Shown one piece after another: positions 1-56,146 of a DNA stretch of 56,146 bases (the first letter of the stretch is position 1; each line of letters opens with the position of its first letter). Below the pieces are notes generated by a model. The model did not search any database. It worked only from the letters and a program-made list of their open reading frames with translations, and had not been told where the DNA came from. This DNA comes from Bacteroidota bacterium (GTDB taxonomy: Bacteria; Bacteroidota; Bacteroidia; AKYH767-A; OLB10): positions 1 to 56,146 of the forward strand of contig JAHEMF010000014.1 of assembly GCA_024643795.1 (NCBI GenBank), given 5' to 3'. A program made the position numbers and the translations under genes.

Positions 1-1221
1 CCAGAACCATCAATTTGTCTTTTAAAAATCCCGGGTACGATAAAAATCCCGTTTTCTCACCTTCCGGGAAAAAGATCGCATGGCTGAGCATGGTAACACC
101 AAAATATGAGAGCGACAGAAACCGGATCATTGAATATGATTTAAACACCGAAGTCTTACGCGATCTTACAGAAGGATTTGATTATTCTCCACAGCAATTC
201 CAATATGCTGACAATGGCAACTCCATCTACTTCATTGCCGGCATCAATGCAACTGAACAGATCTGGAAACTGGATCTCAAATCGAATGCGAAGGAAAAAT
301 TCAAACAACTCACAACAGATGTTGCTGATCACACGAGTTTTTGCATTTGGCAATCATCAAAAAAGACCCATATCATAAGTTCCATGATGAGCATATCAAT
401 GCCATCTGAAGTGATGCAGATCGATTCTAAGAAAGGCTCCTCTAAACAAATCACTTTCACAAACAAAGAATTACTTGACCAACTTACTCTTGGAAAAGTT
501 GAAAAAAGGATGATAAAAGCCACTGATGGAGAAGAGATCCTCACCTGGGTTATTTATCCTCCAAACTTTGACCCCTCAAAAAAATATCCGGCACTTTTAT
601 ACTGCCAGGGCGGCCCACAAAGCACTGTTAGTCAATTCTTTTCGTACAGGTGGAATTTTCAGATCATGGCTGCCAATGATTATATCATAGTTGCTCCTAA
701 CCGCAGAGGACTACCCTCTTTTGGTGAAAAATGGAACAGGGATATCTCAGGAGACTGGGGAGGCCAACCAATGAAAGACCTGTTAAGTGCTATTGACGAA
801 GTAAGCAAAGAGCCTTTTGTTGACAAGGAAAGGCTGGGAGCCGTAGGAGCAAGTTTTGGTGGTTATTCCGTTTGGAGTATTTAATTTCGAAAGCATGTAT
901 GGTATCACTGAAGAAATATTCTTCGCCGACTTTGATCTTGAAGGACCTTACTGGAAAGAACCCAAACCAAAAAGTTATGTTGAGTTCTCACCACACCTCT
1001 TTGTAAAGAATTGGGATACACCTATACTTATTATTCATAACGATAAAGATTTCAGAGTTCCTTTAAGCCAGGGGCAGGAAGCATTTACAGCAGCACGACT
1101 GCATAATGTAGATGCCAGGTTTTTATCATTCCCCGATGAGAACCACTGGATGCTGAAACCACAGAATGCGATCCTTTGGCAACGGGTTTTCTTTGAATGG
1201 CTTGATAAATACCTTAAGTAA
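1..1221 (+). pseudogene. S9 family (prolyl oligopeptidase-type) peptidase, 5' truncated by window and frame-broken
   Basis: The reading frame enters from before the window (no start seen) and covers the end of a beta-propeller plus the start of the alpha/beta-hydrolase domain, up to the nucleophile motif GASFGG. The frame then stops at 882-884. Coding resumes in another frame (from about 868) with VFNFESMYG, the DFRVP segment that holds the catalytic Asp, and ENHW with the catalytic His, ending at 1221. In relatives about 18 residues separate the serine-motif strand from the FNxES segment; here they are absent. The frames imply that a number of bases equal to 2 modulo 3 (about 53 or 56) is missing. 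All three catalytic residues survive, but on two frames. Either a real inactivating deletion or an assembly collapse would explain this. Confidence 0.85.
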
Positions 1222-1223
1222 AA

Positions 1224-1261
1224 TAAAATGTCGCGGCAAATACCGCGACATTTTATTTTTT
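1224..1261 (+). terminator. Strong intrinsic terminator
   Basis: A perfect 13-bp stem (1224-1236 paired with 1243-1255), six-base loop, then six T on the plus strand. It starts three bases after the stop codon of the broken peptidase. The stop codon of the convergent acyltransferase gene (1253-1255) lies in its right arm. The T-run favours termination of plus-strand transcripts; the opposite strand has only a short T-tract. Confidence 0.85.
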
Positions 1262-2317
1262 GGTAGTTGTTAAATACTTCGACAACTTTAGAAAAGGTTT
1301 TTCAACTAAAGTGTAAAACACCCAGGCAAAAAATATAGCCCAGAGTGTATATGGGATCATCATTACAGTCTTTAACGGTTCTTCGAATGAGCTACCCAAA
1401 ACTCTGTTCAATGCGATTTCCATAACAAATGCTGAGAAAAGAAAAGTTATATAAAGTGAATATGAGATTTTTCCAAGAAAACTGCTTACAGGGTTATTGA
1501 AGCGCACAAAGGCTATTACCAATAAAGCTATTACTGCTGCAAAAACATAGGGACTACCCTGCTGAAAGTTACAAAATAACATTGCTGCAATGATCAGGGG
1601 AACAAACAGCTCCCTCCGTATTTTATTTTGCTTGTATAGAAAAAGTAAATTCCCCATTATGAAATAAGAGCTCATCCTAAAGAATGGAAACTCTTCCAAA
1701 AATGGCACATATGTTAAGCATGCGTAGCCAATAAATGCAACAACAAGCCAAAATGTTTTTTTACTTAACAATATCATAATCGGATAGAACAATCCAATGA
1801 AGATGTAATATTGAAACTCAACTTCAAGTGTCCAATACACAACAATATATTTACCTGAATCAAGGAAATCAAAAAAATAAGTCAGGTTTGCGAGAATGGT
1901 TTTCCAGTCTGTTCCAGGCCAGTACATACCACTTATTGGCCTGTCAACAAGCCAGATAGCTGAGTAATAGAGTCCAATCACCATTAAAATAGCAACATAA
2001 GAAGGAGGATTTATCCTCAGGAATCTTCTGAGCATAAATACACCGAAGTCGCGAAGCTTATAACTTCCCAGAAACATTGAATAGGGTATAATGAATCCTG
2101 AGATGACAAAAAATACCTGGACTCCAAGTTTCCCCCATGCAAAAAAGTCTGAAACAAGGTTGGGCTTAATAGATGCAATTGAAGAAGTAGCAAAATGAAA
2201 AAGAACTACACTGAGGGCTGCAAGTCCTCTTAAAAAGTCAATGATCTCAATATGATTTTCCCGATGCTGCTTCAAAGTAATTATTAAGTAGTCTGTAAAA
2301 ATCGGGAATATATCCAC
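1253..2317 (-). CDS. Acyltransferase 3 family membrane protein (OafA-like)
   Basis: Integral membrane O-acyltransferase of about 354 residues, the usual length for a single-domain member. The N-terminus has the family motif RGLAALSVVLFHF with the presumed catalytic His, followed by GVQVFFVISGF and about ten hydrophobic segments. The family moves acetyl or other acyl groups onto surface or exported sugars; the substrate here is unknown. The start at 2317 is GTG. A TTG about 13 codons further in (near 2278) is also possible and would remove a non-conserved stretch. It follows the DUF4296 gene by 9 bases, so it is likely the last gene of the prfB-fumC-pyrC operon. Confidence 0.85.
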   Translation of the reverse strand: MDIFPIFTDYLIITLKQHRENHIEIIDFLRGLAALSVVLFHFATSSIASIKPNLVSDFFAWGKLGVQVFFVISGFIIPYSMFLGSYKLRDFGVFMLRRFLRINPPSYVAILMVIGLYYSAIWLVDRPISGMYWPGTDWKTILANLTYFFDFLDSGKYIVVYWTLEVEFQYYIFIGLFYPIMILLSKKTFWLVVAFIGYACLTYVPFLEEFPFFRMSSYFIMGNLLFLYKQNKIRRELFVPLIIAAMLFCNFQQGSPYVFAAVIALLVIAFVRFNNPVSSFLGKISYSLYITFLFSAFVMEIALNRVLGSSFEEPLKTVMMIPYTLWAIFFAWVFYTLVEKPFLKLSKYLTTTKK

Positions 2318-2326
2318 ATATCAAAA

Positions 2327-2701
2327 TCAGGGAATAGTATCTACCTGTTGCTTGATACGTTCTTCAGCTTGCATCCGAGCCAATTCATCCAGAACACCTT
2401 CATAAATTTCAGCAAACAGTTCCGGTTGTGAAGTATAAAACTCAAAACTTTTTCTGTACCTCACGGAATCTACATCAAACTCATTCAACACATTCTTGAT
2501 CAGCAAAACATTTCGTTCCGACCTGTCATCGCCAGGCCTGTTAAGCATAATAGCTGACTCAGCCAGATGCATTTGCGTCATCAGGTTTACCATTGTGTCC
2601 GGACTCAATACTGATGGTGGGATCTCAGTTACTTTATCAGGCTTGCATGAAGCAATTATCCCAAGAATAGTAGCGAAAATTATATATCTGAGATATTGCA
2701 T
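2327..2701 (-). CDS. DUF4296 lipoprotein
   Basis: A 124-residue protein with a short lipoprotein signal (hydrophobic run ending in IIASC, Cys 19 as lipidation site). The body matches the DUF4296 pattern of Bacteroidota: a PPSVLSPDTMVNLMTQMHLAE segment split around the M-x-HLAE core and a helical YxxSFEFYTSQPELF region. Family members are small periplasm-facing lipoproteins of unknown function. The start lies 2 bases after the pyrC stop, so translation is probably coupled. The family call rests on pattern recognition of these motifs. Confidence 0.8.
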   Translation of the reverse strand: MQYLRYIIFATILGIIASCKPDKVTEIPPSVLSPDTMVNLMTQMHLAESAIMLNRPGDDRSERNVLLIKNVLNEFDVDSVRYRKSFEFYTSQPELFAEIYEGVLDELARMQAEERIKQQVDTIP

Positions 2702-2703
2702 AT

Positions 2704-4050
2704 TTAAAAGCGGTCTCTTTCAAAGCTCAATCTCATCCCCGGTTGCCCTTCAACTATTGTTCCATTTTCATAAACCACCTTTCCATTCACCAAAGTTCTG
2801 GAAATGGATGCTCTGAATTCATGGCCTTCAAATGGTGACCAGCCACACTTATATAATAAGGACGCTTTGTTTACCAGGTTCTTCGCCTTAAGGTCTACCA
2901 AAACAAGGTCGGCAAAGTAACCTTCCCGTATATATCCTCGTTCTTTCATCCTGAAACAATCAGCTACATCATGTGCCATTTTTTGTGCTATCATAGGCAG
3001 CGGCAACCAACCTTCATGATGCAGATCAATCATCGCTAACAACGAATGTTGTACTAACGGACCTCCTGATGGTGCTTTAATATAATTTTGTTGTTTCTCT
3101 TCAAGTGTATGCGGCGCATGGTCTGTAGCTATCACATCTATTGTCCCGTTAATGATCGCTTCCCTTATAGCTGCTCTGTCAACACTTGTTTTTACAGCCG
3201 GGTTCCACTTTATCAGATTACCTTTTGTTTCATAATCTTTATCAGTGAACCAAAGATGGTGAATACATGCTTCGGAGGTTATTCGTTTTTCCCTTACGGG
3301 GATGTTGTTAGTGAATAATTCAAGCTCACGTTTTGTGGATATGTGAAGTACGTGGAGGCGTGTATTATGTTTTTTTGCCAATGATACCGCAAAACTACTG
3401 CTCAGATAACAAGCCTCTTCACTTCTGATAATAGGGTGGTAGGATACAGGAATATCTTCACCAAACTGCCCCATGTATTTTGCAAGATTTGCTTTCACAG
3501 TTACTTCATCTTCGCAATGAGTAGCTATCAGCAACGGTGTGGATGAAAATATCTTATCCAGTGTTTTCTCATTATCAACTAGCATATTACCTGTAGAAGA
3601 GCCCATGAAGATCTTAATACCGCAAACATTCTCGGGATCTGTTTTAAGAACCTCCTCGCTGTTATCATTGGAAACTCCCATATAAAAGGAATAATTTGCC
3701 GGCGAGTTGCTTGCAGCGATGTCATATTTTTCCTGAAGGAGTTGTTGGGTCAGTGCATTAGGAATGGTATTTGGCATCTCCATAAAAGAAGTGACACCAC
3801 CTGCAACAGCTGCTCTTGATTCGGTATATATATTTGCTTTATGTGTAAGGCCGGGTTCTCTGAAATGAACCTGGTCATCTATACACCCCGGGAACAGATG
3901 CAAACCTGTTGCATCGATCTCATCGTACACAACAGGCGCAGCAGGTGCGATTCCGGAACCTATCCTGACAATCCTGTCATTTTCGATCAGCACGTCACCG
4001 GAGAAAACTTCTCCTTCATTTACAATGGATGCATTTCTGATTAATAACAT
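2704..4050 (-). CDS. pyrC: Dihydroorotase
   Basis: Zinc amidohydrolase of pyrimidine biosynthesis that interconverts carbamoyl-aspartate and dihydroorotate; 448 residues, typical of the class I family. Visible landmarks are the strand-1 motif IDDQVHFREPG, the carbamylated Lys context GIKIFMGSSTGN, metal His in ATHCEDE and LHVLHIST, and catalytic Asp in IATDHAPHT. The usual HxH pair of strand 1 reads QxH here, so one metal ligand is changed; I believe this variant recurs in Bacteroidota relatives, so loss of activity is not assumed. The ATG shares its A with the fumC stop (TAATG), indicating translational coupling. Confidence 0.9.
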   Translation of the reverse strand: MLLIRNASIVNEGEVFSGDVLIENDRIVRIGSGIAPAAPVVYDEIDATGLHLFPGCIDDQVHFREPGLTHKANIYTESRAAVAGGVTSFMEMPNTIPNALTQQLLQEKYDIAASNSPANYSFYMGVSNDNSEEVLKTDPENVCGIKIFMGSSTGNMLVDNEKTLDKIFSSTPLLIATHCEDEVTVKANLAKYMGQFGEDIPVSYHPIIRSEEACYLSSSFAVSLAKKHNTRLHVLHISTKRELELFTNNIPVREKRITSEACIHHLWFTDKDYETKGNLIKWNPAVKTSVDRAAIREAIINGTIDVIATDHAPHTLEEKQQNYIKAPSGGPLVQHSLLAMIDLHHEGWLPLPMIAQKMAHDVADCFRMKERGYIREGYFADLVLVDLKAKNLVNKASLLYKCGWSPFEGHEFRASISRTLVNGKVVYENGTIVEGQPGMRLSFERDRF

Positions 4051-5465
4051 TATGCAGATGCTTTTTTACCTATATCGCCTACCATGTCTTCAGGTCTTAC
4101 CCACTCATCAAATTGCTCTGCAGTTACGTAGCCCAGTTCAATGGCCGTTTCTTTCAGAGTTTGTCCTTTTTTATGTGCCGTTTGTGCAATTTCTGCAGCT
4201 TTATAATAACCAATTTTAGTATTCAATGCGGTAACAAGCATGAGAGAGTTTTCGAGGTTCTTCCTGATATTATCATGCAATGGTTCTATACCTACTGCAC
4301 ATTTCTCATTAAAGGAATTACACACATCTCCTATAAGCCTTGCGCTGTGAATGAAATTATAGATCATCATTGGCTTGAAAACATTTAGTTCAAAATGACC
4401 ATTTGATCCACCAATATTAATCGCCACATCATTTCCCAGAACCTGAGCAGCAACCATGGTCATTGCTTCACATTGTGTAGGATTCACTTTACCAGGCATG
4501 ATAGATGACCCTGGCTCATTATCCGGTATATATATCTCTCCTATACCACATCTTGGCCCAGAAGCTAACAGCCTGATATCATTTGCGATCTTCATCAGGC
4601 TGCAGGCAACGGTTTTCAGCGCCCCATGTGATTCAACAATTGCATCATGTGAGGCAAGTGCTTCAAATTTATTTTCAGCAGTTATAAAAGGCAAGCCTGT
4701 AAGAGTTGCAATATGCTTGGCAACATTAACTGCATATCCCTCCGGCGTATTGATACCTGTACCAACAGCAGTACCACCAAGTGCCAACTCTGAAAGGTGC
4801 GGCAATGTATTTTCAATGGCTCTTATTCCATGATCAAGCTGAGAAACATAACCACTCAATTCCTGCCCTACTGTTATAGGTGTTGCATCCATAAGATGTG
4901 TTCTGCCAATCTTTACTACATCCATATATTTTACAGACTTCTGAGCGAGCGTATTACGCAGATTTCTTATCCCCGGAAGGGTAGTGTCCATGATAAGCTT
5001 ATATGCAGCAATATGCATAGCAGTTGGAAAGGTATCATTTGATGATTGTGATTTGTTAACGTCATCATTCGGATGGATGACTTTTTTCTCATCAGTTAAA
5101 CTGCCACCATTCAGCACATGCGCACGATATGCGACCACTTCATTAACATTCATATTCGACTGTGTGCCAGATCCTGTTTGCCATACAACAAGTGGAAACT
5201 CATTATCAAGCTCACCTTTCAGGATCTCATCGCATACTTTGGCAATGAGATCACATTTTTCAGCCGGCAAAACCCCGGCATCCATATTAGTAAGTGCTGC
5301 TGCTTTCTTCAGGTACGCGAACGCCTTAACTATCTCAAGTGGCATCTTGTTGATATCGCGAGCAATGTTAAAGTTCTCAATCGAGCGCTGGGTTTGAGCT
5401 CCCCAATATTTATCGGCCGGCACCTTAACCTGACCCATAGTATCCTTTTCGATTCTGAATGACAT
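4050..5465 (-). CDS. fumC: Class II fumarate hydratase
   Basis: TCA-cycle enzyme converting fumarate to malate in the cytoplasm, iron-sulfur independent, tetrameric in the family. About 471 residues. The N-terminus [11 protein letters not shown] and YWGAQTQRS are typical; the active-site His is in the TAVGTGIN to [12 protein letters not shown] regions, and the flexible signature loop [11 protein letters not shown] is intact. I chose the ATG at 5465 because the only alternative upstream (5474) is a TTG and family members begin at MSFRIE. It overlaps pyrC by one base and sits 25 bases after the arsC-like gene, inside the prfB operon. Confidence 0.95.
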
Positions 5466-5490
5466 AACTTTCAATTTAAATTCTGATATT

Positions 5491-5859
5491 TTATTTCTTT
5501 ACTCTTTTACTCTTTTTAACAAAGTCAACAACTGTTTCAGCGGGTCTTCCAATAATAGCCTTAGTACCCTTAATAACAACAGGTCGTTCTATCAATACCG
5601 GATTCTCAGCCATTACTTTGATCCATTCTCTTCCTGTAAGTTTAGCATTGGCATATTTTTCTTTGTAAAGCTTTTCCTTTTTCCGTACCAATTGTTCCGG
5701 CTTAATGCCTATCATTTTGATCACTTCACTCAATTGCTTCTGAGTGGGAGTATCAACCATGTATTCTATGAGCTCAACTTTCTCATCTGTGCTGTCTTTA
5801 ACCAATGACAAAGCTGTACGACATGTAGAGCAGGTAGGTTTATAAAATATCTTTATCAT
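5491..5859 (-). CDS. ArsC/Spx-family protein (arsenate reductase-like)
   Basis: A 122-residue thioredoxin-fold protein of the ArsC family. It begins with a beta strand followed by PTCSTCR, a CX2C pair at residues 10 and 13. A conserved IERPVV segment near residue 90 carries the Arg used by the family for anion or thiolate contacts. The CX2C form is closer to Spx/YffB-like members than to classical arsenate reductases with HX3CX3R, and no other arsenic gene is nearby, so arsenate reduction is unproven. It lies 4 bases after prfB. Confidence 0.8.
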
Positions 5860-5863
5860 AATT

Positions 5864-6962
5864 TTATCCGGTAACTTTATTTGAACTGAATTCCATCAGG
5901 AATGCTTTCATAAATTCATCCAGATCTCCGTCCATAACTCCCTGCACATCCGAAGTTTCGTATTCTGTTCTAAGATCTTTCACCATTTTGTATGGATGGA
6001 ACACATAACTACGTATTTGCGAGCCCCATTCTATCTTCTTTTTACCGGCCTCGGTCATCATCTTCGCCTCCTCACGTTTTCTGACCTCGAGTTCATACAA
6101 TCGCGATTTTAGCATTTGCATGGCCCGGTCCTTATTACCACCCTGAGTTCTTTCTACCTGACAAACTACAACTATACCTGTGGGGTGATGCGTGAGCTGC
6201 ACTTTGGTTTCCACCTTATTTACATTCTGGCCGCCGGCGCCACCTGAACGGGAAGTATGCCATGTGATATCGGCATCTTTTATCTCAATGTTTATATCGT
6301 CGTCAACAAGAGGGTACGCAAAAATAGATGCAAATGAAGTATGTCTTCTGGCATTTGAATCGAAAGGTGATATCCTCACAAGTCTGTGAACCCCATTCTC
6401 ACTTTTCAAATATCCGTATGCGAATTGTCCTTCAAACTCAAGAGTAGCCGATTTAATTCCAGCTCCATCACCATCGGTACGTTCTATCTCGGTAACTTTA
6501 TATTTATGCCTCTCTCCCCACCGGATGTACATCCGCATAAGCATATCGGCCCAATCCTGACTTTCAGTACCACCGGCACCTGAGTTAATGGTGAGTACAG
6601 CGCTCAAAGCATCTTCCTTGCCACTCAACATGTTTTTAAATTCAAGGTCTTCAAGCAAGGCAACGGTCCGGTCAAGTTGGGTATCAACTTCATTCTCATC
6701 AACATCACCTGCTTTGAAAAACTCAAAAAGCACGCCGGTGTCTTCCACGGCGGCATTAACCTCGCGGAACGAATCGGTCCATGTTTTCTTTTCTTTGATT
6801 TGTTTGAGGATCCGCTCAGCCCGTTTGGGATCATTCCAAAAGTCGGGGGCGTGTGTCAGTTGCTCTTCCTCATCTAGCAGCTGCAGCTTCTTGTCGATGT
6901 CAAAGATGCCTCCTCAGGGCACTGATCCTATCCCTTAAATCTGTTAATTGGTCGATTGTCAT
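5864..6962 (-). CDS. prfB: Peptide chain release factor 2, expressed through programmed +1 frameshift
   Basis: RF2 recognises UAA/UGA and triggers peptide release. The gene is in two frames. ATG at 6962-6960 opens 20 codons ending CTT TGA C, with the in-frame UGA at 6902-6900. Slipping +1 at CTT continues with DIDKK through to the stop at 5864, giving 365 residues, the standard length. An AGGAGG (6914-6909) three bases before CTT is the classic stimulator. The SPF tripeptide for stop recognition and the catalytic GGQ ([13 protein letters not shown]) are present. A downstream-only reading from 6748 would miss the N-terminal domain. It is the first gene of the operon, and UGA slippage should autoregulate it. 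Confidence 0.96.
6900..6914 (-). promoter_or_regulatory. prfB programmed +1 frameshift site
   Basis: Reading on the minus strand: AGGAGG, CAT, CTT, TGA, C. This matches the canonical RF2 autoregulatory slippery site, with a Shine-Dalgarno-like stimulator at the usual three-base spacing from the CUU slip codon and a poor UGA-C stop context. Confidence 0.95.
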
Positions 6963-6969
6963 ATGGACG

Positions 6970-6977
6970 CAAAGTTA
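6970..6977 (-). promoter_or_regulatory. Bacteroidota -7 promoter box before prfB
   Basis: The minus strand reads TAACTTTG, an exact TAnnTTTG match, ending 7 bases before the prfB ATG. No convincing -33 TTTG was found at the usual spacing. If used, the transcript would start within a few bases of the ATG. Confidence 0.5.
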
Positions 6978-7035
6978 CACAAATATTGTGTTCAACCGGA
7001 ATAATGAACCCGCCATAAAGGGGTTGAAAACGATG

Positions 7036-7626
7036 CTATTTACTGTTTATTTTTTGCTTTACCCTTACCAGGTTCTCTGCTTTCTGAGCATGCCTTGTTT
7101 CCTTGGCAGACCGTGTAAAATATTTATGATTCTCCAGGAAACTTTGCTGCAACTCCTGCCACTCATTATCACCCTTAATGAATCCGTATTCCAAAAACTC
7201 TTTATAAAGATTATCACCCACCGAAAAAAAGTCGCTCCTACCCAGATAATCAAGATCGGCATCACAAATTATTTCTTCAAGTTTATTACTCGGATTCTGA
7301 GGCACCTTGGTAGCCATAATTAAGCCACAAATGGTTTCGATCTCCTTTTCGCTATATCCAAAACCCGGCAAATTATCCTGAACAATTATGCAACCTAAAG
7401 CTTCATGATCCTTCAAGCCTTTTGTATAACCCGCATCATGAAACATAACTGCCGTTTTAAGCAATTCCTGATCCTGCTCGCTAACGCCCTCTAATTCTGC
7501 AATCCTTATCGCAGATTCAAGTACATCATATACATGCTCAAGGTTATGGTAATGAAATTTTTCATTTAACCCATTAGACATTAACTCTTCGGCGTATTGT
7601 TTTGCCTTTTCATACCTATTACTCAT
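7036..7626 (-). CDS. HD-domain metal-dependent phosphohydrolase
   Basis: A soluble 196-residue protein built of one HD domain. Metal ligands are visible in order: His in FHYHNLEHV, the HD doublet in AVMFHDAGY, a further conserved His in KDHEALG, and the closing Asp in ICDADLDYLG. Such enzymes hydrolyse phosphate esters, often nucleotides or (p)ppGpp-like molecules; the substrate here cannot be read from sequence. It has no membrane segment and no partner domain. It follows the hybrid kinase gene by 26 bases on the same strand and may be co-transcribed with it. Confidence 0.8.
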   Translation of the reverse strand: MSNRYEKAKQYAEELMSNGLNEKFHYHNLEHVYDVLESAIRIAELEGVSEQDQELLKTAVMFHDAGYTKGLKDHEALGCIIVQDNLPGFGYSEKEIETICGLIMATKVPQNPSNKLEEIICDADLDYLGRSDFFSVGDNLYKEFLEYGFIKGDNEWQELQQSFLENHKYFTRSAKETRHAQKAENLVRVKQKINSK

Positions 7627-7652
7627 TCAATATTGTCCAGATTTTATTGGCA

Positions 7653-9380
7653 TCATGCGATCCCATTTAAAATTACTTTTTCTTTCAACTGATCAGGGCT
7701 GTATGGTTTCATCATGTAATCATCCATACCCGAATCATAACACTGCTGTATTTCTTCTTTTGTGACATTTGCTGTCATAGCACAAACACGTACTTTTTTC
7801 ATATTACCTGTGAGCTGGCTTCTGATCTGTTGTGTAGTTTCATAGCCGTTCATACCTGGCATTTGAATATCCATAAAAACAAAACTATAATCGGCAGCTT
7901 TTAGTTTTTCAATAGCCTCTTCTCCTGATTCTGCAACATCCACCTTTAAGCCCGGAAACAGGTCCTGCAAAGTATCAACTGCCACCATCTGATTGAACTC
8001 ATTATCCTCCACCAGCAACACTTTTAAAGCTGCAAGTTTTTCAACATCAATAGTTATTCCATCAAAAGTATTTAACGGAGCTTCACCTTTATTAATTTTA
8101 ATATCAAAATAAAAATCCGATCCTTTTCCAAATTCACTTGCCAGCTTTAACTGTCCGCCATGCAACTCTACTAACTGCCTGGAAATAGTAAGTCCTAGTC
8201 CGGTGCCACCATATTTACGTGTGGTATCCTTGGATGCCTGCCCAAAACTTTCAAAAACTTTTTCGAGCCGGTCCTTTGGAATACCAATACCTGTGTCTTT
8301 AACTGAAAATCTAAAGGTGCCGTCATTGTTAGGCTTTACGCTGATGGTTACACCGCCTTTCTCGGTGAATTTGATGGCGTTACCTGTAAGGTTCATAACA
8401 ACCTGTGTAAGCCTGGTTTCATCACCTATCATATATTGTGGTAATTCCGGAGCTATCTCAAGGTTCATCCGTATTCCTTTTTCATCGGCCTTCAAGCCCA
8501 AAATTGTTTGCACATTCTGCAGTGCCGAATGAACATCGAAGTTGGTTTCTTCCAACTCCATCTTGCCGGCCTCTATCTTAGCGAGATCAAGAATGTCATT
8601 GATGATAACAAGCAAATTAGATCCACTTTTCTGAATCACTCCAAGATATTTTTCCTGAAGCTCATTAAGTTGCGATTTAAGTAGCAGGTTAGTCAACCCC
8701 ACAATGGCATTCATTGGAGTTCGGATCTCATGACTCATATTGGCAAGAAATTGCTGCCTGAACTTTTCTGTTTCTATGAGCTGATCCCTGGTCATAACCA
8801 ACTCTTTGTTGGTACTTGTAAGATGGTCAAGTGCATCATTCAACTCGCGAGTTCTCTCTTCTACCTGACGCTCAAGTTCAGCCTCTCGTTTTCTGGACTC
8901 TTCCAACGCACGTTCATTTGATTGCTTTAACCGATCAAGGTTCAGCTTGAACAAATTGAGGATCAGTTGTGGATTTTTCTGTGACAGTGTTATAAAATCA
9001 GATTTCTGTACAGAACAAATAAGTATATCTGTGGAAGCCTTTAAAGTTGCGGTGGCGGTAGTATCTGCAAGAATACTTTCTCCTAAAACAGCAGGCTGAT
9101 CAATATTTGCCAGCAAAACATTTTCATTATATACACCTATTGTGCCCTGACACAGTAATATCAGGCTATCAGGTTTGGAGCCTTTCTCAACCAAAATGGC
9201 ACCAGGTTTAAAATTGGTGAGCGTAGAAACCTTCAAAACATCCTCCACGGCATCTGAGCTAACCCCCTGAAAAAGAGGGTTATGTGCAACAAGTTCTAGT
9301 CCCGGTTCGGTGATCGACATCGTTCTAAATGGGTTATTATTAGCTAAGGGCTTCCACAAAAAGCAGGTTAAAATATGCAT
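7653..9380 (-). CDS. Cytoplasmic hybrid histidine kinase: cNMP-binding-type domain, HisKA, HATPase, receiver
   Basis: 575 residues without membrane segments. Order (numbered from the outermost ATG): Crp-like cyclic-nucleotide-binding fold about 35-140 (GESILADTTATATL), coiled coil with VEERTRELN about 150-205, HisKA with phospho-acceptor H217 in NMSHEIRTPMN, HATPase with N-box NLTGNAIKF and G-boxes DTGIGIP and GGTGLGL, then a receiver with phospho-acceptor D504 (FMDIQMPGMNG). The outer ATG shares its A with the recX stop (TAATG). An internal ATG at 9320 (MSITEPG) begins the conserved part and may be the true start. No DNA-binding output is present, so it probably passes phosphate on or acts through protein contacts. 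Confidence 0.88.
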   Translation of the reverse strand: MHILTCFLWKPLANNNPFRTMSITEPGLELVAHNPLFQGVSSDAVEDVLKVSTLTNFKPGAILVEKGSKPDSLILLCQGTIGVYNENVLLANIDQPAVLGESILADTTATATLKASTDILICSVQKSDFITLSQKNPQLILNLFKLNLDRLKQSNERALEESRKREAELERQVEERTRELNDALDHLTSTNKELVMTRDQLIETEKFRQQFLANMSHEIRTPMNAIVGLTNLLLKSQLNELQEKYLGVIQKSGSNLLVIINDILDLAKIEAGKMELEETNFDVHSALQNVQTILGLKADEKGIRMNLEIAPELPQYMIGDETRLTQVVMNLTGNAIKFTEKGGVTISVKPNNDGTFRFSVKDTGIGIPKDRLEKVFESFGQASKDTTRKYGGTGLGLTISRQLVELHGGQLKLASEFGKGSDFYFDIKINKGEAPLNTFDGITIDVEKLAALKVLLVEDNEFNQMVAVDTLQDLFPGLKVDVAESGEEAIEKLKAADYSFVFMDIQMPGMNGYETTQQIRSQLTGNMKKVRVCAMTANVTKEEIQQCYDSGMDDYMMKPYSPDQLKEKVILNGIA

Positions 9381-9862
9381 TAATCCTTAAAAATCCGAGC
9401 CAGTGCACCATATACAACGTCAGTTTCATACCCTTTAGAGAATGCATAACTCATCAATTTTTGCTTTATCTGGATGGATGACCCTTTATTAAAGGTTTTA
9501 TATTTGGTCTTTAAGAGGCCATCAAGCACACTTTGGTATTCTTCTGCTGGTATACCTCCTAATGCTCGTATAATCAAATCATTGTCAATTCCTTTCGCTT
9601 TTAACTCATACCTGATCTTAGTCTTCCCCCATTTCCTGGTTCTGAATTTACTCCCTGCAAAAGCCTCTGCAAACCTGGCATCATTTACATACCCTTCCTC
9701 TTTTAGCTGATCAATAACATTTGTACTGGTTTTAGGGTCGCACCCCAGTACTGAAAGCTTAAATTCAACCTCTGCCGCACTGCGCTCTCTGTAGGTGCAG
9801 TAACGCATTGCCTTGTCTAAAAAGTCAGCTGCCGAATTGCTTTTATCCTTAATCTTCATCAT
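9380..9862 (-). CDS. recX: RecX family regulatory protein
   Basis: A 160-residue all-helical protein of the RecX family, which binds RecA filaments and modulates recombination. Visible three-helix repeats include AMRYCTYRERSAAEVEFKL, EGYVNDARFAEAFA (the conserved D-x-RFA segment) and RKWGKTKIRYELKAKGI with the family G-x-x-KIRxEL pattern. Length fits the family. recA is not in the window. Its stop overlaps the start of the hybrid kinase gene, so the two are probably co-translated. The plus-strand lipoprotein gene lies upstream and diverges from it. Confidence 0.9.
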   Translation of the reverse strand: MMKIKDKSNSAADFLDKAMRYCTYRERSAAEVEFKLSVLGCDPKTSTNVIDQLKEEGYVNDARFAEAFAGSKFRTRKWGKTKIRYELKAKGIDNDLIIRALGGIPAEEYQSVLDGLLKTKYKTFNKGSSIQIKQKLMSYAFSKGYETDVVYGALARIFKD

Positions 9863-10052
9863 TCCCTTATATCAGCAGGTTAGATTGATCAATAAATAAC
9901 TCATCATATAACCGTGTCATCGGATCAATCATCATGAATTTAACAGTAAACAAGGCCCTAATATCCAAAATTTTAGATATTTGGGATTCTTTAATTCTGC
10001 AATCAACCTTGATTTAATAATCATGCTTACATTTACCGAAAAGAACAAAACT

Positions 10053-10901
10053 ATGAGAAAAGTATTCGGGCCAGCCTTATTTGTTTTGGCCATTTTCATT
10101 GCTCTATCAGCATGTAATAACCAGGCCACAAATGATGATGGCGACAATAATATGGAAACCATGGTGGAAGATACCACCCCAATTAATGAATTGGCTGACT
10201 TCAGATTTTCTTATACCATTGCGAACTTACCTTCACCTTTTCAGGTACTTGATGAATTTGCAAGATCAGGCCTGCCAATCAACACTTCACTTCTGAATCC
10301 ATCATCGAATGCAGAAAATTATCATAGCCTGAATAAACTAGCATTCAACTATGGAGTTTATGGAGTTGACCTTGGCTATGCAGTAGTTAATGAGCGTACA
10401 CCCGAGATCCTAATGTATTATCCAACAGTAAGAGATATCTCTCAACAACTTGACATAGGAGAATCATTTGACAAGTTTGCAATTCGTTTTGAAGAGAACA
10501 ATGAGAATCGTGATTCTCTTGCAAAGATCCTTGACGAAGCATATGCCGCAACCGATGATTACCTGCGCAACAATCAGCGATTGAAAGTTGCCAGTTTGAT
10601 CTTAGCCGGCAGCTGGCTTGAATGTCAGCATATCTGTGTAAATCTGCTTAAAGGAGTTGAAAGAAATGCCTCAAATGAGATCCTGTATCAGCGTGTATAC
10701 GAACAACGCTTACATCTTGAAAATGTGATCAACATACTTACTGAATTTAAGGACGACGCAGAGATTGCAGCAGTAATAAGCGAAATGTCGACGTTGCTTG
10801 AGCATTACAAAAAGGCCACTGACCCTTCAGAGATCAATAAGGAATTTCTTAACGGACTTTCAACTGGTATCTCAAATGTAAGGGGCAAGGTTATTGGCTG
10901 A
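10053..10901 (+). CDS. Lipoprotein of unknown function
   Basis: About 282 residues beginning MRKVFG, with a hydrophobic signal and lipobox LSAC. An outer in-frame ATG at 9981 would put 24 extra residues in front of the signal, so I prefer 10053. After an Asn/Asp-rich linker the protein is mostly helical, with LNKLAFNYGVYGVDLGYA and a long C-terminal helical region. I do not recognise a named domain. It precedes the ABCG-type transporter by 65 bases on the same strand, which makes a periplasmic partner of that transporter possible; this is inference from position only. Confidence 0.75.
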   Translation: MRKVFGPALFVLAIFIALSACNNQATNDDGDNNMETMVEDTTPINELADFRFSYTIANLPSPFQVLDEFARSGLPINTSLLNPSSNAENYHSLNKLAFNYGVYGVDLGYAVVNERTPEILMYYPTVRDISQQLDIGESFDKFAIRFEENNENRDSLAKILDEAYAATDDYLRNNQRLKVASLILAGSWLECQHICVNLLKGVERNASNEILYQRVYEQRLHLENVINILTEFKDDAEIAAVISEMSTLLEHYKKATDPSEINKEFLNGLSTGISNVRGKVIG

Positions 10902-10922
10902 CACCTATTACTTTTACAATAA

Positions 10923-10949
10923 GGGTCTTGCCTGAATCAGAACAGACCC
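10923..10949 (+). other. Imperfect nested hairpin between lipoprotein and transporter genes
   Basis: GGGTCT at 10923-10928 pairs with AGACCC at 10944-10949, and inside it CTGA (10932-10935) can pair with TCAG (10937-10940). There is no T-run after it, so it is not a standard terminator. It could affect mRNA stability or relative expression of the two genes. Confidence 0.35.
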
Positions 10950-10966
10950 CCTATTGATTCCGGCTT

Positions 10967-13900
10967 ATGAGTGATAAGATACTTAAGGCCTTGATGCAGC
11001 TTTTCGCCATCATTGCCAACAGCGAAAGACTCACCGGTCATGGACGTTCCATTGTTGAACTGTTTTTAAAACAGCAACTAAGCCAGTCCAGCGTCCCCCG
11101 CTACCTTCAGTTTTTTGATGAATACCTTGAAGTCCTTAGAGGGCGCGATAAAACAGGAAGGGAAAAAAAGCGCGTATCTGTAAACTCGGTTAAGGTGCTG
11201 CGCATCTGCACCGATATAAATCATGAACTTAACCAGCAACAAAAGTATGTGGTGCTTATCCGCCTGCTTGAATTTGCATACAGCTCTTCTGAAGATATTA
11301 CTGAGCAGGAACTTGAGTTTCTTTCCACTGTTGCAGAAGTTTTCAATATCAGCAAAGATGATTATGATTCGTGCCTGATACTTGTCTCATCAAAGAGCCC
11401 TGGAACAGTAGCTGATTCGCAACATTTTATATCATTATCCTCAACCGAACCCGCCTCTTCCGGACTGACAAAACACATTGTTAACAAAGGGTTTCAGGGC
11501 ACTGCCATATTCCTGTATTTCGAATCTACCGGTATATTGTTCATGAGATATTTCGGTGACGATACAGTAAAATGTAACGGACAGGGTTGTATTCCCGGAC
11601 AAGTATATGTAATAAGTCCCGGCACAGTGATCAGGGGCACGCGATCCAATCCGGTTTATTATAATGATATCATCAGAAGTTTTTTGAAAGACCAACTCCC
11701 TGAACCTATTTTATTCACTGCCGAATCTTTGGAATATGAATTCCGAAACGGTAAAAAAGGATTGCATGATTTTTCTTTTGAAGCTACTTCCGGAGAGATG
11801 ATCGGAATAATGGGAGGTTCGGGAGCAGGTAAATCTACTTTACTCAATCTTCTGAACGGAAACTATACTCCAAGTGCTGGTAAGGTAAAGGTTAACGGCA
11901 TAAGCATACACGATGAAGGAACGTTACTGGAAGGTGTTGTAGGGTATGTTCCTCAGGATGATCTGCTCATTGACGATCTTACAGTATATCAAAACCTGTT
12001 TTATAACAGCAAACTGTGCTTTGGCGATCTTGACAACAGCTCAATCGACAAACTGGTAGGTGAAACATTGGTTTCGCTCGGCCTATGGGAAATAAGAGAT
12101 CTCAAGGTTGGGAATGTTTTCAATAAAACTATCAGCGGAGGACAAAGGAAGCGGCTGAACATTGCCCTGGAATTGGTGCGCAAGCCTGCTGTACTTTTTG
12201 TGGATGAACCCACTTCCGGACTCTCATCCATGGACTCTGAAAATGTGATGGACCTGCTGAAAGAATTGTCGGTTAGCGGTAAACTTATTTTCGTGGTGAT
12301 ACATCAGCCGTCGTCTGACATTTTTAAACTCTTCGACCAACTTATCATTCTTGATCTTGGTGGTTATCCGGTATATTTTGGTAATCCTACCGACTCACTT
12401 TCATATTTTAAATCTTATTCCGGTCATGCCGATGCGGAGATCAATGAATGCATTGAGTGTGGAAATATAAATCCAGATCTGGTTTTTAACATCCTCGAAT
12501 CAAAAGTTCTGGATGAGTATGGAAACATCACACAAAACCGTAAAATAACTCCCAAGGAATGGTATGAGCATTATGTAAAAACGAAAGTCAGCAATGATTT
12601 TGATTCAAAGCAACATAACCGTCCTGATGTTAATTACAACAAACCTTCGCGCCTGCGTCAATTGCAGGTGTTTTTCACCCGTGATGTATTATCGAAGCTG
12701 AAGAACACCCAGTATATGCTCATCAATTTCCTGGAAGCACCACTACTGGCATTTATATTGGCTTATTTTCTCCGCTATTTTGATCCATCAGGTGAATACA
12801 TTTATAGTGAGAACATGAATATGCCTGCTTACCTGTTCATGTGTGTTATTGTAGCACTTTTTATGGGACTAACGGTAAGCGCTGAAGAGATCATCAGAGA
12901 CCGGAAGATCCAGGCTAGGGAATCCTTTCTCAACCTGAGCCGATCAAGCTATCTCTTTTCCAAAGTAGCCATACTGTTTATGCTTTCTGCCATCCAGACA
13001 TTATCGTTTGTTTTGATCGGAAATGCCATTCTAGGAATCCACGGCATGAACCAATATTACTTTCTTATTTTATTTTCCGTTTCATGTTTTTCAAATATGC
13101 TGGGGCTCAACATCTCATCCGCATTCAATTCTGCTGTCACCATTTACATACTTATACCATTCCTGATAATACCTCAGATCATTCTTAGCGGAGTAATTGT
13201 AAGTTTCGATAAACTGAATCCGAATGTAACATCTCAGGAGCATGTACCACTTATTGGAGAGGTGATGGCCTCCCGATGGGCTTTTGAAGCACTTGCGGTT
13301 CAACAATTCACCGGTAACCGTTACGAGCGCAACTTTTTCATGAACGACAAAAGAATGAATGAAGCGTTGTTCAAAAAGGACTTCTGGGCCGTTCACATGT
13401 CTGACCTGCTCGACTCTATTAAAACTTATGAGGCATCAGGATCCGGCGCACGTTCACTACTGTTCATCAATGAATTCACCAAAGAAAAAGCTTCCGGAAT
13501 GCCGCTGAAGCTGGATGTTGATGCACAAAATATTTTAACTCAAAGACCTACCAATTGGCACACTCAGTTGAAAAGTGAAATAGAAAATATAAGGCAATAT
13601 TATATAGGCGAATACAAAACCGCAAGACAAAAAAAGGATGACATAGTAGTTGCACTTGAAAAACAAATTGGCGCCAAGGGCCTTACCATGCTCAAAAAAC
13701 AAAACGCCAATGAGAGTCTCACAGAGTTAGTAAATAATTCCGGCGACTTCAATTACATGATCACTTACAATGATGAATACTACCGGAGATTCAGACCTAT
13801 TTATATGAATGGCTCTTCAAATGGCTTTTTACGTGCGCCATTTTATGTGAGCCGGAAAAATGTGTTTGGGAATTTTTACAATACCTATTGGGTTAACATG

Positions 13901-14026
13901 GGAGTGATCTGGATGATGTCTCTGATGCTTTTTCTGACGCTCTATTTTGACCTACTTAAAAAGGGCATCCACGGCCTTGAACGTGTTTCCGAAAAGATCC
14001 CGGCACTTAAAGTAAAAAGGCGGTGA
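10967..14026 (+). CDS. ABCG-type ATP-binding/permease protein with N-terminal TerB-like helical domain and large extracytoplasmic insert
   Basis: 1019 residues in one chain. Residues about 1-145 form a helical region resembling TerB; 150-240 look beta-rich. The ATPase follows: Walker A GGSGAGKST near 283, signature ISGGQRKR near 388, Walker B VLFVDEPTSGLSS near 408, and an H-loop HQPSSD. A permease of ABC2 type runs from about 583 to 780. A hydrophilic stretch of about 190 residues with charged helices follows, and a last membrane helix lies near 975-1000. Nucleotide domain before membrane domain is the ABCG/White order. The substrate is unknown. Its end is 3 bases from the convergent siaC-like gene, inside the signalling block. 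Confidence 0.88.
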   Translation: MSDKILKALMQLFAIIANSERLTGHGRSIVELFLKQQLSQSSVPRYLQFFDEYLEVLRGRDKTGREKKRVSVNSVKVLRICTDINHELNQQQKYVVLIRLLEFAYSSSEDITEQELEFLSTVAEVFNISKDDYDSCLILVSSKSPGTVADSQHFISLSSTEPASSGLTKHIVNKGFQGTAIFLYFESTGILFMRYFGDDTVKCNGQGCIPGQVYVISPGTVIRGTRSNPVYYNDIIRSFLKDQLPEPILFTAESLEYEFRNGKKGLHDFSFEATSGEMIGIMGGSGAGKSTLLNLLNGNYTPSAGKVKVNGISIHDEGTLLEGVVGYVPQDDLLIDDLTVYQNLFYNSKLCFGDLDNSSIDKLVGETLVSLGLWEIRDLKVGNVFNKTISGGQRKRLNIALELVRKPAVLFVDEPTSGLSSMDSENVMDLLKELSVSGKLIFVVIHQPSSDIFKLFDQLIILDLGGYPVYFGNPTDSLSYFKSYSGHADAEINECIECGNINPDLVFNILESKVLDEYGNITQNRKITPKEWYEHYVKTKVSNDFDSKQHNRPDVNYNKPSRLRQLQVFFTRDVLSKLKNTQYMLINFLEAPLLAFILAYFLRYFDPSGEYIYSENMNMPAYLFMCVIVALFMGLTVSAEEIIRDRKIQARESFLNLSRSSYLFSKVAILFMLSAIQTLSFVLIGNAILGIHGMNQYYFLILFSVSCFSNMLGLNISSAFNSAVTIYILIPFLIIPQIILSGVIVSFDKLNPNVTSQEHVPLIGEVMASRWAFEALAVQQFTGNRYERNFFMNDKRMNEALFKKDFWAVHMSDLLDSIKTYEASGSGARSLLFINEFTKEKASGMPLKLDVDAQNILTQRPTNWHTQLKSEIENIRQYYIGEYKTARQKKDDIVVALEKQIGAKGLTMLKKQNANESLTELVNNSGDFNYMITYNDEYYRRFRPIYMNGSSNGFLRAPFYVSRKNVFGNFYNTYWVNMGVIWMMSLMLFLTLYFDLLKKGIHGLERVSEKIPALKVKRR

Positions 14027-14029
14027 TTG

Positions 14030-14410
14030 TTAGTTTACAGCAGCTATCTCAAATTTAAGATCAACTATGGTCTGATAGTCATCGCCGGCTTCCATCATAT
14101 CTTCATCATCTTCTTCATACAACCACTTTACCACAACTTTTGATTTACCCGTTTGCTGCAGCGTTTCGAGTCGTCGTAATATATCCAGGATTATTTTGGA
14201 AGAGCTGGTGTTGAAATATTCAAGCTGAAAAGTCATTTCGGTTTCAGCAAGTGCTTTGTTTTGATAATTATCAAGCCATTCAAATACCGGCTTATAAAAT
14301 TCAACTGCATTCTCAGGGATGGAGCGGCCCCATAACTTTAACTTTCCGGCATCAGCATCAAATTCTATTCCGGGGGTCTTGCTGTCTGGTTCGAGCTTAA
14401 GGGTATTCAT
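14030..14410 (-). CDS. SiaC family (DUF1987) regulatory phosphoprotein
   Basis: A 126-residue protein of the DUF1987/SiaC family. It has the N-terminal strand PGIEFDADAGKLKLWGRSIPEN split by short loops, EFYKPVFEWLDNY, and the central FQLEYFNTSSSK motif. Thr 68 in FNTSSSK falls at the same number as the Thr phosphorylated by SiaB in the Pseudomonas aeruginosa SiaC system. In that system the unphosphorylated form activates a diguanylate cyclase; none is in this window. It lies 10 bases downstream of the SiaB-like gene, and the pair should share one promoter. Confidence 0.88.
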   Translation of the reverse strand: MNTLKLEPDSKTPGIEFDADAGKLKLWGRSIPENAVEFYKPVFEWLDNYQNKALAETEMTFQLEYFNTSSSKIILDILRRLETLQQTGKSKVVVKWLYEEDDEDMMEAGDDYQTIVDLKFEIAAVN

Positions 14411-14420
14411 AGATCAGATT

Positions 14421-14975
14421 TTATAATATTACTGAAAGAGTAAAGAACGCATAATGTTCATTTACCGGGGTGAATGTACAATTTAACTTGCTTCCCGATT
14501 TACGGGCAATCTCTATAAGTCCGAGTCCTGCACCACCCTTATCAGACAAGGTGGTAGTGCTCAAGCTTTCAAGATAAAATGCCTTTAATGATTCTTCATC
14601 CATATCATTGATCCGGCTGATACGTTCTTTGAGCAGATCAACATTTTCAAGCAACATAAAGTTTCCGGCATCCAGTTCAATGGCTTTATCCGACTTGAAA
14701 ACTGTTTTAAGGATCCCTTCCGATCGCATTTCATCTGCACCAGAATTGTTATGATGATGAAATATATTCTGTAGCACTTCTGTTAATACAGTAAAGTATT
14801 TCTTTCGCTTTCGCGGATCAGCAACACCATTTTCAAAAACCGGTTCAATTGTATGATGGATATCCTGTATTACCTCTTGAGTGACCTTTCCCTTAAACAA
14901 TAGGATATCTCCGGATCCTGAAAACTGAATGCCATCTGACTTCTCATTATTAAATAAAGCTAAAAGATCCTTCAT
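14421..14975 (-). CDS. SiaB family protein kinase
   Basis: A 184-residue GHKL-fold protein. The N-box-like helix TEVLQNIFHHHNN and the glycine-rich ATP lid DKGGAGLGLIEIARKSG are both visible, as in SiaB-type Ser/Thr kinases that act on SiaC. There is no His-phosphotransfer domain and no membrane segment, so it is an anti-sigma-like kinase, not a sensor histidine kinase. It is transcribed away from the receiver/PP2C gene, which would be its opposing phosphatase. An exact promoter match sits just upstream. Confidence 0.87.
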   Translation of the reverse strand: MKDLLALFNNEKSDGIQFSGSGDILLFKGKVTQEVIQDIHHTIEPVFENGVADPRKRKKYFTVLTEVLQNIFHHHNNSGADEMRSEGILKTVFKSDKAIELDAGNFMLLENVDLLKERISRINDMDEESLKAFYLESLSTTTLSDKGGAGLGLIEIARKSGSKLNCTFTPVNEHYAFFTLSVIL

Positions 14976-14992
14976 GAATTGTAATGATTTTA

Positions 14993-15024
14993 CAAATGTA
15001 ATTGGATTGATGTAATAATTGCAA
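14993..15024 (-). promoter_or_regulatory. Promoter for siaB-siaC-like operon
   Basis: On the minus strand TTG (15024-15022), 21 bases, then TACATTTG (15000-14993), matching the Bacteroidota TTG / TAnnTTTG arrangement. The predicted start is about ten bases before the siaB-like ATG at 14975. Confidence 0.55.
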
Positions 15025-15064
15025 GGTTTTAACTGTTCTTATCCTTCACTTTCACCTTTTATTG

Positions 15065-15097
15065 TTGCAGAGTGTATAAGAGTATTTCATATATTTG
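15065..15097 (+). promoter_or_regulatory. Promoter for receiver/PP2C gene
   Basis: TTG at 15065-15067, 22 bases, then TATATTTG at 15090-15097. The box ends 6 bases before the ATG at 15104, so the leader would be nearly absent. It points away from the siaBC promoter about 65 bases to the left. Confidence 0.5.
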
Positions 15098-15103
15098 TTA
15101 AGT

Positions 15104-16414
15104 ATGGAAGTGGTAACTGAAATAGCAACGAAAAAGGTTCTGGTGGTGGACGATGAGCCGGATATGGGCCCATTGATCACCGGAATGTTCAGGCTCAAGG
15201 TAAAGCGGGGTGAGCTTACTTTCGTGCATGCCGAGAACGGTGCTGCCGCCCTTCAAAAACTGGAAGAACAATCTGATATTGACCTTATCCTTACTGACAT
15301 AAATATGCCAGTGATGGATGGTCTCACTTTCTTAAATCAGATAAAAGATAAGGGGCTAAATCAAAAGGCAATCGTAATCTCTGCATATAACGACCTCAAG
15401 AATATCCGCACGGCTATGAATCGCGGCGCCTTTGATTTCATAACCAAGCCTATTGATCCGGAAGACCTTAAAGCTACTATCGATAAAGGCATAAACGAAA
15501 TGATGCTTGTTGAAGAACGGATCAGGATAAAAAAGGAACTGGAAGAAGAAAGAGACGCAAAAGAAAAGTTTCTGCTTGATCAGAAAGAACGGCTGGAAAT
15601 TCAAGTCACTGAAAGAACCGCAACCATTCACAACCAAAAAACTTTGCTCGAAGTACGGAACAAAGAAATTCTTGATTCCATTCATTATGCCAAGCGGCTT
15701 CAGGAAGCGATACTCCCTCCGCTATCAGCATTTCATGCCATTGTTCCCGAAGGGTTTGTTTTGTATCAATCCAAGGATATTGTTTCAGGCGATTTTTACT
15801 GGTTTGGCGAAAGCGATACCAAAAAAATTGTGGTTGCTGCCGATTGTACCGGCCATGGAGTTGCAGGAGCGCTCATGAGTATGATGGGAGTTTCGCTGCT
15901 CAACCAGATCATCGGTGCCGAAAAGATCGACACCCCTTCCAAAGTTCTCGATATGCTGGACGCAGCTCTGGCCAAGTCTATGAGGAAGTCGGGGGGCAAT
16001 TCCCATATAGGGATGGATGTGGCCATTCTGGCATTCAACAAAGACCTGTCGGCAGTAGAATATGCCGGCGCCAACCGCCCCCTATGGATCATCCGGGATG
16101 GCGAACTCATCACAATTGGGCCTGACAAATCCCCTATTGGCGGGCTTAGTGAGCGAAAACAGTCGGAATTCACAAATCAGCATGTCAATATTTCAAAAGG
16201 GGATGCGTTGTATATCTTTACCGACGGCTTTGCCGACCAGTTTGGCGGACCGGATGGAAAAAAACTGATGCGTAAGAATTTTAAAGATCATCTGATAAAC
16301 AACCGCCAACTCACTATGAAAGAGCAAGGTAACTCCCTTCATGAGTACTTTGAAAATTGGCGTGGTTCACTTGAACAGGTAGATGACATTTTAGTAATAG
16401 GTATTAAGATCTGA
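15104..16414 (+). CDS. Response regulator with SpoIIE/PP2C phosphatase output (SiaA-like role)
   Basis: 436 residues from ATG 15104; an in-frame TTG at 15095 is unlikely. A receiver (about 10-130) has VVDDEPD, phospho-acceptor D65 in LTDINMPVMDG, and the conserved Lys in ITKPID. A coiled coil (about 135-200) contains VTERTATI and SIHYAKRLQEAILP. The SpoIIE phosphatase domain has the metal motif ADCTGHGVAGALM, FTDGFADQ, and a terminal DDILVIGI. The family removes phosphate from Ser/Thr of partner-switch proteins, so the neighbouring SiaC-like protein is the likely substrate. The P. aeruginosa SiaA is a membrane protein; here a receiver replaces the membrane sensor. Confidence 0.9.
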   Translation: MEVVTEIATKKVLVVDDEPDMGPLITGMFRLKVKRGELTFVHAENGAAALQKLEEQSDIDLILTDINMPVMDGLTFLNQIKDKGLNQKAIVISAYNDLKNIRTAMNRGAFDFITKPIDPEDLKATIDKGINEMMLVEERIRIKKELEEERDAKEKFLLDQKERLEIQVTERTATIHNQKTLLEVRNKEILDSIHYAKRLQEAILPPLSAFHAIVPEGFVLYQSKDIVSGDFYWFGESDTKKIVVAADCTGHGVAGALMSMMGVSLLNQIIGAEKIDTPSKVLDMLDAALAKSMRKSGGNSHIGMDVAILAFNKDLSAVEYAGANRPLWIIRDGELITIGPDKSPIGGLSERKQSEFTNQHVNISKGDALYIFTDGFADQFGGPDGKKLMRKNFKDHLINNRQLTMKEQGNSLHEYFENWRGSLEQVDDILVIGIKI

Positions 16415-16468
16415 CAATTATCAAATTCCCCCCACCACATATTTTATTAAATCTGATTATAACAGGTA

Positions 16469-17773
16469 ATGGGAAATAATATTACAACAGACCGTTGCAA
16501 AGACATCATTAAAAAAGTTGATGCATTTCAGCATTTGCCTGAAAATGTACTAAATGATATTGCCGAAAAGCTAAACGTAGTTCAATACTCCAAAAACTCC
16601 ACTATAATAAAGAAAGGCGATGCAGGTAATTGCATGTACCTTATCATTGAAGGTAAGGTGAAGATCCATGATGCCGAGACCGTGATTGCTGAAATGGGAG
16701 AAGGTAATTTCTTCGGAGAATTCTCATTGTTGGATGACGAACCAAGATCCATGTCAGTAACTGCCATTGTTGATTCATCACTTGGAAGTATTTCTCAAAA
16801 CGATTTTTATAATCTGCTCAACCAACACCCGCACACCACACGTGATATCATTAAAACATTGATAGGAAGATTGCGCCTTCAAAACAGCCGCATGATTGAC
16901 CAGATGCGTGAACGTGCAGAAAAACTGGAAGCACTGGTTCAGGAACGCACTACCGACCTGCAGCAAAAGAATAAGGAGCTGGAAGAAACACTGTCCGAAC
17001 TACAGAAAACTCAGGAACAGCTGGTGATGCAGGAAAAGCTGGCCACATTAGGTCAACTTACCGCGGGCATTGCACACGAGATCAAAAATCCTCTCAATTT
17101 CGTGAATAATTTTGCTGCCCTCTCCAATGACCTCATCGAAGAATTGCTGGAAGCAAAGGATGATGAAGAACGCGAAGAGGTTATACAAGCTTTAAAGGAC
17201 AACCTGGCGCGCATTTACCAGCATGGTAAACGTGCTGATAGTATTGTTGCAAGCATGATGATGCATGCACGGGAATCATCGGGCGAGAAAGCACCTACCG
17301 ATATCAATAACATGTTAAACGAAACCATGAATCTGGCTTATCATGGTATGCCTTCAGCCGGAACCAAAATTGGTATCGACTTTGTAAAAAACATGGAAAA
17401 GGATCTGCCCGAATTGAACGTGATACAGCAGGACATTAACCGCGTGTTCCTGAATATATTCACAAATGCTATTCACGCTGTACGCGAAAGAGCGATGTCA
17501 GGCGAGGACCCTGCATACAAACCACAAATCACTATTACTACTCATTCAGACAACAAGAATGTTACCATTTCAATAAAAGATAATGGCATAGGTATTCCTG
17601 ACCTGATTCGGCAAAAGATCTTCAACCCGTTTTTCACAACAAAACCTACAGGACAAGGTACAGGCCTGGGTTTAAGTATAAGCTTTGATATCATCAAAGC
17701 TCATGGCGGCAACCTGGTAGTGAATTCAAAAGAAAAAGAATTCACAAACTTTATTGTCACCTTGCCACGTTAA
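16469..17773 (+). CDS. Cytoplasmic histidine kinase with cNMP-binding-type sensor domain
   Basis: 434 residues, no membrane segment. The Crp-like sensor spans about 15-135 ([24 protein letters not shown]). A coiled coil with [12 protein letters not shown] leads to the kinase core: acceptor H203 in [17 protein letters not shown]-box [12 protein letters not shown], then DNGIGIPD and [10 protein letters not shown]. There is no receiver of its own. It starts 54 bases after the receiver/PP2C gene, so that receiver is the natural phosphate target. The usual PRSMSV-type ring suggests a ligand pocket, but whether it binds a cyclic nucleotide is unknown. Confidence 0.9.
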
Positions 17774-17908
17774 ATCGTTAACTGCCCTGTCTTTTCCCAG
17801 GATTTCTGCTTTCATTTTATAGCAAGAGCATTAATCAATTTCCACGAGCATTTTGGGTAATACACTCCTTGCACTGATGTATTTTAGGTAATATTGAGGC
17901 AGTAATTC

Positions 17909-19186
17909 ATGGAAAACAAAAGAGCTCTCATCACCCTGCTCACAGCTAATGTGATCTCAGGGTTTGCAACAGGCATTAGCATGCTGGCAATTCCATGGTA
18001 TTTCACTACCCTTGGAAAGGCAGATACTTTTGGAATATTATATGCTGTTGTTACTCTTATAAGTTTACCGTGGAATCTTTACGCAGGAACACTGATAGAT
18101 AAATTTTCCCGAAAAAAGATCTTTATATGGATCAGCTCAGTCTGTGGAACAATATTGCTTTGCGTAGCAACAATAGGCATGCTACTTAATGAGACACTGC
18201 CCGTTTTGGTAGGGTTAGTGTTTGTTGTAACACTCTTCAACTTTAACATACATTTTGGAGCGCTGTATGCCTTTGGACAAGAAATAAGTCCACCCAGCTT
18301 TTATGGTAAGATCAGCTCTTATCTGGAAATACAAAACCAGTCTACCTCAGTGTTCAGCGGTGCCCTGGCAGCATTTCTGCTTAGTGGAATTTCCAGTGCC
18401 GAATACATCAATTTATTAGGCTTGTCATTCAACCTGCCATTCGATATTAAAGCATGGACCATGGAAGAAATATTTTTCATGGATGCGTGTACGTATGCTG
18501 TCAGTATTATACTGGTATCCACTATCAAATACAAACCGATGACAGAGCGAATGATCGAATCGGGATCGGTATTTACAAGAATAAAAAGCGGAGTTGAATT
18601 TTTGAAAAAGACCCCGAGCTTGCTATCATTTGGCATCTTCTCCCACTCTATCTTTGTGGTATTACTGGTAGAAGTATTTTATCTTCTCCCTTTATATGTT
18701 GACCAACACCTGCAATCGGGCGCCGACGTGTATGCCTCCAGTGAGGTTTTATACAGCTTGGGGGCAGTATTGGCAGGGTTCAGTATAAGAAAGATCTTTT
18801 TAAAAATGAATACCGTTAACTCTATTATAGTTCTTTTATTCGTTACATCTGTTATATTTTATTGGGTCTCTTTCACTTGCAGTATCAGTGTGTTCTATAT
18901 ATTTTCTTTCCTGATAGGGATTACAAATGCAGGTGCGCGTGTGCTTCGAACAACTTATATTTTTAATCACATCCCAAATAATATAATTGGCCGGACCAAT
19001 GGTGTATTCAATATGATCAACATCTTACTACGAACAGTTTTTATATCATTGTTCGCCGTCTCCTGGTTCAGCGTCGGATCAAATATTACCTGGGCATATT
19101 TCATAAGCGGGACTTTCGTACTTGTTTCAGGAATATTACTTTTAGCAGGTAGCCGTAAATACCGCCAGGCACCTGTATTCAAATAA
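17909..19186 (+). CDS. Major facilitator superfamily transporter
   Basis: 425 residues with about twelve hydrophobic segments. The loop after the second helix reads GTLIDKFSRKKIF, the MFS motif A position (G-x-x-x-D-x-x-x-R-K). It resembles drug/efflux-type members with no added domains. The substrate cannot be inferred, and the neighbours give no hint. The 135-base gap before it shows no clear promoter or terminator. It converges with thpR, with 3 bases between the stop codons. Confidence 0.82.
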   Translation: MENKRALITLLTANVISGFATGISMLAIPWYFTTLGKADTFGILYAVVTLISLPWNLYAGTLIDKFSRKKIFIWISSVCGTILLCVATIGMLLNETLPVLVGLVFVVTLFNFNIHFGALYAFGQEISPPSFYGKISSYLEIQNQSTSVFSGALAAFLLSGISSAEYINLLGLSFNLPFDIKAWTMEEIFFMDACTYAVSIILVSTIKYKPMTERMIESGSVFTRIKSGVEFLKKTPSLLSFGIFSHSIFVVLLVEVFYLLPLYVDQHLQSGADVYASSEVLYSLGAVLAGFSIRKIFLKMNTVNSIIVLLFVTSVIFYWVSFTCSISVFYIFSFLIGITNAGARVLRTTYIFNHIPNNIIGRTNGVFNMINILLRTVFISLFAVSWFSVGSNITWAYFISGTFVLVSGILLLAGSRKYRQAPVFK

Positions 19187-19189
19187 TGA

Positions 19190-19771
19190 TCAGGAGCCTT
19201 CAAACTGCCACTTACTAAGTGGCTGGTATACTACCTTATCATCAATTCTGACCGATTGCCACAACTCGCATCCATTGATAATTAAAGGTTGAAGTTCATG
19301 GCGCCCAAGATAATTAAATGAATCTATTTTAAATTTCCTTCCCAACCGCGCAATTGTAACATGTGGTATTGGTGAATGTGATACTATAACACCACCGGTG
19401 ATGGTCTTTACCAATGATTGGAATTTATTGTGTATAGAAGCAAAGGCGGCAACTTTTGAATAACGTAACCACAACATAGAACCGCCATTTTTTCTAAAAA
19501 TAAACTCTATCCCCAAAGGACTCAGCGCCAGCGTTTGCTGAGTTCTCATCAAAGCAGATGTAGCATCAGCAAAAGCCGGGAGCAGCTCTTTATCAACATT
19601 GCCGATAAAGTATAATGTTATATGCAAATGTTCTTCCGGGACCCACCGGACGCCCTCTAACCCTTCATTGCATGAACTAAATTTGTTTATGGCCAATATA
19701 TGTTCAGGGTGTGGCCTAACCGCATAAAATAATCTGATACTGTTATCAGATTCCTTTGGTACCAATACCAT
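19190..19771 (-). CDS. thpR: RNA 2',3'-cyclic phosphodiesterase
   Basis: A 193-residue 2H phosphoesterase. The two catalytic HxT motifs are HLHITL near residue 49 and PHVTIAR near residue 145, with the usual FYAVRP opening strand. The family opens 2',3'-cyclic phosphates on RNA ends and was first known as a 2'-5' RNA ligase. Single gene, divergent from the EamA transporter. Confidence 0.9.
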   Translation of the reverse strand: MVLVPKESDNSIRLFYAVRPHPEHILAINKFSSCNEGLEGVRWVPEEHLHITLYFIGNVDKELLPAFADATSALMRTQQTLALSPLGIEFIFRKNGGSMLWLRYSKVAAFASIHNKFQSLVKTITGGVIVSHSPIPHVTIARLGRKFKIDSFNYLGRHELQPLIINGCELWQSVRIDDKVVYQPLSKWQFEGS

Positions 19772-19787
19772 GATAATATTACTTTCG
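19755..19787 (+). promoter_or_regulatory. Possible promoter for EamA transporter
   Basis: TTTG at 19755-19758 (inside the thpR coding start), 21 bases, then TACTTTCG at 19780-19787, one base off TAnnTTTG. Spacing is good, the box is imperfect. Confidence 0.35.
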
Positions 19788-19821
19788 TATACTTCTATTA
19801 TAGTTTATCAACTCCTTTCGG

Positions 19822-20706
19822 GTGACCTTACCTATTTTAAGTCAGGGCAGCAAGAACATGCTGGCCGCCACCTTTTACTTTGCCTTGATGAATGTTTTCA
19901 TCAAGGCTGCGAGTCATCTTCCCACATGGGAGCTGGTATTCTTCCGGTGTGGGATTTCAGCACTTTTGTGTTTCATCGAAATTTACAGAAAAAACATCAA
20001 CTGGAGAGGAACAAACCGAAAGCTTTTATTGCTGCGAGGGATTTTTGGTACCACGGCACTCTTCATGTATTTCTACACACTTTCAAAAATGTCGCTGGGA
20101 ACAGCGGTTACCATTCAATACTTGTCACCTATCTTCACTACAATCATTGCAATATTCATCCTCAAAGAAAAAGTAAATCCCATTGAATGGCTATTTTTCC
20201 TGATTTCATTTGGTGGCGTATTATTAATGAAAGGCGTTGAACATGGTATATCAATGACCTATATTCTTATTGGTATATGCTCTGCTGTATTTTCAGGTTT
20301 AGCCTATAATATGGTTCGTTCGCTTAGGGGCAAAGAACACCCTACTGTAGTTGTTCTTCATTTTCAGTTAATAGGTACCCTTGCGGGGATGGCATTCTCA
20401 ATACCTGCGTGGGTTATGCCTCAAGGTATAGATTGGGTTTTTCTTTTGATGACAGGTATAACAACCCAATTGGGACAGGTAAACATGACCAAAGCCCTGC
20501 AAAAAGAACCTATGTCAAAGGTGACCATCCTAAATTATTTGGGTGTACTATATGCTATAGGGCTGGGATACTTTTTCTTTGATGAAACATATACACTCAC
20601 TACACTTGCAGGAATTTCTCTTGTGATCGCCGGAGTAATCCTGAGTCTTATCACACGAAATTCAAAACGTATCATGCGATTCAGTGAATCAGATAAGAAT
20701 ACATGA
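19822..20706 (+). CDS. EamA/DMT superfamily transporter
   Basis: About 294 residues forming two EamA repeats of five helices each. Visible are MLAATFYFALMNVFIKAAS at the first helix, FFRCGISALLCF, FLKEKVNPIEW between the halves of repeat one, and the ending GISLVIAGVIL typical of the last helix. The start is probably the GTG at 19822; the ATG at 19858 would cut the start of the first helix region. Members export metabolites or amino acids, and the substrate is not predictable here. It ends 8 bases before the stop of the convergent TPR gene. Confidence 0.82.
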   Translation: MTLPILSQGSKNMLAATFYFALMNVFIKAASHLPTWELVFFRCGISALLCFIEIYRKNINWRGTNRKLLLLRGIFGTTALFMYFYTLSKMSLGTAVTIQYLSPIFTTIIAIFILKEKVNPIEWLFFLISFGGVLLMKGVEHGISMTYILIGICSAVFSGLAYNMVRSLRGKEHPTVVVLHFQLIGTLAGMAFSIPAWVMPQGIDWVFLLMTGITTQLGQVNMTKALQKEPMSKVTILNYLGVLYAIGLGYFFFDETYTLTTLAGISLVIAGVILSLITRNSKRIMRFSESDKNT

Positions 20707-20714
20707 CACCTTCA

Positions 20715-22283
20715 CTAGGATTCTATAGATCCCAGCTCTTTTTGTCTTGCTTTATTCCGTACCATTTCACCAAATGGCCGGTCAAGAAATTTACCTTCAA
20801 CCCATGAAATAAAATCAAAGTATTCAAAAACACTCTTTTCAAATGGGTCTTTAGATATTCCAACCAGTTCTTTTCGGAGCGCCTGAAATGATTCCCTTTT
20901 TTCAGTACTATCATTTGCCTTCAGCAATTTATTTAGGAATGAGAGAAAAATGCTTTCAAAGCGATATATACGGTTACGTTTCTCAAGATATCGTTGTGTT
21001 GAACGCATTGTGTAAGGCACAAGGTCATCATTACCGGCTTCAAGATGAATGATAAGGTTAAATATCCGTGCAATACAATGTATATCCTGGCTATCATCAA
21101 TGCTATGATCATTCAATAAAAGGTTGATCCATTTGATGGCCTTGGAGTATTCTCCGGTAGCAAAATAAACCTGTGCTATGCTGAACCTGAAGTAAGCCTC
21201 ACGCAACTTGCTGATCTTACCTTCGTACTTTTCAAGTCCACTTTTAATCTCATCAACCAGTTTGATTGATTTATCAAATTCTCCGGTTTGGAGGTACAAT
21301 GACAACTCAGCACTATATACACTGCTAAATAACTTAATGGCGAGATCCTCTGTCATCTTCACATTATCACTTGAAATGGCTTTCAGCTTAGCAAGGTATT
21401 TAGGGATCTCGTTAAATTTACCAAGTTGAGCGCACAAATAAATTATATTACTGAGAGCAGAGAAATATTTATTGGGTTCTTCCTTAAAAATCTCGGAATG
21501 ATCTTCAATTAGCTCGAGGTGTTTACGAATATAATTGTAAGAATTCTCATAGTCTCCTGTGCCAAAATAATATGCGCTGTATATTTGAAAATACAGGTAT
21601 CTTGATTCATACGACAATGCATTTTCCTCATTATTGAGCAAGATGTTATCGATCACCGTTTTAAAATTCTCCATCTCCTTGGTATCACGAACCTTACCTC
21701 GTTTGTTCAGCAACAGGATCAAGCGACTCTTTATGTTCCAGAAGTCAGAATAATTCTTAAGCTTATCTATAAGTAGCTTGTCTTCGTGAAGAGCACTCAT
21801 CACATCATCAATATTCTGCCCGGAATAAGAATCCTTTTCCATCATTCTTTTTTCCCACTTGGTTATCTCAAGTAAAAAGGCATGCTTTTCATATTTGGTA
21901 GCGATGCGGTGAGCTTTATTTAAAATTTTTCTGCTCTCATCATAAAGTGATTTATTAAAAAGTATCTCAACATAATGTAACAACCGTTGCAGCTCTACGC
22001 CAATGGAACTCTCAGCATGAAATGCGTGTAAACTTTTTAATACGGTCTCATAAAGTCTGTTCTTTGCAATTGCAGGAGAATGATCAAATGTGCTGCCTTC
22101 AAATTTTAGTGCAAGCTTTTCCTCATCATACTCCTTTTGCTGGTCAATAGCATCAAACAAAGCCACATACTCTTTTTTACCATTGACAGTATTTCGGCCC
22201 GCAAAGAGCTTGAAATACCTTTTTTCAGCCTTTGAAAGCGACTTTATCAGGCGAAAAAGATGGTCTGATGATGGTCTGGACAT
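20715..22283 (-). CDS. TPR-like helical repeat protein, Bacteroidota type
   Basis: 522 residues, cytoplasmic by appearance (no signal). The N-terminus SSDHLFRLIKSLSKAEKRYFKLFA is followed by tandem helix pairs with TPR-like spacing, such as YFGTGDYENSYNYIRKHL and YFATGEYSKAIKWINLLL. I know this type as a widespread uncharacterised Bacteroidota protein. It probably acts as a protein-binding scaffold. It is transcribed alone, with a TAATTTTG box about 135 bases upstream. Confidence 0.72.
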   Translation of the reverse strand: MSRPSSDHLFRLIKSLSKAEKRYFKLFAGRNTVNGKKEYVALFDAIDQQKEYDEEKLALKFEGSTFDHSPAIAKNRLYETVLKSLHAFHAESSIGVELQRLLHYVEILFNKSLYDESRKILNKAHRIATKYEKHAFLLEITKWEKRMMEKDSYSGQNIDDVMSALHEDKLLIDKLKNYSDFWNIKSRLILLLNKRGKVRDTKEMENFKTVIDNILLNNEENALSYESRYLYFQIYSAYYFGTGDYENSYNYIRKHLELIEDHSEIFKEEPNKYFSALSNIIYLCAQLGKFNEIPKYLAKLKAISSDNVKMTEDLAIKLFSSVYSAELSLYLQTGEFDKSIKLVDEIKSGLEKYEGKISKLREAYFRFSIAQVYFATGEYSKAIKWINLLLNDHSIDDSQDIHCIARIFNLIIHLEAGNDDLVPYTMRSTQRYLEKRNRIYRFESIFLSFLNKLLKANDSTEKRESFQALRKELVGISKDPFEKSVFEYFDFISWVEGKFLDRPFGEMVRNKARQKELGSIES

Positions 22284-22313
22284 GTATAATAATGTAATTT
22301 ATTAGTTTACTCT

Positions 22314-22361
22314 TCTACCGGTCTAAATGGCCATCTTTCTACCGTGTCAATTGCCATTATG
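22314..22361. repeat. Imperfect direct repeat upstream of TPR gene
   Basis: TCTACCG at 22314 and at 22338 each begin a unit of about 24 bases that ends near GCCAT. Two copies only. It lies between the TPR gene and its likely -7 box at 22419-22426 (minus), so it would be in the 5' leader. Confidence 0.3.
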
Positions 22362-22418
22362 ACCTTCAATATCATAGTTGTAAGGCTTTTAGATATTGCT
22401 AATGAATAGTAAAAGATA

Positions 22419-22426
22419 CAAAATTA
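22419..22426 (-). promoter_or_regulatory. Possible -7 box for TPR gene
   Basis: The minus strand reads TAATTTTG, an exact TAnnTTTG match in the only non-coding gap before the TPR gene. The implied leader is about 130 bases. No clear -33 element. Confidence 0.35.
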
Positions 22427-22489
22427 ATATGATTGATTTAACCTATAAATCAACTATTTACAATAAAAAGACAGTGTTTGGAACTGTAA

Positions 22490-23005
22490 TTAATGGGGAA
22501 TTGTGGCTTTTTCTCTGAAATACGCGATCAGGTCCGTGGACCCCAACTCTGTAAATCCGGAACCTCTCAACATAGTAACAAGCTGCCCTCTGTGAAAAGT
22601 GGAGTGATTCATCACATGAGAAATGATCTCCGATAGAGAGTTAGCGTACTGCTCACCTTTAATATTTGAGTAATTGATGATGATACCAAGGTCTTCATTT
22701 GCCAGTTTTTCGGTGAACTCAATGAATCTTTCCGATGTCGCCAGAAGGCCTGATGCAGCTTCGTTTAAAGTTCCCGTAAAATTTTTACTTGGCCATGTAT
22801 CCGGAGAAAACCCATTGATTCGCTCTGCCCAGATGCTCTCGGCGTCCCATATATGAAAAAGGGTCTTCTTAATGGAATTGAATGAACTAAGCTGGATCTG
22901 ATTGGCCCTTTCATCTCCGGCTGCAGCTATGAATCCACAAATTTTCTTGTTGGCCCAGTAATTATATTGTGCCATTTGAGTAAGGTGATCCTTAAGTTCG
23001 TACAT
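22490..23005 (-). CDS. DinB family protein
   Basis: A 171-residue four-helix-bundle protein. It has the N-terminal YNYWANKKI helix, His in TLFHIWDAESIWAERI, and the C-terminal HVMNHSTFHRGQLVTMLR, which supplies the three-His metal site of the DinB/YfiT family. Such proteins are often thiol-dependent transferases (bacillithiol and similar), not DNA polymerases. The start lies one base after the stop of the CpsB-type phosphatase, so it is apparently the last gene of the polysaccharide operon. Its role there is unclear. Confidence 0.85.
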   Translation of the reverse strand: MYELKDHLTQMAQYNYWANKKICGFIAAAGDERANQIQLSSFNSIKKTLFHIWDAESIWAERINGFSPDTWPSKNFTGTLNEAASGLLATSERFIEFTEKLANEDLGIIINYSNIKGEQYANSLSEIISHVMNHSTFHRGQLVTMLRGSGFTELGSTDLIAYFREKATIPH

Positions 23006-23006
23006 C

Positions 23007-23744
23007 TTATAATGCTGTGTTTAACAGGTTAAGTTTTAAAACCTTTTTCATGTACTTTTCACTCAAACCATTCTTGAGTGCCTGAATATGCCGTTGGTGA
23101 TGACAGTCAGTTCCAACAAGGTCTATGATACCTTCGTCAATCATTCGTTCTGCTGTGCGCTTGGCTTCGTGACCATAATATCCTGAAAGAGAATTAATGT
23201 TTAACTGCAACAGTACACCAAGGTCGTGAAATTCATGGTATTTTTCAAAATTGTTGTGCCAGAAAGGGTACCGTTCAGGATGGGCCAGCACAGGTTTATA
23301 CCCTTGCACCTGCATTTTGAACACCACTTCATTTATATTATCAGGGCAGTTGATATAGGAAATTTCAAAAAGCAGATGCTTACCTGAGAAGGTGAGCAGC
23401 TGTTCGTTGTCAAGTTTCCTTATTAATCCATCATCAAAGTAATATTCGGCAGCAGCCTCCAGTTCCATTTCAATGCCTTCAAAAGCCAATGCATCCCTGA
23501 CCTCACTAAGCCCTGAAAGAATATTCTCAGGAGTGTTCCGGTAATAGTCGCTCATGATATGAGGAGTCGTTATGAGTTTTTTAAACCCTAATCGTTTAAG
23601 CTCCTTTACTAACTCAACAGATTCCTTCAGGTCTTTTGCGCCGTCATCAATACCTGGAATAAGATGAGAATGCATATCAGTAGAAACACCATAATAACTT
23701 GGTAACGGCGGTTCTTTTTTACTGAATAACCCAAAAAATGACAT
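23007..23744 (-). CDS. CpsB/YwqE-type PHP-fold protein-tyrosine phosphatase
   Basis: 245 residues. Metal-binding PHP motifs appear in order: DMHSHLIPGIDDG, TTPHIMSDYY, AHPERYPF and GTDCHHQRH. The family dephosphorylates tyrosine kinases that control capsule or exopolysaccharide length. No matching BY-kinase (Wzc type) is in the window. It follows the TviC-like epimerase by 13 bases, as expected of a regulator at the end of a surface polysaccharide operon. Confidence 0.9.
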   Translation of the reverse strand: MSFFGLFSKKEPPLPSYYGVSTDMHSHLIPGIDDGAKDLKESVELVKELKRLGFKKLITTPHIMSDYYRNTPENILSGLSEVRDALAFEGIEMELEAAAEYYFDDGLIRKLDNEQLLTFSGKHLLFEISYINCPDNINEVVFKMQVQGYKPVLAHPERYPFWHNNFEKYHEFHDLGVLLQLNINSLSGYYGHEAKRTAERMIDEGIIDLVGTDCHHQRHIQALKNGLSEKYMKKVLKLNLLNTAL

Positions 23745-23757
23745 CCTTAATCTTTAT

Positions 23758-24771
23758 TTACTTATTGTTGCTTTGTAATGTGAAAGTATTTTTAAACCAT
23801 TCAAATGTTTCTTCAAGACCTTCCCGTAATTTCACTTTAGGATCATACCCCAGATGTTTGGATGCCAAAGAAATATTTGCCAGTGAGTTTCGTATATCAC
23901 CCGGACGATCTTCTCTGTGTAAGGGATTAAGATCTGAGCCCGAGATCTCTTTCAAAATGTTAAACAGTTCCAATATCGAGATGTTTTCTCCAACCGCCAC
24001 ATTGTAAACCTTACCAAAGGCATTCATATCATCTGTAAAACACGCCCTTATATTTGCCTGAACAGCATTGTCAACATAAGTAAAGTCTCTTGTTTGTCCG
24101 CCATCACCATTAATATATGCTGTTTTATTATTGAGCAAAGCATCCATGAACAAAGGTATGGCAGCTGCGTAAGGACCGTTAGGGTCCTGATGAGGTCCAA
24201 AGACATTAAAATATCGCAGGCCTATCACTTTCATCCCATAATTAAGTGCAAATACTCCGGCATATAATTCATCGGTGTATTTTGAAACAGCATAAGGTGA
24301 TAAAGCATTACCTATATCACTTTCTACTTTTGGCGATTTTGGTGAATCTCCGTAAACAGATGAAGAACTTGCATAAACAAAACGTTCAACTCCGGCATCT
24401 TTGGCTGCAACCAGCATATTTAAAAATCCAGTAGAATTAGCAGCATGAGTATTTAACGGGAACTTTATAGATCTTGGAACAGATCCTAATGCCGCCTGAT
24501 GACTTACAAGATTGATGCCTTCACAAGCTGCTATACATACTTCAGGATCTGTGATATCACCTTCAATGAATTCAAAAGTAGGGTTAGCTAAAAATGGTTC
24601 AATGTTTCGCATGAAGCCATTTGATAAGTTATCAAGTATCCGTACACCGGCAGCATTATTCCTGAGTAAATAAGCAGCAATATTCGATCCAATAAAACCC
24701 GCACCTCCGGTGATCAAAAATCTCTTTTTTGAAATGTCGTTCGTATGATATGTTTCCGGAAAGTCCTTCAT
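23758..24771 (-). CDS. UDP-HexNAc(A) C4-epimerase, WbpP/TviC type
   Basis: 337-residue short-chain dehydrogenase fold. The NAD site is GGAGFIGSN, the catalytic residues lie in SSSSVYGD and the YAVSK Tyr/Lys pair, and the family stretch HQAALGSVPRS is strikingly close to Vi-antigen TviC and WbpP. These act on UDP-GlcNAc or UDP-GlcNAcA, giving the galacto form. With the TviB-like dehydrogenase four genes upstream in the transcript, the pair can make UDP-GalNAcA. Precise substrate is inferred. Confidence 0.85.
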   Translation of the reverse strand: MKDFPETYHTNDISKKRFLITGGAGFIGSNIAAYLLRNNAAGVRILDNLSNGFMRNIEPFLANPTFEFIEGDITDPEVCIAACEGINLVSHQAALGSVPRSIKFPLNTHAANSTGFLNMLVAAKDAGVERFVYASSSSVYGDSPKSPKVESDIGNALSPYAVSKYTDELYAGVFALNYGMKVIGLRYFNVFGPHQDPNGPYAAAIPLFMDALLNNKTAYINGDGGQTRDFTYVDNAVQANIRACFTDDMNAFGKVYNVAVGENISILELFNILKEISGSDLNPLHREDRPGDIRNSLANISLASKHLGYDPKVKLREGLEETFEWFKNTFTLQSNNK

Positions 24772-24783
24772 AACTGAAAATAA

Positions 24784-25842
24784 TTAACGATTCATGTACT
24801 GTTGTTCATAATAATTCTGATACTCTCCGGTAGTCACGTGCTTGATCCATTCTTTGTGAGAAAGATACCAGTCGATTGTTTTTGCGATACCTTCTTCAAA
24901 TGTTAGGGATGGTGTCCACCCTAGTTCATTTTTAATCTTCGAAGAATCTATCGCATACCTGAGATCATGACCTGCCCTGTCTTTTACAAAGGTGATAAGT
25001 TTACGGGAAGCTCCAGAAGGATTCCCGGTTCGCTGGTCCATGATATCACATATCAGTTCAACCAGGTCAATATTTCTCCACTCATTATTACCGCCTATGT
25101 TATACGTTTCGCCGAGATCCCCTTTATGAAATATCACATCTATTGCCCTTGCATGGTCTTCTACCCATAACCAGTCGCGCACATTCAACCCTTTACCGTA
25201 AACCGGAAGTTGTTTTCCATTCATGATATTCATGATCATAAGAGGGATGAGCTTTTCAGGAAACTGATAGGGCCCGTAATTGTTCGAACAATTGGAGATC
25301 ACAACAGGCAAATGATAGGTATGATGGTATGCTCTTACAATATGATCCGATGAAGCTTTAGAAGCAGAGTATGGACTTCGCGGATCGTATGATGTAGATT
25401 CGGTAAAATATCCTTCAGCTCCCAATGAACCGTAAACTTCATCGGTACTTATATGATAAAACCTCTTTTTTGTAACATCTGCACCTTCATTCAACCACAA
25501 CATCCTTGCTGCATTCAAAAGATTCACTGTACCCAGAATATTGGTCTTCACAAACAACAAAGGATCTGAGATACTGCGATCAACATGTGATTCCGCAGCC
25601 AGGTGTATAACCCCATCATACTTATTCGTCTCAAACAGGTCGTTGATGAATGACGCATCAGTGATATCTCCTTTAATGAACTTATAATTAGGGGCAGATT
25701 CGATGTCAGAAATACTTTCCAGATTGCCGGCATAAGTCAGCGCATCCAGATTATGGATCTCATAGGAATCATATTGATTCACAAGTCTTCTTACAACATG
25801 CGATCCAATAAACCCTGCTCCTCCTGTAACCAGTATTTTCAT
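24784..25842 (-). CDS. rfbB: dTDP-glucose 4,6-dehydratase
   Basis: 352 residues. NAD motif GGAGFIGSHVVR, AAESHVDRSISDP (the RfbB signature), STDEVYGSLG with catalytic Thr-Asp-Glu, and YSASKASSDH with Tyr and Lys. It makes dTDP-4-keto-6-deoxyglucose, the branch point for rhamnose, fucosamine and others. The companion genes rfbA, rfbC and rfbD are not in the window. It lies 12 to 13 bases from its neighbours in the operon. Confidence 0.95.
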   Translation of the reverse strand: MKILVTGGAGFIGSHVVRRLVNQYDSYEIHNLDALTYAGNLESISDIESAPNYKFIKGDITDASFINDLFETNKYDGVIHLAAESHVDRSISDPLLFVKTNILGTVNLLNAARMLWLNEGADVTKKRFYHISTDEVYGSLGAEGYFTESTSYDPRSPYSASKASSDHIVRAYHHTYHLPVVISNCSNNYGPYQFPEKLIPLMIMNIMNGKQLPVYGKGLNVRDWLWVEDHARAIDVIFHKGDLGETYNIGGNNEWRNIDLVELICDIMDQRTGNPSGASRKLITFVKDRAGHDLRYAIDSSKIKNELGWTPSLTFEEGIAKTIDWYLSHKEWIKHVTTGEYQNYYEQQYMNR

Positions 25843-25855
25843 TTACTAAATCTGA

Positions 25856-26890
25856 TTAAATAGTTGACTTGGTATGACTTAAACTTTTTTCCCATTTCCA
25901 TGCACTGGAAACCATCTCTTCTAACCCGAGTTCTGCATTCCAGTTTAACATTTTATTAGCTTTGACCGTTGATCCAAAAACTTTCTCCACATCTCCCGGC
26001 CTTCTGTCAACAAGTTTATGATTGACAGATACGCCATTCACCTTTTCAAATGTTTTTATCATTTGAAGTACTGAAATTCCTGTACCTGTACCTACGTTGA
26101 ATGTTTCATATGAACTATCGCCTTTACTTTGTGCGGCAAATTGCAATGATGCCAAGTGTGCATTAGCCAGATCAACCACATGAATATAGTCTCTGATGCA
26201 AGTGCCGTCAGGAGTTGAATAATCTGTACCGAATACTGAGAGAGAGTCGCGCTTACCCGCAGCCACCTGCGTAATTACAGGCATCAGGTTAGATGGTGGA
26301 TTTAGAGGATATTCACCTATCAGTCCTGAAGGATGGGCACCCACAGGGTTAAAATATCTGAGCACTACTACGTGCATCGGGTTCACGCGAGACACATCAC
26401 GCAGTATATCTTCAGAAATTTTCTTTGTATTCCCATAAGGAGATTCTGCGGGCATTAACGGTGTATCTTCAGTTACCGGAAGTGTATCAGGCTGACCATA
26501 CACCGAGCAGGAAGATGAAAAAACAAATTTCAACACATTATTTTGCATTGCTGCTTCAATAATGTTCATCAGAGAATTAAGATTTGTTTGGTAATACATC
26601 AAAGGCTGCTCAACCGATTCGCCTACAAGTTTTTTTGCAGCAAAATGGATGATAGCATCTATCTTGAATTTTGAGAACAACTCATTCACCAAGGTTTTAT
26701 CACACAGGTCAGCTTTAAAAAACAAGGGTTTTACACCTGTAATGGTTTGAATTGAATCAAGAACCTCTTCTCTTGAGTTACTAAGATCGTCAGCTATAAC
26801 AACATCATAACCTTCATTAATAAGCTGGACTACTGTATGACTTCCAATATATCCGGCTCCACCGGTAACAAGTATGGTTTGTTTAATCAA
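25856..26890 (-). CDS. galE: UDP-glucose 4-epimerase
   Basis: 344 residues. It has NAD motif GGAGYIGSHTVVQL, HFAAKKLVGESV, SSSCSVYGQP, and PYGNTKK with the catalytic Tyr-x3-Lys. RYFNPVGAHPSG and the ending RPGDVEKVF are diagnostic of GalE. It interconverts UDP-glucose and UDP-galactose, possibly also the N-acetyl forms. Embedded in the nucleotide-sugar operon. Confidence 0.93.
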   Translation of the reverse strand: MIKQTILVTGGAGYIGSHTVVQLINEGYDVVIADDLSNSREEVLDSIQTITGVKPLFFKADLCDKTLVNELFSKFKIDAIIHFAAKKLVGESVEQPLMYYQTNLNSLMNIIEAAMQNNVLKFVFSSSCSVYGQPDTLPVTEDTPLMPAESPYGNTKKISEDILRDVSRVNPMHVVVLRYFNPVGAHPSGLIGEYPLNPPSNLMPVITQVAAGKRDSLSVFGTDYSTPDGTCIRDYIHVVDLANAHLASLQFAAQSKGDSSYETFNVGTGTGISVLQMIKTFEKVNGVSVNHKLVDRRPGDVEKVFGSTVKANKMLNWNAELGLEEMVSSAWKWEKSLSHTKSTI

Positions 26891-26902
26891 TTTTAATAAC
26901 TG

Positions 26903-28192
26903 TTAGAGACTCCAATATGTCAATTTAGTGATCTTATTTTTAAGAATACCTTTTAAATCTACAATCACAGCCTTTTCAGATGCAATTCCAATAAAATACG
27001 ACTCATCAAGATTCAAATATTCTTTATGATTCACTGCCACAACAATGGCATCGTAACCTGTACCTGGTTTATCAACCAGCCCAAACCCATATTCCTCCAT
27101 GAGTTCTTCTGTCGATGCATGAGGATCTGTTACCTCAATAGTAACGCCGTATGAACGAAACTCATTCACCACATCAGCAACTTTTGAATTTCTGATATCT
27201 TCAACATCTTCCTTAAATGTAGCTCCCATTATCAGAACTCTGCATTTATTCACATCCTTTCCATGAGCGATCAACTTTTTTACTGTTTGCTTGGCAACAT
27301 AAAATCCCATTGAGTCATTGACATACCTTCCTGAGTTTATCACTTGCGAATGATAACCTAGTTCCTGTGCCTTATAAGTAAGGTAATAAGGGTCAACTCC
27401 AATACAGTGTCCGCCAACCAATCCTGGTTTGAAATTTAAAAAGTTCCACTTGGTTGATGCTGCCTCCAGCACCTCATAGGTGTTGATCTTAAGCTTATTG
27501 AAAATGATAGAAAGTTCATTCATTAGAGCAATGTTCACATCACGCTGAGTATTCTCAATTATCTTGGCAGCCTCTGCCACCTTAATACATGATGCTTTAT
27601 GCACTCCGGCTTTAACCACTATCTCATAGGTCTTGCTAATTTCTTCCAGCGACTCTGCATCACAACCTGAAACCACTTTAATAATATTAGGTAAGGTGTG
27701 TTGTTTATCACCAGGATTGATCCTTTCGGGAGAGTAACCTACTTTGAAGTCTTCAAGAAATTTTAATCCGGAAGTTTTTTCAAGAACCGGAATACAATCC
27801 TCTTCTGTGCAACCGGGATATACTGTTGACTCAAACACTACGTAATCGCCTTTTGATAACACTTTACCTATGGTTTCGGAAGCACCTAACAATGGTTTGA
27901 GGTCGGGTAACTTATGTTCGTCAATAGGGGTGGGTACAGCGACTATATAAAACGAAGCTTCCTTAAGAACATCAAGTGAGTCAGTAAATACAATGTCGCA
28001 ATCTTTAAAAGCTTCGCTGTCTAATTCACCACTCGGGTCTATATGATTTTTCATCATGTCAACCCGTTTTGAGTTTATATCAAATCCAACAACCGATACT
28101 TTCCTGGCAAATTCCAGCGCTATTGGCAACCCTACATAACCAAGCCCTATAACGGCTATCTTCTTCTTTTTTTCAATGATATCTTTATACAT
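26903..28192 (-). CDS. UDP-N-acetylhexosamine 6-dehydrogenase, TviB/WbpO type
   Basis: 429 residues, three-domain UDP-sugar dehydrogenase. The Rossmann motif GLGYVGLP, PTPIDEHKLPDL, ESTVYPGCTEEDC and YSPERINPGDK match Vi-antigen TviB and WbpO more than UDP-glucose dehydrogenase. The catalytic Cys is in GLVGGHCIGVDPYYL. It should oxidise UDP-GlcNAc (or GalNAc) to the uronate, which can feed both the TviC-like epimerase and the diacetamido-uronate branch in this operon. A separate true Ugd (30825-32147) supports the different substrate. Confidence 0.88.
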   Translation of the reverse strand: MYKDIIEKKKKIAVIGLGYVGLPIALEFARKVSVVGFDINSKRVDMMKNHIDPSGELDSEAFKDCDIVFTDSLDVLKEASFYIVAVPTPIDEHKLPDLKPLLGASETIGKVLSKGDYVVFESTVYPGCTEEDCIPVLEKTSGLKFLEDFKVGYSPERINPGDKQHTLPNIIKVVSGCDAESLEEISKTYEIVVKAGVHKASCIKVAEAAKIIENTQRDVNIALMNELSIIFNKLKINTYEVLEAASTKWNFLNFKPGLVGGHCIGVDPYYLTYKAQELGYHSQVINSGRYVNDSMGFYVAKQTVKKLIAHGKDVNKCRVLIMGATFKEDVEDIRNSKVADVVNEFRSYGVTIEVTDPHASTEELMEEYGFGLVDKPGTGYDAIVVAVNHKEYLNLDESYFIGIASEKAVIVDLKGILKNKITKLTYWSL

Positions 28193-28204
28193 CTTATACC
28201 AAAA

Positions 28205-29227
28205 CTATTTTTTGATTTTATTTAACTCATAAATTCTTTCAATAATATCCACCACTTTCAATCCTTCAAGTGCATTTGTTGTAATTGATGTTCTTCCTTT
28301 CAATGTGTTTATCACATTTTCAATGATAAAGTGATGATTAGCTGCTGACCCTTTATATGTTCCGTAATCATTTTCAGAACCCGAAGGTGGGAGCTCAGGC
28401 ATTTCATAATCTTTGATATGGCAATATTCTACCTGATTCATGTACTGGCCTCCGATCTTTACGGTGCCCTGGCTTCCAATCACAGTGATCGAACTTTCCA
28501 TGTTTTTATCATATATAGATGTGGAATAATTTAGCGACCCCATTCCTCCATTGATAAAACGGAACGATACAATTCCTGAATCTTCAAAAGCTGTGGTTTT
28601 TTTGTGGTTAAAATCTGCAAACCGGCCAGATATATCCGTGATATCACCAAAGACCCAATACATGATGTCAATAAAATGTGAGAACTGTGTGAACAATGTT
28701 CCGCCATCAAGGTCGGGTGTACCTTTCCAGCCACCCTGTTTATAATACCTGTCATCTCTGTTCCAGTAGCACACTAGCTGAACCATAAAAATATCTCCCA
28801 GAACACCCTGCTCAACAATATTCTTAAGCCATGCACTTGGTGGAGAGTACCTGTTCTGCATAACACAAAAAACATTCTTATGAACCTGAAGGGCCTTAAA
28901 GATTATCTTCTCACAATCATTTGTTGTTAGCGCCATTGGCTTTTCACATACAATATGCTTTTTATGATCCAATGCTTTCAAGGCATGTGAAGCATGCAAC
29001 CCGTTGGGAGAGCATACAGAAATAACATCGAGTTCTGGGCTGGACTTCAACAACTCATCAATCGAATTGTAATATGGAACTCCGAATGTATCAGCCTTAG
29101 TTTCTGAAACTGGTAAGATATCGCACAAACCAACAAGTTCTGCCTCATCATATCTTTTTATCATTTCGGCATGACGTTTACCGATATGGCCGCAGCCAAC
29201 AACACCAAATTTTATTTTCTGATCCAT
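28205..29227 (-). CDS. Gfo/Idh/MocA oxidoreductase, probable UDP-sugar uronate 3-dehydrogenase (WbpB/WlbA role)
   Basis: About 340 residues from ATG 29227. An outer frame reaching 29317 overlaps the upstream gene and adds 30 unrelated residues, so it was not chosen. The NAD motif is GVVGCGHIGKRH and the family lysine lies in VCEKPMAL. The middle holds GGTLFTQFSHFID with the His expected for catalysis. Position next to a WbpD-like acetyltransferase, in an operon with a WbpE-like aminotransferase, suggests it oxidises C3 of UDP-GlcNAcA. Overall similarity to classical WbpB is modest, so the role is inferred from context. Confidence 0.78.
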   Translation of the reverse strand: MDQKIKFGVVGCGHIGKRHAEMIKRYDEAELVGLCDILPVSETKADTFGVPYYNSIDELLKSSPELDVISVCSPNGLHASHALKALDHKKHIVCEKPMALTTNDCEKIIFKALQVHKNVFCVMQNRYSPPSAWLKNIVEQGVLGDIFMVQLVCYWNRDDRYYKQGGWKGTPDLDGGTLFTQFSHFIDIMYWVFGDITDISGRFADFNHKKTTAFEDSGIVSFRFINGGMGSLNYSTSIYDKNMESSITVIGSQGTVKIGGQYMNQVEYCHIKDYEMPELPPSGSENDYGTYKGSAANHHFIIENVINTLKGRTSITTNALEGLKVVDIIERIYELNKIKK

Positions 29228-29234
29228 GCGCCTC

Positions 29235-29807
29235 TTATAAAATTTTATGCACTTTTCCGTTCTCCAACTTATACTGCTCTTTGCTTTCCGGACAATGTGC
29301 AACACCGCTTGAGTCAAATTCTAACCGGTGTCCATATTCACTCATCCATCCGGTTTGCCTTGCGGGATTTCCTATAACCAATGCATATGCAGGAACATCT
29401 TTGGTAACCACTGCTCCTGCACCTATGAAAGCATATTCTCCTATATCATGGCCGCAAACAATGGTAGCATTTGCTCCTATACTTGCACCTTTCTTCACCA
29501 ATGTTTTTGCATATTGATCTCGTCGAATTATAGCACTTCTAGGGTTAGTGATGTTTGTAAAGACCATACTGGGTCCCAGAAAAACATCGTCTTCGCATTC
29601 TACTCCGGTATATATAGATACGTTATTCTGAACTTTAACATTGTTACCCAGTTTCACACCCGGAGAAATAACAACATTTTGTCCTATGTTGCAATTTTCG
29701 CCCAGCACGCAATCAGGCATAATATGTGAGAAGTGCCATATGCTTGTTCCTTTGCCAATGACACAACCATCATCTATAACAGCTGTTTCGTGTGCTTTAT
29801 ATTCCAT
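29235..29807 (-). CDS. Left-handed beta-helix N-acetyltransferase, WbpD/WlbB type
   Basis: 190 residues of hexapeptide repeats, e.g. [28 protein letters not shown] and [14 protein letters not shown], with the C-terminal cap containing [11 protein letters not shown]. The pattern is close to WbpD/WlbB, which acetylate the 3-amino group of UDP-2-acetamido-3-amino-uronate using acetyl-CoA. It is the third step after the Gfo/Idh oxidoreductase and the aminotransferase encoded in this operon. Confidence 0.88.
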
Positions 29808-29833
29808 GTGATCTACAGAACTTATTTTACGAT

Positions 29834-30814
29834 TTAATCGAACCGATGTGCAGTTTTCTTTAATTGCTCAGGCGAAAGCCCTTTGAAGTATTCATATGTC
29901 ATCTTCAAACCATTTTCCCTACTCACCATCGGCTCCCAGTTAAGTAGTTTTCTGGCTAAGGTAATGTCAGGCTGCCTTTGCTTGGGGTCATCCTTGGGAA
30001 GTTCTTTATGTACCATTTTCACTGATGACCCTGTTAGTTTCAGTATCTCATCACCAAATTCTTTTATAGTGATCTCCTGTGGATTTCCAATATTCACAGG
30101 GTTAGCATAATCGCTGTGAAGTAAGCGGTATATACCTTCTATCAGATCATCCACGTAACAAAAAGATCGTGTCTGAGATCCATCACCAAATACCGTGAGG
30201 TCTTCACCTCTAAGAGCTTGCCCGATGAATGCCGGCAATACCCTACCATCATTTAGCCTCATTCGTGGTCCGTAAGTATTGAATATCCTTACTATTCTCG
30301 TTTCCAGACCATGGTAAGTATGATAGGCCATTGTTATAGCTTCCTGAAATCGTTTAGCCTCATCATAAACTCCACGCGGACCCACAGGGTTCACATTTCC
30401 CCAATAGTCTTCAGTTTGCGGATGAACCGCAGGGTCACCGTATACTTCTGAGGTAGAAGCAACCAGGATTCTGGCATTTTTAACTCTTGCCAGTCCAAGT
30501 AAATTATGAGTTCCTAATGACCCCACTTTCAATGTTTGTATCGGAATCTTGAGATAATCGATAGGACTGGCCGGTGAAGCAAAATGCAGGATGTAGTCAA
30601 GTTTACCCGGAACAAAAACAAATTTTGAAACATCATGATGATAAAATTCAAATTGCTCCAGCTTAAATAGGTGTTGAATATTTTCAAGATCCCCTGTGAT
30701 CAGGTTATCCATGCCTACCACACGATATCCTTCTTTGATGAACCTGTCGCATAAATGACTGCCCAAAAATCCGGCTGCACCGGTTATCAATACTCTTTTT
30801 GCAGATTCTTGCAT
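29834..30814 (-). CDS. uxs: UDP-glucuronate decarboxylase (UDP-xylose synthase)
   Basis: 326 residues, SDR fold. NAD motif [32 protein letters not shown], and [10 protein letters not shown] with catalytic Tyr and Lys. [10 protein letters not shown] and [14 protein letters not shown] are close to the UXS subfamily. It forms UDP-xylose from UDP-glucuronate. The upstream neighbour Ugd (10 bases away) supplies that substrate, so the pair forms a UDP-xylose branch. Confidence 0.92.
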
Positions 30815-30824
30815 TAGATGGTGG

Positions 30825-32147
30825 TTAAATAATTTCCGGATTTACAACTGATCTGCCAATACTGTTGTAATAAAAACCGAGCTCCTTCATTCGCGAAGGA
30901 TCATAAAGATTTCGCCCATCAAATATCACTTTCGATCTCATCAGTTGTTGAATTTTATCAAATTCAGGCGTTCTGAATACCGACCATTCCGTTGCAATTA
31001 GCAATGCATCACAATCCTTCAATCCTTCATACTGATCAGCTGCATATGTGATCTTATCGTGAAAAATATTTTTCACATTTTCCATTGCTTCAGGATCATA
31101 TGCCGAAACTTTAGCTCCCCTTTTAAGAAGCTCCTCAATGATGTATAAAGCAGGAGCTTCTCTTATATCGTCTGTATCAGGCTTGAACGCCAATCCCCAA
31201 ACACAGATCGTTTTACCATTCAGATCGTTTGAGAAATATTCCAGTAACTTATCTACGATCACCAGTTTTTGATTGGTATTAACATCCATAACTGCTGAAA
31301 GGACTTTAAAATCATATTGGTAATCTGATGATGTTTTAGATAAAGCCTGTACATCTTTTGGAAAACAACTCCCACCATATCCTATCCCTGCAAAAAGAAA
31401 TCTCTTGCCGATGCGATCATCAGAGCCTATTCCAATTCTTACCATGTCAACATTAGCACCGACTTTTTCACACAAGTTTGCCACCTCATTCATAAATGTA
31501 ATCTTAGTGGCAAGAAATGCGTTAGCTGCATATTTTGTCAGTTCTGATGACCTAGCATCCATGTAGTAAATGGGATTCCCCTGCCTTACAAAAGGAGAAT
31601 ATAACTCTGTCATCAGGTTGCGCGCCTTCTCTGAATCAGTTCCTATCACAACCCTATCAGGTTTCATAAAATCATCAACAGCGAAACCTTCCCGTAAAAA
31701 TTCGGGGTTTGAAACAACATCAAACTGTGCAGTACATGTTTCAGAAACAGCTTTTGTTACTTTTTCAGCCGTCCCAACTGGCACAGTACTTTTATTAACG
31801 ATCACTTTGTAATCTTTAATAAGCCCTCCAAGTTCTTTGGCAACACCTAAGACATAGCTTAGGTCTGCAGACCCATCTTCACCCGGAGGTGTTGGAAGTG
31901 CCAGAAAGATGACTTTGGCAGACTCCACAGCAGATGCAAGATCGGTTGTGAACTTGAGGCGACCTTGTTTTATATTCCGTTCAAATAAAACTTCAAGATG
32001 AGGCTCATAGATTGGAATAACACCTTCCTGTAGTGCCTTGACTTTCTTTTCATTTACATCTACACAAATAACATGATTGCCCATTTCGGCAAAGCATGTT
32101 CCTGTAACAAGTCCTACGTAACCTGTTCCAACAACTGCAATATTCAT
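30825..32147 (-). CDS. ugd: UDP-glucose 6-dehydrogenase
   Basis: 440 residues. Start [16 protein letters not shown] is the family NAD motif; [29 protein letters not shown] and the catalytic Cys in [14 protein letters not shown] are all in place. It makes UDP-glucuronate with two NAD+ reductions. The first codons overlap the aminotransferase stop by 4 bases (ATGA type), so translation is coupled. The neighbour Uxs uses its product. Confidence 0.95.
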
Positions 32148-33289
32148 CCCTGTGCTATTATATGTGTTAGAAAATCCTTTACCGGTTCGGCAATGGTTGT
32201 GAGGTCCTCTTCATTCATCTCAGTATGAATAGGGAGCGAGATCACATGCTTGCATAAATACTCTGTTGCCGGAAAATCTCCTTCCTTGTAACGTTTATCA
32301 GTATATGCTTTTTGCATGTGCAATGGAACAGGATAGTAGATCATGGAAGGAATCTCTTTTTCTGCAAGGAATTTTCTCAACTCATCCCTGTCGGCATTTT
32401 CAAGTACCAAAGTGTATTGATGGAAAACATGAGTTGAGTTCTGAACCCGTGCAGGAGTTATAACACCTTTCAGGTTCTTGAATGCATTATCATAATAATC
32501 AGCAACCGTATTTCTTGCAGCAGCGTATTCATCAAGATGCCTCAGTTTAATCCTCAATATTGCTGCCTGAATACTATCAAGCCGTGAATTGACACCAATC
32601 TCATCATGATAATACTGAACAGACTGGCCATGGTTTGCTATCATTCGCATCTTGGTGGCCAAATCATCATTGTTTGTAAAAATTGCTCCACCATCACCAT
32701 AGCAACCGAGGTTCTTAGACGGGAAAAAGGAGGTGGTACCAATATCACCTATGGTTCCAGCCATTTGGGTTGACCCATCATTCATGGTATATCTGGCACC
32801 AATTGCCTGGGCTGTATCCTCAATCACATACAATTCATGTGCTCGGGCTATAGCCATAATTGAGTCCATGGGGGCACACTGCCCAAATAAGTGAACCGGT
32901 ACAATAGCCTTGGTTTTTGAAGTAATTGCCTTCTTAACTGCCTCAGGATCAATTTGATATGTTTTAGGGTCTACATCAACCAGTACCGGAGTAAGTTGTA
33001 GTAATGCTATTACTTCGGCCGTGGCAACATAGGTGAAACTGGCGGTGATGACCTCATCACCGGGCTTCAAGCCCAAGCCCATCATGGCTATTTGCAAAGC
33101 ATCAGTTCCATTTGCACATGGTATTACATGCTTGACATTCAGGTAGTTCTCCAATTCGCTTTGGAATTTCTTCACCTCAGGGCCATTGATATAGGCTGAA
33201 GAGGCTATTACATCCAGAACTGCCTTGTCTATTTCGGGTTTAATTTTTTCGTACTGACCTATGAGGTCAACCATAGCTAACTTTCTCAT
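32144..33289 (-). CDS. DegT/DnrJ/EryC1 aminotransferase, probable WbpE/WlbC role
   Basis: 381-residue PLP enzyme. The N-terminus MVDLIGQYEKIKPEID, substrate loop ANGTDALQIAM, and the PLP lysine in SFFPSKNLGCYGDGG are typical of sugar 3- or 4-aminotransferases; overall pattern fits WbpE. It should transfer an amino group from glutamate to the 3-keto sugar made by the Gfo/Idh enzyme. First gene of the polysaccharide operon; the promoter region is 33290-33413. Confidence 0.9.
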   Translation of the reverse strand: MRKLAMVDLIGQYEKIKPEIDKAVLDVIASSAYINGPEVKKFQSELENYLNVKHVIPCANGTDALQIAMMGLGLKPGDEVITASFTYVATAEVIALLQLTPVLVDVDPKTYQIDPEAVKKAITSKTKAIVPVHLFGQCAPMDSIMAIARAHELYVIEDTAQAIGARYTMNDGSTQMAGTIGDIGTTSFFPSKNLGCYGDGGAIFTNNDDLATKMRMIANHGQSVQYYHDEIGVNSRLDSIQAAILRIKLRHLDEYAAARNTVADYYDNAFKNLKGVITPARVQNSTHVFHQYTLVLENADRDELRKFLAEKEIPSMIYYPVPLHMQKAYTDKRYKEGDFPATEYLCKHVISLPIHTEMNEEDLTTIAEPVKDFLTHIIAQG

Positions 33290-33310
33290 TATTGAGCCAT
33301 TAAGAGGGTG

Positions 33311-33318
33311 CGAAGATA
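33311..33318 (-). promoter_or_regulatory. Possible -7 box for nucleotide-sugar operon
   Basis: The minus strand reads TATCTTCG followed by CA, one base from TAnnTTTG, about 22 bases before the aminotransferase ATG. No -33 element at ideal spacing. Confidence 0.35.
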
Positions 33319-33351
33319 CGCATAATCATCAAGCATACTGTAGGCAAACAG

Positions 33352-33384
33352 GCATTTTGCATGTAATGTCAATGGGCAAAATGC
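33352..33384. promoter_or_regulatory. 9-bp inverted repeat in divergent intergenic region
   Basis: GCATTTTGC (33352-33360) and GCAAAATGC (33376-33384) are perfect inverted copies separated by 15 bases. They lie between the polysaccharide operon (minus) and the outer membrane gene (plus), where a regulator could control both. Confidence 0.4.
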
Positions 33385-33413
33385 ATGGCACTTAATTGCT
33401 ATTTTTACCGCCG

Positions 33414-34172
33414 ATGAAAATTTTGACCCATACGAGCTTAATTCTCTTAATATTTTTCTCTGGTTCGGCCATTGCCCAAAGCGGTATCAGAGACTCTTCT
33501 TTAAAGTTCACTTTTGGAACTGTTGGTTATACTCTGTTTAAACCGGGAGGAGATTTGGATAATAGGTTTGGTACTGTTTCCATGATAGGAGGTGAATTGC
33601 TATTCAAACGAAAAAGCAATCTTTTCTTCGGTGTTTCAGGGGGCTTACTTTTTGGTGATAAGGTTAAAGAACCGGGACTTCTATCCCTCATCAGCACATC
33701 AAACGGACAGGTGATAGGTATTGACGGGCTTTATGCCGATGTGAGGATTTTTATGCGCGGATATTATGCAAATCTTACGATGGGAAAGATCTTCTCTTTT
33801 GGCAAGCCTAACCCTAACAGTGGCATTGTATTGATGGGCGGCCCCGGATTTGTTCAACATAAAATAAGGTTTGAAAATGTAAGTAACAGCACTCCTCAAC
33901 TTGATGGAGACTATCTTAAAGGCTACGATCATCTGTCAAATGGAATAAGTATGCGCGAGTTTGTAGGTTGGATTTATTTTGGCAACAAACAACTTTTGAA
34001 CTTTGTGGCCGGGTTTGAATTTATTCAGGGATTCACAGAAAACCGTCGCGATTATAACTTTGATACTCCCGGTGTTAGTGAAGGTAAAAGAACAGACCTT
34101 TTATGGGGCTTAAAACTTGGATGGATGATCCCTTTCTATAAAAAGAGACCTGACAGCTTTTATTTTTACTGA
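33414..34172 (+). CDS. Outer membrane beta-barrel-like protein of unknown function
   Basis: About 252 residues from ATG 33414, with a signal peptide (KILTHTSLILLIFFSGSAIAQ, cleavage after AQ). The rest alternates short amphipathic strands rich in Gly and aromatic residues, such as GGELLFKRKSNLFFGVSGGLLF and LLWGLKLGWMIPFY, as in small outer membrane barrels. I recognise no named family. It ends 3 bases before the Kdo transferase start, so the two are likely co-transcribed and both concern the envelope. Confidence 0.7.
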   Translation: MKILTHTSLILLIFFSGSAIAQSGIRDSSLKFTFGTVGYTLFKPGGDLDNRFGTVSMIGGELLFKRKSNLFFGVSGGLLFGDKVKEPGLLSLISTSNGQVIGIDGLYADVRIFMRGYYANLTMGKIFSFGKPNPNSGIVLMGGPGFVQHKIRFENVSNSTPQLDGDYLKGYDHLSNGISMREFVGWIYFGNKQLLNFVAGFEFIQGFTENRRDYNFDTPGVSEGKRTDLLWGLKLGWMIPFYKKRPDSFYFY

Positions 34173-34175
34173 CCT

Positions 34176-35417
34176 ATGGTGATCTTCTACTACCTGGCTG
34201 TTAAAGGCTATGGGCTCATAATTTTTTTTGCAGCCTTATTCAATTCCAAAGCACGGAATTGGGTCAGTGGTCGGGCCGGTTGGCACTCTACCTTAGCAAA
34301 GACCCTCAAAGATGTTGACAGGAAAAAGATCCATTTCCATTGTCCGTCGCTCGGAGAATTTGAACAGGGAAGGCCTGTGCTGGAGGCACTCAGAAAAGCA
34401 TATCCCGATCACTATATTTTACTTACTTTCTTTTCACCCTCAGGATACAACATAAGAAAGAATGAACCACTTGCTGATCATGTATGCTATCTTCCACTCG
34501 ATGGCCCATTTAACGCATACCGTTTCATGAGTTTAGTAAAACCAGAGATCGCTTTTTTTATCAAGTATGATTTTTGGCATTTCTTTATACGAACATATAA
34601 AACACATAACATACCTGTTATATTCATATCAAGTACTTTCAGACCTTCGCAAATATATTTTAAATGGTATGGTAAGTTTTTTCGAAAAATACTGAAGCGT
34701 GTTAATCACTTTTTTGTTCAGGACCAGGAGTCACTTGAACTATTATACAAGTTTGCAATTCCACAAGTAACCGTTTCCGGCGATACCCGCTTCGACAGGG
34801 TGCATAATAACATGAAGTCTGCTATTGAACTCCCTGTGATTGCAGATTTTAAAGGAAACAGCAAACTGCTTGTGGCCGGAAGCACCTGGCCTGAAGATGA
34901 GAAGCATGTACATGAATTATTTACAGACATTGATGACTCATGGAAGCTGATAATTGCTCCTCACGAAGTAAACCAACACCGTATTAAAAAGATCATTTCA
35001 CTTTTCAGGAACAACTGCATCCTTTATTCACAAGGAAATACCGATCAGGGTAATAAAAAAGTGATGATCATTGATAATATAGGATTACTTTCATCGGTAT
35101 ACCGATACTCAGATCTTGCCTACATAGGTGGTGGGTTTGGGAAGGGCATACATAACATTCTTGAAGCCGCTGTATTTAAAGTACCTGTGATCTTCGGACC
35201 AAAATACTCTAAATTCAAAGAAGCAAAAGAATTATTGAAGTTAGGCGGAGCCTTTACCATAAGATCAGACAAGGACCTCAAATCTGTATTCGATATACTG
35301 AATTCAGATCAGGAAGCATATTCAAAGGCCTCTGAAAGCAGCAGAAATTTTGTCGAGAATAAAAGAGGTGCTACCGGAATAGTGCTTGAATATCTAAGCC
35401 TGAATTTTAACCTTTGA
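34176..35417 (+). CDS. waaA: 3-deoxy-D-manno-octulosonic acid transferase
   Basis: 413 residues, GT-B glycosyltransferase that adds Kdo to lipid A at the inner face of the inner membrane. An N-terminal hydrophobic anchor precedes HCPSLGEFEQGRPV, the conserved family segment with the catalytic Glu. The second half has APHEVNQHRI and GGGFGKGIHNILEAAVFKVPVIFGP, the donor-binding region. The FIKYDFW segment is the Bacteroidota form of the ETEIWP region. Only 3 bases separate its stop from the stop of the convergent giant gene. Confidence 0.92.
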   Translation: MVIFYYLAVKGYGLIIFFAALFNSKARNWVSGRAGWHSTLAKTLKDVDRKKIHFHCPSLGEFEQGRPVLEALRKAYPDHYILLTFFSPSGYNIRKNEPLADHVCYLPLDGPFNAYRFMSLVKPEIAFFIKYDFWHFFIRTYKTHNIPVIFISSTFRPSQIYFKWYGKFFRKILKRVNHFFVQDQESLELLYKFAIPQVTVSGDTRFDRVHNNMKSAIELPVIADFKGNSKLLVAGSTWPEDEKHVHELFTDIDDSWKLIIAPHEVNQHRIKKIISLFRNNCILYSQGNTDQGNKKVMIIDNIGLLSSVYRYSDLAYIGGGFGKGIHNILEAAVFKVPVIFGPKYSKFKEAKELLKLGGAFTIRSDKDLKSVFDILNSDQEAYSKASESSRNFVENKRGATGIVLEYLSLNFNL

Positions 35418-35420
35418 TTT

Positions 35421-38400
35421 TTATCTTATCAAGTTCACCTGTCCTGTAAAGGTGTGCTTTTTACCGCCTTTTGTGGTCACTTCCATTTTGTAAACATAAG
35501 TTCCCTGAGGAGCTTGACTTCCGTTTGGTGTAGTACCATCCCACATATTATTGATTGACGGTGAAACAAAGACCTCTTCTCCCCATCTGCTGAATATAGT
35601 CATTCTGTATGAAGTGATATCAAGATCATATCCGGAATCAAAGAAGTAGTCGTTTATACCATCACCGTTAGGTGTGAATGCATTAGGTATATAAAAAGGA
35701 TTTATTGCCACTACCTCGGTGTGCGTGTCTTCACATCCTGCAATATTGGTAACTTTTAAACTTACCCTGTAATCGCCAACATCATTAAAATAGTGCTCAG
35801 TGTTTTGATTATCATCAAAATCGCCATCACCAAAACTCCAGTGCCATGAGACAGCGTATTGCGACCTGTCTACAAATTCTATCTTACTATTGAATACAGT
35901 TGCTACTGAAGGAGCTGCAATAAAGTCAGCCACAGGTAGTGGGTAAAATACTACGCTTACCGGGTGAGAAGCTTGAGATACACATCCAGCAGGTGTAGTA
36001 ACAATTAGTGTAACATCATACGTTCCAGGCTGAGCAAACAGATGAGAAGGATCGCTCACATAGGCTACCGTTCCATCACCGAACTGCCAGTTAAATGTAG
36101 AACCCGGATCAAATACTGAAGTATTCTTGAAATTCACGTAAGGCACTTCACAAGTTATACTGGTATCATTGGTAAAGCTTACAACAGGCAGATCATGAAC
36201 TACAAAACTTACATTAGGTGATGTTCCGGAGCAGCCATTACCATCCTTAACTGTTACAGTATAAAATCCGGTTGTATTGACTGAAATACTTGATGTTGAT
36301 TCTCCGGTTGACCATAAATACTGTGTAAATCCATTTGTGGTTGTCAGCAATGAGTTTTCACCATCACAAACTTCCAGGTCACCTGTAATTGCCGGTTCCG
36401 GCAATGGGTTAACAGTGATCAAAGCTGAACCTGCAATGCTCCCCTGGCAGTTAGCATCACTAATGCTCACTAAAGTATATGTAGCGCTTGAGCCGGGTGA
36501 CACATTTAGTAAATAAGGAGAACTACTTGTTGTTACAGGCGGCATGTTTACTCCATTGGCACTGTATACAAATGTAAATGGACTGGTACCGGTAAGTGGG
36601 AATTCAAGAGTAGCTTGTTCACCAAAACAAATTGCAGTGGTTCCTGTGATGGCGGCTGTAGGTAACACATGTACAATCAGGTCTTCTGTAACTGACCCTA
36701 CACAACCATTAATATCTGTTACTGTTACCTGATACTGGCCCGCAGTATTTATTTGTATGGATTGAGAAGTTGCACCGTTACTCCAGACATATGACATGTA
36801 ACCGGCTCCGGCATCAAATACCGAAGTTGTACCATCACATATAGCAGTTTGACCGCTGATAACTGGCACTGGTAACGGATCAACAACAATAGATGCTGTA
36901 GTTGAACCTTCGCACCCTTTGGCATCTGTTACTGTGACAGAATAACTACCTGCGGCTGATACGTTAATTGTGGAAGCGGTTGAACCATTACTCCACTGGT
37001 AAGAGTTGTAGCCAGAACCTGCATTCAGGTTGCTGGACTCGCCATCGCAGAATTTCAGGACTCCGGTGATTGATGGGGTTGGAAGCGGATTAACCGTAAG
37101 GCTTATGTCATCAGTATTACTACACCCATTAGCATCAGTAACTGTTACCGTATAAATACCGGCGGCGCCCGGTGAAATTGTTTGAGTTGTGGCACCATTA
37201 CTCCATTGGTATGAATTATAACCAGCACCGGCATCAAAGTTTGCGAGTGCTCCCTGGCAAACTTCAACAATTCCTGTTATGGAAGGAACCGGTAAAGGGT
37301 TTACCACAATAGATGTGGTAGTGCTGCCGCTGCATCCTGCAGCTGTGGTGACTGACACCGTGTATGAACCTGCGGATCCAACTGAGATCGTTTGGGTTGT
37401 TGCACCATTACTCCAGGTATAGGAAGCATAACCACCACCTGCATTGAGAACCTCTGTATCTCCCTGACATATATCCGGACCACCAGAAATAACAGGTATA
37501 GGTAATGCATTAACTGTTATGTTTTGATTAGTAGTTCCTTGACAACCTTTATTGTCAGTAACTGTAACCGTATATGATCCGGCATTAGTAACTGTTATGG
37601 TTGAAGAAGTGGCACCGGAACTCCACAAATAAGAATTAAAACCATTTCCTGCATTTAAAACACTTGACTCTCCCTGACAGAATGAGGTAACTCCTGTTAT
37701 GGAAGGTGACGGCAAGGGATTTACAACTACTGATGCAGTTGCCGGAGCCGAACATCCATTACCATCAGTAACTGTTACTGTAAACGGTCCAACTCCGTTA
37801 GCGTTGATGGATTGAGTGGTAGCACCATTACTCCATAAATATGCGCTGTAACCTGCTCCTGCATCAAGAGGTGTTGACTGACCTTGACAAATCTCCATTA
37901 CCCCGGTGATAAGAGGTGTTGGCAATGGATTTACAACTACTGAAGTATTTGTTGTTCCTGTACATCCGTTTACATTTGTAACGGTAACAGTATATGCACC
38001 GGCATTTGAGGTATTTATGGTTTGAGTAGTTGCACCGGTGTTCCAAACATATCCAGCATATCCACCGCCGGCATTCAATGCAGAAACATCCCCAATACAA
38101 ATATTGTTGTTTCCTGAGATGGAAGGCGCAGGTAATGCATGAACGGTGATCAACTGACTGGTTGATCCGGAACATCCATTAATGTCTGTTACAGTTACCG
38201 AATAAGGCCCTCCTGTATTAACACTAATATTCTGAGTTGCAGCTCCTGTATTCCAGAGGTAGGTTATGAATCCACCACCGGCATTCAAATTGGATGAAAG
38301 TCCCTGGCAAAATGCAGTGTTACCAAGTATACTTGGTGTTGGCAATGCATGAACAGTGATGCCAGTAGCAGCAGAAGCAGAACAGCCGTTAATATCGGTC

Positions 38401-41261
38401 ACAGTTACTGTGAACGGCCCCGGTTGGCCTGTATTTAATGTCTGACTTACAGCACCATTGCTCCACAGGTACGAAGCATACCCTGCTCCCGCATCCAATG
38501 TTGTGGTTTCTCCCTGACAAATTGTAAGGTTGCCCGTAATTGCCGGTATAGGTAAGGGGTTAACAGTTACTGCAGAGCTGGCGCTTCCTATACATCCATT
38601 GACATCAGTTACCGTAACAGTAAATGTTCCGGCACTTGAAGGTGTTATAACTTGGGTAGTTGCACCATTGTTCCACAGATATCCGGAGTATCCTCCTCCT
38701 GCATTCAACGATGCAGCACTTCCTGCACATATATCTTTTATGCCGGTTATAGCAGGTGTTGGTAAGTTGTGCACTGTTACCAATTGAGATGCACTTCCAA
38801 CACACCCTTTATTGTCGGTAACCGTAACGACATAGTTACCGGTAGCATTTACAGACAGGAACTGGCTCGACATACCATTATTCCAGAGATAAGAAGCATA
38901 TCCTCCTCCTGCATTGATAAGAGTAGATTGTCCCTGACAGATCGAATTATTGCCGGTAATTACAGGTATAGGATTAGGATTTACTGTGAGTGTTCTTGTT
39001 GCGGACGCAGAGCATCCAAATATATTTGTAACGGTAACGGTATATGTTCCTGCACTTGCTGCAGTGATAGTTTGAGTTACTGCACCGGTATTCCACAAAT
39101 ATGAGTTGAATCCTGGACCTGCATCAAATATTGTATTGGAACCTGCACATATTTCATTAACACCTGTAACTGCAGGAGCAGGGAGTGGATTTACGGACAC
39201 GGCCTGATTATCAGTATTTGAACACCCAAATGCATTTGTCACAGTTACTGTATAGATGCCGGTTGAATTCACAGATACAGTTTGGGTGGTAGCACCATTG
39301 TTCCATTGGTATGATGCGAATCCGCCTCCGGCATTCAGACTAGAACTCTGTCCTTGACAGATGGATGTTGGTCCAGTAATGTTTGGTAAAGGCAATGGGT
39401 TCATTGTAACCGATGTATTTGCAATACCGGTACATCCGGCAGCATTGGTTACAGTAACCGTATAATTTCCTCCAGCAGTTACAATTAGATTGGCTGTTGT
39501 AGCGCCTGTATTCCACAAATATGATGAAAATCCCGGCCCACCATTTATAATAGTTGAGCTACCTGAACAAAAACTCAATACACCTGTGATATTGGGCACC
39601 GGATTATTACTTACAACCACAGCCGTATTAGCAGATCCAACACAACCATTAATATCAGTAACGGTAACCGTATACGTGCCGGAAGTTGCAACACTGAGTG
39701 TTTGAGTAGTCGCTCCGGTATTCCACAAGTACGCAGAGTATCCGGCACCACCATCAAGAGTTGTGCTCTGCCCCTGACATATTGCAAGAATTCCTGTTAT
39801 GGACGGAGCAGGATTTGCATTCACTTGAACGTTCGCTGTTGCCGTAGCTGTGCAACCACCAGCCTGAGTAACAGTAACCGTATAAGAACCGGCAGTAGAA
39901 ACGTTAATATTTTGAGTGGTAGCTCCGCTGTTCCACAGATACGATTGCCCCGCATTAGCACTGAGCACAGTTGCAGCACCATTACACAAGCTTGTGGTTC
40001 CGGTTATCTGTGCTGAGGCATTACCAACGGTAACATTTACAGGTGTTGAAATAGCTGAGCAGCTGGGTCCGGCGAAAACAGTAACCGTATAAGAACCACC
40101 GGTACCAACAGTGATACTTTGAGTAGTTGCTCCTGTACTCCACAAATAAGAGTTGCCAGAATTCGCATTCAATGTTACGGTACTACCCGGACAAAGAGAT
40201 GTTGGTCCGGAAGGAGTGATGGTTGCAGTTGGTGTAACAAACTGAACCTGAATATTCGCAGTAAAAGCGAAACAACCGGTACCGTTTGATACAGCACCAG
40301 AGTATATACCTGTTGCATTTATATTTTGTTCCGACACCCAGATGCACTGCGTAGTTGCACCTGTGCTCCATGAATAACTGGATGATGGATTAAGGCACAA
40401 TTCAACGCTATCACCTGTACACGCATTTACAACAGCATTATTTTGCTGGGCTTGACCGTCAGCAAATATCGCTATCTGACCTAAGCTGGAAAAAGAGTTG
40501 GCTTCAAGAAAAACTCCGCTATCGAAGATCCCGTCATTTACGTCAGCAATAGCTAATTTTATATGATAGGTTTCGCAAGGATATACTGCTGATTTGGCTG
40601 TAAGTACCGTAGTGAATGCGTCCAAGAATACAGACCCTCCTCCAATATTATCCACAAAGTAGGCGCAGTTGTTACATGGCCCGGCTGATACGCCTCCGAA
40701 AGGTCCGCCATTGTTCACATTATTGATCGCAACCGGTGTTGTTGTATTTGGGACCAGCGCAATATTTTTTTGCCCAACTATTCCCGGACCACTTATAAAA
40801 AATCCAAATACATCATTGAATGGCGTATTTACATAGTCGTTATATTCTTCTGAACCAAAAACATAGTTGAACTGAACCGAATCGGCAGCAACCCAAAAAT
40901 CAAATTCTAAAACAGCAGCATCTTCCGTAAGTAATGGTGAAACTATAGCATCAAGATTCGGATCACCCGGAGTATTCATACCATTACTGTGATGAAAACT
41001 TGCCGGTGCAAAAGGTGAGTTTGTATTTCCCGTTGTAAGGAACACACCATTTCCAACTCCAAGATTACATGCTCCTGCACAAGTGAATGACCCCCTTGAA
41101 TTAGCCGAACCGTTGTAAGTTACATTGGAAACAGTAACACCCGTTCCAAGTAAAACGTTTTGAACCAGCTGAGTGGGAGTTAACGCATTGGTTATATTCA
41201 ATTGAGAATATCCTGTAAACCAGAACAGACTTAATAAAACCAATAACAATATGCGTTTCAT
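35421..41261 (-). CDS. Giant secreted repeat protein with choice-of-anchor L, Ig-like repeats, PKD domains and type IX sorting domain
   Basis: 1946 residues from ATG 41261 (signal MKRILLLVLLSLFWFTGYSQ). An earlier in-frame start at 41303 only lengthens the signal. Region about 20-290 is choice-of-anchor L-like (FGSEEYNDYVN, FNDVFGFFISGPG). Then come about 17 tandem 70-residue modules, each with ITG, C, GY-x-SYLWN-x-GATTQ, YTVTVTD and NGC; two Cys per module suggest one disulfide each. A longer degenerate module and one more typical module follow. Two PKD domains and a gliding-motility C-terminal domain (IPNAFTPNGDGINDYF to the end) mark type IX export. Function is probably adhesion or structure at the surface. 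Confidence 0.92.
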   Translation of the reverse strand: MKRILLLVLLSLFWFTGYSQLNITNALTPTQLVQNVLLGTGVTVSNVTYNGSANSRGSFTCAGACNLGVGNGVFLTTGNTNSPFAPASFHHSNGMNTPGDPNLDAIVSPLLTEDAAVLEFDFWVAADSVQFNYVFGSEEYNDYVNTPFNDVFGFFISGPGIVGQKNIALVPNTTTPVAINNVNNGGPFGGVSAGPCNNCAYFVDNIGGGSVFLDAFTTVLTAKSAVYPCETYHIKLAIADVNDGIFDSGVFLEANSFSSLGQIAIFADGQAQQNNAVVNACTGDSVELCLNPSSSYSWSTGATTQCIWVSEQNINATGIYSGAVSNGTGCFAFTANIQVQFVTPTATITPSGPTSLCPGSTVTLNANSGNSYLWSTGATTQSITVGTGGSYTVTVFAGPSCSAISTPVNVTVGNASAQITGTTSLCNGAATVLSANAGQSYLWNSGATTQNINVSTAGSYTVTVTQAGGCTATATANVQVNANPAPSITGILAICQGQSTTLDGGAGYSAYLWNTGATTQTLSVATSGTYTVTVTDINGCVGSANTAVVVSNNPVPNITGVLSFCSGSSTIINGGPGFSSYLWNTGATTANLIVTAGGNYTVTVTNAAGCTGIANTSVTMNPLPLPNITGPTSICQGQSSSLNAGGGFASYQWNNGATTQTVSVNSTGIYTVTVTNAFGCSNTDNQAVSVNPLPAPAVTGVNEICAGSNTIFDAGPGFNSYLWNTGAVTQTITAASAGTYTVTVTNIFGCSASATRTLTVNPNPIPVITGNNSICQGQSTLINAGGGYASYLWNNGMSSQFLSVNATGNYVVTVTDNKGCVGSASQLVTVHNLPTPAITGIKDICAGSAASLNAGGGYSGYLWNNGATTQVITPSSAGTFTVTVTDVNGCIGSASSAVTVNPLPIPAITGNLTICQGETTTLDAGAGYASYLWSNGAVSQTLNTGQPGPFTVTVTDINGCSASAATGITVHALPTPSILGNTAFCQGLSSNLNAGGGFITYLWNTGAATQNISVNTGGPYSVTVTDINGCSGSTSQLITVHALPAPSISGNNNICIGDVSALNAGGGYAGYVWNTGATTQTINTSNAGAYTVTVTNVNGCTGTTNTSVVVNPLPTPLITGVMEICQGQSTPLDAGAGYSAYLWSNGATTQSINANGVGPFTVTVTDGNGCSAPATASVVVNPLPSPSITGVTSFCQGESSVLNAGNGFNSYLWSSGATSSTITVTNAGSYTVTVTDNKGCQGTTNQNITVNALPIPVISGGPDICQGDTEVLNAGGGYASYTWSNGATTQTISVGSAGSYTVSVTTAAGCSGSTTTSIVVNPLPVPSITGIVEVCQGALANFDAGAGYNSYQWSNGATTQTISPGAAGIYTVTVTDANGCSNTDDISLTVNPLPTPSITGVLKFCDGESSNLNAGSGYNSYQWSNGSTASTINVSAAGSYSVTVTDAKGCEGSTTASIVVDPLPVPVISGQTAICDGTTSVFDAGAGYMSYVWSNGATSQSIQINTAGQYQVTVTDINGCVGSVTEDLIVHVLPTAAITGTTAICFGEQATLEFPLTGTSPFTFVYSANGVNMPPVTTSSSPYLLNVSPGSSATYTLVSISDANCQGSIAGSALITVNPLPEPAITGDLEVCDGENSLLTTTNGFTQYLWSTGESTSSISVNTTGFYTVTVKDGNGCSGTSPNVSFVVHDLPVVSFTNDTSITCEVPYVNFKNTSVFDPGSTFNWQFGDGTVAYVSDPSHLFAQPGTYDVTLIVTTPAGCVSQASHPVSVVFYPLPVADFIAAPSVATVFNSKIEFVDRSQYAVSWHWSFGDGDFDDNQNTEHYFNDVGDYRVSLKVTNIAGCEDTHTEVVAINPFYIPNAFTPNGDGINDYFFDSGYDLDITSYRMTIFSRWGEEVFVSPSINNMWDGTTPNGSQAPQGTYVYKMEVTTKGGKKHTFTGQVNLIR
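36830..39990. repeat. Tandem 210-bp coding repeats
   Basis: Within the giant gene a unit of exactly 210 bp (70 codons) recurs about 15 times in a row without length change. The pyrimidine-rich CCCTGACA-type segment recurs at about 37254, 37464, 37674, 37884, 38304, 38514 and 38934. Units have diverged at the DNA level while protein signature residues remain fixed. Confidence 0.9.
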
Positions 41262-41398
41262 CCCCTTAAATATTGCCCTAAACTTCTCTTTCAAAATTAT
41301 CAAAAAATTGCCACTCTGTGTATCACTTGCTGTTGGATATATTTATCAAATGAGAAGATATGACATTTGAAATCAAAATGACCGATAATATGGCCAAC

Positions 41399-41430
41399 AA
41401 CCGTATCTTCTTTGTTAAAGACGGTTTTTT
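41399..41430 (+). other. Hairpin with T-run in gap between giant gene and tsaB
   Basis: AACCG (41399-41403) pairs with CGGTT (41422-41426), with an inner TCTT/AAGA pairing, followed by six T on the plus strand. Both neighbours are on the minus strand, so the T-run is on the wrong side to end tsaB. It may stop antisense transcription entering from the giant gene side, or be chance. Confidence 0.35.
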
Positions 41431-41465
41431 ATAGACTTAGGATGCATAATAGTCTGAAAATAAAC

Positions 41466-42170
41466 TTACTGACTTGTGGTACCGGAAGCTTTTACACCTA
41501 CAAAGTCTTTCAAGTACCTGGGCTCAAAATAGGCAGTATTTGCTATTTGATTAACATTCAATAGGTTGTGTGAAAGTAAAGCCATCCCTTTTGAGGATGT
41601 ATATGCCTGATCATCAAACATATAAAGTTCATCAGGCTTGTTTTGGTAAAGCTCTTTCACTTTAGCATTGGCATCTCCTATAAACACCATAGGTTTTTCA
41701 TCCTTTTCAAACTCTGAAAAGGTTACGTCATTCAAAATAACAGCGTCAACCGGCTTTACCTCTTTTAAATCCGAGCTATAGACGGCAGTGTACACTTCCA
41801 TTCTGCGTGCATCAATCATGGGTATTATAAGTTCAAGAGATACTTCATTTTGCGAAACATATAATGCTGCCATGGCTTGCAATGTGTTAACGGGTACCAA
41901 GGGCAAGCCAGTTGCATAGCATATACCTTTGGCCACTGCAACACCTATTCTTAAACCGGTGTATGATCCAGGGCCTTCACTAACGGCTACTGCATCCAGA
42001 TCATTGAATTTAGCACCGGCATCATTTAAACATTCCTGTATAAAAAGTGTAAGGGATGTGGCATGTACACGCCCGGAAAAACTTTCACGGATAGAAATAA
42101 TTTCACCATCCTTTGAGAGACAAACCGAACAAACTTCGGTGGCCGTTTCAATATTTAAGATCAGTGACAA
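41466..42170 (-). CDS. tsaB: tRNA threonylcarbamoyladenosine biosynthesis protein TsaB
   Basis: 234 residues, ASKHA-fold pseudo-enzyme that partners TsaD in making t6A37 on ANN-decoding tRNAs. Visible: start LILNIETATEVCSV, and the family hallmark GPGSYTGLRIGVAVAKG. Length is typical. It begins 14 bases after the HlyD adaptor stop, so it is last in a TolC-HlyD-TsaB run, though its function is unrelated to efflux. Confidence 0.93.
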   Translation of the reverse strand: MSLILNIETATEVCSVCLSKDGEIISIRESFSGRVHATSLTLFIQECLNDAGAKFNDLDAVAVSEGPGSYTGLRIGVAVAKGICYATGLPLVPVNTLQAMAALYVSQNEVSLELIIPMIDARRMEVYTAVYSSDLKEVKPVDAVILNDVTFSEFEKDEKPMVFIGDANAKVKELYQNKPDELYMFDDQAYTSSKGMALLSHNLLNVNQIANTAYFEPRYLKDFVGVKASGTTSQ

Positions 42171-42184
42171 CTTGAGGGGTCTGG

Positions 42185-43546
42185 TTATTTCTTCTTGAAC
42201 AACTCGCTTTTATCTACCACCTGTACCTCTTCTCCATCATCCAGCAATCGGCTGATGGCATTGAACGGCGCTGTCACCACTTGGTCTCCCTCTTCTAATC
42301 CTTCTATAATCTCTATGAAAAAGTTATCCTGAATTCCAGTTTTAACAGATCTCAAAACTGCTACGCCGTCACTTACCACAAAAACGCATTCATTAACATT
42401 ACTCTTATCAACACCTACGCTGGCCGTTGAAGTAGATTCACCTCGGCCGGGCAACTGTTTGTCTGAAGCCTGAACAGATGTATCACGCGTAGTAACAGCC
42501 TGAATTGGAACCGAAAGTGTGTTGTAGGCCTTGTGGGTCTGGATCTCCACAGTGGCCGACATCCCCGGCCTGAAGGGAGAGTAGGATGGGTCCGATTCTG
42601 GGATCAGGTCTTTATATGAATCATGCAGTATCCTCACCTTAACTGTGAAATTGGTAACCTGGTCTGAACTCAATGCAGCATCGGCATTGGCAGAATTAGC
42701 GATCTCTGTGACCACGCCAGTAAAATTCCTGTCAATGTATGCATCAATATCTATCATAGCGGTGTCGCCTAAGTGAACTTTGATAATGTCCGTTTCACTT
42801 ACATCAACACTCACTTCCATCTCATTTAAATTTGCAAGCCGCAACACTTCAGTTCCTGCCATCATTTCTGTTCCAACCACACGTTCTCCCTTTTCAACAC
42901 TAAGCTTTGAAACGGTTCCTGAAACAGGTGCCATGATGGTAGCTTTATTTAAATTTTCATTGGCTTCTTTCAAAGAAGCTTCTGAGCTCTGTATCCCGTA
43001 TTCAGCACCTGCCACCGATTGTTTGGCAGCTTCTACATCGGCCCGAGCCACCTCATACGAAGCTTTTGCCGACTCAAAATCCTGTGCGGAAATAACTCCT
43101 TCATCATACAAACTTTTGCTCCTGTTAAAATCCTGTTCTGCCTTTTTGAATTGTGATTCTGACTGATTGAGACGGGAACGTGAATTTTCAAGATTGGCAC
43201 GTGCGCTATTCAATGAAGCACGCATCCTATCCATTGCCGAAAGATAAATCTCAGGGTTGATTTTGGCCAGTACAGCTCCCTTTTCGACAAGGTCACCCTC
43301 TTTCACATACAATTCAACAACCTCACCCGAAACATCAGCACTTAGCTTGACCTCTATTTCAGGCTGCACTTTACCACTTGCAGAAACCGTTTCAGTAATG
43401 GTATTTGGACCGCATGTATCAACTGCAACTTTTGTTTCATCGCCTTCGCCTATCAGCCCTGATTTACGGGCAACAATAAGAAGGATCAAAATCAGCGCAG
43501 CACCTCCGATAAGGTACCATACTTTGGTGTTCTTTTTTTTACTCAT
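42185..43546 (-). CDS. Efflux periplasmic adaptor (HlyD/MacA-like membrane fusion protein)
   Basis: 453 residues. One N-terminal membrane helix (WYLIGGAALILILLIVA), then a lipoyl half (VSGEVVELYVKEGDLVEKG), a long coiled-coil hairpin (about 110-215), the second lipoyl half (MAPVSGTVSKLSVEKGERV), and beta-barrel and membrane-proximal domains (FRPGMSATVEIQ). Most like MacA adaptors, which work with an ABC transporter of MacB type. No inner membrane pump is next to it. It lies 105 bases after the TolC gene. Confidence 0.88.
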   Translation of the reverse strand: MSKKKNTKVWYLIGGAALILILLIVARKSGLIGEGDETKVAVDTCGPNTITETVSASGKVQPEIEVKLSADVSGEVVELYVKEGDLVEKGAVLAKINPEIYLSAMDRMRASLNSARANLENSRSRLNQSESQFKKAEQDFNRSKSLYDEGVISAQDFESAKASYEVARADVEAAKQSVAGAEYGIQSSEASLKEANENLNKATIMAPVSGTVSKLSVEKGERVVGTEMMAGTEVLRLANLNEMEVSVDVSETDIIKVHLGDTAMIDIDAYIDRNFTGVVTEIANSANADAALSSDQVTNFTVKVRILHDSYKDLIPESDPSYSPFRPGMSATVEIQTHKAYNTLSVPIQAVTTRDTSVQASDKQLPGRGESTSTASVGVDKSNVNECVFVVSDGVAVLRSVKTGIQDNFFIEIIEGLEEGDQVVTAPFNAISRLLDDGEEVQVVDKSELFKKK

Positions 43547-43651
43547 GGCATTCAGTTTTGGGATCCAATAAATTCATGAACCCTTTTCGAAAGCGGTAAA
43601 AGTAAGAAGTTTGCGATTTCAAAGCTGATATTAGTGTTTTAAAAGCAATTA

Positions 43652-45088
43652 TCAGAAAACCAGAGGTCGGCCGAGATAATAATCGAGTGCCTTGATTCTG
43701 AAAATGAATTCATACTTCGCTTGAAGAAATTCTGATTCTGCAGCATCCAGATTGTCTCTCGATTTTAGAAACTCAATAGAGCTCAACGCACCCAGCTCAT
43801 ACCTTTTTTGGGCATAGCCGAAAGACTCATTCATTGCAACCTTGCTACGTTCTGCTGCCTCATATCGCTTTTGAGACGATAATGCATTTGCATGCGCCTG
43901 CACTACTTTCTTATAAAGATCCTGGCGTGTGAGTTCATCATTGTATCTTGCATTTTCCAGGTTGATCTTTGATCTCTGAACATTGGCTTCTGTTGACCAG
44001 CCATTGAAAATAGGAATTGAAAGGGATACGCCTACCGATTTATTATAGTTGTCTTCAAACTGATCGAACCTGTTAACCTTGTCATATTCAACGCCTGTAT
44101 AGTATGGCTGCAATACCTGATCACCTCCTGATGTAACATACTGTGTGGGGGAGTACCCACCAAACACCGGACTTCCTACAGGCCTTTGCGTTAGACTGGA
44201 ATAACCTGTGTTGAGTGAGCCAAATATACTAAGCCTTGGGTATCTTCCTCCTTTTCTTGCCGATAGTCCGCTTTCTGCACTTTGCACTTTGTATGCCGAA
44301 GAACGCAATTCAGGCAGCGTGGCAGTTGCTACATCGTAAACCTCCTGTGCGCTCAATGCAAGTGCTGATTGATCAGGAAGTTCAACCTTTGGCGATTCAA
44401 CCGTAAATTCCGGACTATAGTCGAGATTCATAAGCTGCATAAGATCAATGACGGCTGACAAGTGTGCGTTCTCAGCCTGAACCAGGTTCAACTCTTCTGT
44501 TGCAACAGCCGACTCTTCATCATAAAAGGAACCCTGTGCAACAGATCCAGCGTCAACAAGTTTCTTGGTCCTGTCACGTGATTCTTTTGCGGAGCTCAAT
44601 CTTTTTTCAGCAAGCATTTTATTCTCAGTAGCGTAGATGACTGCCAAATATGCAGAGGCTACATTCACTGTGAGTTCATTTTTAGCACGATCAAGATCTT
44701 CCATACCTGCCAAATAATCAAAATTACTCTGCTTGATCTCATGCCTTAGTGTCAATCCGTTGAATATGGTAAGGTTTGCATTCAATGATAGATTGCTGGA
44801 CTGAATCTCACTGTTTGTAAAATCATAGGTGAATGGGTCAACCGATCGCCCAAAATTATAATTATGAGACGCTGATCCATTTAATGTTGGCAGTTGAGAT
44901 AATTTATACTGTTTGTTATTGATCCGCTGCACTTCGGAATTTAATTCTGTTTGTTTTACCGGAATGTTGTTGTCAAGAGCATACTCAATGCAATCCTGCA
45001 TACCCCATACTTTTGTTTGGGCTTGCGAAACAAATGGCAGCAATAAAAAACAAAAAAGTATTGCCCTGATCTTTTTCAATAGTTCCAT
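43652..45088 (-). CDS. TolC family outer membrane efflux protein
   Basis: 478 residues with signal peptide ending VSQAQ. Two repeated helical-barrel halves are seen: MQDCIEYALDNNIPVKQ with long helices to about 230, and ELRSSAYKVQSAESGLSARKGGRYPRL starting the second half, plus AEANVQRSKINLENARY. It forms the outer channel for the adaptor encoded just downstream. A TATATTTG box lies about 60 bases before its ATG. Confidence 0.9.
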   Translation of the reverse strand: MELLKKIRAILFCFLLLPFVSQAQTKVWGMQDCIEYALDNNIPVKQTELNSEVQRINNKQYKLSQLPTLNGSASHNYNFGRSVDPFTYDFTNSEIQSSNLSLNANLTIFNGLTLRHEIKQSNFDYLAGMEDLDRAKNELTVNVASAYLAVIYATENKMLAEKRLSSAKESRDRTKKLVDAGSVAQGSFYDEESAVATEELNLVQAENAHLSAVIDLMQLMNLDYSPEFTVESPKVELPDQSALALSAQEVYDVATATLPELRSSAYKVQSAESGLSARKGGRYPRLSIFGSLNTGYSSLTQRPVGSPVFGGYSPTQYVTSGGDQVLQPYYTGVEYDKVNRFDQFEDNYNKSVGVSLSIPIFNGWSTEANVQRSKINLENARYNDELTRQDLYKKVVQAHANALSSQKRYEAAERSKVAMNESFGYAQKRYELGALSSIEFLKSRDNLDAAESEFLQAKYEFIFRIKALDYYLGRPLVF

Positions 45089-45147
45089 AAATTTTAAGTG
45101 TTCAGTTTTGTTTCAGGGATCATTGGCTGAAGCCTGATAACCTTAGG

Positions 45148-45155
45148 CAAATATA
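45148..45155 (-). promoter_or_regulatory. -7 promoter box for tolC-hlyD-tsaB operon
   Basis: The minus strand reads TATATTTG, an exact TAnnTTTG match, giving a leader of about 50 bases. The -33 element is not obvious. Confidence 0.45.
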
Positions 45156-45312
45156 TAGTAAATAATACGCCCTGTTTATAACTGCCGAAACTGAACGAAT
45201 GATCAAATATTGCGAAAAGTGCAACTCACTCACTTGAATAACGGCTGAAAATCTTGCCACACAACGGATTCAGGCAGGTTCAGCACTAACATGAAGTTTG
45301 AATTTGTAATCG

Positions 45313-45328
45313 CTACATAATAATGTAG
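45313..45328 (-). other. Small hairpin after pirin gene
   Basis: CTACAT and ATGTAG (45313-45318, 45323-45328) with an AATA loop, directly downstream of the pirin stop on the minus strand. No following T-run, so only a weak candidate terminator or 3' end stabiliser. Confidence 0.3.
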
Positions 45329-45334
45329 TCGCCT

Positions 45335-46093
45335 TTATTGACCCTTGGCAAACATACGAGCATAAGTTGGGTAAGCAGGAGTTGAGGGTGTTTGGATCAT
45401 AAATATTTCAACCTCTTTATCATTAATAAATTTCCAATTACCAGCACTTTCAAAACGAATAAAATCTCCAGCTTTAAAGGTATTCTCTCCGGATGAAAAA
45501 CTTCCGCTTACCACAAAAATTGATGCTGTTGAACTTTCATCAATATTGATATCATGCGAACCCGGTGCTGCAAGTAACTTTTTTATCTCTACACCCTGAC
45601 TGTCTAACTTAACAGGCGAGCCCTCACCAACATATACTACCTCCGTTACACCACCAATTGTCTTGCTTTTGAACTCACTTGACCTATGGTCGCTGTATGT
45701 TGCAGCTTTTTGAATAGCGGTTTGCAAATTCGGATCGAACCATATCTGAAACATTGAGGCTCCTGGCAATAACCTTTCGGAATGTGAGATCCCACTCCCC
45801 GACTTTATGACCTGCATATCGCCAGCTTCAAGCTGCTTCCAACCTTCGTGCGCCGAATCATAGTGCTCAATACCACCTTTAAGCACAAATGAAAGGATCT
45901 CAAATCCCTGATGAGGATGTTCTCCTATGGTACTCCCGCTGTCGCTCCATGCATGTGCCCAGTAAAATAAATTTGAATAGGGTGTAAAACTCTTACCTGA
46001 GTTAGACATTACAACCGGCCTTTTCTCTAAAATTTCACCCCCATTGAATTGTCCATCCAGCTGCTGATCAGGAGTAAGTATTTCTAATTTCAT
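45335..46093 (-). CDS. Pirin family protein
   Basis: 252 residues, bicupin. The N-terminal cupin has the metal motif GEHPHQGFEILSFVLKG, a later IEHYDS and SGSGISHSE, giving the His/His/His/Glu set of pirins. The second cupin is degenerate, as usual. Bacterial pirins of this type can act as quercetin dioxygenases or redox-linked regulators; the role here is unknown. Flanked by NifU and TolC genes with gaps of 62 and 246 bases, so likely monocistronic. Confidence 0.9.
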   Translation of the reverse strand: MKLEILTPDQQLDGQFNGGEILEKRPVVMSNSGKSFTPYSNLFYWAHAWSDSGSTIGEHPHQGFEILSFVLKGGIEHYDSAHEGWKQLEAGDMQVIKSGSGISHSERLLPGASMFQIWFDPNLQTAIQKAATYSDHRSSEFKSKTIGGVTEVVYVGEGSPVKLDSQGVEIKKLLAAPGSHDINIDESSTASIFVVSGSFSSGENTFKAGDFIRFESAGNWKFINDKEVEIFMIQTPSTPAYPTYARMFAKGQ

Positions 46094-46155
46094 AATTCTA
46101 ATGCTATTGATGATTTAATATCACAATTGCACTAACAAAAAAGGCAGCAATTGGT

Positions 46156-46761
46156 TTAGCCCTCTTCTGCAACAACTTCTTTTACTTCAGGGATCATACG
46201 GGTGAGCAAATTTTCGATACCTGATTTTAAAGTGATGGTAGACGATGGACATCCGCTGCACGACCCTTTTAAAACAACTTTTACAACACCTTCTTCAAAA
46301 GACTTGAAATGAATGGCACCCCCATCCTGTTCAACAGCCGGTTTAACATATTCTTCAAGTGCTATAACTATACGCTGTTCAATCTCACCTTCCGGCATTA
46401 CTATAACACCGCCGGTTTCTTCCCCACGATTTAGGCTGGGATTATCATCAGAAGGTGCCTGATCAAAAACAGGCTCTCCTGACGTAAGATGCTCCCGGAT
46501 GAACTCCCGGATGATGTTAACCACATCATACCAGTCGACATCCGACTCCTTGGTCAGCGTAATAAAATTTGCGGTGATGAATACGCCTTTTATTCCACTG
46601 AATGAAAAAAGTTGTGTTACAAATCTTGAATTTGTGGCTTCTTCAGGGTTATGGTATTCGGCCACTCCTACGGGTAAAAGCATTATACTGGCAACAAATT
46701 TCATTGCCTCAGGATTAGGAGTAGACTCGGCATAAACTGTTACCGGTATCTTTTGTGTCAT
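46156..46761 (-). CDS. NifU/Nfu-type iron-sulfur cluster carrier
   Basis: 201 residues. An Nfu N-terminal domain (about 5-95, ESTPNPEAMKFVAS) precedes a NifU C-terminal domain with the cluster-binding CSGCPSS near residue 173 and AVEQDGGAIHFKSF before it. It carries Fe-S clusters to target enzymes. NadA, the partner of the nearby NadB, needs an Fe-S cluster, but that link is only suggestive. Confidence 0.92.
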   Translation of the reverse strand: MTQKIPVTVYAESTPNPEAMKFVASIMLLPVGVAEYHNPEEATNSRFVTQLFSFSGIKGVFITANFITLTKESDVDWYDVVNIIREFIREHLTSGEPVFDQAPSDDNPSLNRGEETGGVIVMPEGEIEQRIVIALEEYVKPAVEQDGGAIHFKSFEEGVVKVVLKGSCSGCPSSTITLKSGIENLLTRMIPEVKEVVAEEG

Positions 46762-46815
46762 TAGTTAATAATTAAATAAGCTGAATGATTAGAACATCTT
46801 ATTACAAATAAAAGT

Positions 46816-47082
46816 TTAAGCAATACGTTCGGTTAACTGCTTTTCAAGTTCGCTTATCTTCTCTTTCTGCTCTTTGATCATTTTACGCCTATTGTGAGCC
46901 CCAAAACCGGAGAATAACCAGCCGGTTAACACTCCAATGAATAGTGATAAAATGATCACTAGCGCAACTGATATCTCAAATAGTTTGAAATTGAGAAACT
47001 CTACTGTTACCAACTCAGCATTTTGTAATGCAAAGATGACCGAGACCAAAGCTATTAGGCAACCTGCCAGAAGATTTTTCAT
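46816..47082 (-). CDS. LapA/DUF1049 small membrane protein
   Basis: 88 residues with two membrane helices. The LapA pattern is FALQNAELVTVEFLNFKLFE between helices one and two, and the GxxxGW of the second helix. A charged C-terminal coiled coil (KEKISELEKQLTERIA) follows. In proteobacteria LapA helps assemble lipopolysaccharide; whether that holds here is unknown. Divergent from nadB. Confidence 0.82.
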   Translation of the reverse strand: MKNLLAGCLIALVSVIFALQNAELVTVEFLNFKLFEISVALVIILSLFIGVLTGWLFSGFGAHNRRKMIKEQKEKISELEKQLTERIA

Positions 47083-47097
47083 GACGTATTAAGTGTC

Positions 47098-47118
47098 TAC
47101 ATTTGAATTACAAAGTTA
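47098..47118. promoter_or_regulatory. Face-to-face -7 boxes for nadB (+) and lapA-like gene (-)
   Basis: TACATTTG on the plus strand (47098-47105) and TAACTTTG on the minus strand (47118-47111), both exact TAnnTTTG matches, are five bases apart and point toward each other. Initiation from either would run through the other box. -33 elements are not clear. Confidence 0.45.
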
Positions 47119-47140
47119 GAACTTTAACAACTGTATAGAA

Positions 47141-48703
47141 ATGTTGCAAAAGAAAGTTGATTTTTTGGTCATCGGTTCAGGAATAGCAGGCCTCAGTTTC
47201 GCCCTGAAAGCTGCAGAATATGGCAGGGTAATGATCCTAACCAAGTCTGATGAGGATGAATCCAATACCAAATATGCGCAGGGAGGAATTGCTGCTGTGA
47301 CTGACTCCGGAGATTCAATAGAGAAACATGTTCACGATACTCTTATTGCCGGCGACGGATTCTGTAACGAAGAAGTGGTTCGTATGGTAATAACCGAAGG
47401 CCCTGAACGCATCAAAGAGATCATTGAATGGGGAGCCGAATTTGACAAAACCAGTTCAGGAGAGTATGACCTGGCTCGTGAAGGGGGCCACTCAAGATCC
47501 AGGATCTTGCATTATAAAGACATCACAGGATTGGAGATCGAACGCAAACTACTTGCTCAGATTCACCGAAATCCGAATATTGAGATCCACTCACATTATT
47601 TTGCAATAGACCTCATCACACAACATCACTTAGGCGAAGAGGTTACACGTCGCAGAGATGATATTTGTTGCTATGGATTATACGCCCTGAACATGAATTC
47701 AGGCAAAGTAGAAACTATTCTTTCCAAGATAACCTTGATGGCCACAGGAGGTGCCGGTCATGTGTACCAGGCAACAACCAACCCTAAAATTGCTACAGGC
47801 GACGGTATTGCTATGGCATACCGTGCAAAAGCAATGATAGAGAACATGGAATTTATTCAGTTTCATCCTACAGCTCTATACAACCCGGGAGAGAAGCCTT
47901 GTTTTCTAATATCCGAAGCCGTTAGAGGGCTAGGGGCAATTCTGAAAAACGCCAATGGATACGAATTCATGGATAAGTATGACAGCCGGAAGTCGCTGGC
48001 TCCGCGGGATATTGTGGCGAGAGCGATCGATAATGAACTCAAACAAAGCGGCGAGGAGTGCGTGTACCTTGATTGCAGAAATATCGATGAAATGGAGTTT
48101 CTGGCACACTTTCCCAACATCAATGATAAGTGTATTTCGCTGGGTATCGATTTCCGCAAACAAATGATCCCTGTTGTTCCGGCAGCCCATTATCTCTGCG
48201 GAGGTATAAAGGTGAACCTTAATGCATTGAGCAGTATAACAAATCTTTACGCTACAGGCGAATGCAGCTCCACAGGTCTTCATGGCGCCAACCGCCTGGC
48301 CAGTAATTCATTGTTAGAAGCTGCAGTTTATTCTCATCGCGCATTCCTGCACAGCAGCAAGTTCGTAAATTCAATTTCTCACAAACAGGGTATACCCAAC
48401 TGGAATTACAAAGGAACCAAACAGGCCAATGAGCGGATCCTCATCACTCAGAATCTGTTAGAATTACAATCGACCATGAGCGCTTATGTTGGCATAGTCA
48501 GAACCAATGAGCGACTTAATCGTGCTTTGCAGAGACTTAATATTATTTACACCGAAACCGAAGCCTTATATAAAAAAACTGAACTATCGGTACCCATATG
48601 TGAATTGCGAAACCTCATCAATGTTGCTTACCTTATAGTCAGGGCAGCTATTGAACGTAAAAATAACATAGGTTTACATTACAACCTTGATCAGATAAAG
48701 TAA
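47141..48703 (+). CDS. nadB: L-aspartate oxidase
   Basis: 520 residues, FAD enzyme making iminoaspartate for NAD synthesis. FAD motif GSGIAGLSFALKAA at the start, TKYAQGGIAAV, REGGHSRSRILH, EFIQFHPTALY, and HGANRLASNSLLEA are all family hallmarks, and the helical C-terminal domain is present. nadA and nadC are not in the window. It starts at ATG 47141 with a leader of about 30 bases from the box at 47098. Confidence 0.95.
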   Translation: MLQKKVDFLVIGSGIAGLSFALKAAEYGRVMILTKSDEDESNTKYAQGGIAAVTDSGDSIEKHVHDTLIAGDGFCNEEVVRMVITEGPERIKEIIEWGAEFDKTSSGEYDLAREGGHSRSRILHYKDITGLEIERKLLAQIHRNPNIEIHSHYFAIDLITQHHLGEEVTRRRDDICCYGLYALNMNSGKVETILSKITLMATGGAGHVYQATTNPKIATGDGIAMAYRAKAMIENMEFIQFHPTALYNPGEKPCFLISEAVRGLGAILKNANGYEFMDKYDSRKSLAPRDIVARAIDNELKQSGEECVYLDCRNIDEMEFLAHFPNINDKCISLGIDFRKQMIPVVPAAHYLCGGIKVNLNALSSITNLYATGECSSTGLHGANRLASNSLLEAAVYSHRAFLHSSKFVNSISHKQGIPNWNYKGTKQANERILITQNLLELQSTMSAYVGIVRTNERLNRALQRLNIIYTETEALYKKTELSVPICELRNLINVAYLIVRAAIERKNNIGLHYNLDQIK

Positions 48704-48712
48704 TAGTAGCGC

Positions 48713-48803
48713 AACGGCAGGGCTATGTGGCTACTGCAGTCCCGCTATCCGCTCGCAGGAGCTCACTACTATCGGGGCTGAACAGGATGGCTGTTGCAGC
48801 AGG
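48713..48803 (-). ncRNA. Structured intergenic element resembling the Flavo-1-type repeat of Bacteroidota
   Basis: Read on the minus strand it contains GCCCCGATAGTAGTG, a short hairpin GCTC-CTGC-GAGC (48762-48751), then GCGGATAGCGGGACTG. CAGCCCCG can pair with CGGGACTG with one mismatch, enclosing the hairpin. I recall this pair of flanks around a variable hairpin as a recurrent intergenic element in Flavobacteriia and relatives, and think it may be the Flavo-1 RNA motif. It sits between the convergent nadB and ion channel genes, downstream of the latter. Confidence 0.45.
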
Positions 48804-48826
48804 AAATTTCAATATGTCATGGAATA

Positions 48827-49486
48827 TCACTTACTCCTTAAATACTTGCTTACCAAGATAGCAACATTCACAGCCATATAAAACTGGCCTACTATACCGA
48901 AGAAAATAGTTAGTTTTTGTGCATAGGGATGAATCGGTACAATATCTCCGAACCCGATCGTAGTGAGTGATACAAACGAATAATAAAAAAGACGTTCAAT
49001 CCTCTCATACCCTGTTCCAAGGTTTGAGAACATCTCTTGAGGAAGTAACTGCAATGACAGGTATATCAGAAATGCCACCAACCCTAGAAGCACATAACCT
49101 GCAAACGCTCCCATAATTCCGTCTATCGAAACATCCTTCATTGCAGCAATAGCCTTCATTAAAAGATAAAATACTGTGATAACCATCACCACAAGGGTCA
49201 GATACTCCAGTAAAAATGCCACCGGCTCTGCTTCGTTGACTATGAAATTACCGCCTCCTAAAATAATGTTGGTTGCCCCAACTAGATACCAAATTATCTT
49301 CTGCTTATGTCCATTCAAAAACTCCCCGCCCACAAGTATCAGCAGCACTTTTAAGCCAATAGATTTGGCAAGCTCAAGTGCAGGAAATGCACCTAAAGGG
49401 GGTAAGACAAGATACAAAGCCAGAAGAATTGCAAGTAATTTGAACCGATACTCCCTTATACGATGTAATTTTAGCTTATGCAGCAT
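48827..49486 (-). CDS. Potassium-type ion channel (Ion_trans_2)
   Basis: 219 residues with about six hydrophobic segments. The selectivity-filter region is SLTTIGFGDIVP near residue 175, followed by a final membrane helix. This is the two-helix K+ channel pore (Ion_trans_2) with an N-terminal set of membrane helices. There is no RCK or cyclic-nucleotide domain. Filter TIGFGD predicts K+ selectivity. It stands alone between two convergent/divergent partners. Confidence 0.85.
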   Translation of the reverse strand: MLHKLKLHRIREYRFKLLAILLALYLVLPPLGAFPALELAKSIGLKVLLILVGGEFLNGHKQKIIWYLVGATNIILGGGNFIVNEAEPVAFLLEYLTLVVMVITVFYLLMKAIAAMKDVSIDGIMGAFAGYVLLGLVAFLIYLSLQLLPQEMFSNLGTGYERIERLFYYSFVSLTTIGFGDIVPIHPYAQKLTIFFGIVGQFYMAVNVAILVSKYLRSK

Positions 49487-49573
49487 ACCTTTCTACAAAT
49501 TGTAATTCACTGTAAAAGTAATCTTCTGTTAACAACTTCAAACTTGCTGCTCAGTGTGTAAAATATCAGATAT

Positions 49574-50587
49574 TTGCTTCATCAATTAATTAAAGTTTTA
49601 CTTTTCTTGAAAACACATCACCTTACAGAGCAAGTTTTTAATATCAAGAACGATCATGAATTTAAAAAAATGATTGATATTGCTTTTGATATTCAAATAT
49701 CGGAGCAACCCCTTTATCAACGTTTTATTGAATTAACTCACAATATCTCCAGAACATATCCTGTAACTTTTTTACCTATCAGGTTTTTCAGGTCAAATCA
49801 GATCCTTCTCAAAAACCTGTCGCCAAAAGGTTTTTTCGAAAGCAGCGGAACCACAGACACCATAAACAGTAAACATTTTTATCATGATCTTGAGTGGTAT
49901 GAACATAGCTTTAATAAAACATTTCAATTGTTTTATGGAGATCCTAAAAAGTATGTGTTCATAGCTTTACTACCGTCGTATGTTGAAAGGCCAAACTCAT
50001 CACTTGTTTATATGGCCAGTGCATTAATAAAGAATTCAAACCACCGATATAGTAAATTTTATTCGTTGAATGAAACTGCTTCAATAAAGGAAGCCATACG
50101 AACCGGTGAGGAAGATGGACGCACCATCTTTGTTTTAGGAGTAACTTTTGCATTGCTCGATCTTGCTGCTGATCAAATGCCGGAACTCAAAGGTCATATT
50201 GTTATGGAAACCGGGGGCATGAAAGGGCGACGAAAAGAAATGATACGAGAAGAGGTACATGAAAAGCTGAAGACGGGATTTAACGTCAGCTCCATCCATT
50301 CCGAATATGGCATGACAGAACTTTTCTCTCAGGCATATGCTGTATCCGATGGTAAATTCAAATGCCCGCCATGGATGAAGATCATTATTTCAGATCTACA
50401 CGATCCTTTTACTGAAGTACCAAACGGTGTTACCGGATGCATTAATGTTATTGATCTTGCCAACATACATTCTTGCCCCTTCATTGCAACCCAGGATCTT
50501 GGACGCACACATTCTGATGGAACTTTTGAAGTGCTGGGCAGAATGGATCACAGTGAACTTAGAGGGTGTAACCTGATGGCTTTTTAA
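49574..50587 (+). CDS. LuxE-like acyl-protein synthetase/adenylating enzyme
   Basis: About 326-337 residues. The family (LuxE/PaaK-like) activates acyl groups as AMP esters. Motifs are FFESSGTTD near residue 95, METGGMKG, and IHSEYGMTE. There is no ATG at the front: the outer start is TTG 49574, and a second TTG at 49607 (followed by KTHHLTEQVFNIKND) fits family N-termini better. No lux genes or acyl carrier protein are near; the next gene is an rRNA methyltransferase 23 bases on. The natural substrate is unknown. Confidence 0.8.
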   Translation: MLHQLIKVLLFLKTHHLTEQVFNIKNDHEFKKMIDIAFDIQISEQPLYQRFIELTHNISRTYPVTFLPIRFFRSNQILLKNLSPKGFFESSGTTDTINSKHFYHDLEWYEHSFNKTFQLFYGDPKKYVFIALLPSYVERPNSSLVYMASALIKNSNHRYSKFYSLNETASIKEAIRTGEEDGRTIFVLGVTFALLDLAADQMPELKGHIVMETGGMKGRRKEMIREEVHEKLKTGFNVSSIHSEYGMTELFSQAYAVSDGKFKCPPWMKIIISDLHDPFTEVPNGVTGCINVIDLANIHSCPFIATQDLGRTHSDGTFEVLGRMDHSELRGCNLMAF

Positions 50588-50610
50588 AATATAAAGCATA
50601 ATTTTAAATC

Positions 50611-51933
50611 GTGCCTAACCTACCCAAAGAATTTATAGAGAGAGTTCAGGTTGATCTTGGAAAAGAATCTGATGATTTTTTCGCAAGCCTTAAAACCACT
50701 CCACCTGTTTCGATACGGTTTCATCCGCATAAGCGTACTGATCATATTCATAACACCACTGCAATACCATGGTGCGACCTTGGTTATTATCTGGAAGAAC
50801 GCATCTCATTCACCAGTGATCCGGCATTTCATGCAGGTTCATTTTATGTTCAAGAGGCATCCAGCATGTTCTTGGAAAAAGTGATCAAGCAATGGATTCC
50901 TGATTTTAAAGATCTGAATGTATTGGATCTGTGTGCTGCACCGGGGGGCAAATCCACACACCTGCTTTCACTTATGGATGGCAATGGATTGCTGGTTTCC
51001 AATGAGGTTACACCTGCCCGTAATGCAATATTGCGACATAACATCAGCAAATGGGGTTATTCAAATGTAGTGGTTACCCAATCACGGCCGGAGTCATTCA
51101 CCTCACTGGGAACATTGTTTGATGTTATGGTGATTGATGCCCCTTGTAGCGGTGAAGGACTGTTTCGTAAAGACATGGCAGCCATAGATGAATGGAGTGT
51201 AAAAAATACTTTATTGTGCTCGGCACGACAAAATCACATACTATCAAACGTTACTAATTCACTCAAAAAAAGCGGAATTCTAATCTATTCTACATGCACC
51301 TTTAATCCACAGGAAAACGATGATGTTATTCAAGGCTTGATCAATACTGGCCAGTTCGAATCCCTGAAAATACCTAAAGTGCATGATGGTATAGTTGAAA
51401 CAAAACATGGATTACAGTTTTACCCGCACAAAATAAAAGGTGAAGGATTTTATATTGCCGCATTGATCAAGACCGACGATCAAGGAATTAAGCCGGCCCG
51501 TCGCAAACAGAATAAAATATTAAGTCTGTCAGACCAGGTTAAACAATGGATCGGAGTGCCTGATGGTCATCGCTTGTACCAAAATGATAATCGACAATAT
51601 GTATTTCCCGAATTGTTGGCCGCGCAGTTTGACCTTCTCAAAGAGCACTTGCATATTAAACAGGCAGGACTTTGTGTTGGAGAAACAAAAGGTAAAGATC
51701 TGATCCCTTCGCCTGAACTGGCATTGAGCCTGAGCCTTGGTGACAATATTTCCAAAGTTGATTTAAACTATGATGAAGCAATGGAGTTTCTTCGCTGCAA
51801 CAACTCCGGCATGAGTCTGCCTTTAGGCTGGCACCTTGCTACCTACATGAATATGGGTTTGGGTTGGTTAAAATCGGTACAAGGCCGGAATAACAACTAC
51901 TTTCCAAAGTCGTGGAGGATCCTGAATAAGTGA
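50611..51933 (+). CDS. RsmF-like rRNA (cytosine-C5) methyltransferase
   Basis: 440 residues, NOL1/NOP2/Sun family with GTG start. The SAM-binding motif is AAPGGKSTHL; the two cysteines used in catalysis lie in DAPCSGEGLF and YSTCTFNPQEND. The C-terminal part (from about 300) has RsmF-like RNA-binding pattern (LGWLKSVQGRNNNYFPK at the end). It makes m5C in 16S rRNA in the family. Only 23 bases after the LuxE-like gene. Confidence 0.88.
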   Translation: MPNLPKEFIERVQVDLGKESDDFFASLKTTPPVSIRFHPHKRTDHIHNTTAIPWCDLGYYLEERISFTSDPAFHAGSFYVQEASSMFLEKVIKQWIPDFKDLNVLDLCAAPGGKSTHLLSLMDGNGLLVSNEVTPARNAILRHNISKWGYSNVVVTQSRPESFTSLGTLFDVMVIDAPCSGEGLFRKDMAAIDEWSVKNTLLCSARQNHILSNVTNSLKKSGILIYSTCTFNPQENDDVIQGLINTGQFESLKIPKVHDGIVETKHGLQFYPHKIKGEGFYIAALIKTDDQGIKPARRKQNKILSLSDQVKQWIGVPDGHRLYQNDNRQYVFPELLAAQFDLLKEHLHIKQAGLCVGETKGKDLIPSPELALSLSLGDNISKVDLNYDEAMEFLRCNNSGMSLPLGWHLATYMNMGLGWLKSVQGRNNNYFPKSWRILNK

Positions 51934-51947
51934 GGCGACACCTTAAA

Positions 51948-51980
51948 CCGAATAATTTTAGGGAATTGCTTTATATTCGG
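51948..51980. promoter_or_regulatory. Inverted repeat upstream of exported S9 peptidase
   Basis: CCGAATA (51948-51954) and TATTCGG (51974-51980) are perfect inverted copies with a 19-base spacer. The right arm overlaps TATATTCG (51972-51979), one base off the TAnnTTTG box, so a protein bound here could control the peptidase promoter; it could also be a 3' hairpin of the preceding gene. Confidence 0.35.
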
Positions 51981-52027
51981 GAGTTCAAATTAATTTTAAA
52001 TATTTACACCATCTCAAAATAAAATCC

Positions 52028-54001
52028 ATGCAACTTTCATCAATTATCAGAATTTGTTCACTTGTATTTTTTGTATCTGCTGTAACCATTTTAAATGCGC
52101 AGGAGAGCAATACTCTTAAACCGGCTGAGAATTTTATTGCCAAAAATATTCCTGAAATACCTGCAAAAATTGCTGCAGATCTTTCTCTCTATACTGAAAC
52201 AAGAAGTGCCGCACCACGTGCCTGGCACCCTAAAAAACGTGAGATCATTATCACAACCCGATTTGGCAACACAAACCAATTGCACTATGTAAAAGATCCA
52301 GGAGGCGCAAGAACACAACTTACTTTTTTTTCTGAACAGGTAACATCAGCAACCTTTGAACCTGTAAATGGCGACTACTTTTTATTTACTAAAGACATTG
52401 ACGGGAATGAATTCTACCAGATCTTCCGATACGATATGGCTGATGGCAAGGTCACTTTACTTACAGATGGCGGACGCACTCAAAATGGCGGAATGGTTTG
52501 GAACAAAGCAAAGAATCTGATAGCGTTTACCTCAACAAAAAGAAATGGCGCCGATCGAGACATCTATACAATGGACCCCAAAGATCCTTCCACAACAAAA
52601 CTATTACTGGAAGTGAAAGGCGGAGGATGGGGAGTAATGGACTGGTCAACTGATGACACTAAAATGTTGATAGCAGAGTACAAATCCATTAACGAAAGCA
52701 ACATTTATGTACTTGATATAGCATCCGGCAAATTCAACATTGTGAGCCCAACCTCCAAAAAAGAAGTAGTGGCAAATGTTGGGGGAAGATTTAGCAGAGA
52801 CGGCAAATATATATTCACCGTAACAGACAAGGACAACGAATTCAGAAAGCTGGGTCGCATGGATGTTGATGGAAAAAACCTTACTATCTTATCAAAAGAC
52901 ATAAACTGGGATATCAATGGGATGGAATTAAGTGAAGATGGAGGACACATGATATTCACCGCCAATGAAAGAGGAATGAATGTGGCTTACCTGATGAATA
53001 CCGAAACGCTTGAATATGGAAAGTTGGCTAGCTTACCTATGGGGCAGATCAGTTCAACAGAATGGAGGCCGGGAACAAAAGAATTCTTTTTTACTCTTTC
53101 ATCAGCACGCTCAACATCGGATGTGTACACTCATAACATCGAAACAGGGGTGACCGAACGGTGGACATACAGTGAGTTAGGTGGCATTGTTCCGGAAACC
53201 CTAAGTGAGCCAAGCATTATAACATGGAAGAGTTTTGACGGTAAAGAGATTTCAGGCATTTACTATAAGGCCAACGAAAAATTTGAAGGTAAAAGACCGG
53301 TTATAATAAACATACATGGCGGTCCTGAGAGCCAGTCGAGTCCAAGGTTTTTAGGAAGAAGTAATTATTACCTTAACGAACTTGGGGTCTCAATAATTTA
53401 CCCAAATGTCAGAGGATCGAACGGTTTTGGAAAATCTTTTTTGAAACTTGACAATGGTTTCCTTCGTGAGAATTCCGTATTTGATATCGGAGCCTTGCTT
53501 GACTGGATAGCTACACAACCTGATCTTGATACTACAAGGATCATGGTAATGGGTGGTAGTTATGGCGGGTATATGTCACTTGCATGTGCGGTACATTACA
53601 GCAGCAGGTTAAAATGCGCCGTTGATGTTGTTGGAATTTCAAACTTCAATACGTTCCTGAAAAACACCGAAGACTATAGACGTGATCTCAGAAGAGTAGA
53701 ATATGGAGATGAGCAGGATCCAAAAATGTATGCACATCTCGAAAAGATCTCTCCTAACAACAACGCACAAAAGATAAAGATTCCGCTATTCATAATACAA
53801 GGCGGAAACGACCCAAGAGTTCCCAGAACAGAAGCTGAACAAATGTTCAATGTATTGCAGGAGCAGGGAACTCCTGTCTGGTATCTGGAAGCAAAAGATG
53901 AAGGACATGGTTTTCGCAAGAAAGATAATGCAGATTTTATGAGTTATACAATTGTAGAATTCATGAAAACTTATTTGCTGGACCAAGTGGGCAATGAATG
54001 A
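52028..54001 (+). CDS. Exported S9 family peptidase (prolyl oligopeptidase/DPP-type)
   Basis: 657 residues with a signal peptide ending LNAQ. Residues about 60-390 are beta-propeller blades of PD40/WD40-like type (FGNTNQLHYV, DGNEFYQIFRYD, DRDIYTMD). The hydrolase domain holds the triad S511 (MGGSYGGYMS), D595 (GGNDPRVPRTE) and H627 (DEGHGF). It cleaves peptides in the periplasm or outside. It is intact, unlike the related gene at the window start. Its last 8 bases overlap the DNA glycosylase gene. Confidence 0.93.
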   Translation: MQLSSIIRICSLVFFVSAVTILNAQESNTLKPAENFIAKNIPEIPAKIAADLSLYTETRSAAPRAWHPKKREIIITTRFGNTNQLHYVKDPGGARTQLTFFSEQVTSATFEPVNGDYFLFTKDIDGNEFYQIFRYDMADGKVTLLTDGGRTQNGGMVWNKAKNLIAFTSTKRNGADRDIYTMDPKDPSTTKLLLEVKGGGWGVMDWSTDDTKMLIAEYKSINESNIYVLDIASGKFNIVSPTSKKEVVANVGGRFSRDGKYIFTVTDKDNEFRKLGRMDVDGKNLTILSKDINWDINGMELSEDGGHMIFTANERGMNVAYLMNTETLEYGKLASLPMGQISSTEWRPGTKEFFFTLSSARSTSDVYTHNIETGVTERWTYSELGGIVPETLSEPSIITWKSFDGKEISGIYYKANEKFEGKRPVIINIHGGPESQSSPRFLGRSNYYLNELGVSIIYPNVRGSNGFGKSFLKLDNGFLRENSVFDIGALLDWIATQPDLDTTRIMVMGGSYGGYMSLACAVHYSSRLKCAVDVVGISNFNTFLKNTEDYRRDLRRVEYGDEQDPKMYAHLEKISPNNNAQKIKIPLFIIQGGNDPRVPRTEAEQMFNVLQEQGTPVWYLEAKDEGHGFRKKDNADFMSYTIVEFMKTYLLDQVGNE

Positions 54002-54590
54002 GGCCTATAAAATTCTTAACCGGGACCCGCTGATGAAAAAAGTGATCCGGAAAACCGGGAAACTTGAACCGTCTGCCGCACGAGACCCCTATCGATCACT
54101 TCTTGACAGCATCATGAGTCAGCAGCTTTCAACCAAGGCTGCAGATACAATCATTGGAAGATTTTATCAACTATTTCCACGGAAAAACCCCAGACCTTCA
54201 CTGTTGATCGAAACTCCTGTAGAACTTCTCAGGTCTGTTGGGCTGTCGGGATCAAAAAGCCAATACGTTAAAAATGTCGCTCATTTTGCATTGGAAGGAA
54301 ACTTAAAACCCACGTTGTTGAATAAATTAAATGACGAAGAATTAATAATTCACTTAATGACAATTAAAGGTGTTGGCAGATGGACCGCTGAAATACTTGC
54401 CATGTTTGCATTACAAAGAGATGACATGTTTCCTATCGATGATCTGGGAATAAGAAATGGAATATCATCTATTTATGGCCTGAATACATCCCACAAAACC
54501 TTTTTAAAAAAAGCTACCCTAACATCAGAAGCATGGAGGCCATATCGTTCGCTTGCATGCAGACACTTGTGGAGGTGGCGCGACTCTTGA
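53994..54590 (+). CDS. DNA-3-methyladenine glycosylase II (AlkA-like, HhH-GPD)
   Basis: 198 residues. The HhH-GPD fold is shown by SIMSQQLSTKAADTI, the hairpin-helix-hairpin IKGVGRWTAEILAMFAL, and the catalytic Asp in FPIDDLGIRNGI. The ending WRPYRSLACRHLWRW is characteristic. It removes alkylated bases in base excision repair. Short form without the AlkA N-terminal domain, as usual for Bacteroidota. Its ATG lies in the last 8 bases of the peptidase gene (ATGAATGA), implying coupled translation of unrelated functions. Confidence 0.9.
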   Translation: MNEAYKILNRDPLMKKVIRKTGKLEPSAARDPYRSLLDSIMSQQLSTKAADTIIGRFYQLFPRKNPRPSLLIETPVELLRSVGLSGSKSQYVKNVAHFALEGNLKPTLLNKLNDEELIIHLMTIKGVGRWTAEILAMFALQRDDMFPIDDLGIRNGISSIYGLNTSHKTFLKKATLTSEAWRPYRSLACRHLWRWRDS

Positions 54591-54631
54591 TTTGTTGTTA
54601 CATTAAGAATCTGTGGCCCCAAAAATTAATT

Positions 54632-54639
54632 TACCTTTG
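54632..54639 (+). promoter_or_regulatory. -7 promoter box for delta-60 repeat gene
   Basis: TACCTTTG followed by CAC, an exact and typical Bacteroidota -7 box, ending 23 bases before the ATG at 54663. No exact -33 TTTG. Confidence 0.5.
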
Positions 54640-54662
54640 CACCCACATTAAAAAATCATTTC

Positions 54663-56146
54663 ATGAAAAGAATTTTATTTATTGCTCTTATCTCAATATT
54701 CACAAACCTTTCAATAGGGCAAACGCCAGGCAGCTTAGATACTTCATTCAATTCTACCGGTATGGTGATTTTACAACCTGGAACATTGCATGAAAATCTC
54801 TACGGATTAGCTGTACAGCCTGATTCTGCCATAGTTTTTTGTGGCGTAGCCAGAATTTCAGCCCCATCTGGTTTCACTTTCGATATGCTTGTTGGCCGAC
54901 TCAACCCTTCGGGCAGTCTGGATCAAACATTCGGCAATAACGGCTATTTTAGTCTGGGCTCTGCAGGTGGCTCTGTATTTGGATACGATATTAAATTACA
55001 GCCTGATGGAAAAATTCTGGTTTGCGGAGGATACAGTGTTACTGCTGCTGATCCTGCTTTCATTGCTTTAAGATTGAATACTAATGGAACCCTGGATACC
55101 ACCTTCGGTGCCGGAACAGGTTATACTCTTGTGCAGGTTGGCCTTAGCGAAGATTATGCTTATGAAAGCTATATCCGTCCCGATGGAAAAATAATTCTGG
55201 CAGGCGCCTCAAAAGTGCCCGGATTCACATATAACAGAGGTGCACTTGTTCAATTACTTTCTGATGGAACTGTTGACACAACTTTTGGCAACCAGGGAAT
55301 AACCCTGTTTCAATTAGGCGCGAATACAAGTGAAACATTCAGATGCATGGAGGTTACTCCCGGTGGAAAGATAATCACCGCCGGATATTCATATCAAAGC
55401 AATACTGAATATTTTGTAATGGCAGGATTTTCACCTGACGGAATCATTGACTCTACATTTGCAACTGATGGGCATTATTTTGGCTCAACCATTTCGTATG
55501 CCTTTGACCTTGAACTCGACAATAATAATTTGTTTGCAGGAGGACGACTATCTACTTCACAAGGTTACGATGTGGGTATCATGTGTTTCGACACAATGGG
55601 AGTTATTAATACAACCTGGGCATTAAACGGGTATCTGAGCGCAGACTATAATCCCATAGATGCATGCTATGCTTTGCAGATTCAAACCGATGGCAAACTT
55701 CTGGTAGCCGGAACATCGGGGCAAGGTGGCCCATTTGGCGACCGAGACTTTTTTGCATCCCGCTACACGGCAGCAGGCACAATTGATGCAGGCTTTGGCA
55801 ATGGCGGATATGTAACTTATTCTGTAGGGAGTGCTTTTGATGATGCCAATGCAATAGCATTGCAGTCGGATGGAAAAATATTACTGGGAGGCTTTGCTGC
55901 TCTTACTAACAATGACATGGTAATTATGCGACTACACAATGATTATAATCCAACTGGACTTTCATCTATAGATTCACATAGTGAGTGGAAATTATATCCT
56001 AATCCAGTAACAGGATCGGAATTAAACATCTATGGGATAAATAATGATGAGGCGTTTATCAGTATTGAAATAGTTAGTCTCAACGGACAACTAATTAAAA
56101 ACATATCTCTCAGTGATATTTCTTCAGCTGATAAAAACATTGTTAT
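54663..56146 (+). CDS. Secreted delta-60 repeat protein with type IX sorting domain (3' end outside window)
   Basis: 494 codons are seen and the frame is still open at the window end. A signal peptide MKRILFIALISIFTNLSIGQ leads to at least six repeats of the delta-60 type, with core D-T-x-F-G-x-x-G and QPDGKI(L/I)(V/A)-G, e.g. SLDQTFGNNGYF, LQPDGKILVCGGY, DTTFGNQG. The C-terminal sequence WKLYPNPVTG begins a type A T9SS sorting domain, so only some 25 to 35 residues are likely missing. The repeats probably form a beta-propeller or solenoid, exported across the outer membrane. Confidence 0.9.
   Translation, partial: MKRILFIALISIFTNLSIGQTPGSLDTSFNSTGMVILQPGTLHENLYGLAVQPDSAIVFCGVARISAPSGFTFDMLVGRLNPSGSLDQTFGNNGYFSLGSAGGSVFGYDIKLQPDGKILVCGGYSVTAADPAFIALRLNTNGTLDTTFGAGTGYTLVQVGLSEDYAYESYIRPDGKIILAGASKVPGFTYNRGALVQLLSDGTVDTTFGNQGITLFQLGANTSETFRCMEVTPGGKIITAGYSYQSNTEYFVMAGFSPDGIIDSTFATDGHYFGSTISYAFDLELDNNNLFAGGRLSTSQGYDVGIMCFDTMGVINTTWALNGYLSADYNPIDACYALQIQTDGKLLVAGTSGQGGPFGDRDFFASRYTAAGTIDAGFGNGGYVTYSVGSAFDDANAIALQSDGKILLGGFAALTNNDMVIMRLHNDYNPTGLSSIDSHSEWKLYPNPVTGSELNIYGINNDEAFISIEIVSLNGQLIKNISLSDISSADKNIV

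Follow-up and report, generated by a model that had tools for sequence, protein, structure and literature searches.

The transporter locus

The window, by which we mean the whole 56,146-nucleotide stretch of DNA analysed here, carries a gene for an ABCG-type half-transporter together with genes for a lipoprotein and for a SiaABC-type phosphoprotein switch. The features of this region are:

10053..10901, + strand: partner lipoprotein (LIP), about 282 residues; same operon as the transporter gene, family present at 87 of 120 transporter loci
10967..14026, + strand: TerB-FHA-ABCG half-transporter, 1019 residues (ATG start; open reading frame and profile matches)
10967..11392, + strand: TerB-like helical bundle, residues 1–142 (Pfam matches in relatives, AlphaFold 2 model, fold match)
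11168..11194, + strand: motif K68-R-V-S-V-N-S74-V75-K76 at the start of TerB helix 4; tracks SiaC, predicted SiaC docking site
11414..11701, + strand: FHA-like beta sandwich plus helix, residues 150–245 (AlphaFold 2 model, PDB fold matches)
11714..12421, + strand: ABC ATPase (NBD), residues 250–485 (Pfam, family conservation)
12449..12460, + strand: CxxC pair, C495 and C498, in the NBD–TMD linker, conserved in at least 90% of relatives
12713..13201, + strand: membrane helices TM1–TM5, about residues 583–745 (family-averaged hydropathy, ABC2_membrane)
13202..13882, + strand: enlarged EL3, a periplasmic helical domain, residues 746–972 (topology, AlphaFold 2 model)
13883..13954, + strand: TM6, residues 973–996 (family-averaged hydropathy)
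14030..14410, − strand: SiaC phosphoprotein (PF09345, 139.5 bits versus 24.5; aligned to solved SiaC)
14207–14209, − strand: T68 codon of SiaC
14421..14975, − strand: SiaB-family kinase (DUF6272; NF038262, 121.7 bits against a cut-off of 85)
15095..16414, + strand: response regulator–PP2C (SpoIIE) phosphatase, SiaA-like role (profile matches)
16469..17773, + strand: cNMP-binding histidine kinase (profile matches)

The LIP gene ends 65 bases upstream of the transporter gene on the same strand. The siaC and siaB genes are convergent to the transporter gene, and those for the response regulator–PP2C protein and the histidine kinase diverge from siaC/siaB. LIP has a conserved lipobox cysteine and is all-helical as judged from its sequence, with no credible Pfam or PDB family; an identity with the PG1828 lipoprotein (NF050142) was rejected, the match covering only the signal-peptide region and falling below the cut-off. 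A second cNMP-binding hybrid histidine kinase is encoded at 7653–9380, and two kinases of the cNMP type flank the transporter region. The initial annotation, which dealt with the transporter, made no link to the neighbouring SiaABC genes.

Domain organization of the transporter

That annotation described the protein as an ABCG-type transporter with added domains, and profile searches confirm this. Pfam ABC_tran matches residues 266–417 (E = 1e-31) and ABC2_membrane residues 564–776 (E = 3e-18), while the ABCG-type model TIGR00955 spans residues 260–788 (4.5e-75). The NBD lies N-terminal to the TMD, the order by which ABCG-type membership is recognized, and the signature motifs GGSGAGKST, SGGQRKR and DEPTSG are kept throughout the family. 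In single-sequence comparisons, the solved structures of ABCG1, ABCG2, ABCG5 and ABCG8 align over the NBD and those of ABCG1 and ABCG2 also over most of the TMD. The protein is a presumed exporter, and its family suggests an envelope lipid or glycoconjugate as a candidate substrate. The CxxC pair, a possible metal or redox site, lies just ahead of an ABCG-like 'GNxNP' segment.

About 245 residues precede the ATPase, close to the 240 that had been proposed to comprise a TerB-like bundle and a beta-rich part. An AlphaFold model of this head, built on an alignment of 82 heads (mean pLDDT 90), has seven helices in residues 3–141 and a beta sandwich at residues 154–223, followed by a helix. In a Foldseek search of the PDB, the helices retrieve the TerB-like protein PG1108 (2h5n; probability 1.0, TMt 0.60, E = 0.03), and Pfam TerB matches 73 of the 82 relatives at E ≤ 0.1 (best 2.2e-13); the window protein itself scores 17.7 bits, under the 24.4-bit cut-off. 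The sandwich, to which no name had been given, retrieves FHA domains as most of its best 50 PDB matches, mostly with probabilities of 0.9–1.0 but with E-values of only 0.01–0.2. The modelled head is thus TerB plus FHA-like, and the TerB-like bundle of the earlier description is borne out.

An FHA-like fold ahead of an ABCG core raises the possibility that control of the head lies in its FHA part, through binding of phosphothreonine as in mycobacterial Rv1747, and that the neighbouring SiaABC proteins act elsewhere. Transporters of this type are controlled by Ser/Thr phosphorylation proteins (PMC5549992, PMC3908365), and regulation through phosphothreonine partners has been described for FHA-ABCG transporters (PMC5549992). 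In the present family, however, FHA is absent among the Pfam matches listed for the 82 relatives, and the canonical G-R / S-x-x-H / N-G pattern is not visible in the head consensus; for both reasons phosphopeptide binding by the FHA-like part appears doubtful. The FHA part is also weakly conserved among orthologues (28% identical to the window protein, against a median of 53% for the TerB part), and the sequence changes that accompany loss of SiaC, discussed below, map more to TerB than to FHA. We regard regulation through the FHA part as quite unlikely.

Hydropathy averaged over 98 relatives places six membrane helices at about residues 583–603, 618–638, 666–689, 702–720, 722–745 and 973–996, leaving a gap of 226 residues between TM5 and TM6. 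The insert that was said to split the permease before its last helix is therefore real, and the prediction that it faces the periplasm agrees with the topology, since the NBD is cytoplasmic and the TM2–TM3 loop is rich in lysine and arginine. Because the TM5–TM6 segment opens with the ABCG-like 'SRWAFEALAVQQF', we interpret it as an enlarged EL3. The insert proper (residues 785–970) ranges from 176 to 236 residues across orthologues, with a median identity to the window protein of 25% (53% for the TerB part). Its AlphaFold 2 model (residues 776–972, pLDDT 94) shows a small beta part beside three long helices, one of them 50 residues in length, and the fold search yielded no PDB match (best probability 0.14). 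Sequence and fold searches together gave no credible family or PDB match; weak hits to mitochondrial Lon (E = 0.02) were unconfirmed by the fold search and were discarded. The model thus describes an ordered periplasmic domain without a known PDB fold.

Distribution of the family

The layout had also been called unusual. This holds for ABCG proteins in general, but within Bacteroidota it is normal: the TerB-FHA-ABCG arrangement is the standard form of an uncharacterised family of the phylum. In an even sample of 295 genomes from the class, 157 have a relative of the transporter (E ≤ 1e-60), far more than chance would give, which rules out a rare oddity. Nearly all of the matches listed from the class sample are full length (1000–1075 residues, 45–59% identity), and among 41 near relatives 18 have a match, which is long in 17. 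Named relatives include Crocinitomix, Brumimicrobium, Marinifilum and Catalimonadaceae; a search of viral contigs found none.

Two further groups were seen. Elsewhere in the phylum, family f110 (loci L182, L183, L187 and L188) comprises relatives of 1214–1323 residues, TerB-like by eye at the N-terminus and with a longer region before the NBD that possibly holds two FHA-like domains. Loci L193 and L194 (genomes G120 and G183) represent a divergent branch of 930–935 residues that matches profile positions 83–847 only; both genomes are small and encode SiaC several times, in some cases as tandem copies spaced by about 1 kb.

Association with the SiaABC switch

In Pseudomonas aeruginosa, SiaC is phosphorylated at T68 by SiaB and dephosphorylated by SiaA, and phosphorylated SiaC no longer binds the diguanylate cyclase SiaD (PMC7647112, PMC8457831). 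The region of Y65, N67, T68 and S69 is both the SiaD-binding and the phosphorylation site (PMC8457831, PMC7647112). In an alignment of the window SiaC with the solved Pseudomonas protein (E = 4e-16), these four residues occupy the same positions, reading Y65-F-N67-T68-S69. An exact Y-x-N-T-S is found in 36 of 40 SiaC proteins encoded near a transporter, the other four reading Y-F-N-T-A-S (two), Y-F-N-I-S and Y-M-N-S-A (one each). The window SiaB falls below the equivalog cut-off (81.8 versus 225 bits). With the T68 site, a SiaB-family kinase and a PP2C/SpoIIE phosphatase all present, the switch in the window is intact as judged by comparison of sequences.

The genome to which the window belongs (99.8% complete) has a single SiaC and a single SiaB-family match, both next to the transporter gene, and no match to GGDEF; the SiaD output is absent. 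SiaC therefore cannot be serving a diguanylate cyclase here. Over the 295 genomes, SiaC and the transporter are found together in 154, the transporter alone in 3, SiaC alone in 18 and neither in 120 (Fisher P = 2e-58, phylogeny ignored). Counted by genus, the corresponding numbers are 71, 3, 5 and 77 (P = 4e-34, again ignoring phylogeny).

SiaC (DUF1987) proteins are widespread, and some genomes of the class carry up to 14 copies (for example G043 and G254). SiaC switches must therefore have further targets in Bacteroidota, and the multiple copies in many genomes presumably serve these.

The association extends to gene order. Neighbours at 120 transporter loci, a partly redundant set, include LIP at 87, a protein we call c2 at 63, SiaC at 39, SiaB at 30 and a PP2C phosphatase at 17. 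The c2 proteins form a conserved family of small, secreted, beta-rich proteins (for example L138:9527–9949) with no credible Pfam or PDB match; they are missing from loci of the window's order and present in most other lineages. Of 34 loci from SiaC-containing genomes, 13 have a siaC gene no more than 7 kb away, where chance would give 0.36 (P = 4e-18). Six loci have PP2C-siaB-siaC-ABC in one direction (L169, L172, and L202, L203, L206 and L204 from G054, G249, G194 and G065, respectively), usually followed by LIP and c2-like genes; the phosphatase in the L172 operon is of the HAMP-GAF-PAS-SpoIIE type. Six others (L091, L096, L119, L123, L210 and L211) have the order siaC-LIP-ABC.

A TerB motif that follows SiaC

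Eight genomes keep the transporter without SiaC (G005, G033, G035, G037, G038, G040, G294 and G144, three of them in the class sample), so that transport does not strictly require SiaC. In the six of these that belong to the window's order, substitutions affect conserved TerB sites at frequencies of 0.20–0.57, compared with 0.00–0.14 in SiaC-containing relatives (0.22 in one second copy); NBD and TMD sites show no such difference. The TerB positions lost most are S74, V75, K76, T121, E117 and F118, and the core residues L6, L9, L47, L88, K93, V96 and E102 are retained. V75, for example, is present in 53 of 59 copies from genomes with SiaC and in 0 of 8 from genomes without it.

The motif was picked post hoc from the six genomes and was therefore tested on other data, the independent evidence being G294, G144, the paralogues and gene adjacency. 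Both further SiaC-less genomes lack the motif. It is present at all 39 loci with an adjacent SiaC gene, and the 14 motif-less loci are without one (P = 0.002). Five SiaC-containing genomes have a motif-less copy (G270, G065, G054, G249 and G194), and each also has a motif-bearing paralogue; in the last four, the motif-bearing paralogue sits in the siaB-siaC operon and the motif-less paralogues lie outside it. By genome, at least one copy has the motif in 55 of 57 with SiaC and in 0 of 8 without, the exceptions being the divergent G087 and G214, where SiaC is present.

Comparison of sisters on the tree bears this out for about three losses within the window's order, whereas in the f9 and G144 lineages the SiaC-containing sister copies have likewise diverged in TerB. 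A Mann–Whitney test on TerB divergence that is blind to phylogeny (P = 4e-5) was not accepted alone; the sister comparisons agree with it within the window's order and fail to do so in these two deeper lineages. We also rejected a likeness between TerB and the SiaC-binding motif of SiaD ('KVARIS' versus 'KVLRIC' in TerB) as no better than chance, the best SiaD-motif score being reached in 71% of letter-shuffled and 43% of column-shuffled trials.

The initial annotation had guessed that the head is a docking site for signalling proteins. Co-occurrence, operons and the SiaC-tracking motif give this strong comparative support, with SiaC as the likely partner, and we predict that SiaC docks directly on TerB at the motif. 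A common regulon or stress condition could also link the two, with SiaC never touching TerB but acting by way of a third component such as LIP or a transcription factor. The convergent rather than co-directional siaC in the window and in many Bacteroidales fits such an arrangement, as does retention of the transporter in the eight SiaC-less genomes; but the motif follows SiaC both by genome and by paralogue, and siaC is directly upstream of the ABC gene in separate same-strand operons, which makes an indirect link unlikely. That the protein is an ordinary ABCG exporter with a purely structural N-terminal domain and no regulation would accord with its intact ABCG core, yet it is hard to account for the co-occurrence (P = 2e-58, phylogeny uncorrected) and for the motif tracking unless a functional link exists, and we give this explanation very little credence.

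Model for switching of the exporter

Our favoured reading, which we consider likely, is that the exporter with its TerB-FHA head is an output of the SiaA/B/C phosphoswitch and that SiaC gates transport through TerB. The transporter would be a homodimeric ABCG-type exporter in the inner membrane with the head in the cytoplasm. A signal would pass from the histidine kinase to the response regulator–PP2C protein, a possible connection suggested by adjacency. The phosphatase would dephosphorylate SiaC at the conserved T68 and the SiaB kinase would rephosphorylate it. Unphosphorylated SiaC would bind TerB around S74-V75-K76 and residues 117–121, as the comparative evidence suggests, and the SiaC-bound head would alter NBD activity and so switch transport, presumably by activation if SiaD is a guide. 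Substrate may exit by way of the ABCG TMD and be received by EL3 together with the operon lipoprotein and, often, c2. In this bacterium, a switch known from biofilm signalling in Pseudomonas thus probably controls whether an ABC exporter is active.

The authors of the SiaC–SiaD work proposed SiaC (DUF1987) proteins as general modulators of adjacent proteins (PMC8457831). The sole SiaC target that we found described in the open-licence literature is SiaD. Searches of that literature returned no ABC exporter as a SiaABC output with a TerB reader, and nothing relevant on TerB-ABC proteins, SiaC in Bacteroidetes or partner switching with ABC transporters. If our reading is true, membrane transporters are a second class of SiaC target, and the role of the switch in a genome without any GGDEF protein is accounted for. 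On this reading a TerB domain also gains a function, and mutagenesis can be aimed at a nine-residue site. The analysis further delimits an uncharacterised family of exporters that roughly half of the sampled class genomes carry and whose periplasmic domain lacks a PDB fold match.

More tentatively, and with rather less confidence than in the model itself, we suggest that SiaABC may serve bacteria generally as a switch and that in Bacteroidota it may act chiefly by gating an ABC exporter directly, with TerB as the reader domain. Signals carried by phosphothreonine would in that case reach envelope export with no second messenger in between, and the periplasmic stalk domain and the lipoprotein would together form a new trans-envelope export route.

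Comparison with known systems

The ABCG core, regulatory FHA-ABCG transporters such as Rv1747, and SiaABC are all already known. Eukaryotic ABCG1/2/5/8 share with the transporter an NBD ahead of the TMD and six membrane helices, and are homologous to it across the NBD and TM1–TM5. They have no TerB-FHA head and a much shorter TM5–TM6 loop (226 residues in the transporter), and these half-transporters comprise 600–680 residues compared with about 1000 here. PG1108 has the helical fold of the head in common but is stand-alone, whereas the TerB-like part here is fused to a transporter.

Rv1747-type transporters of Mycobacterium likewise place a regulatory FHA domain ahead of the ABCG core (PMC5549992, PMC3908365). 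In the present family, unlike these, TerB precedes a divergent FHA-like domain, and the large periplasmic EL3 and the lipoprotein partner set it further apart. The linked kinase is of the SiaB family, whereas Rv1747 has the Ser/Thr kinase PknF.

With the SiaABCD system of P. aeruginosa (PMC7647112, PMC8457831) the locus shares SiaB- and SiaC-family proteins, a PP2C phosphatase and the T68 site. Among the differences, the phosphatase of the window is a response regulator that lacks HAMP and PAS parts. In Pseudomonas the diguanylate cyclase gene siaD follows siaABC (PMC7647112); the place directly after siaC that siaD holds there is taken by the ABC gene in several Bacteroidota genomes. The output would accordingly differ, being an ABC exporter here and a diguanylate cyclase in Pseudomonas.
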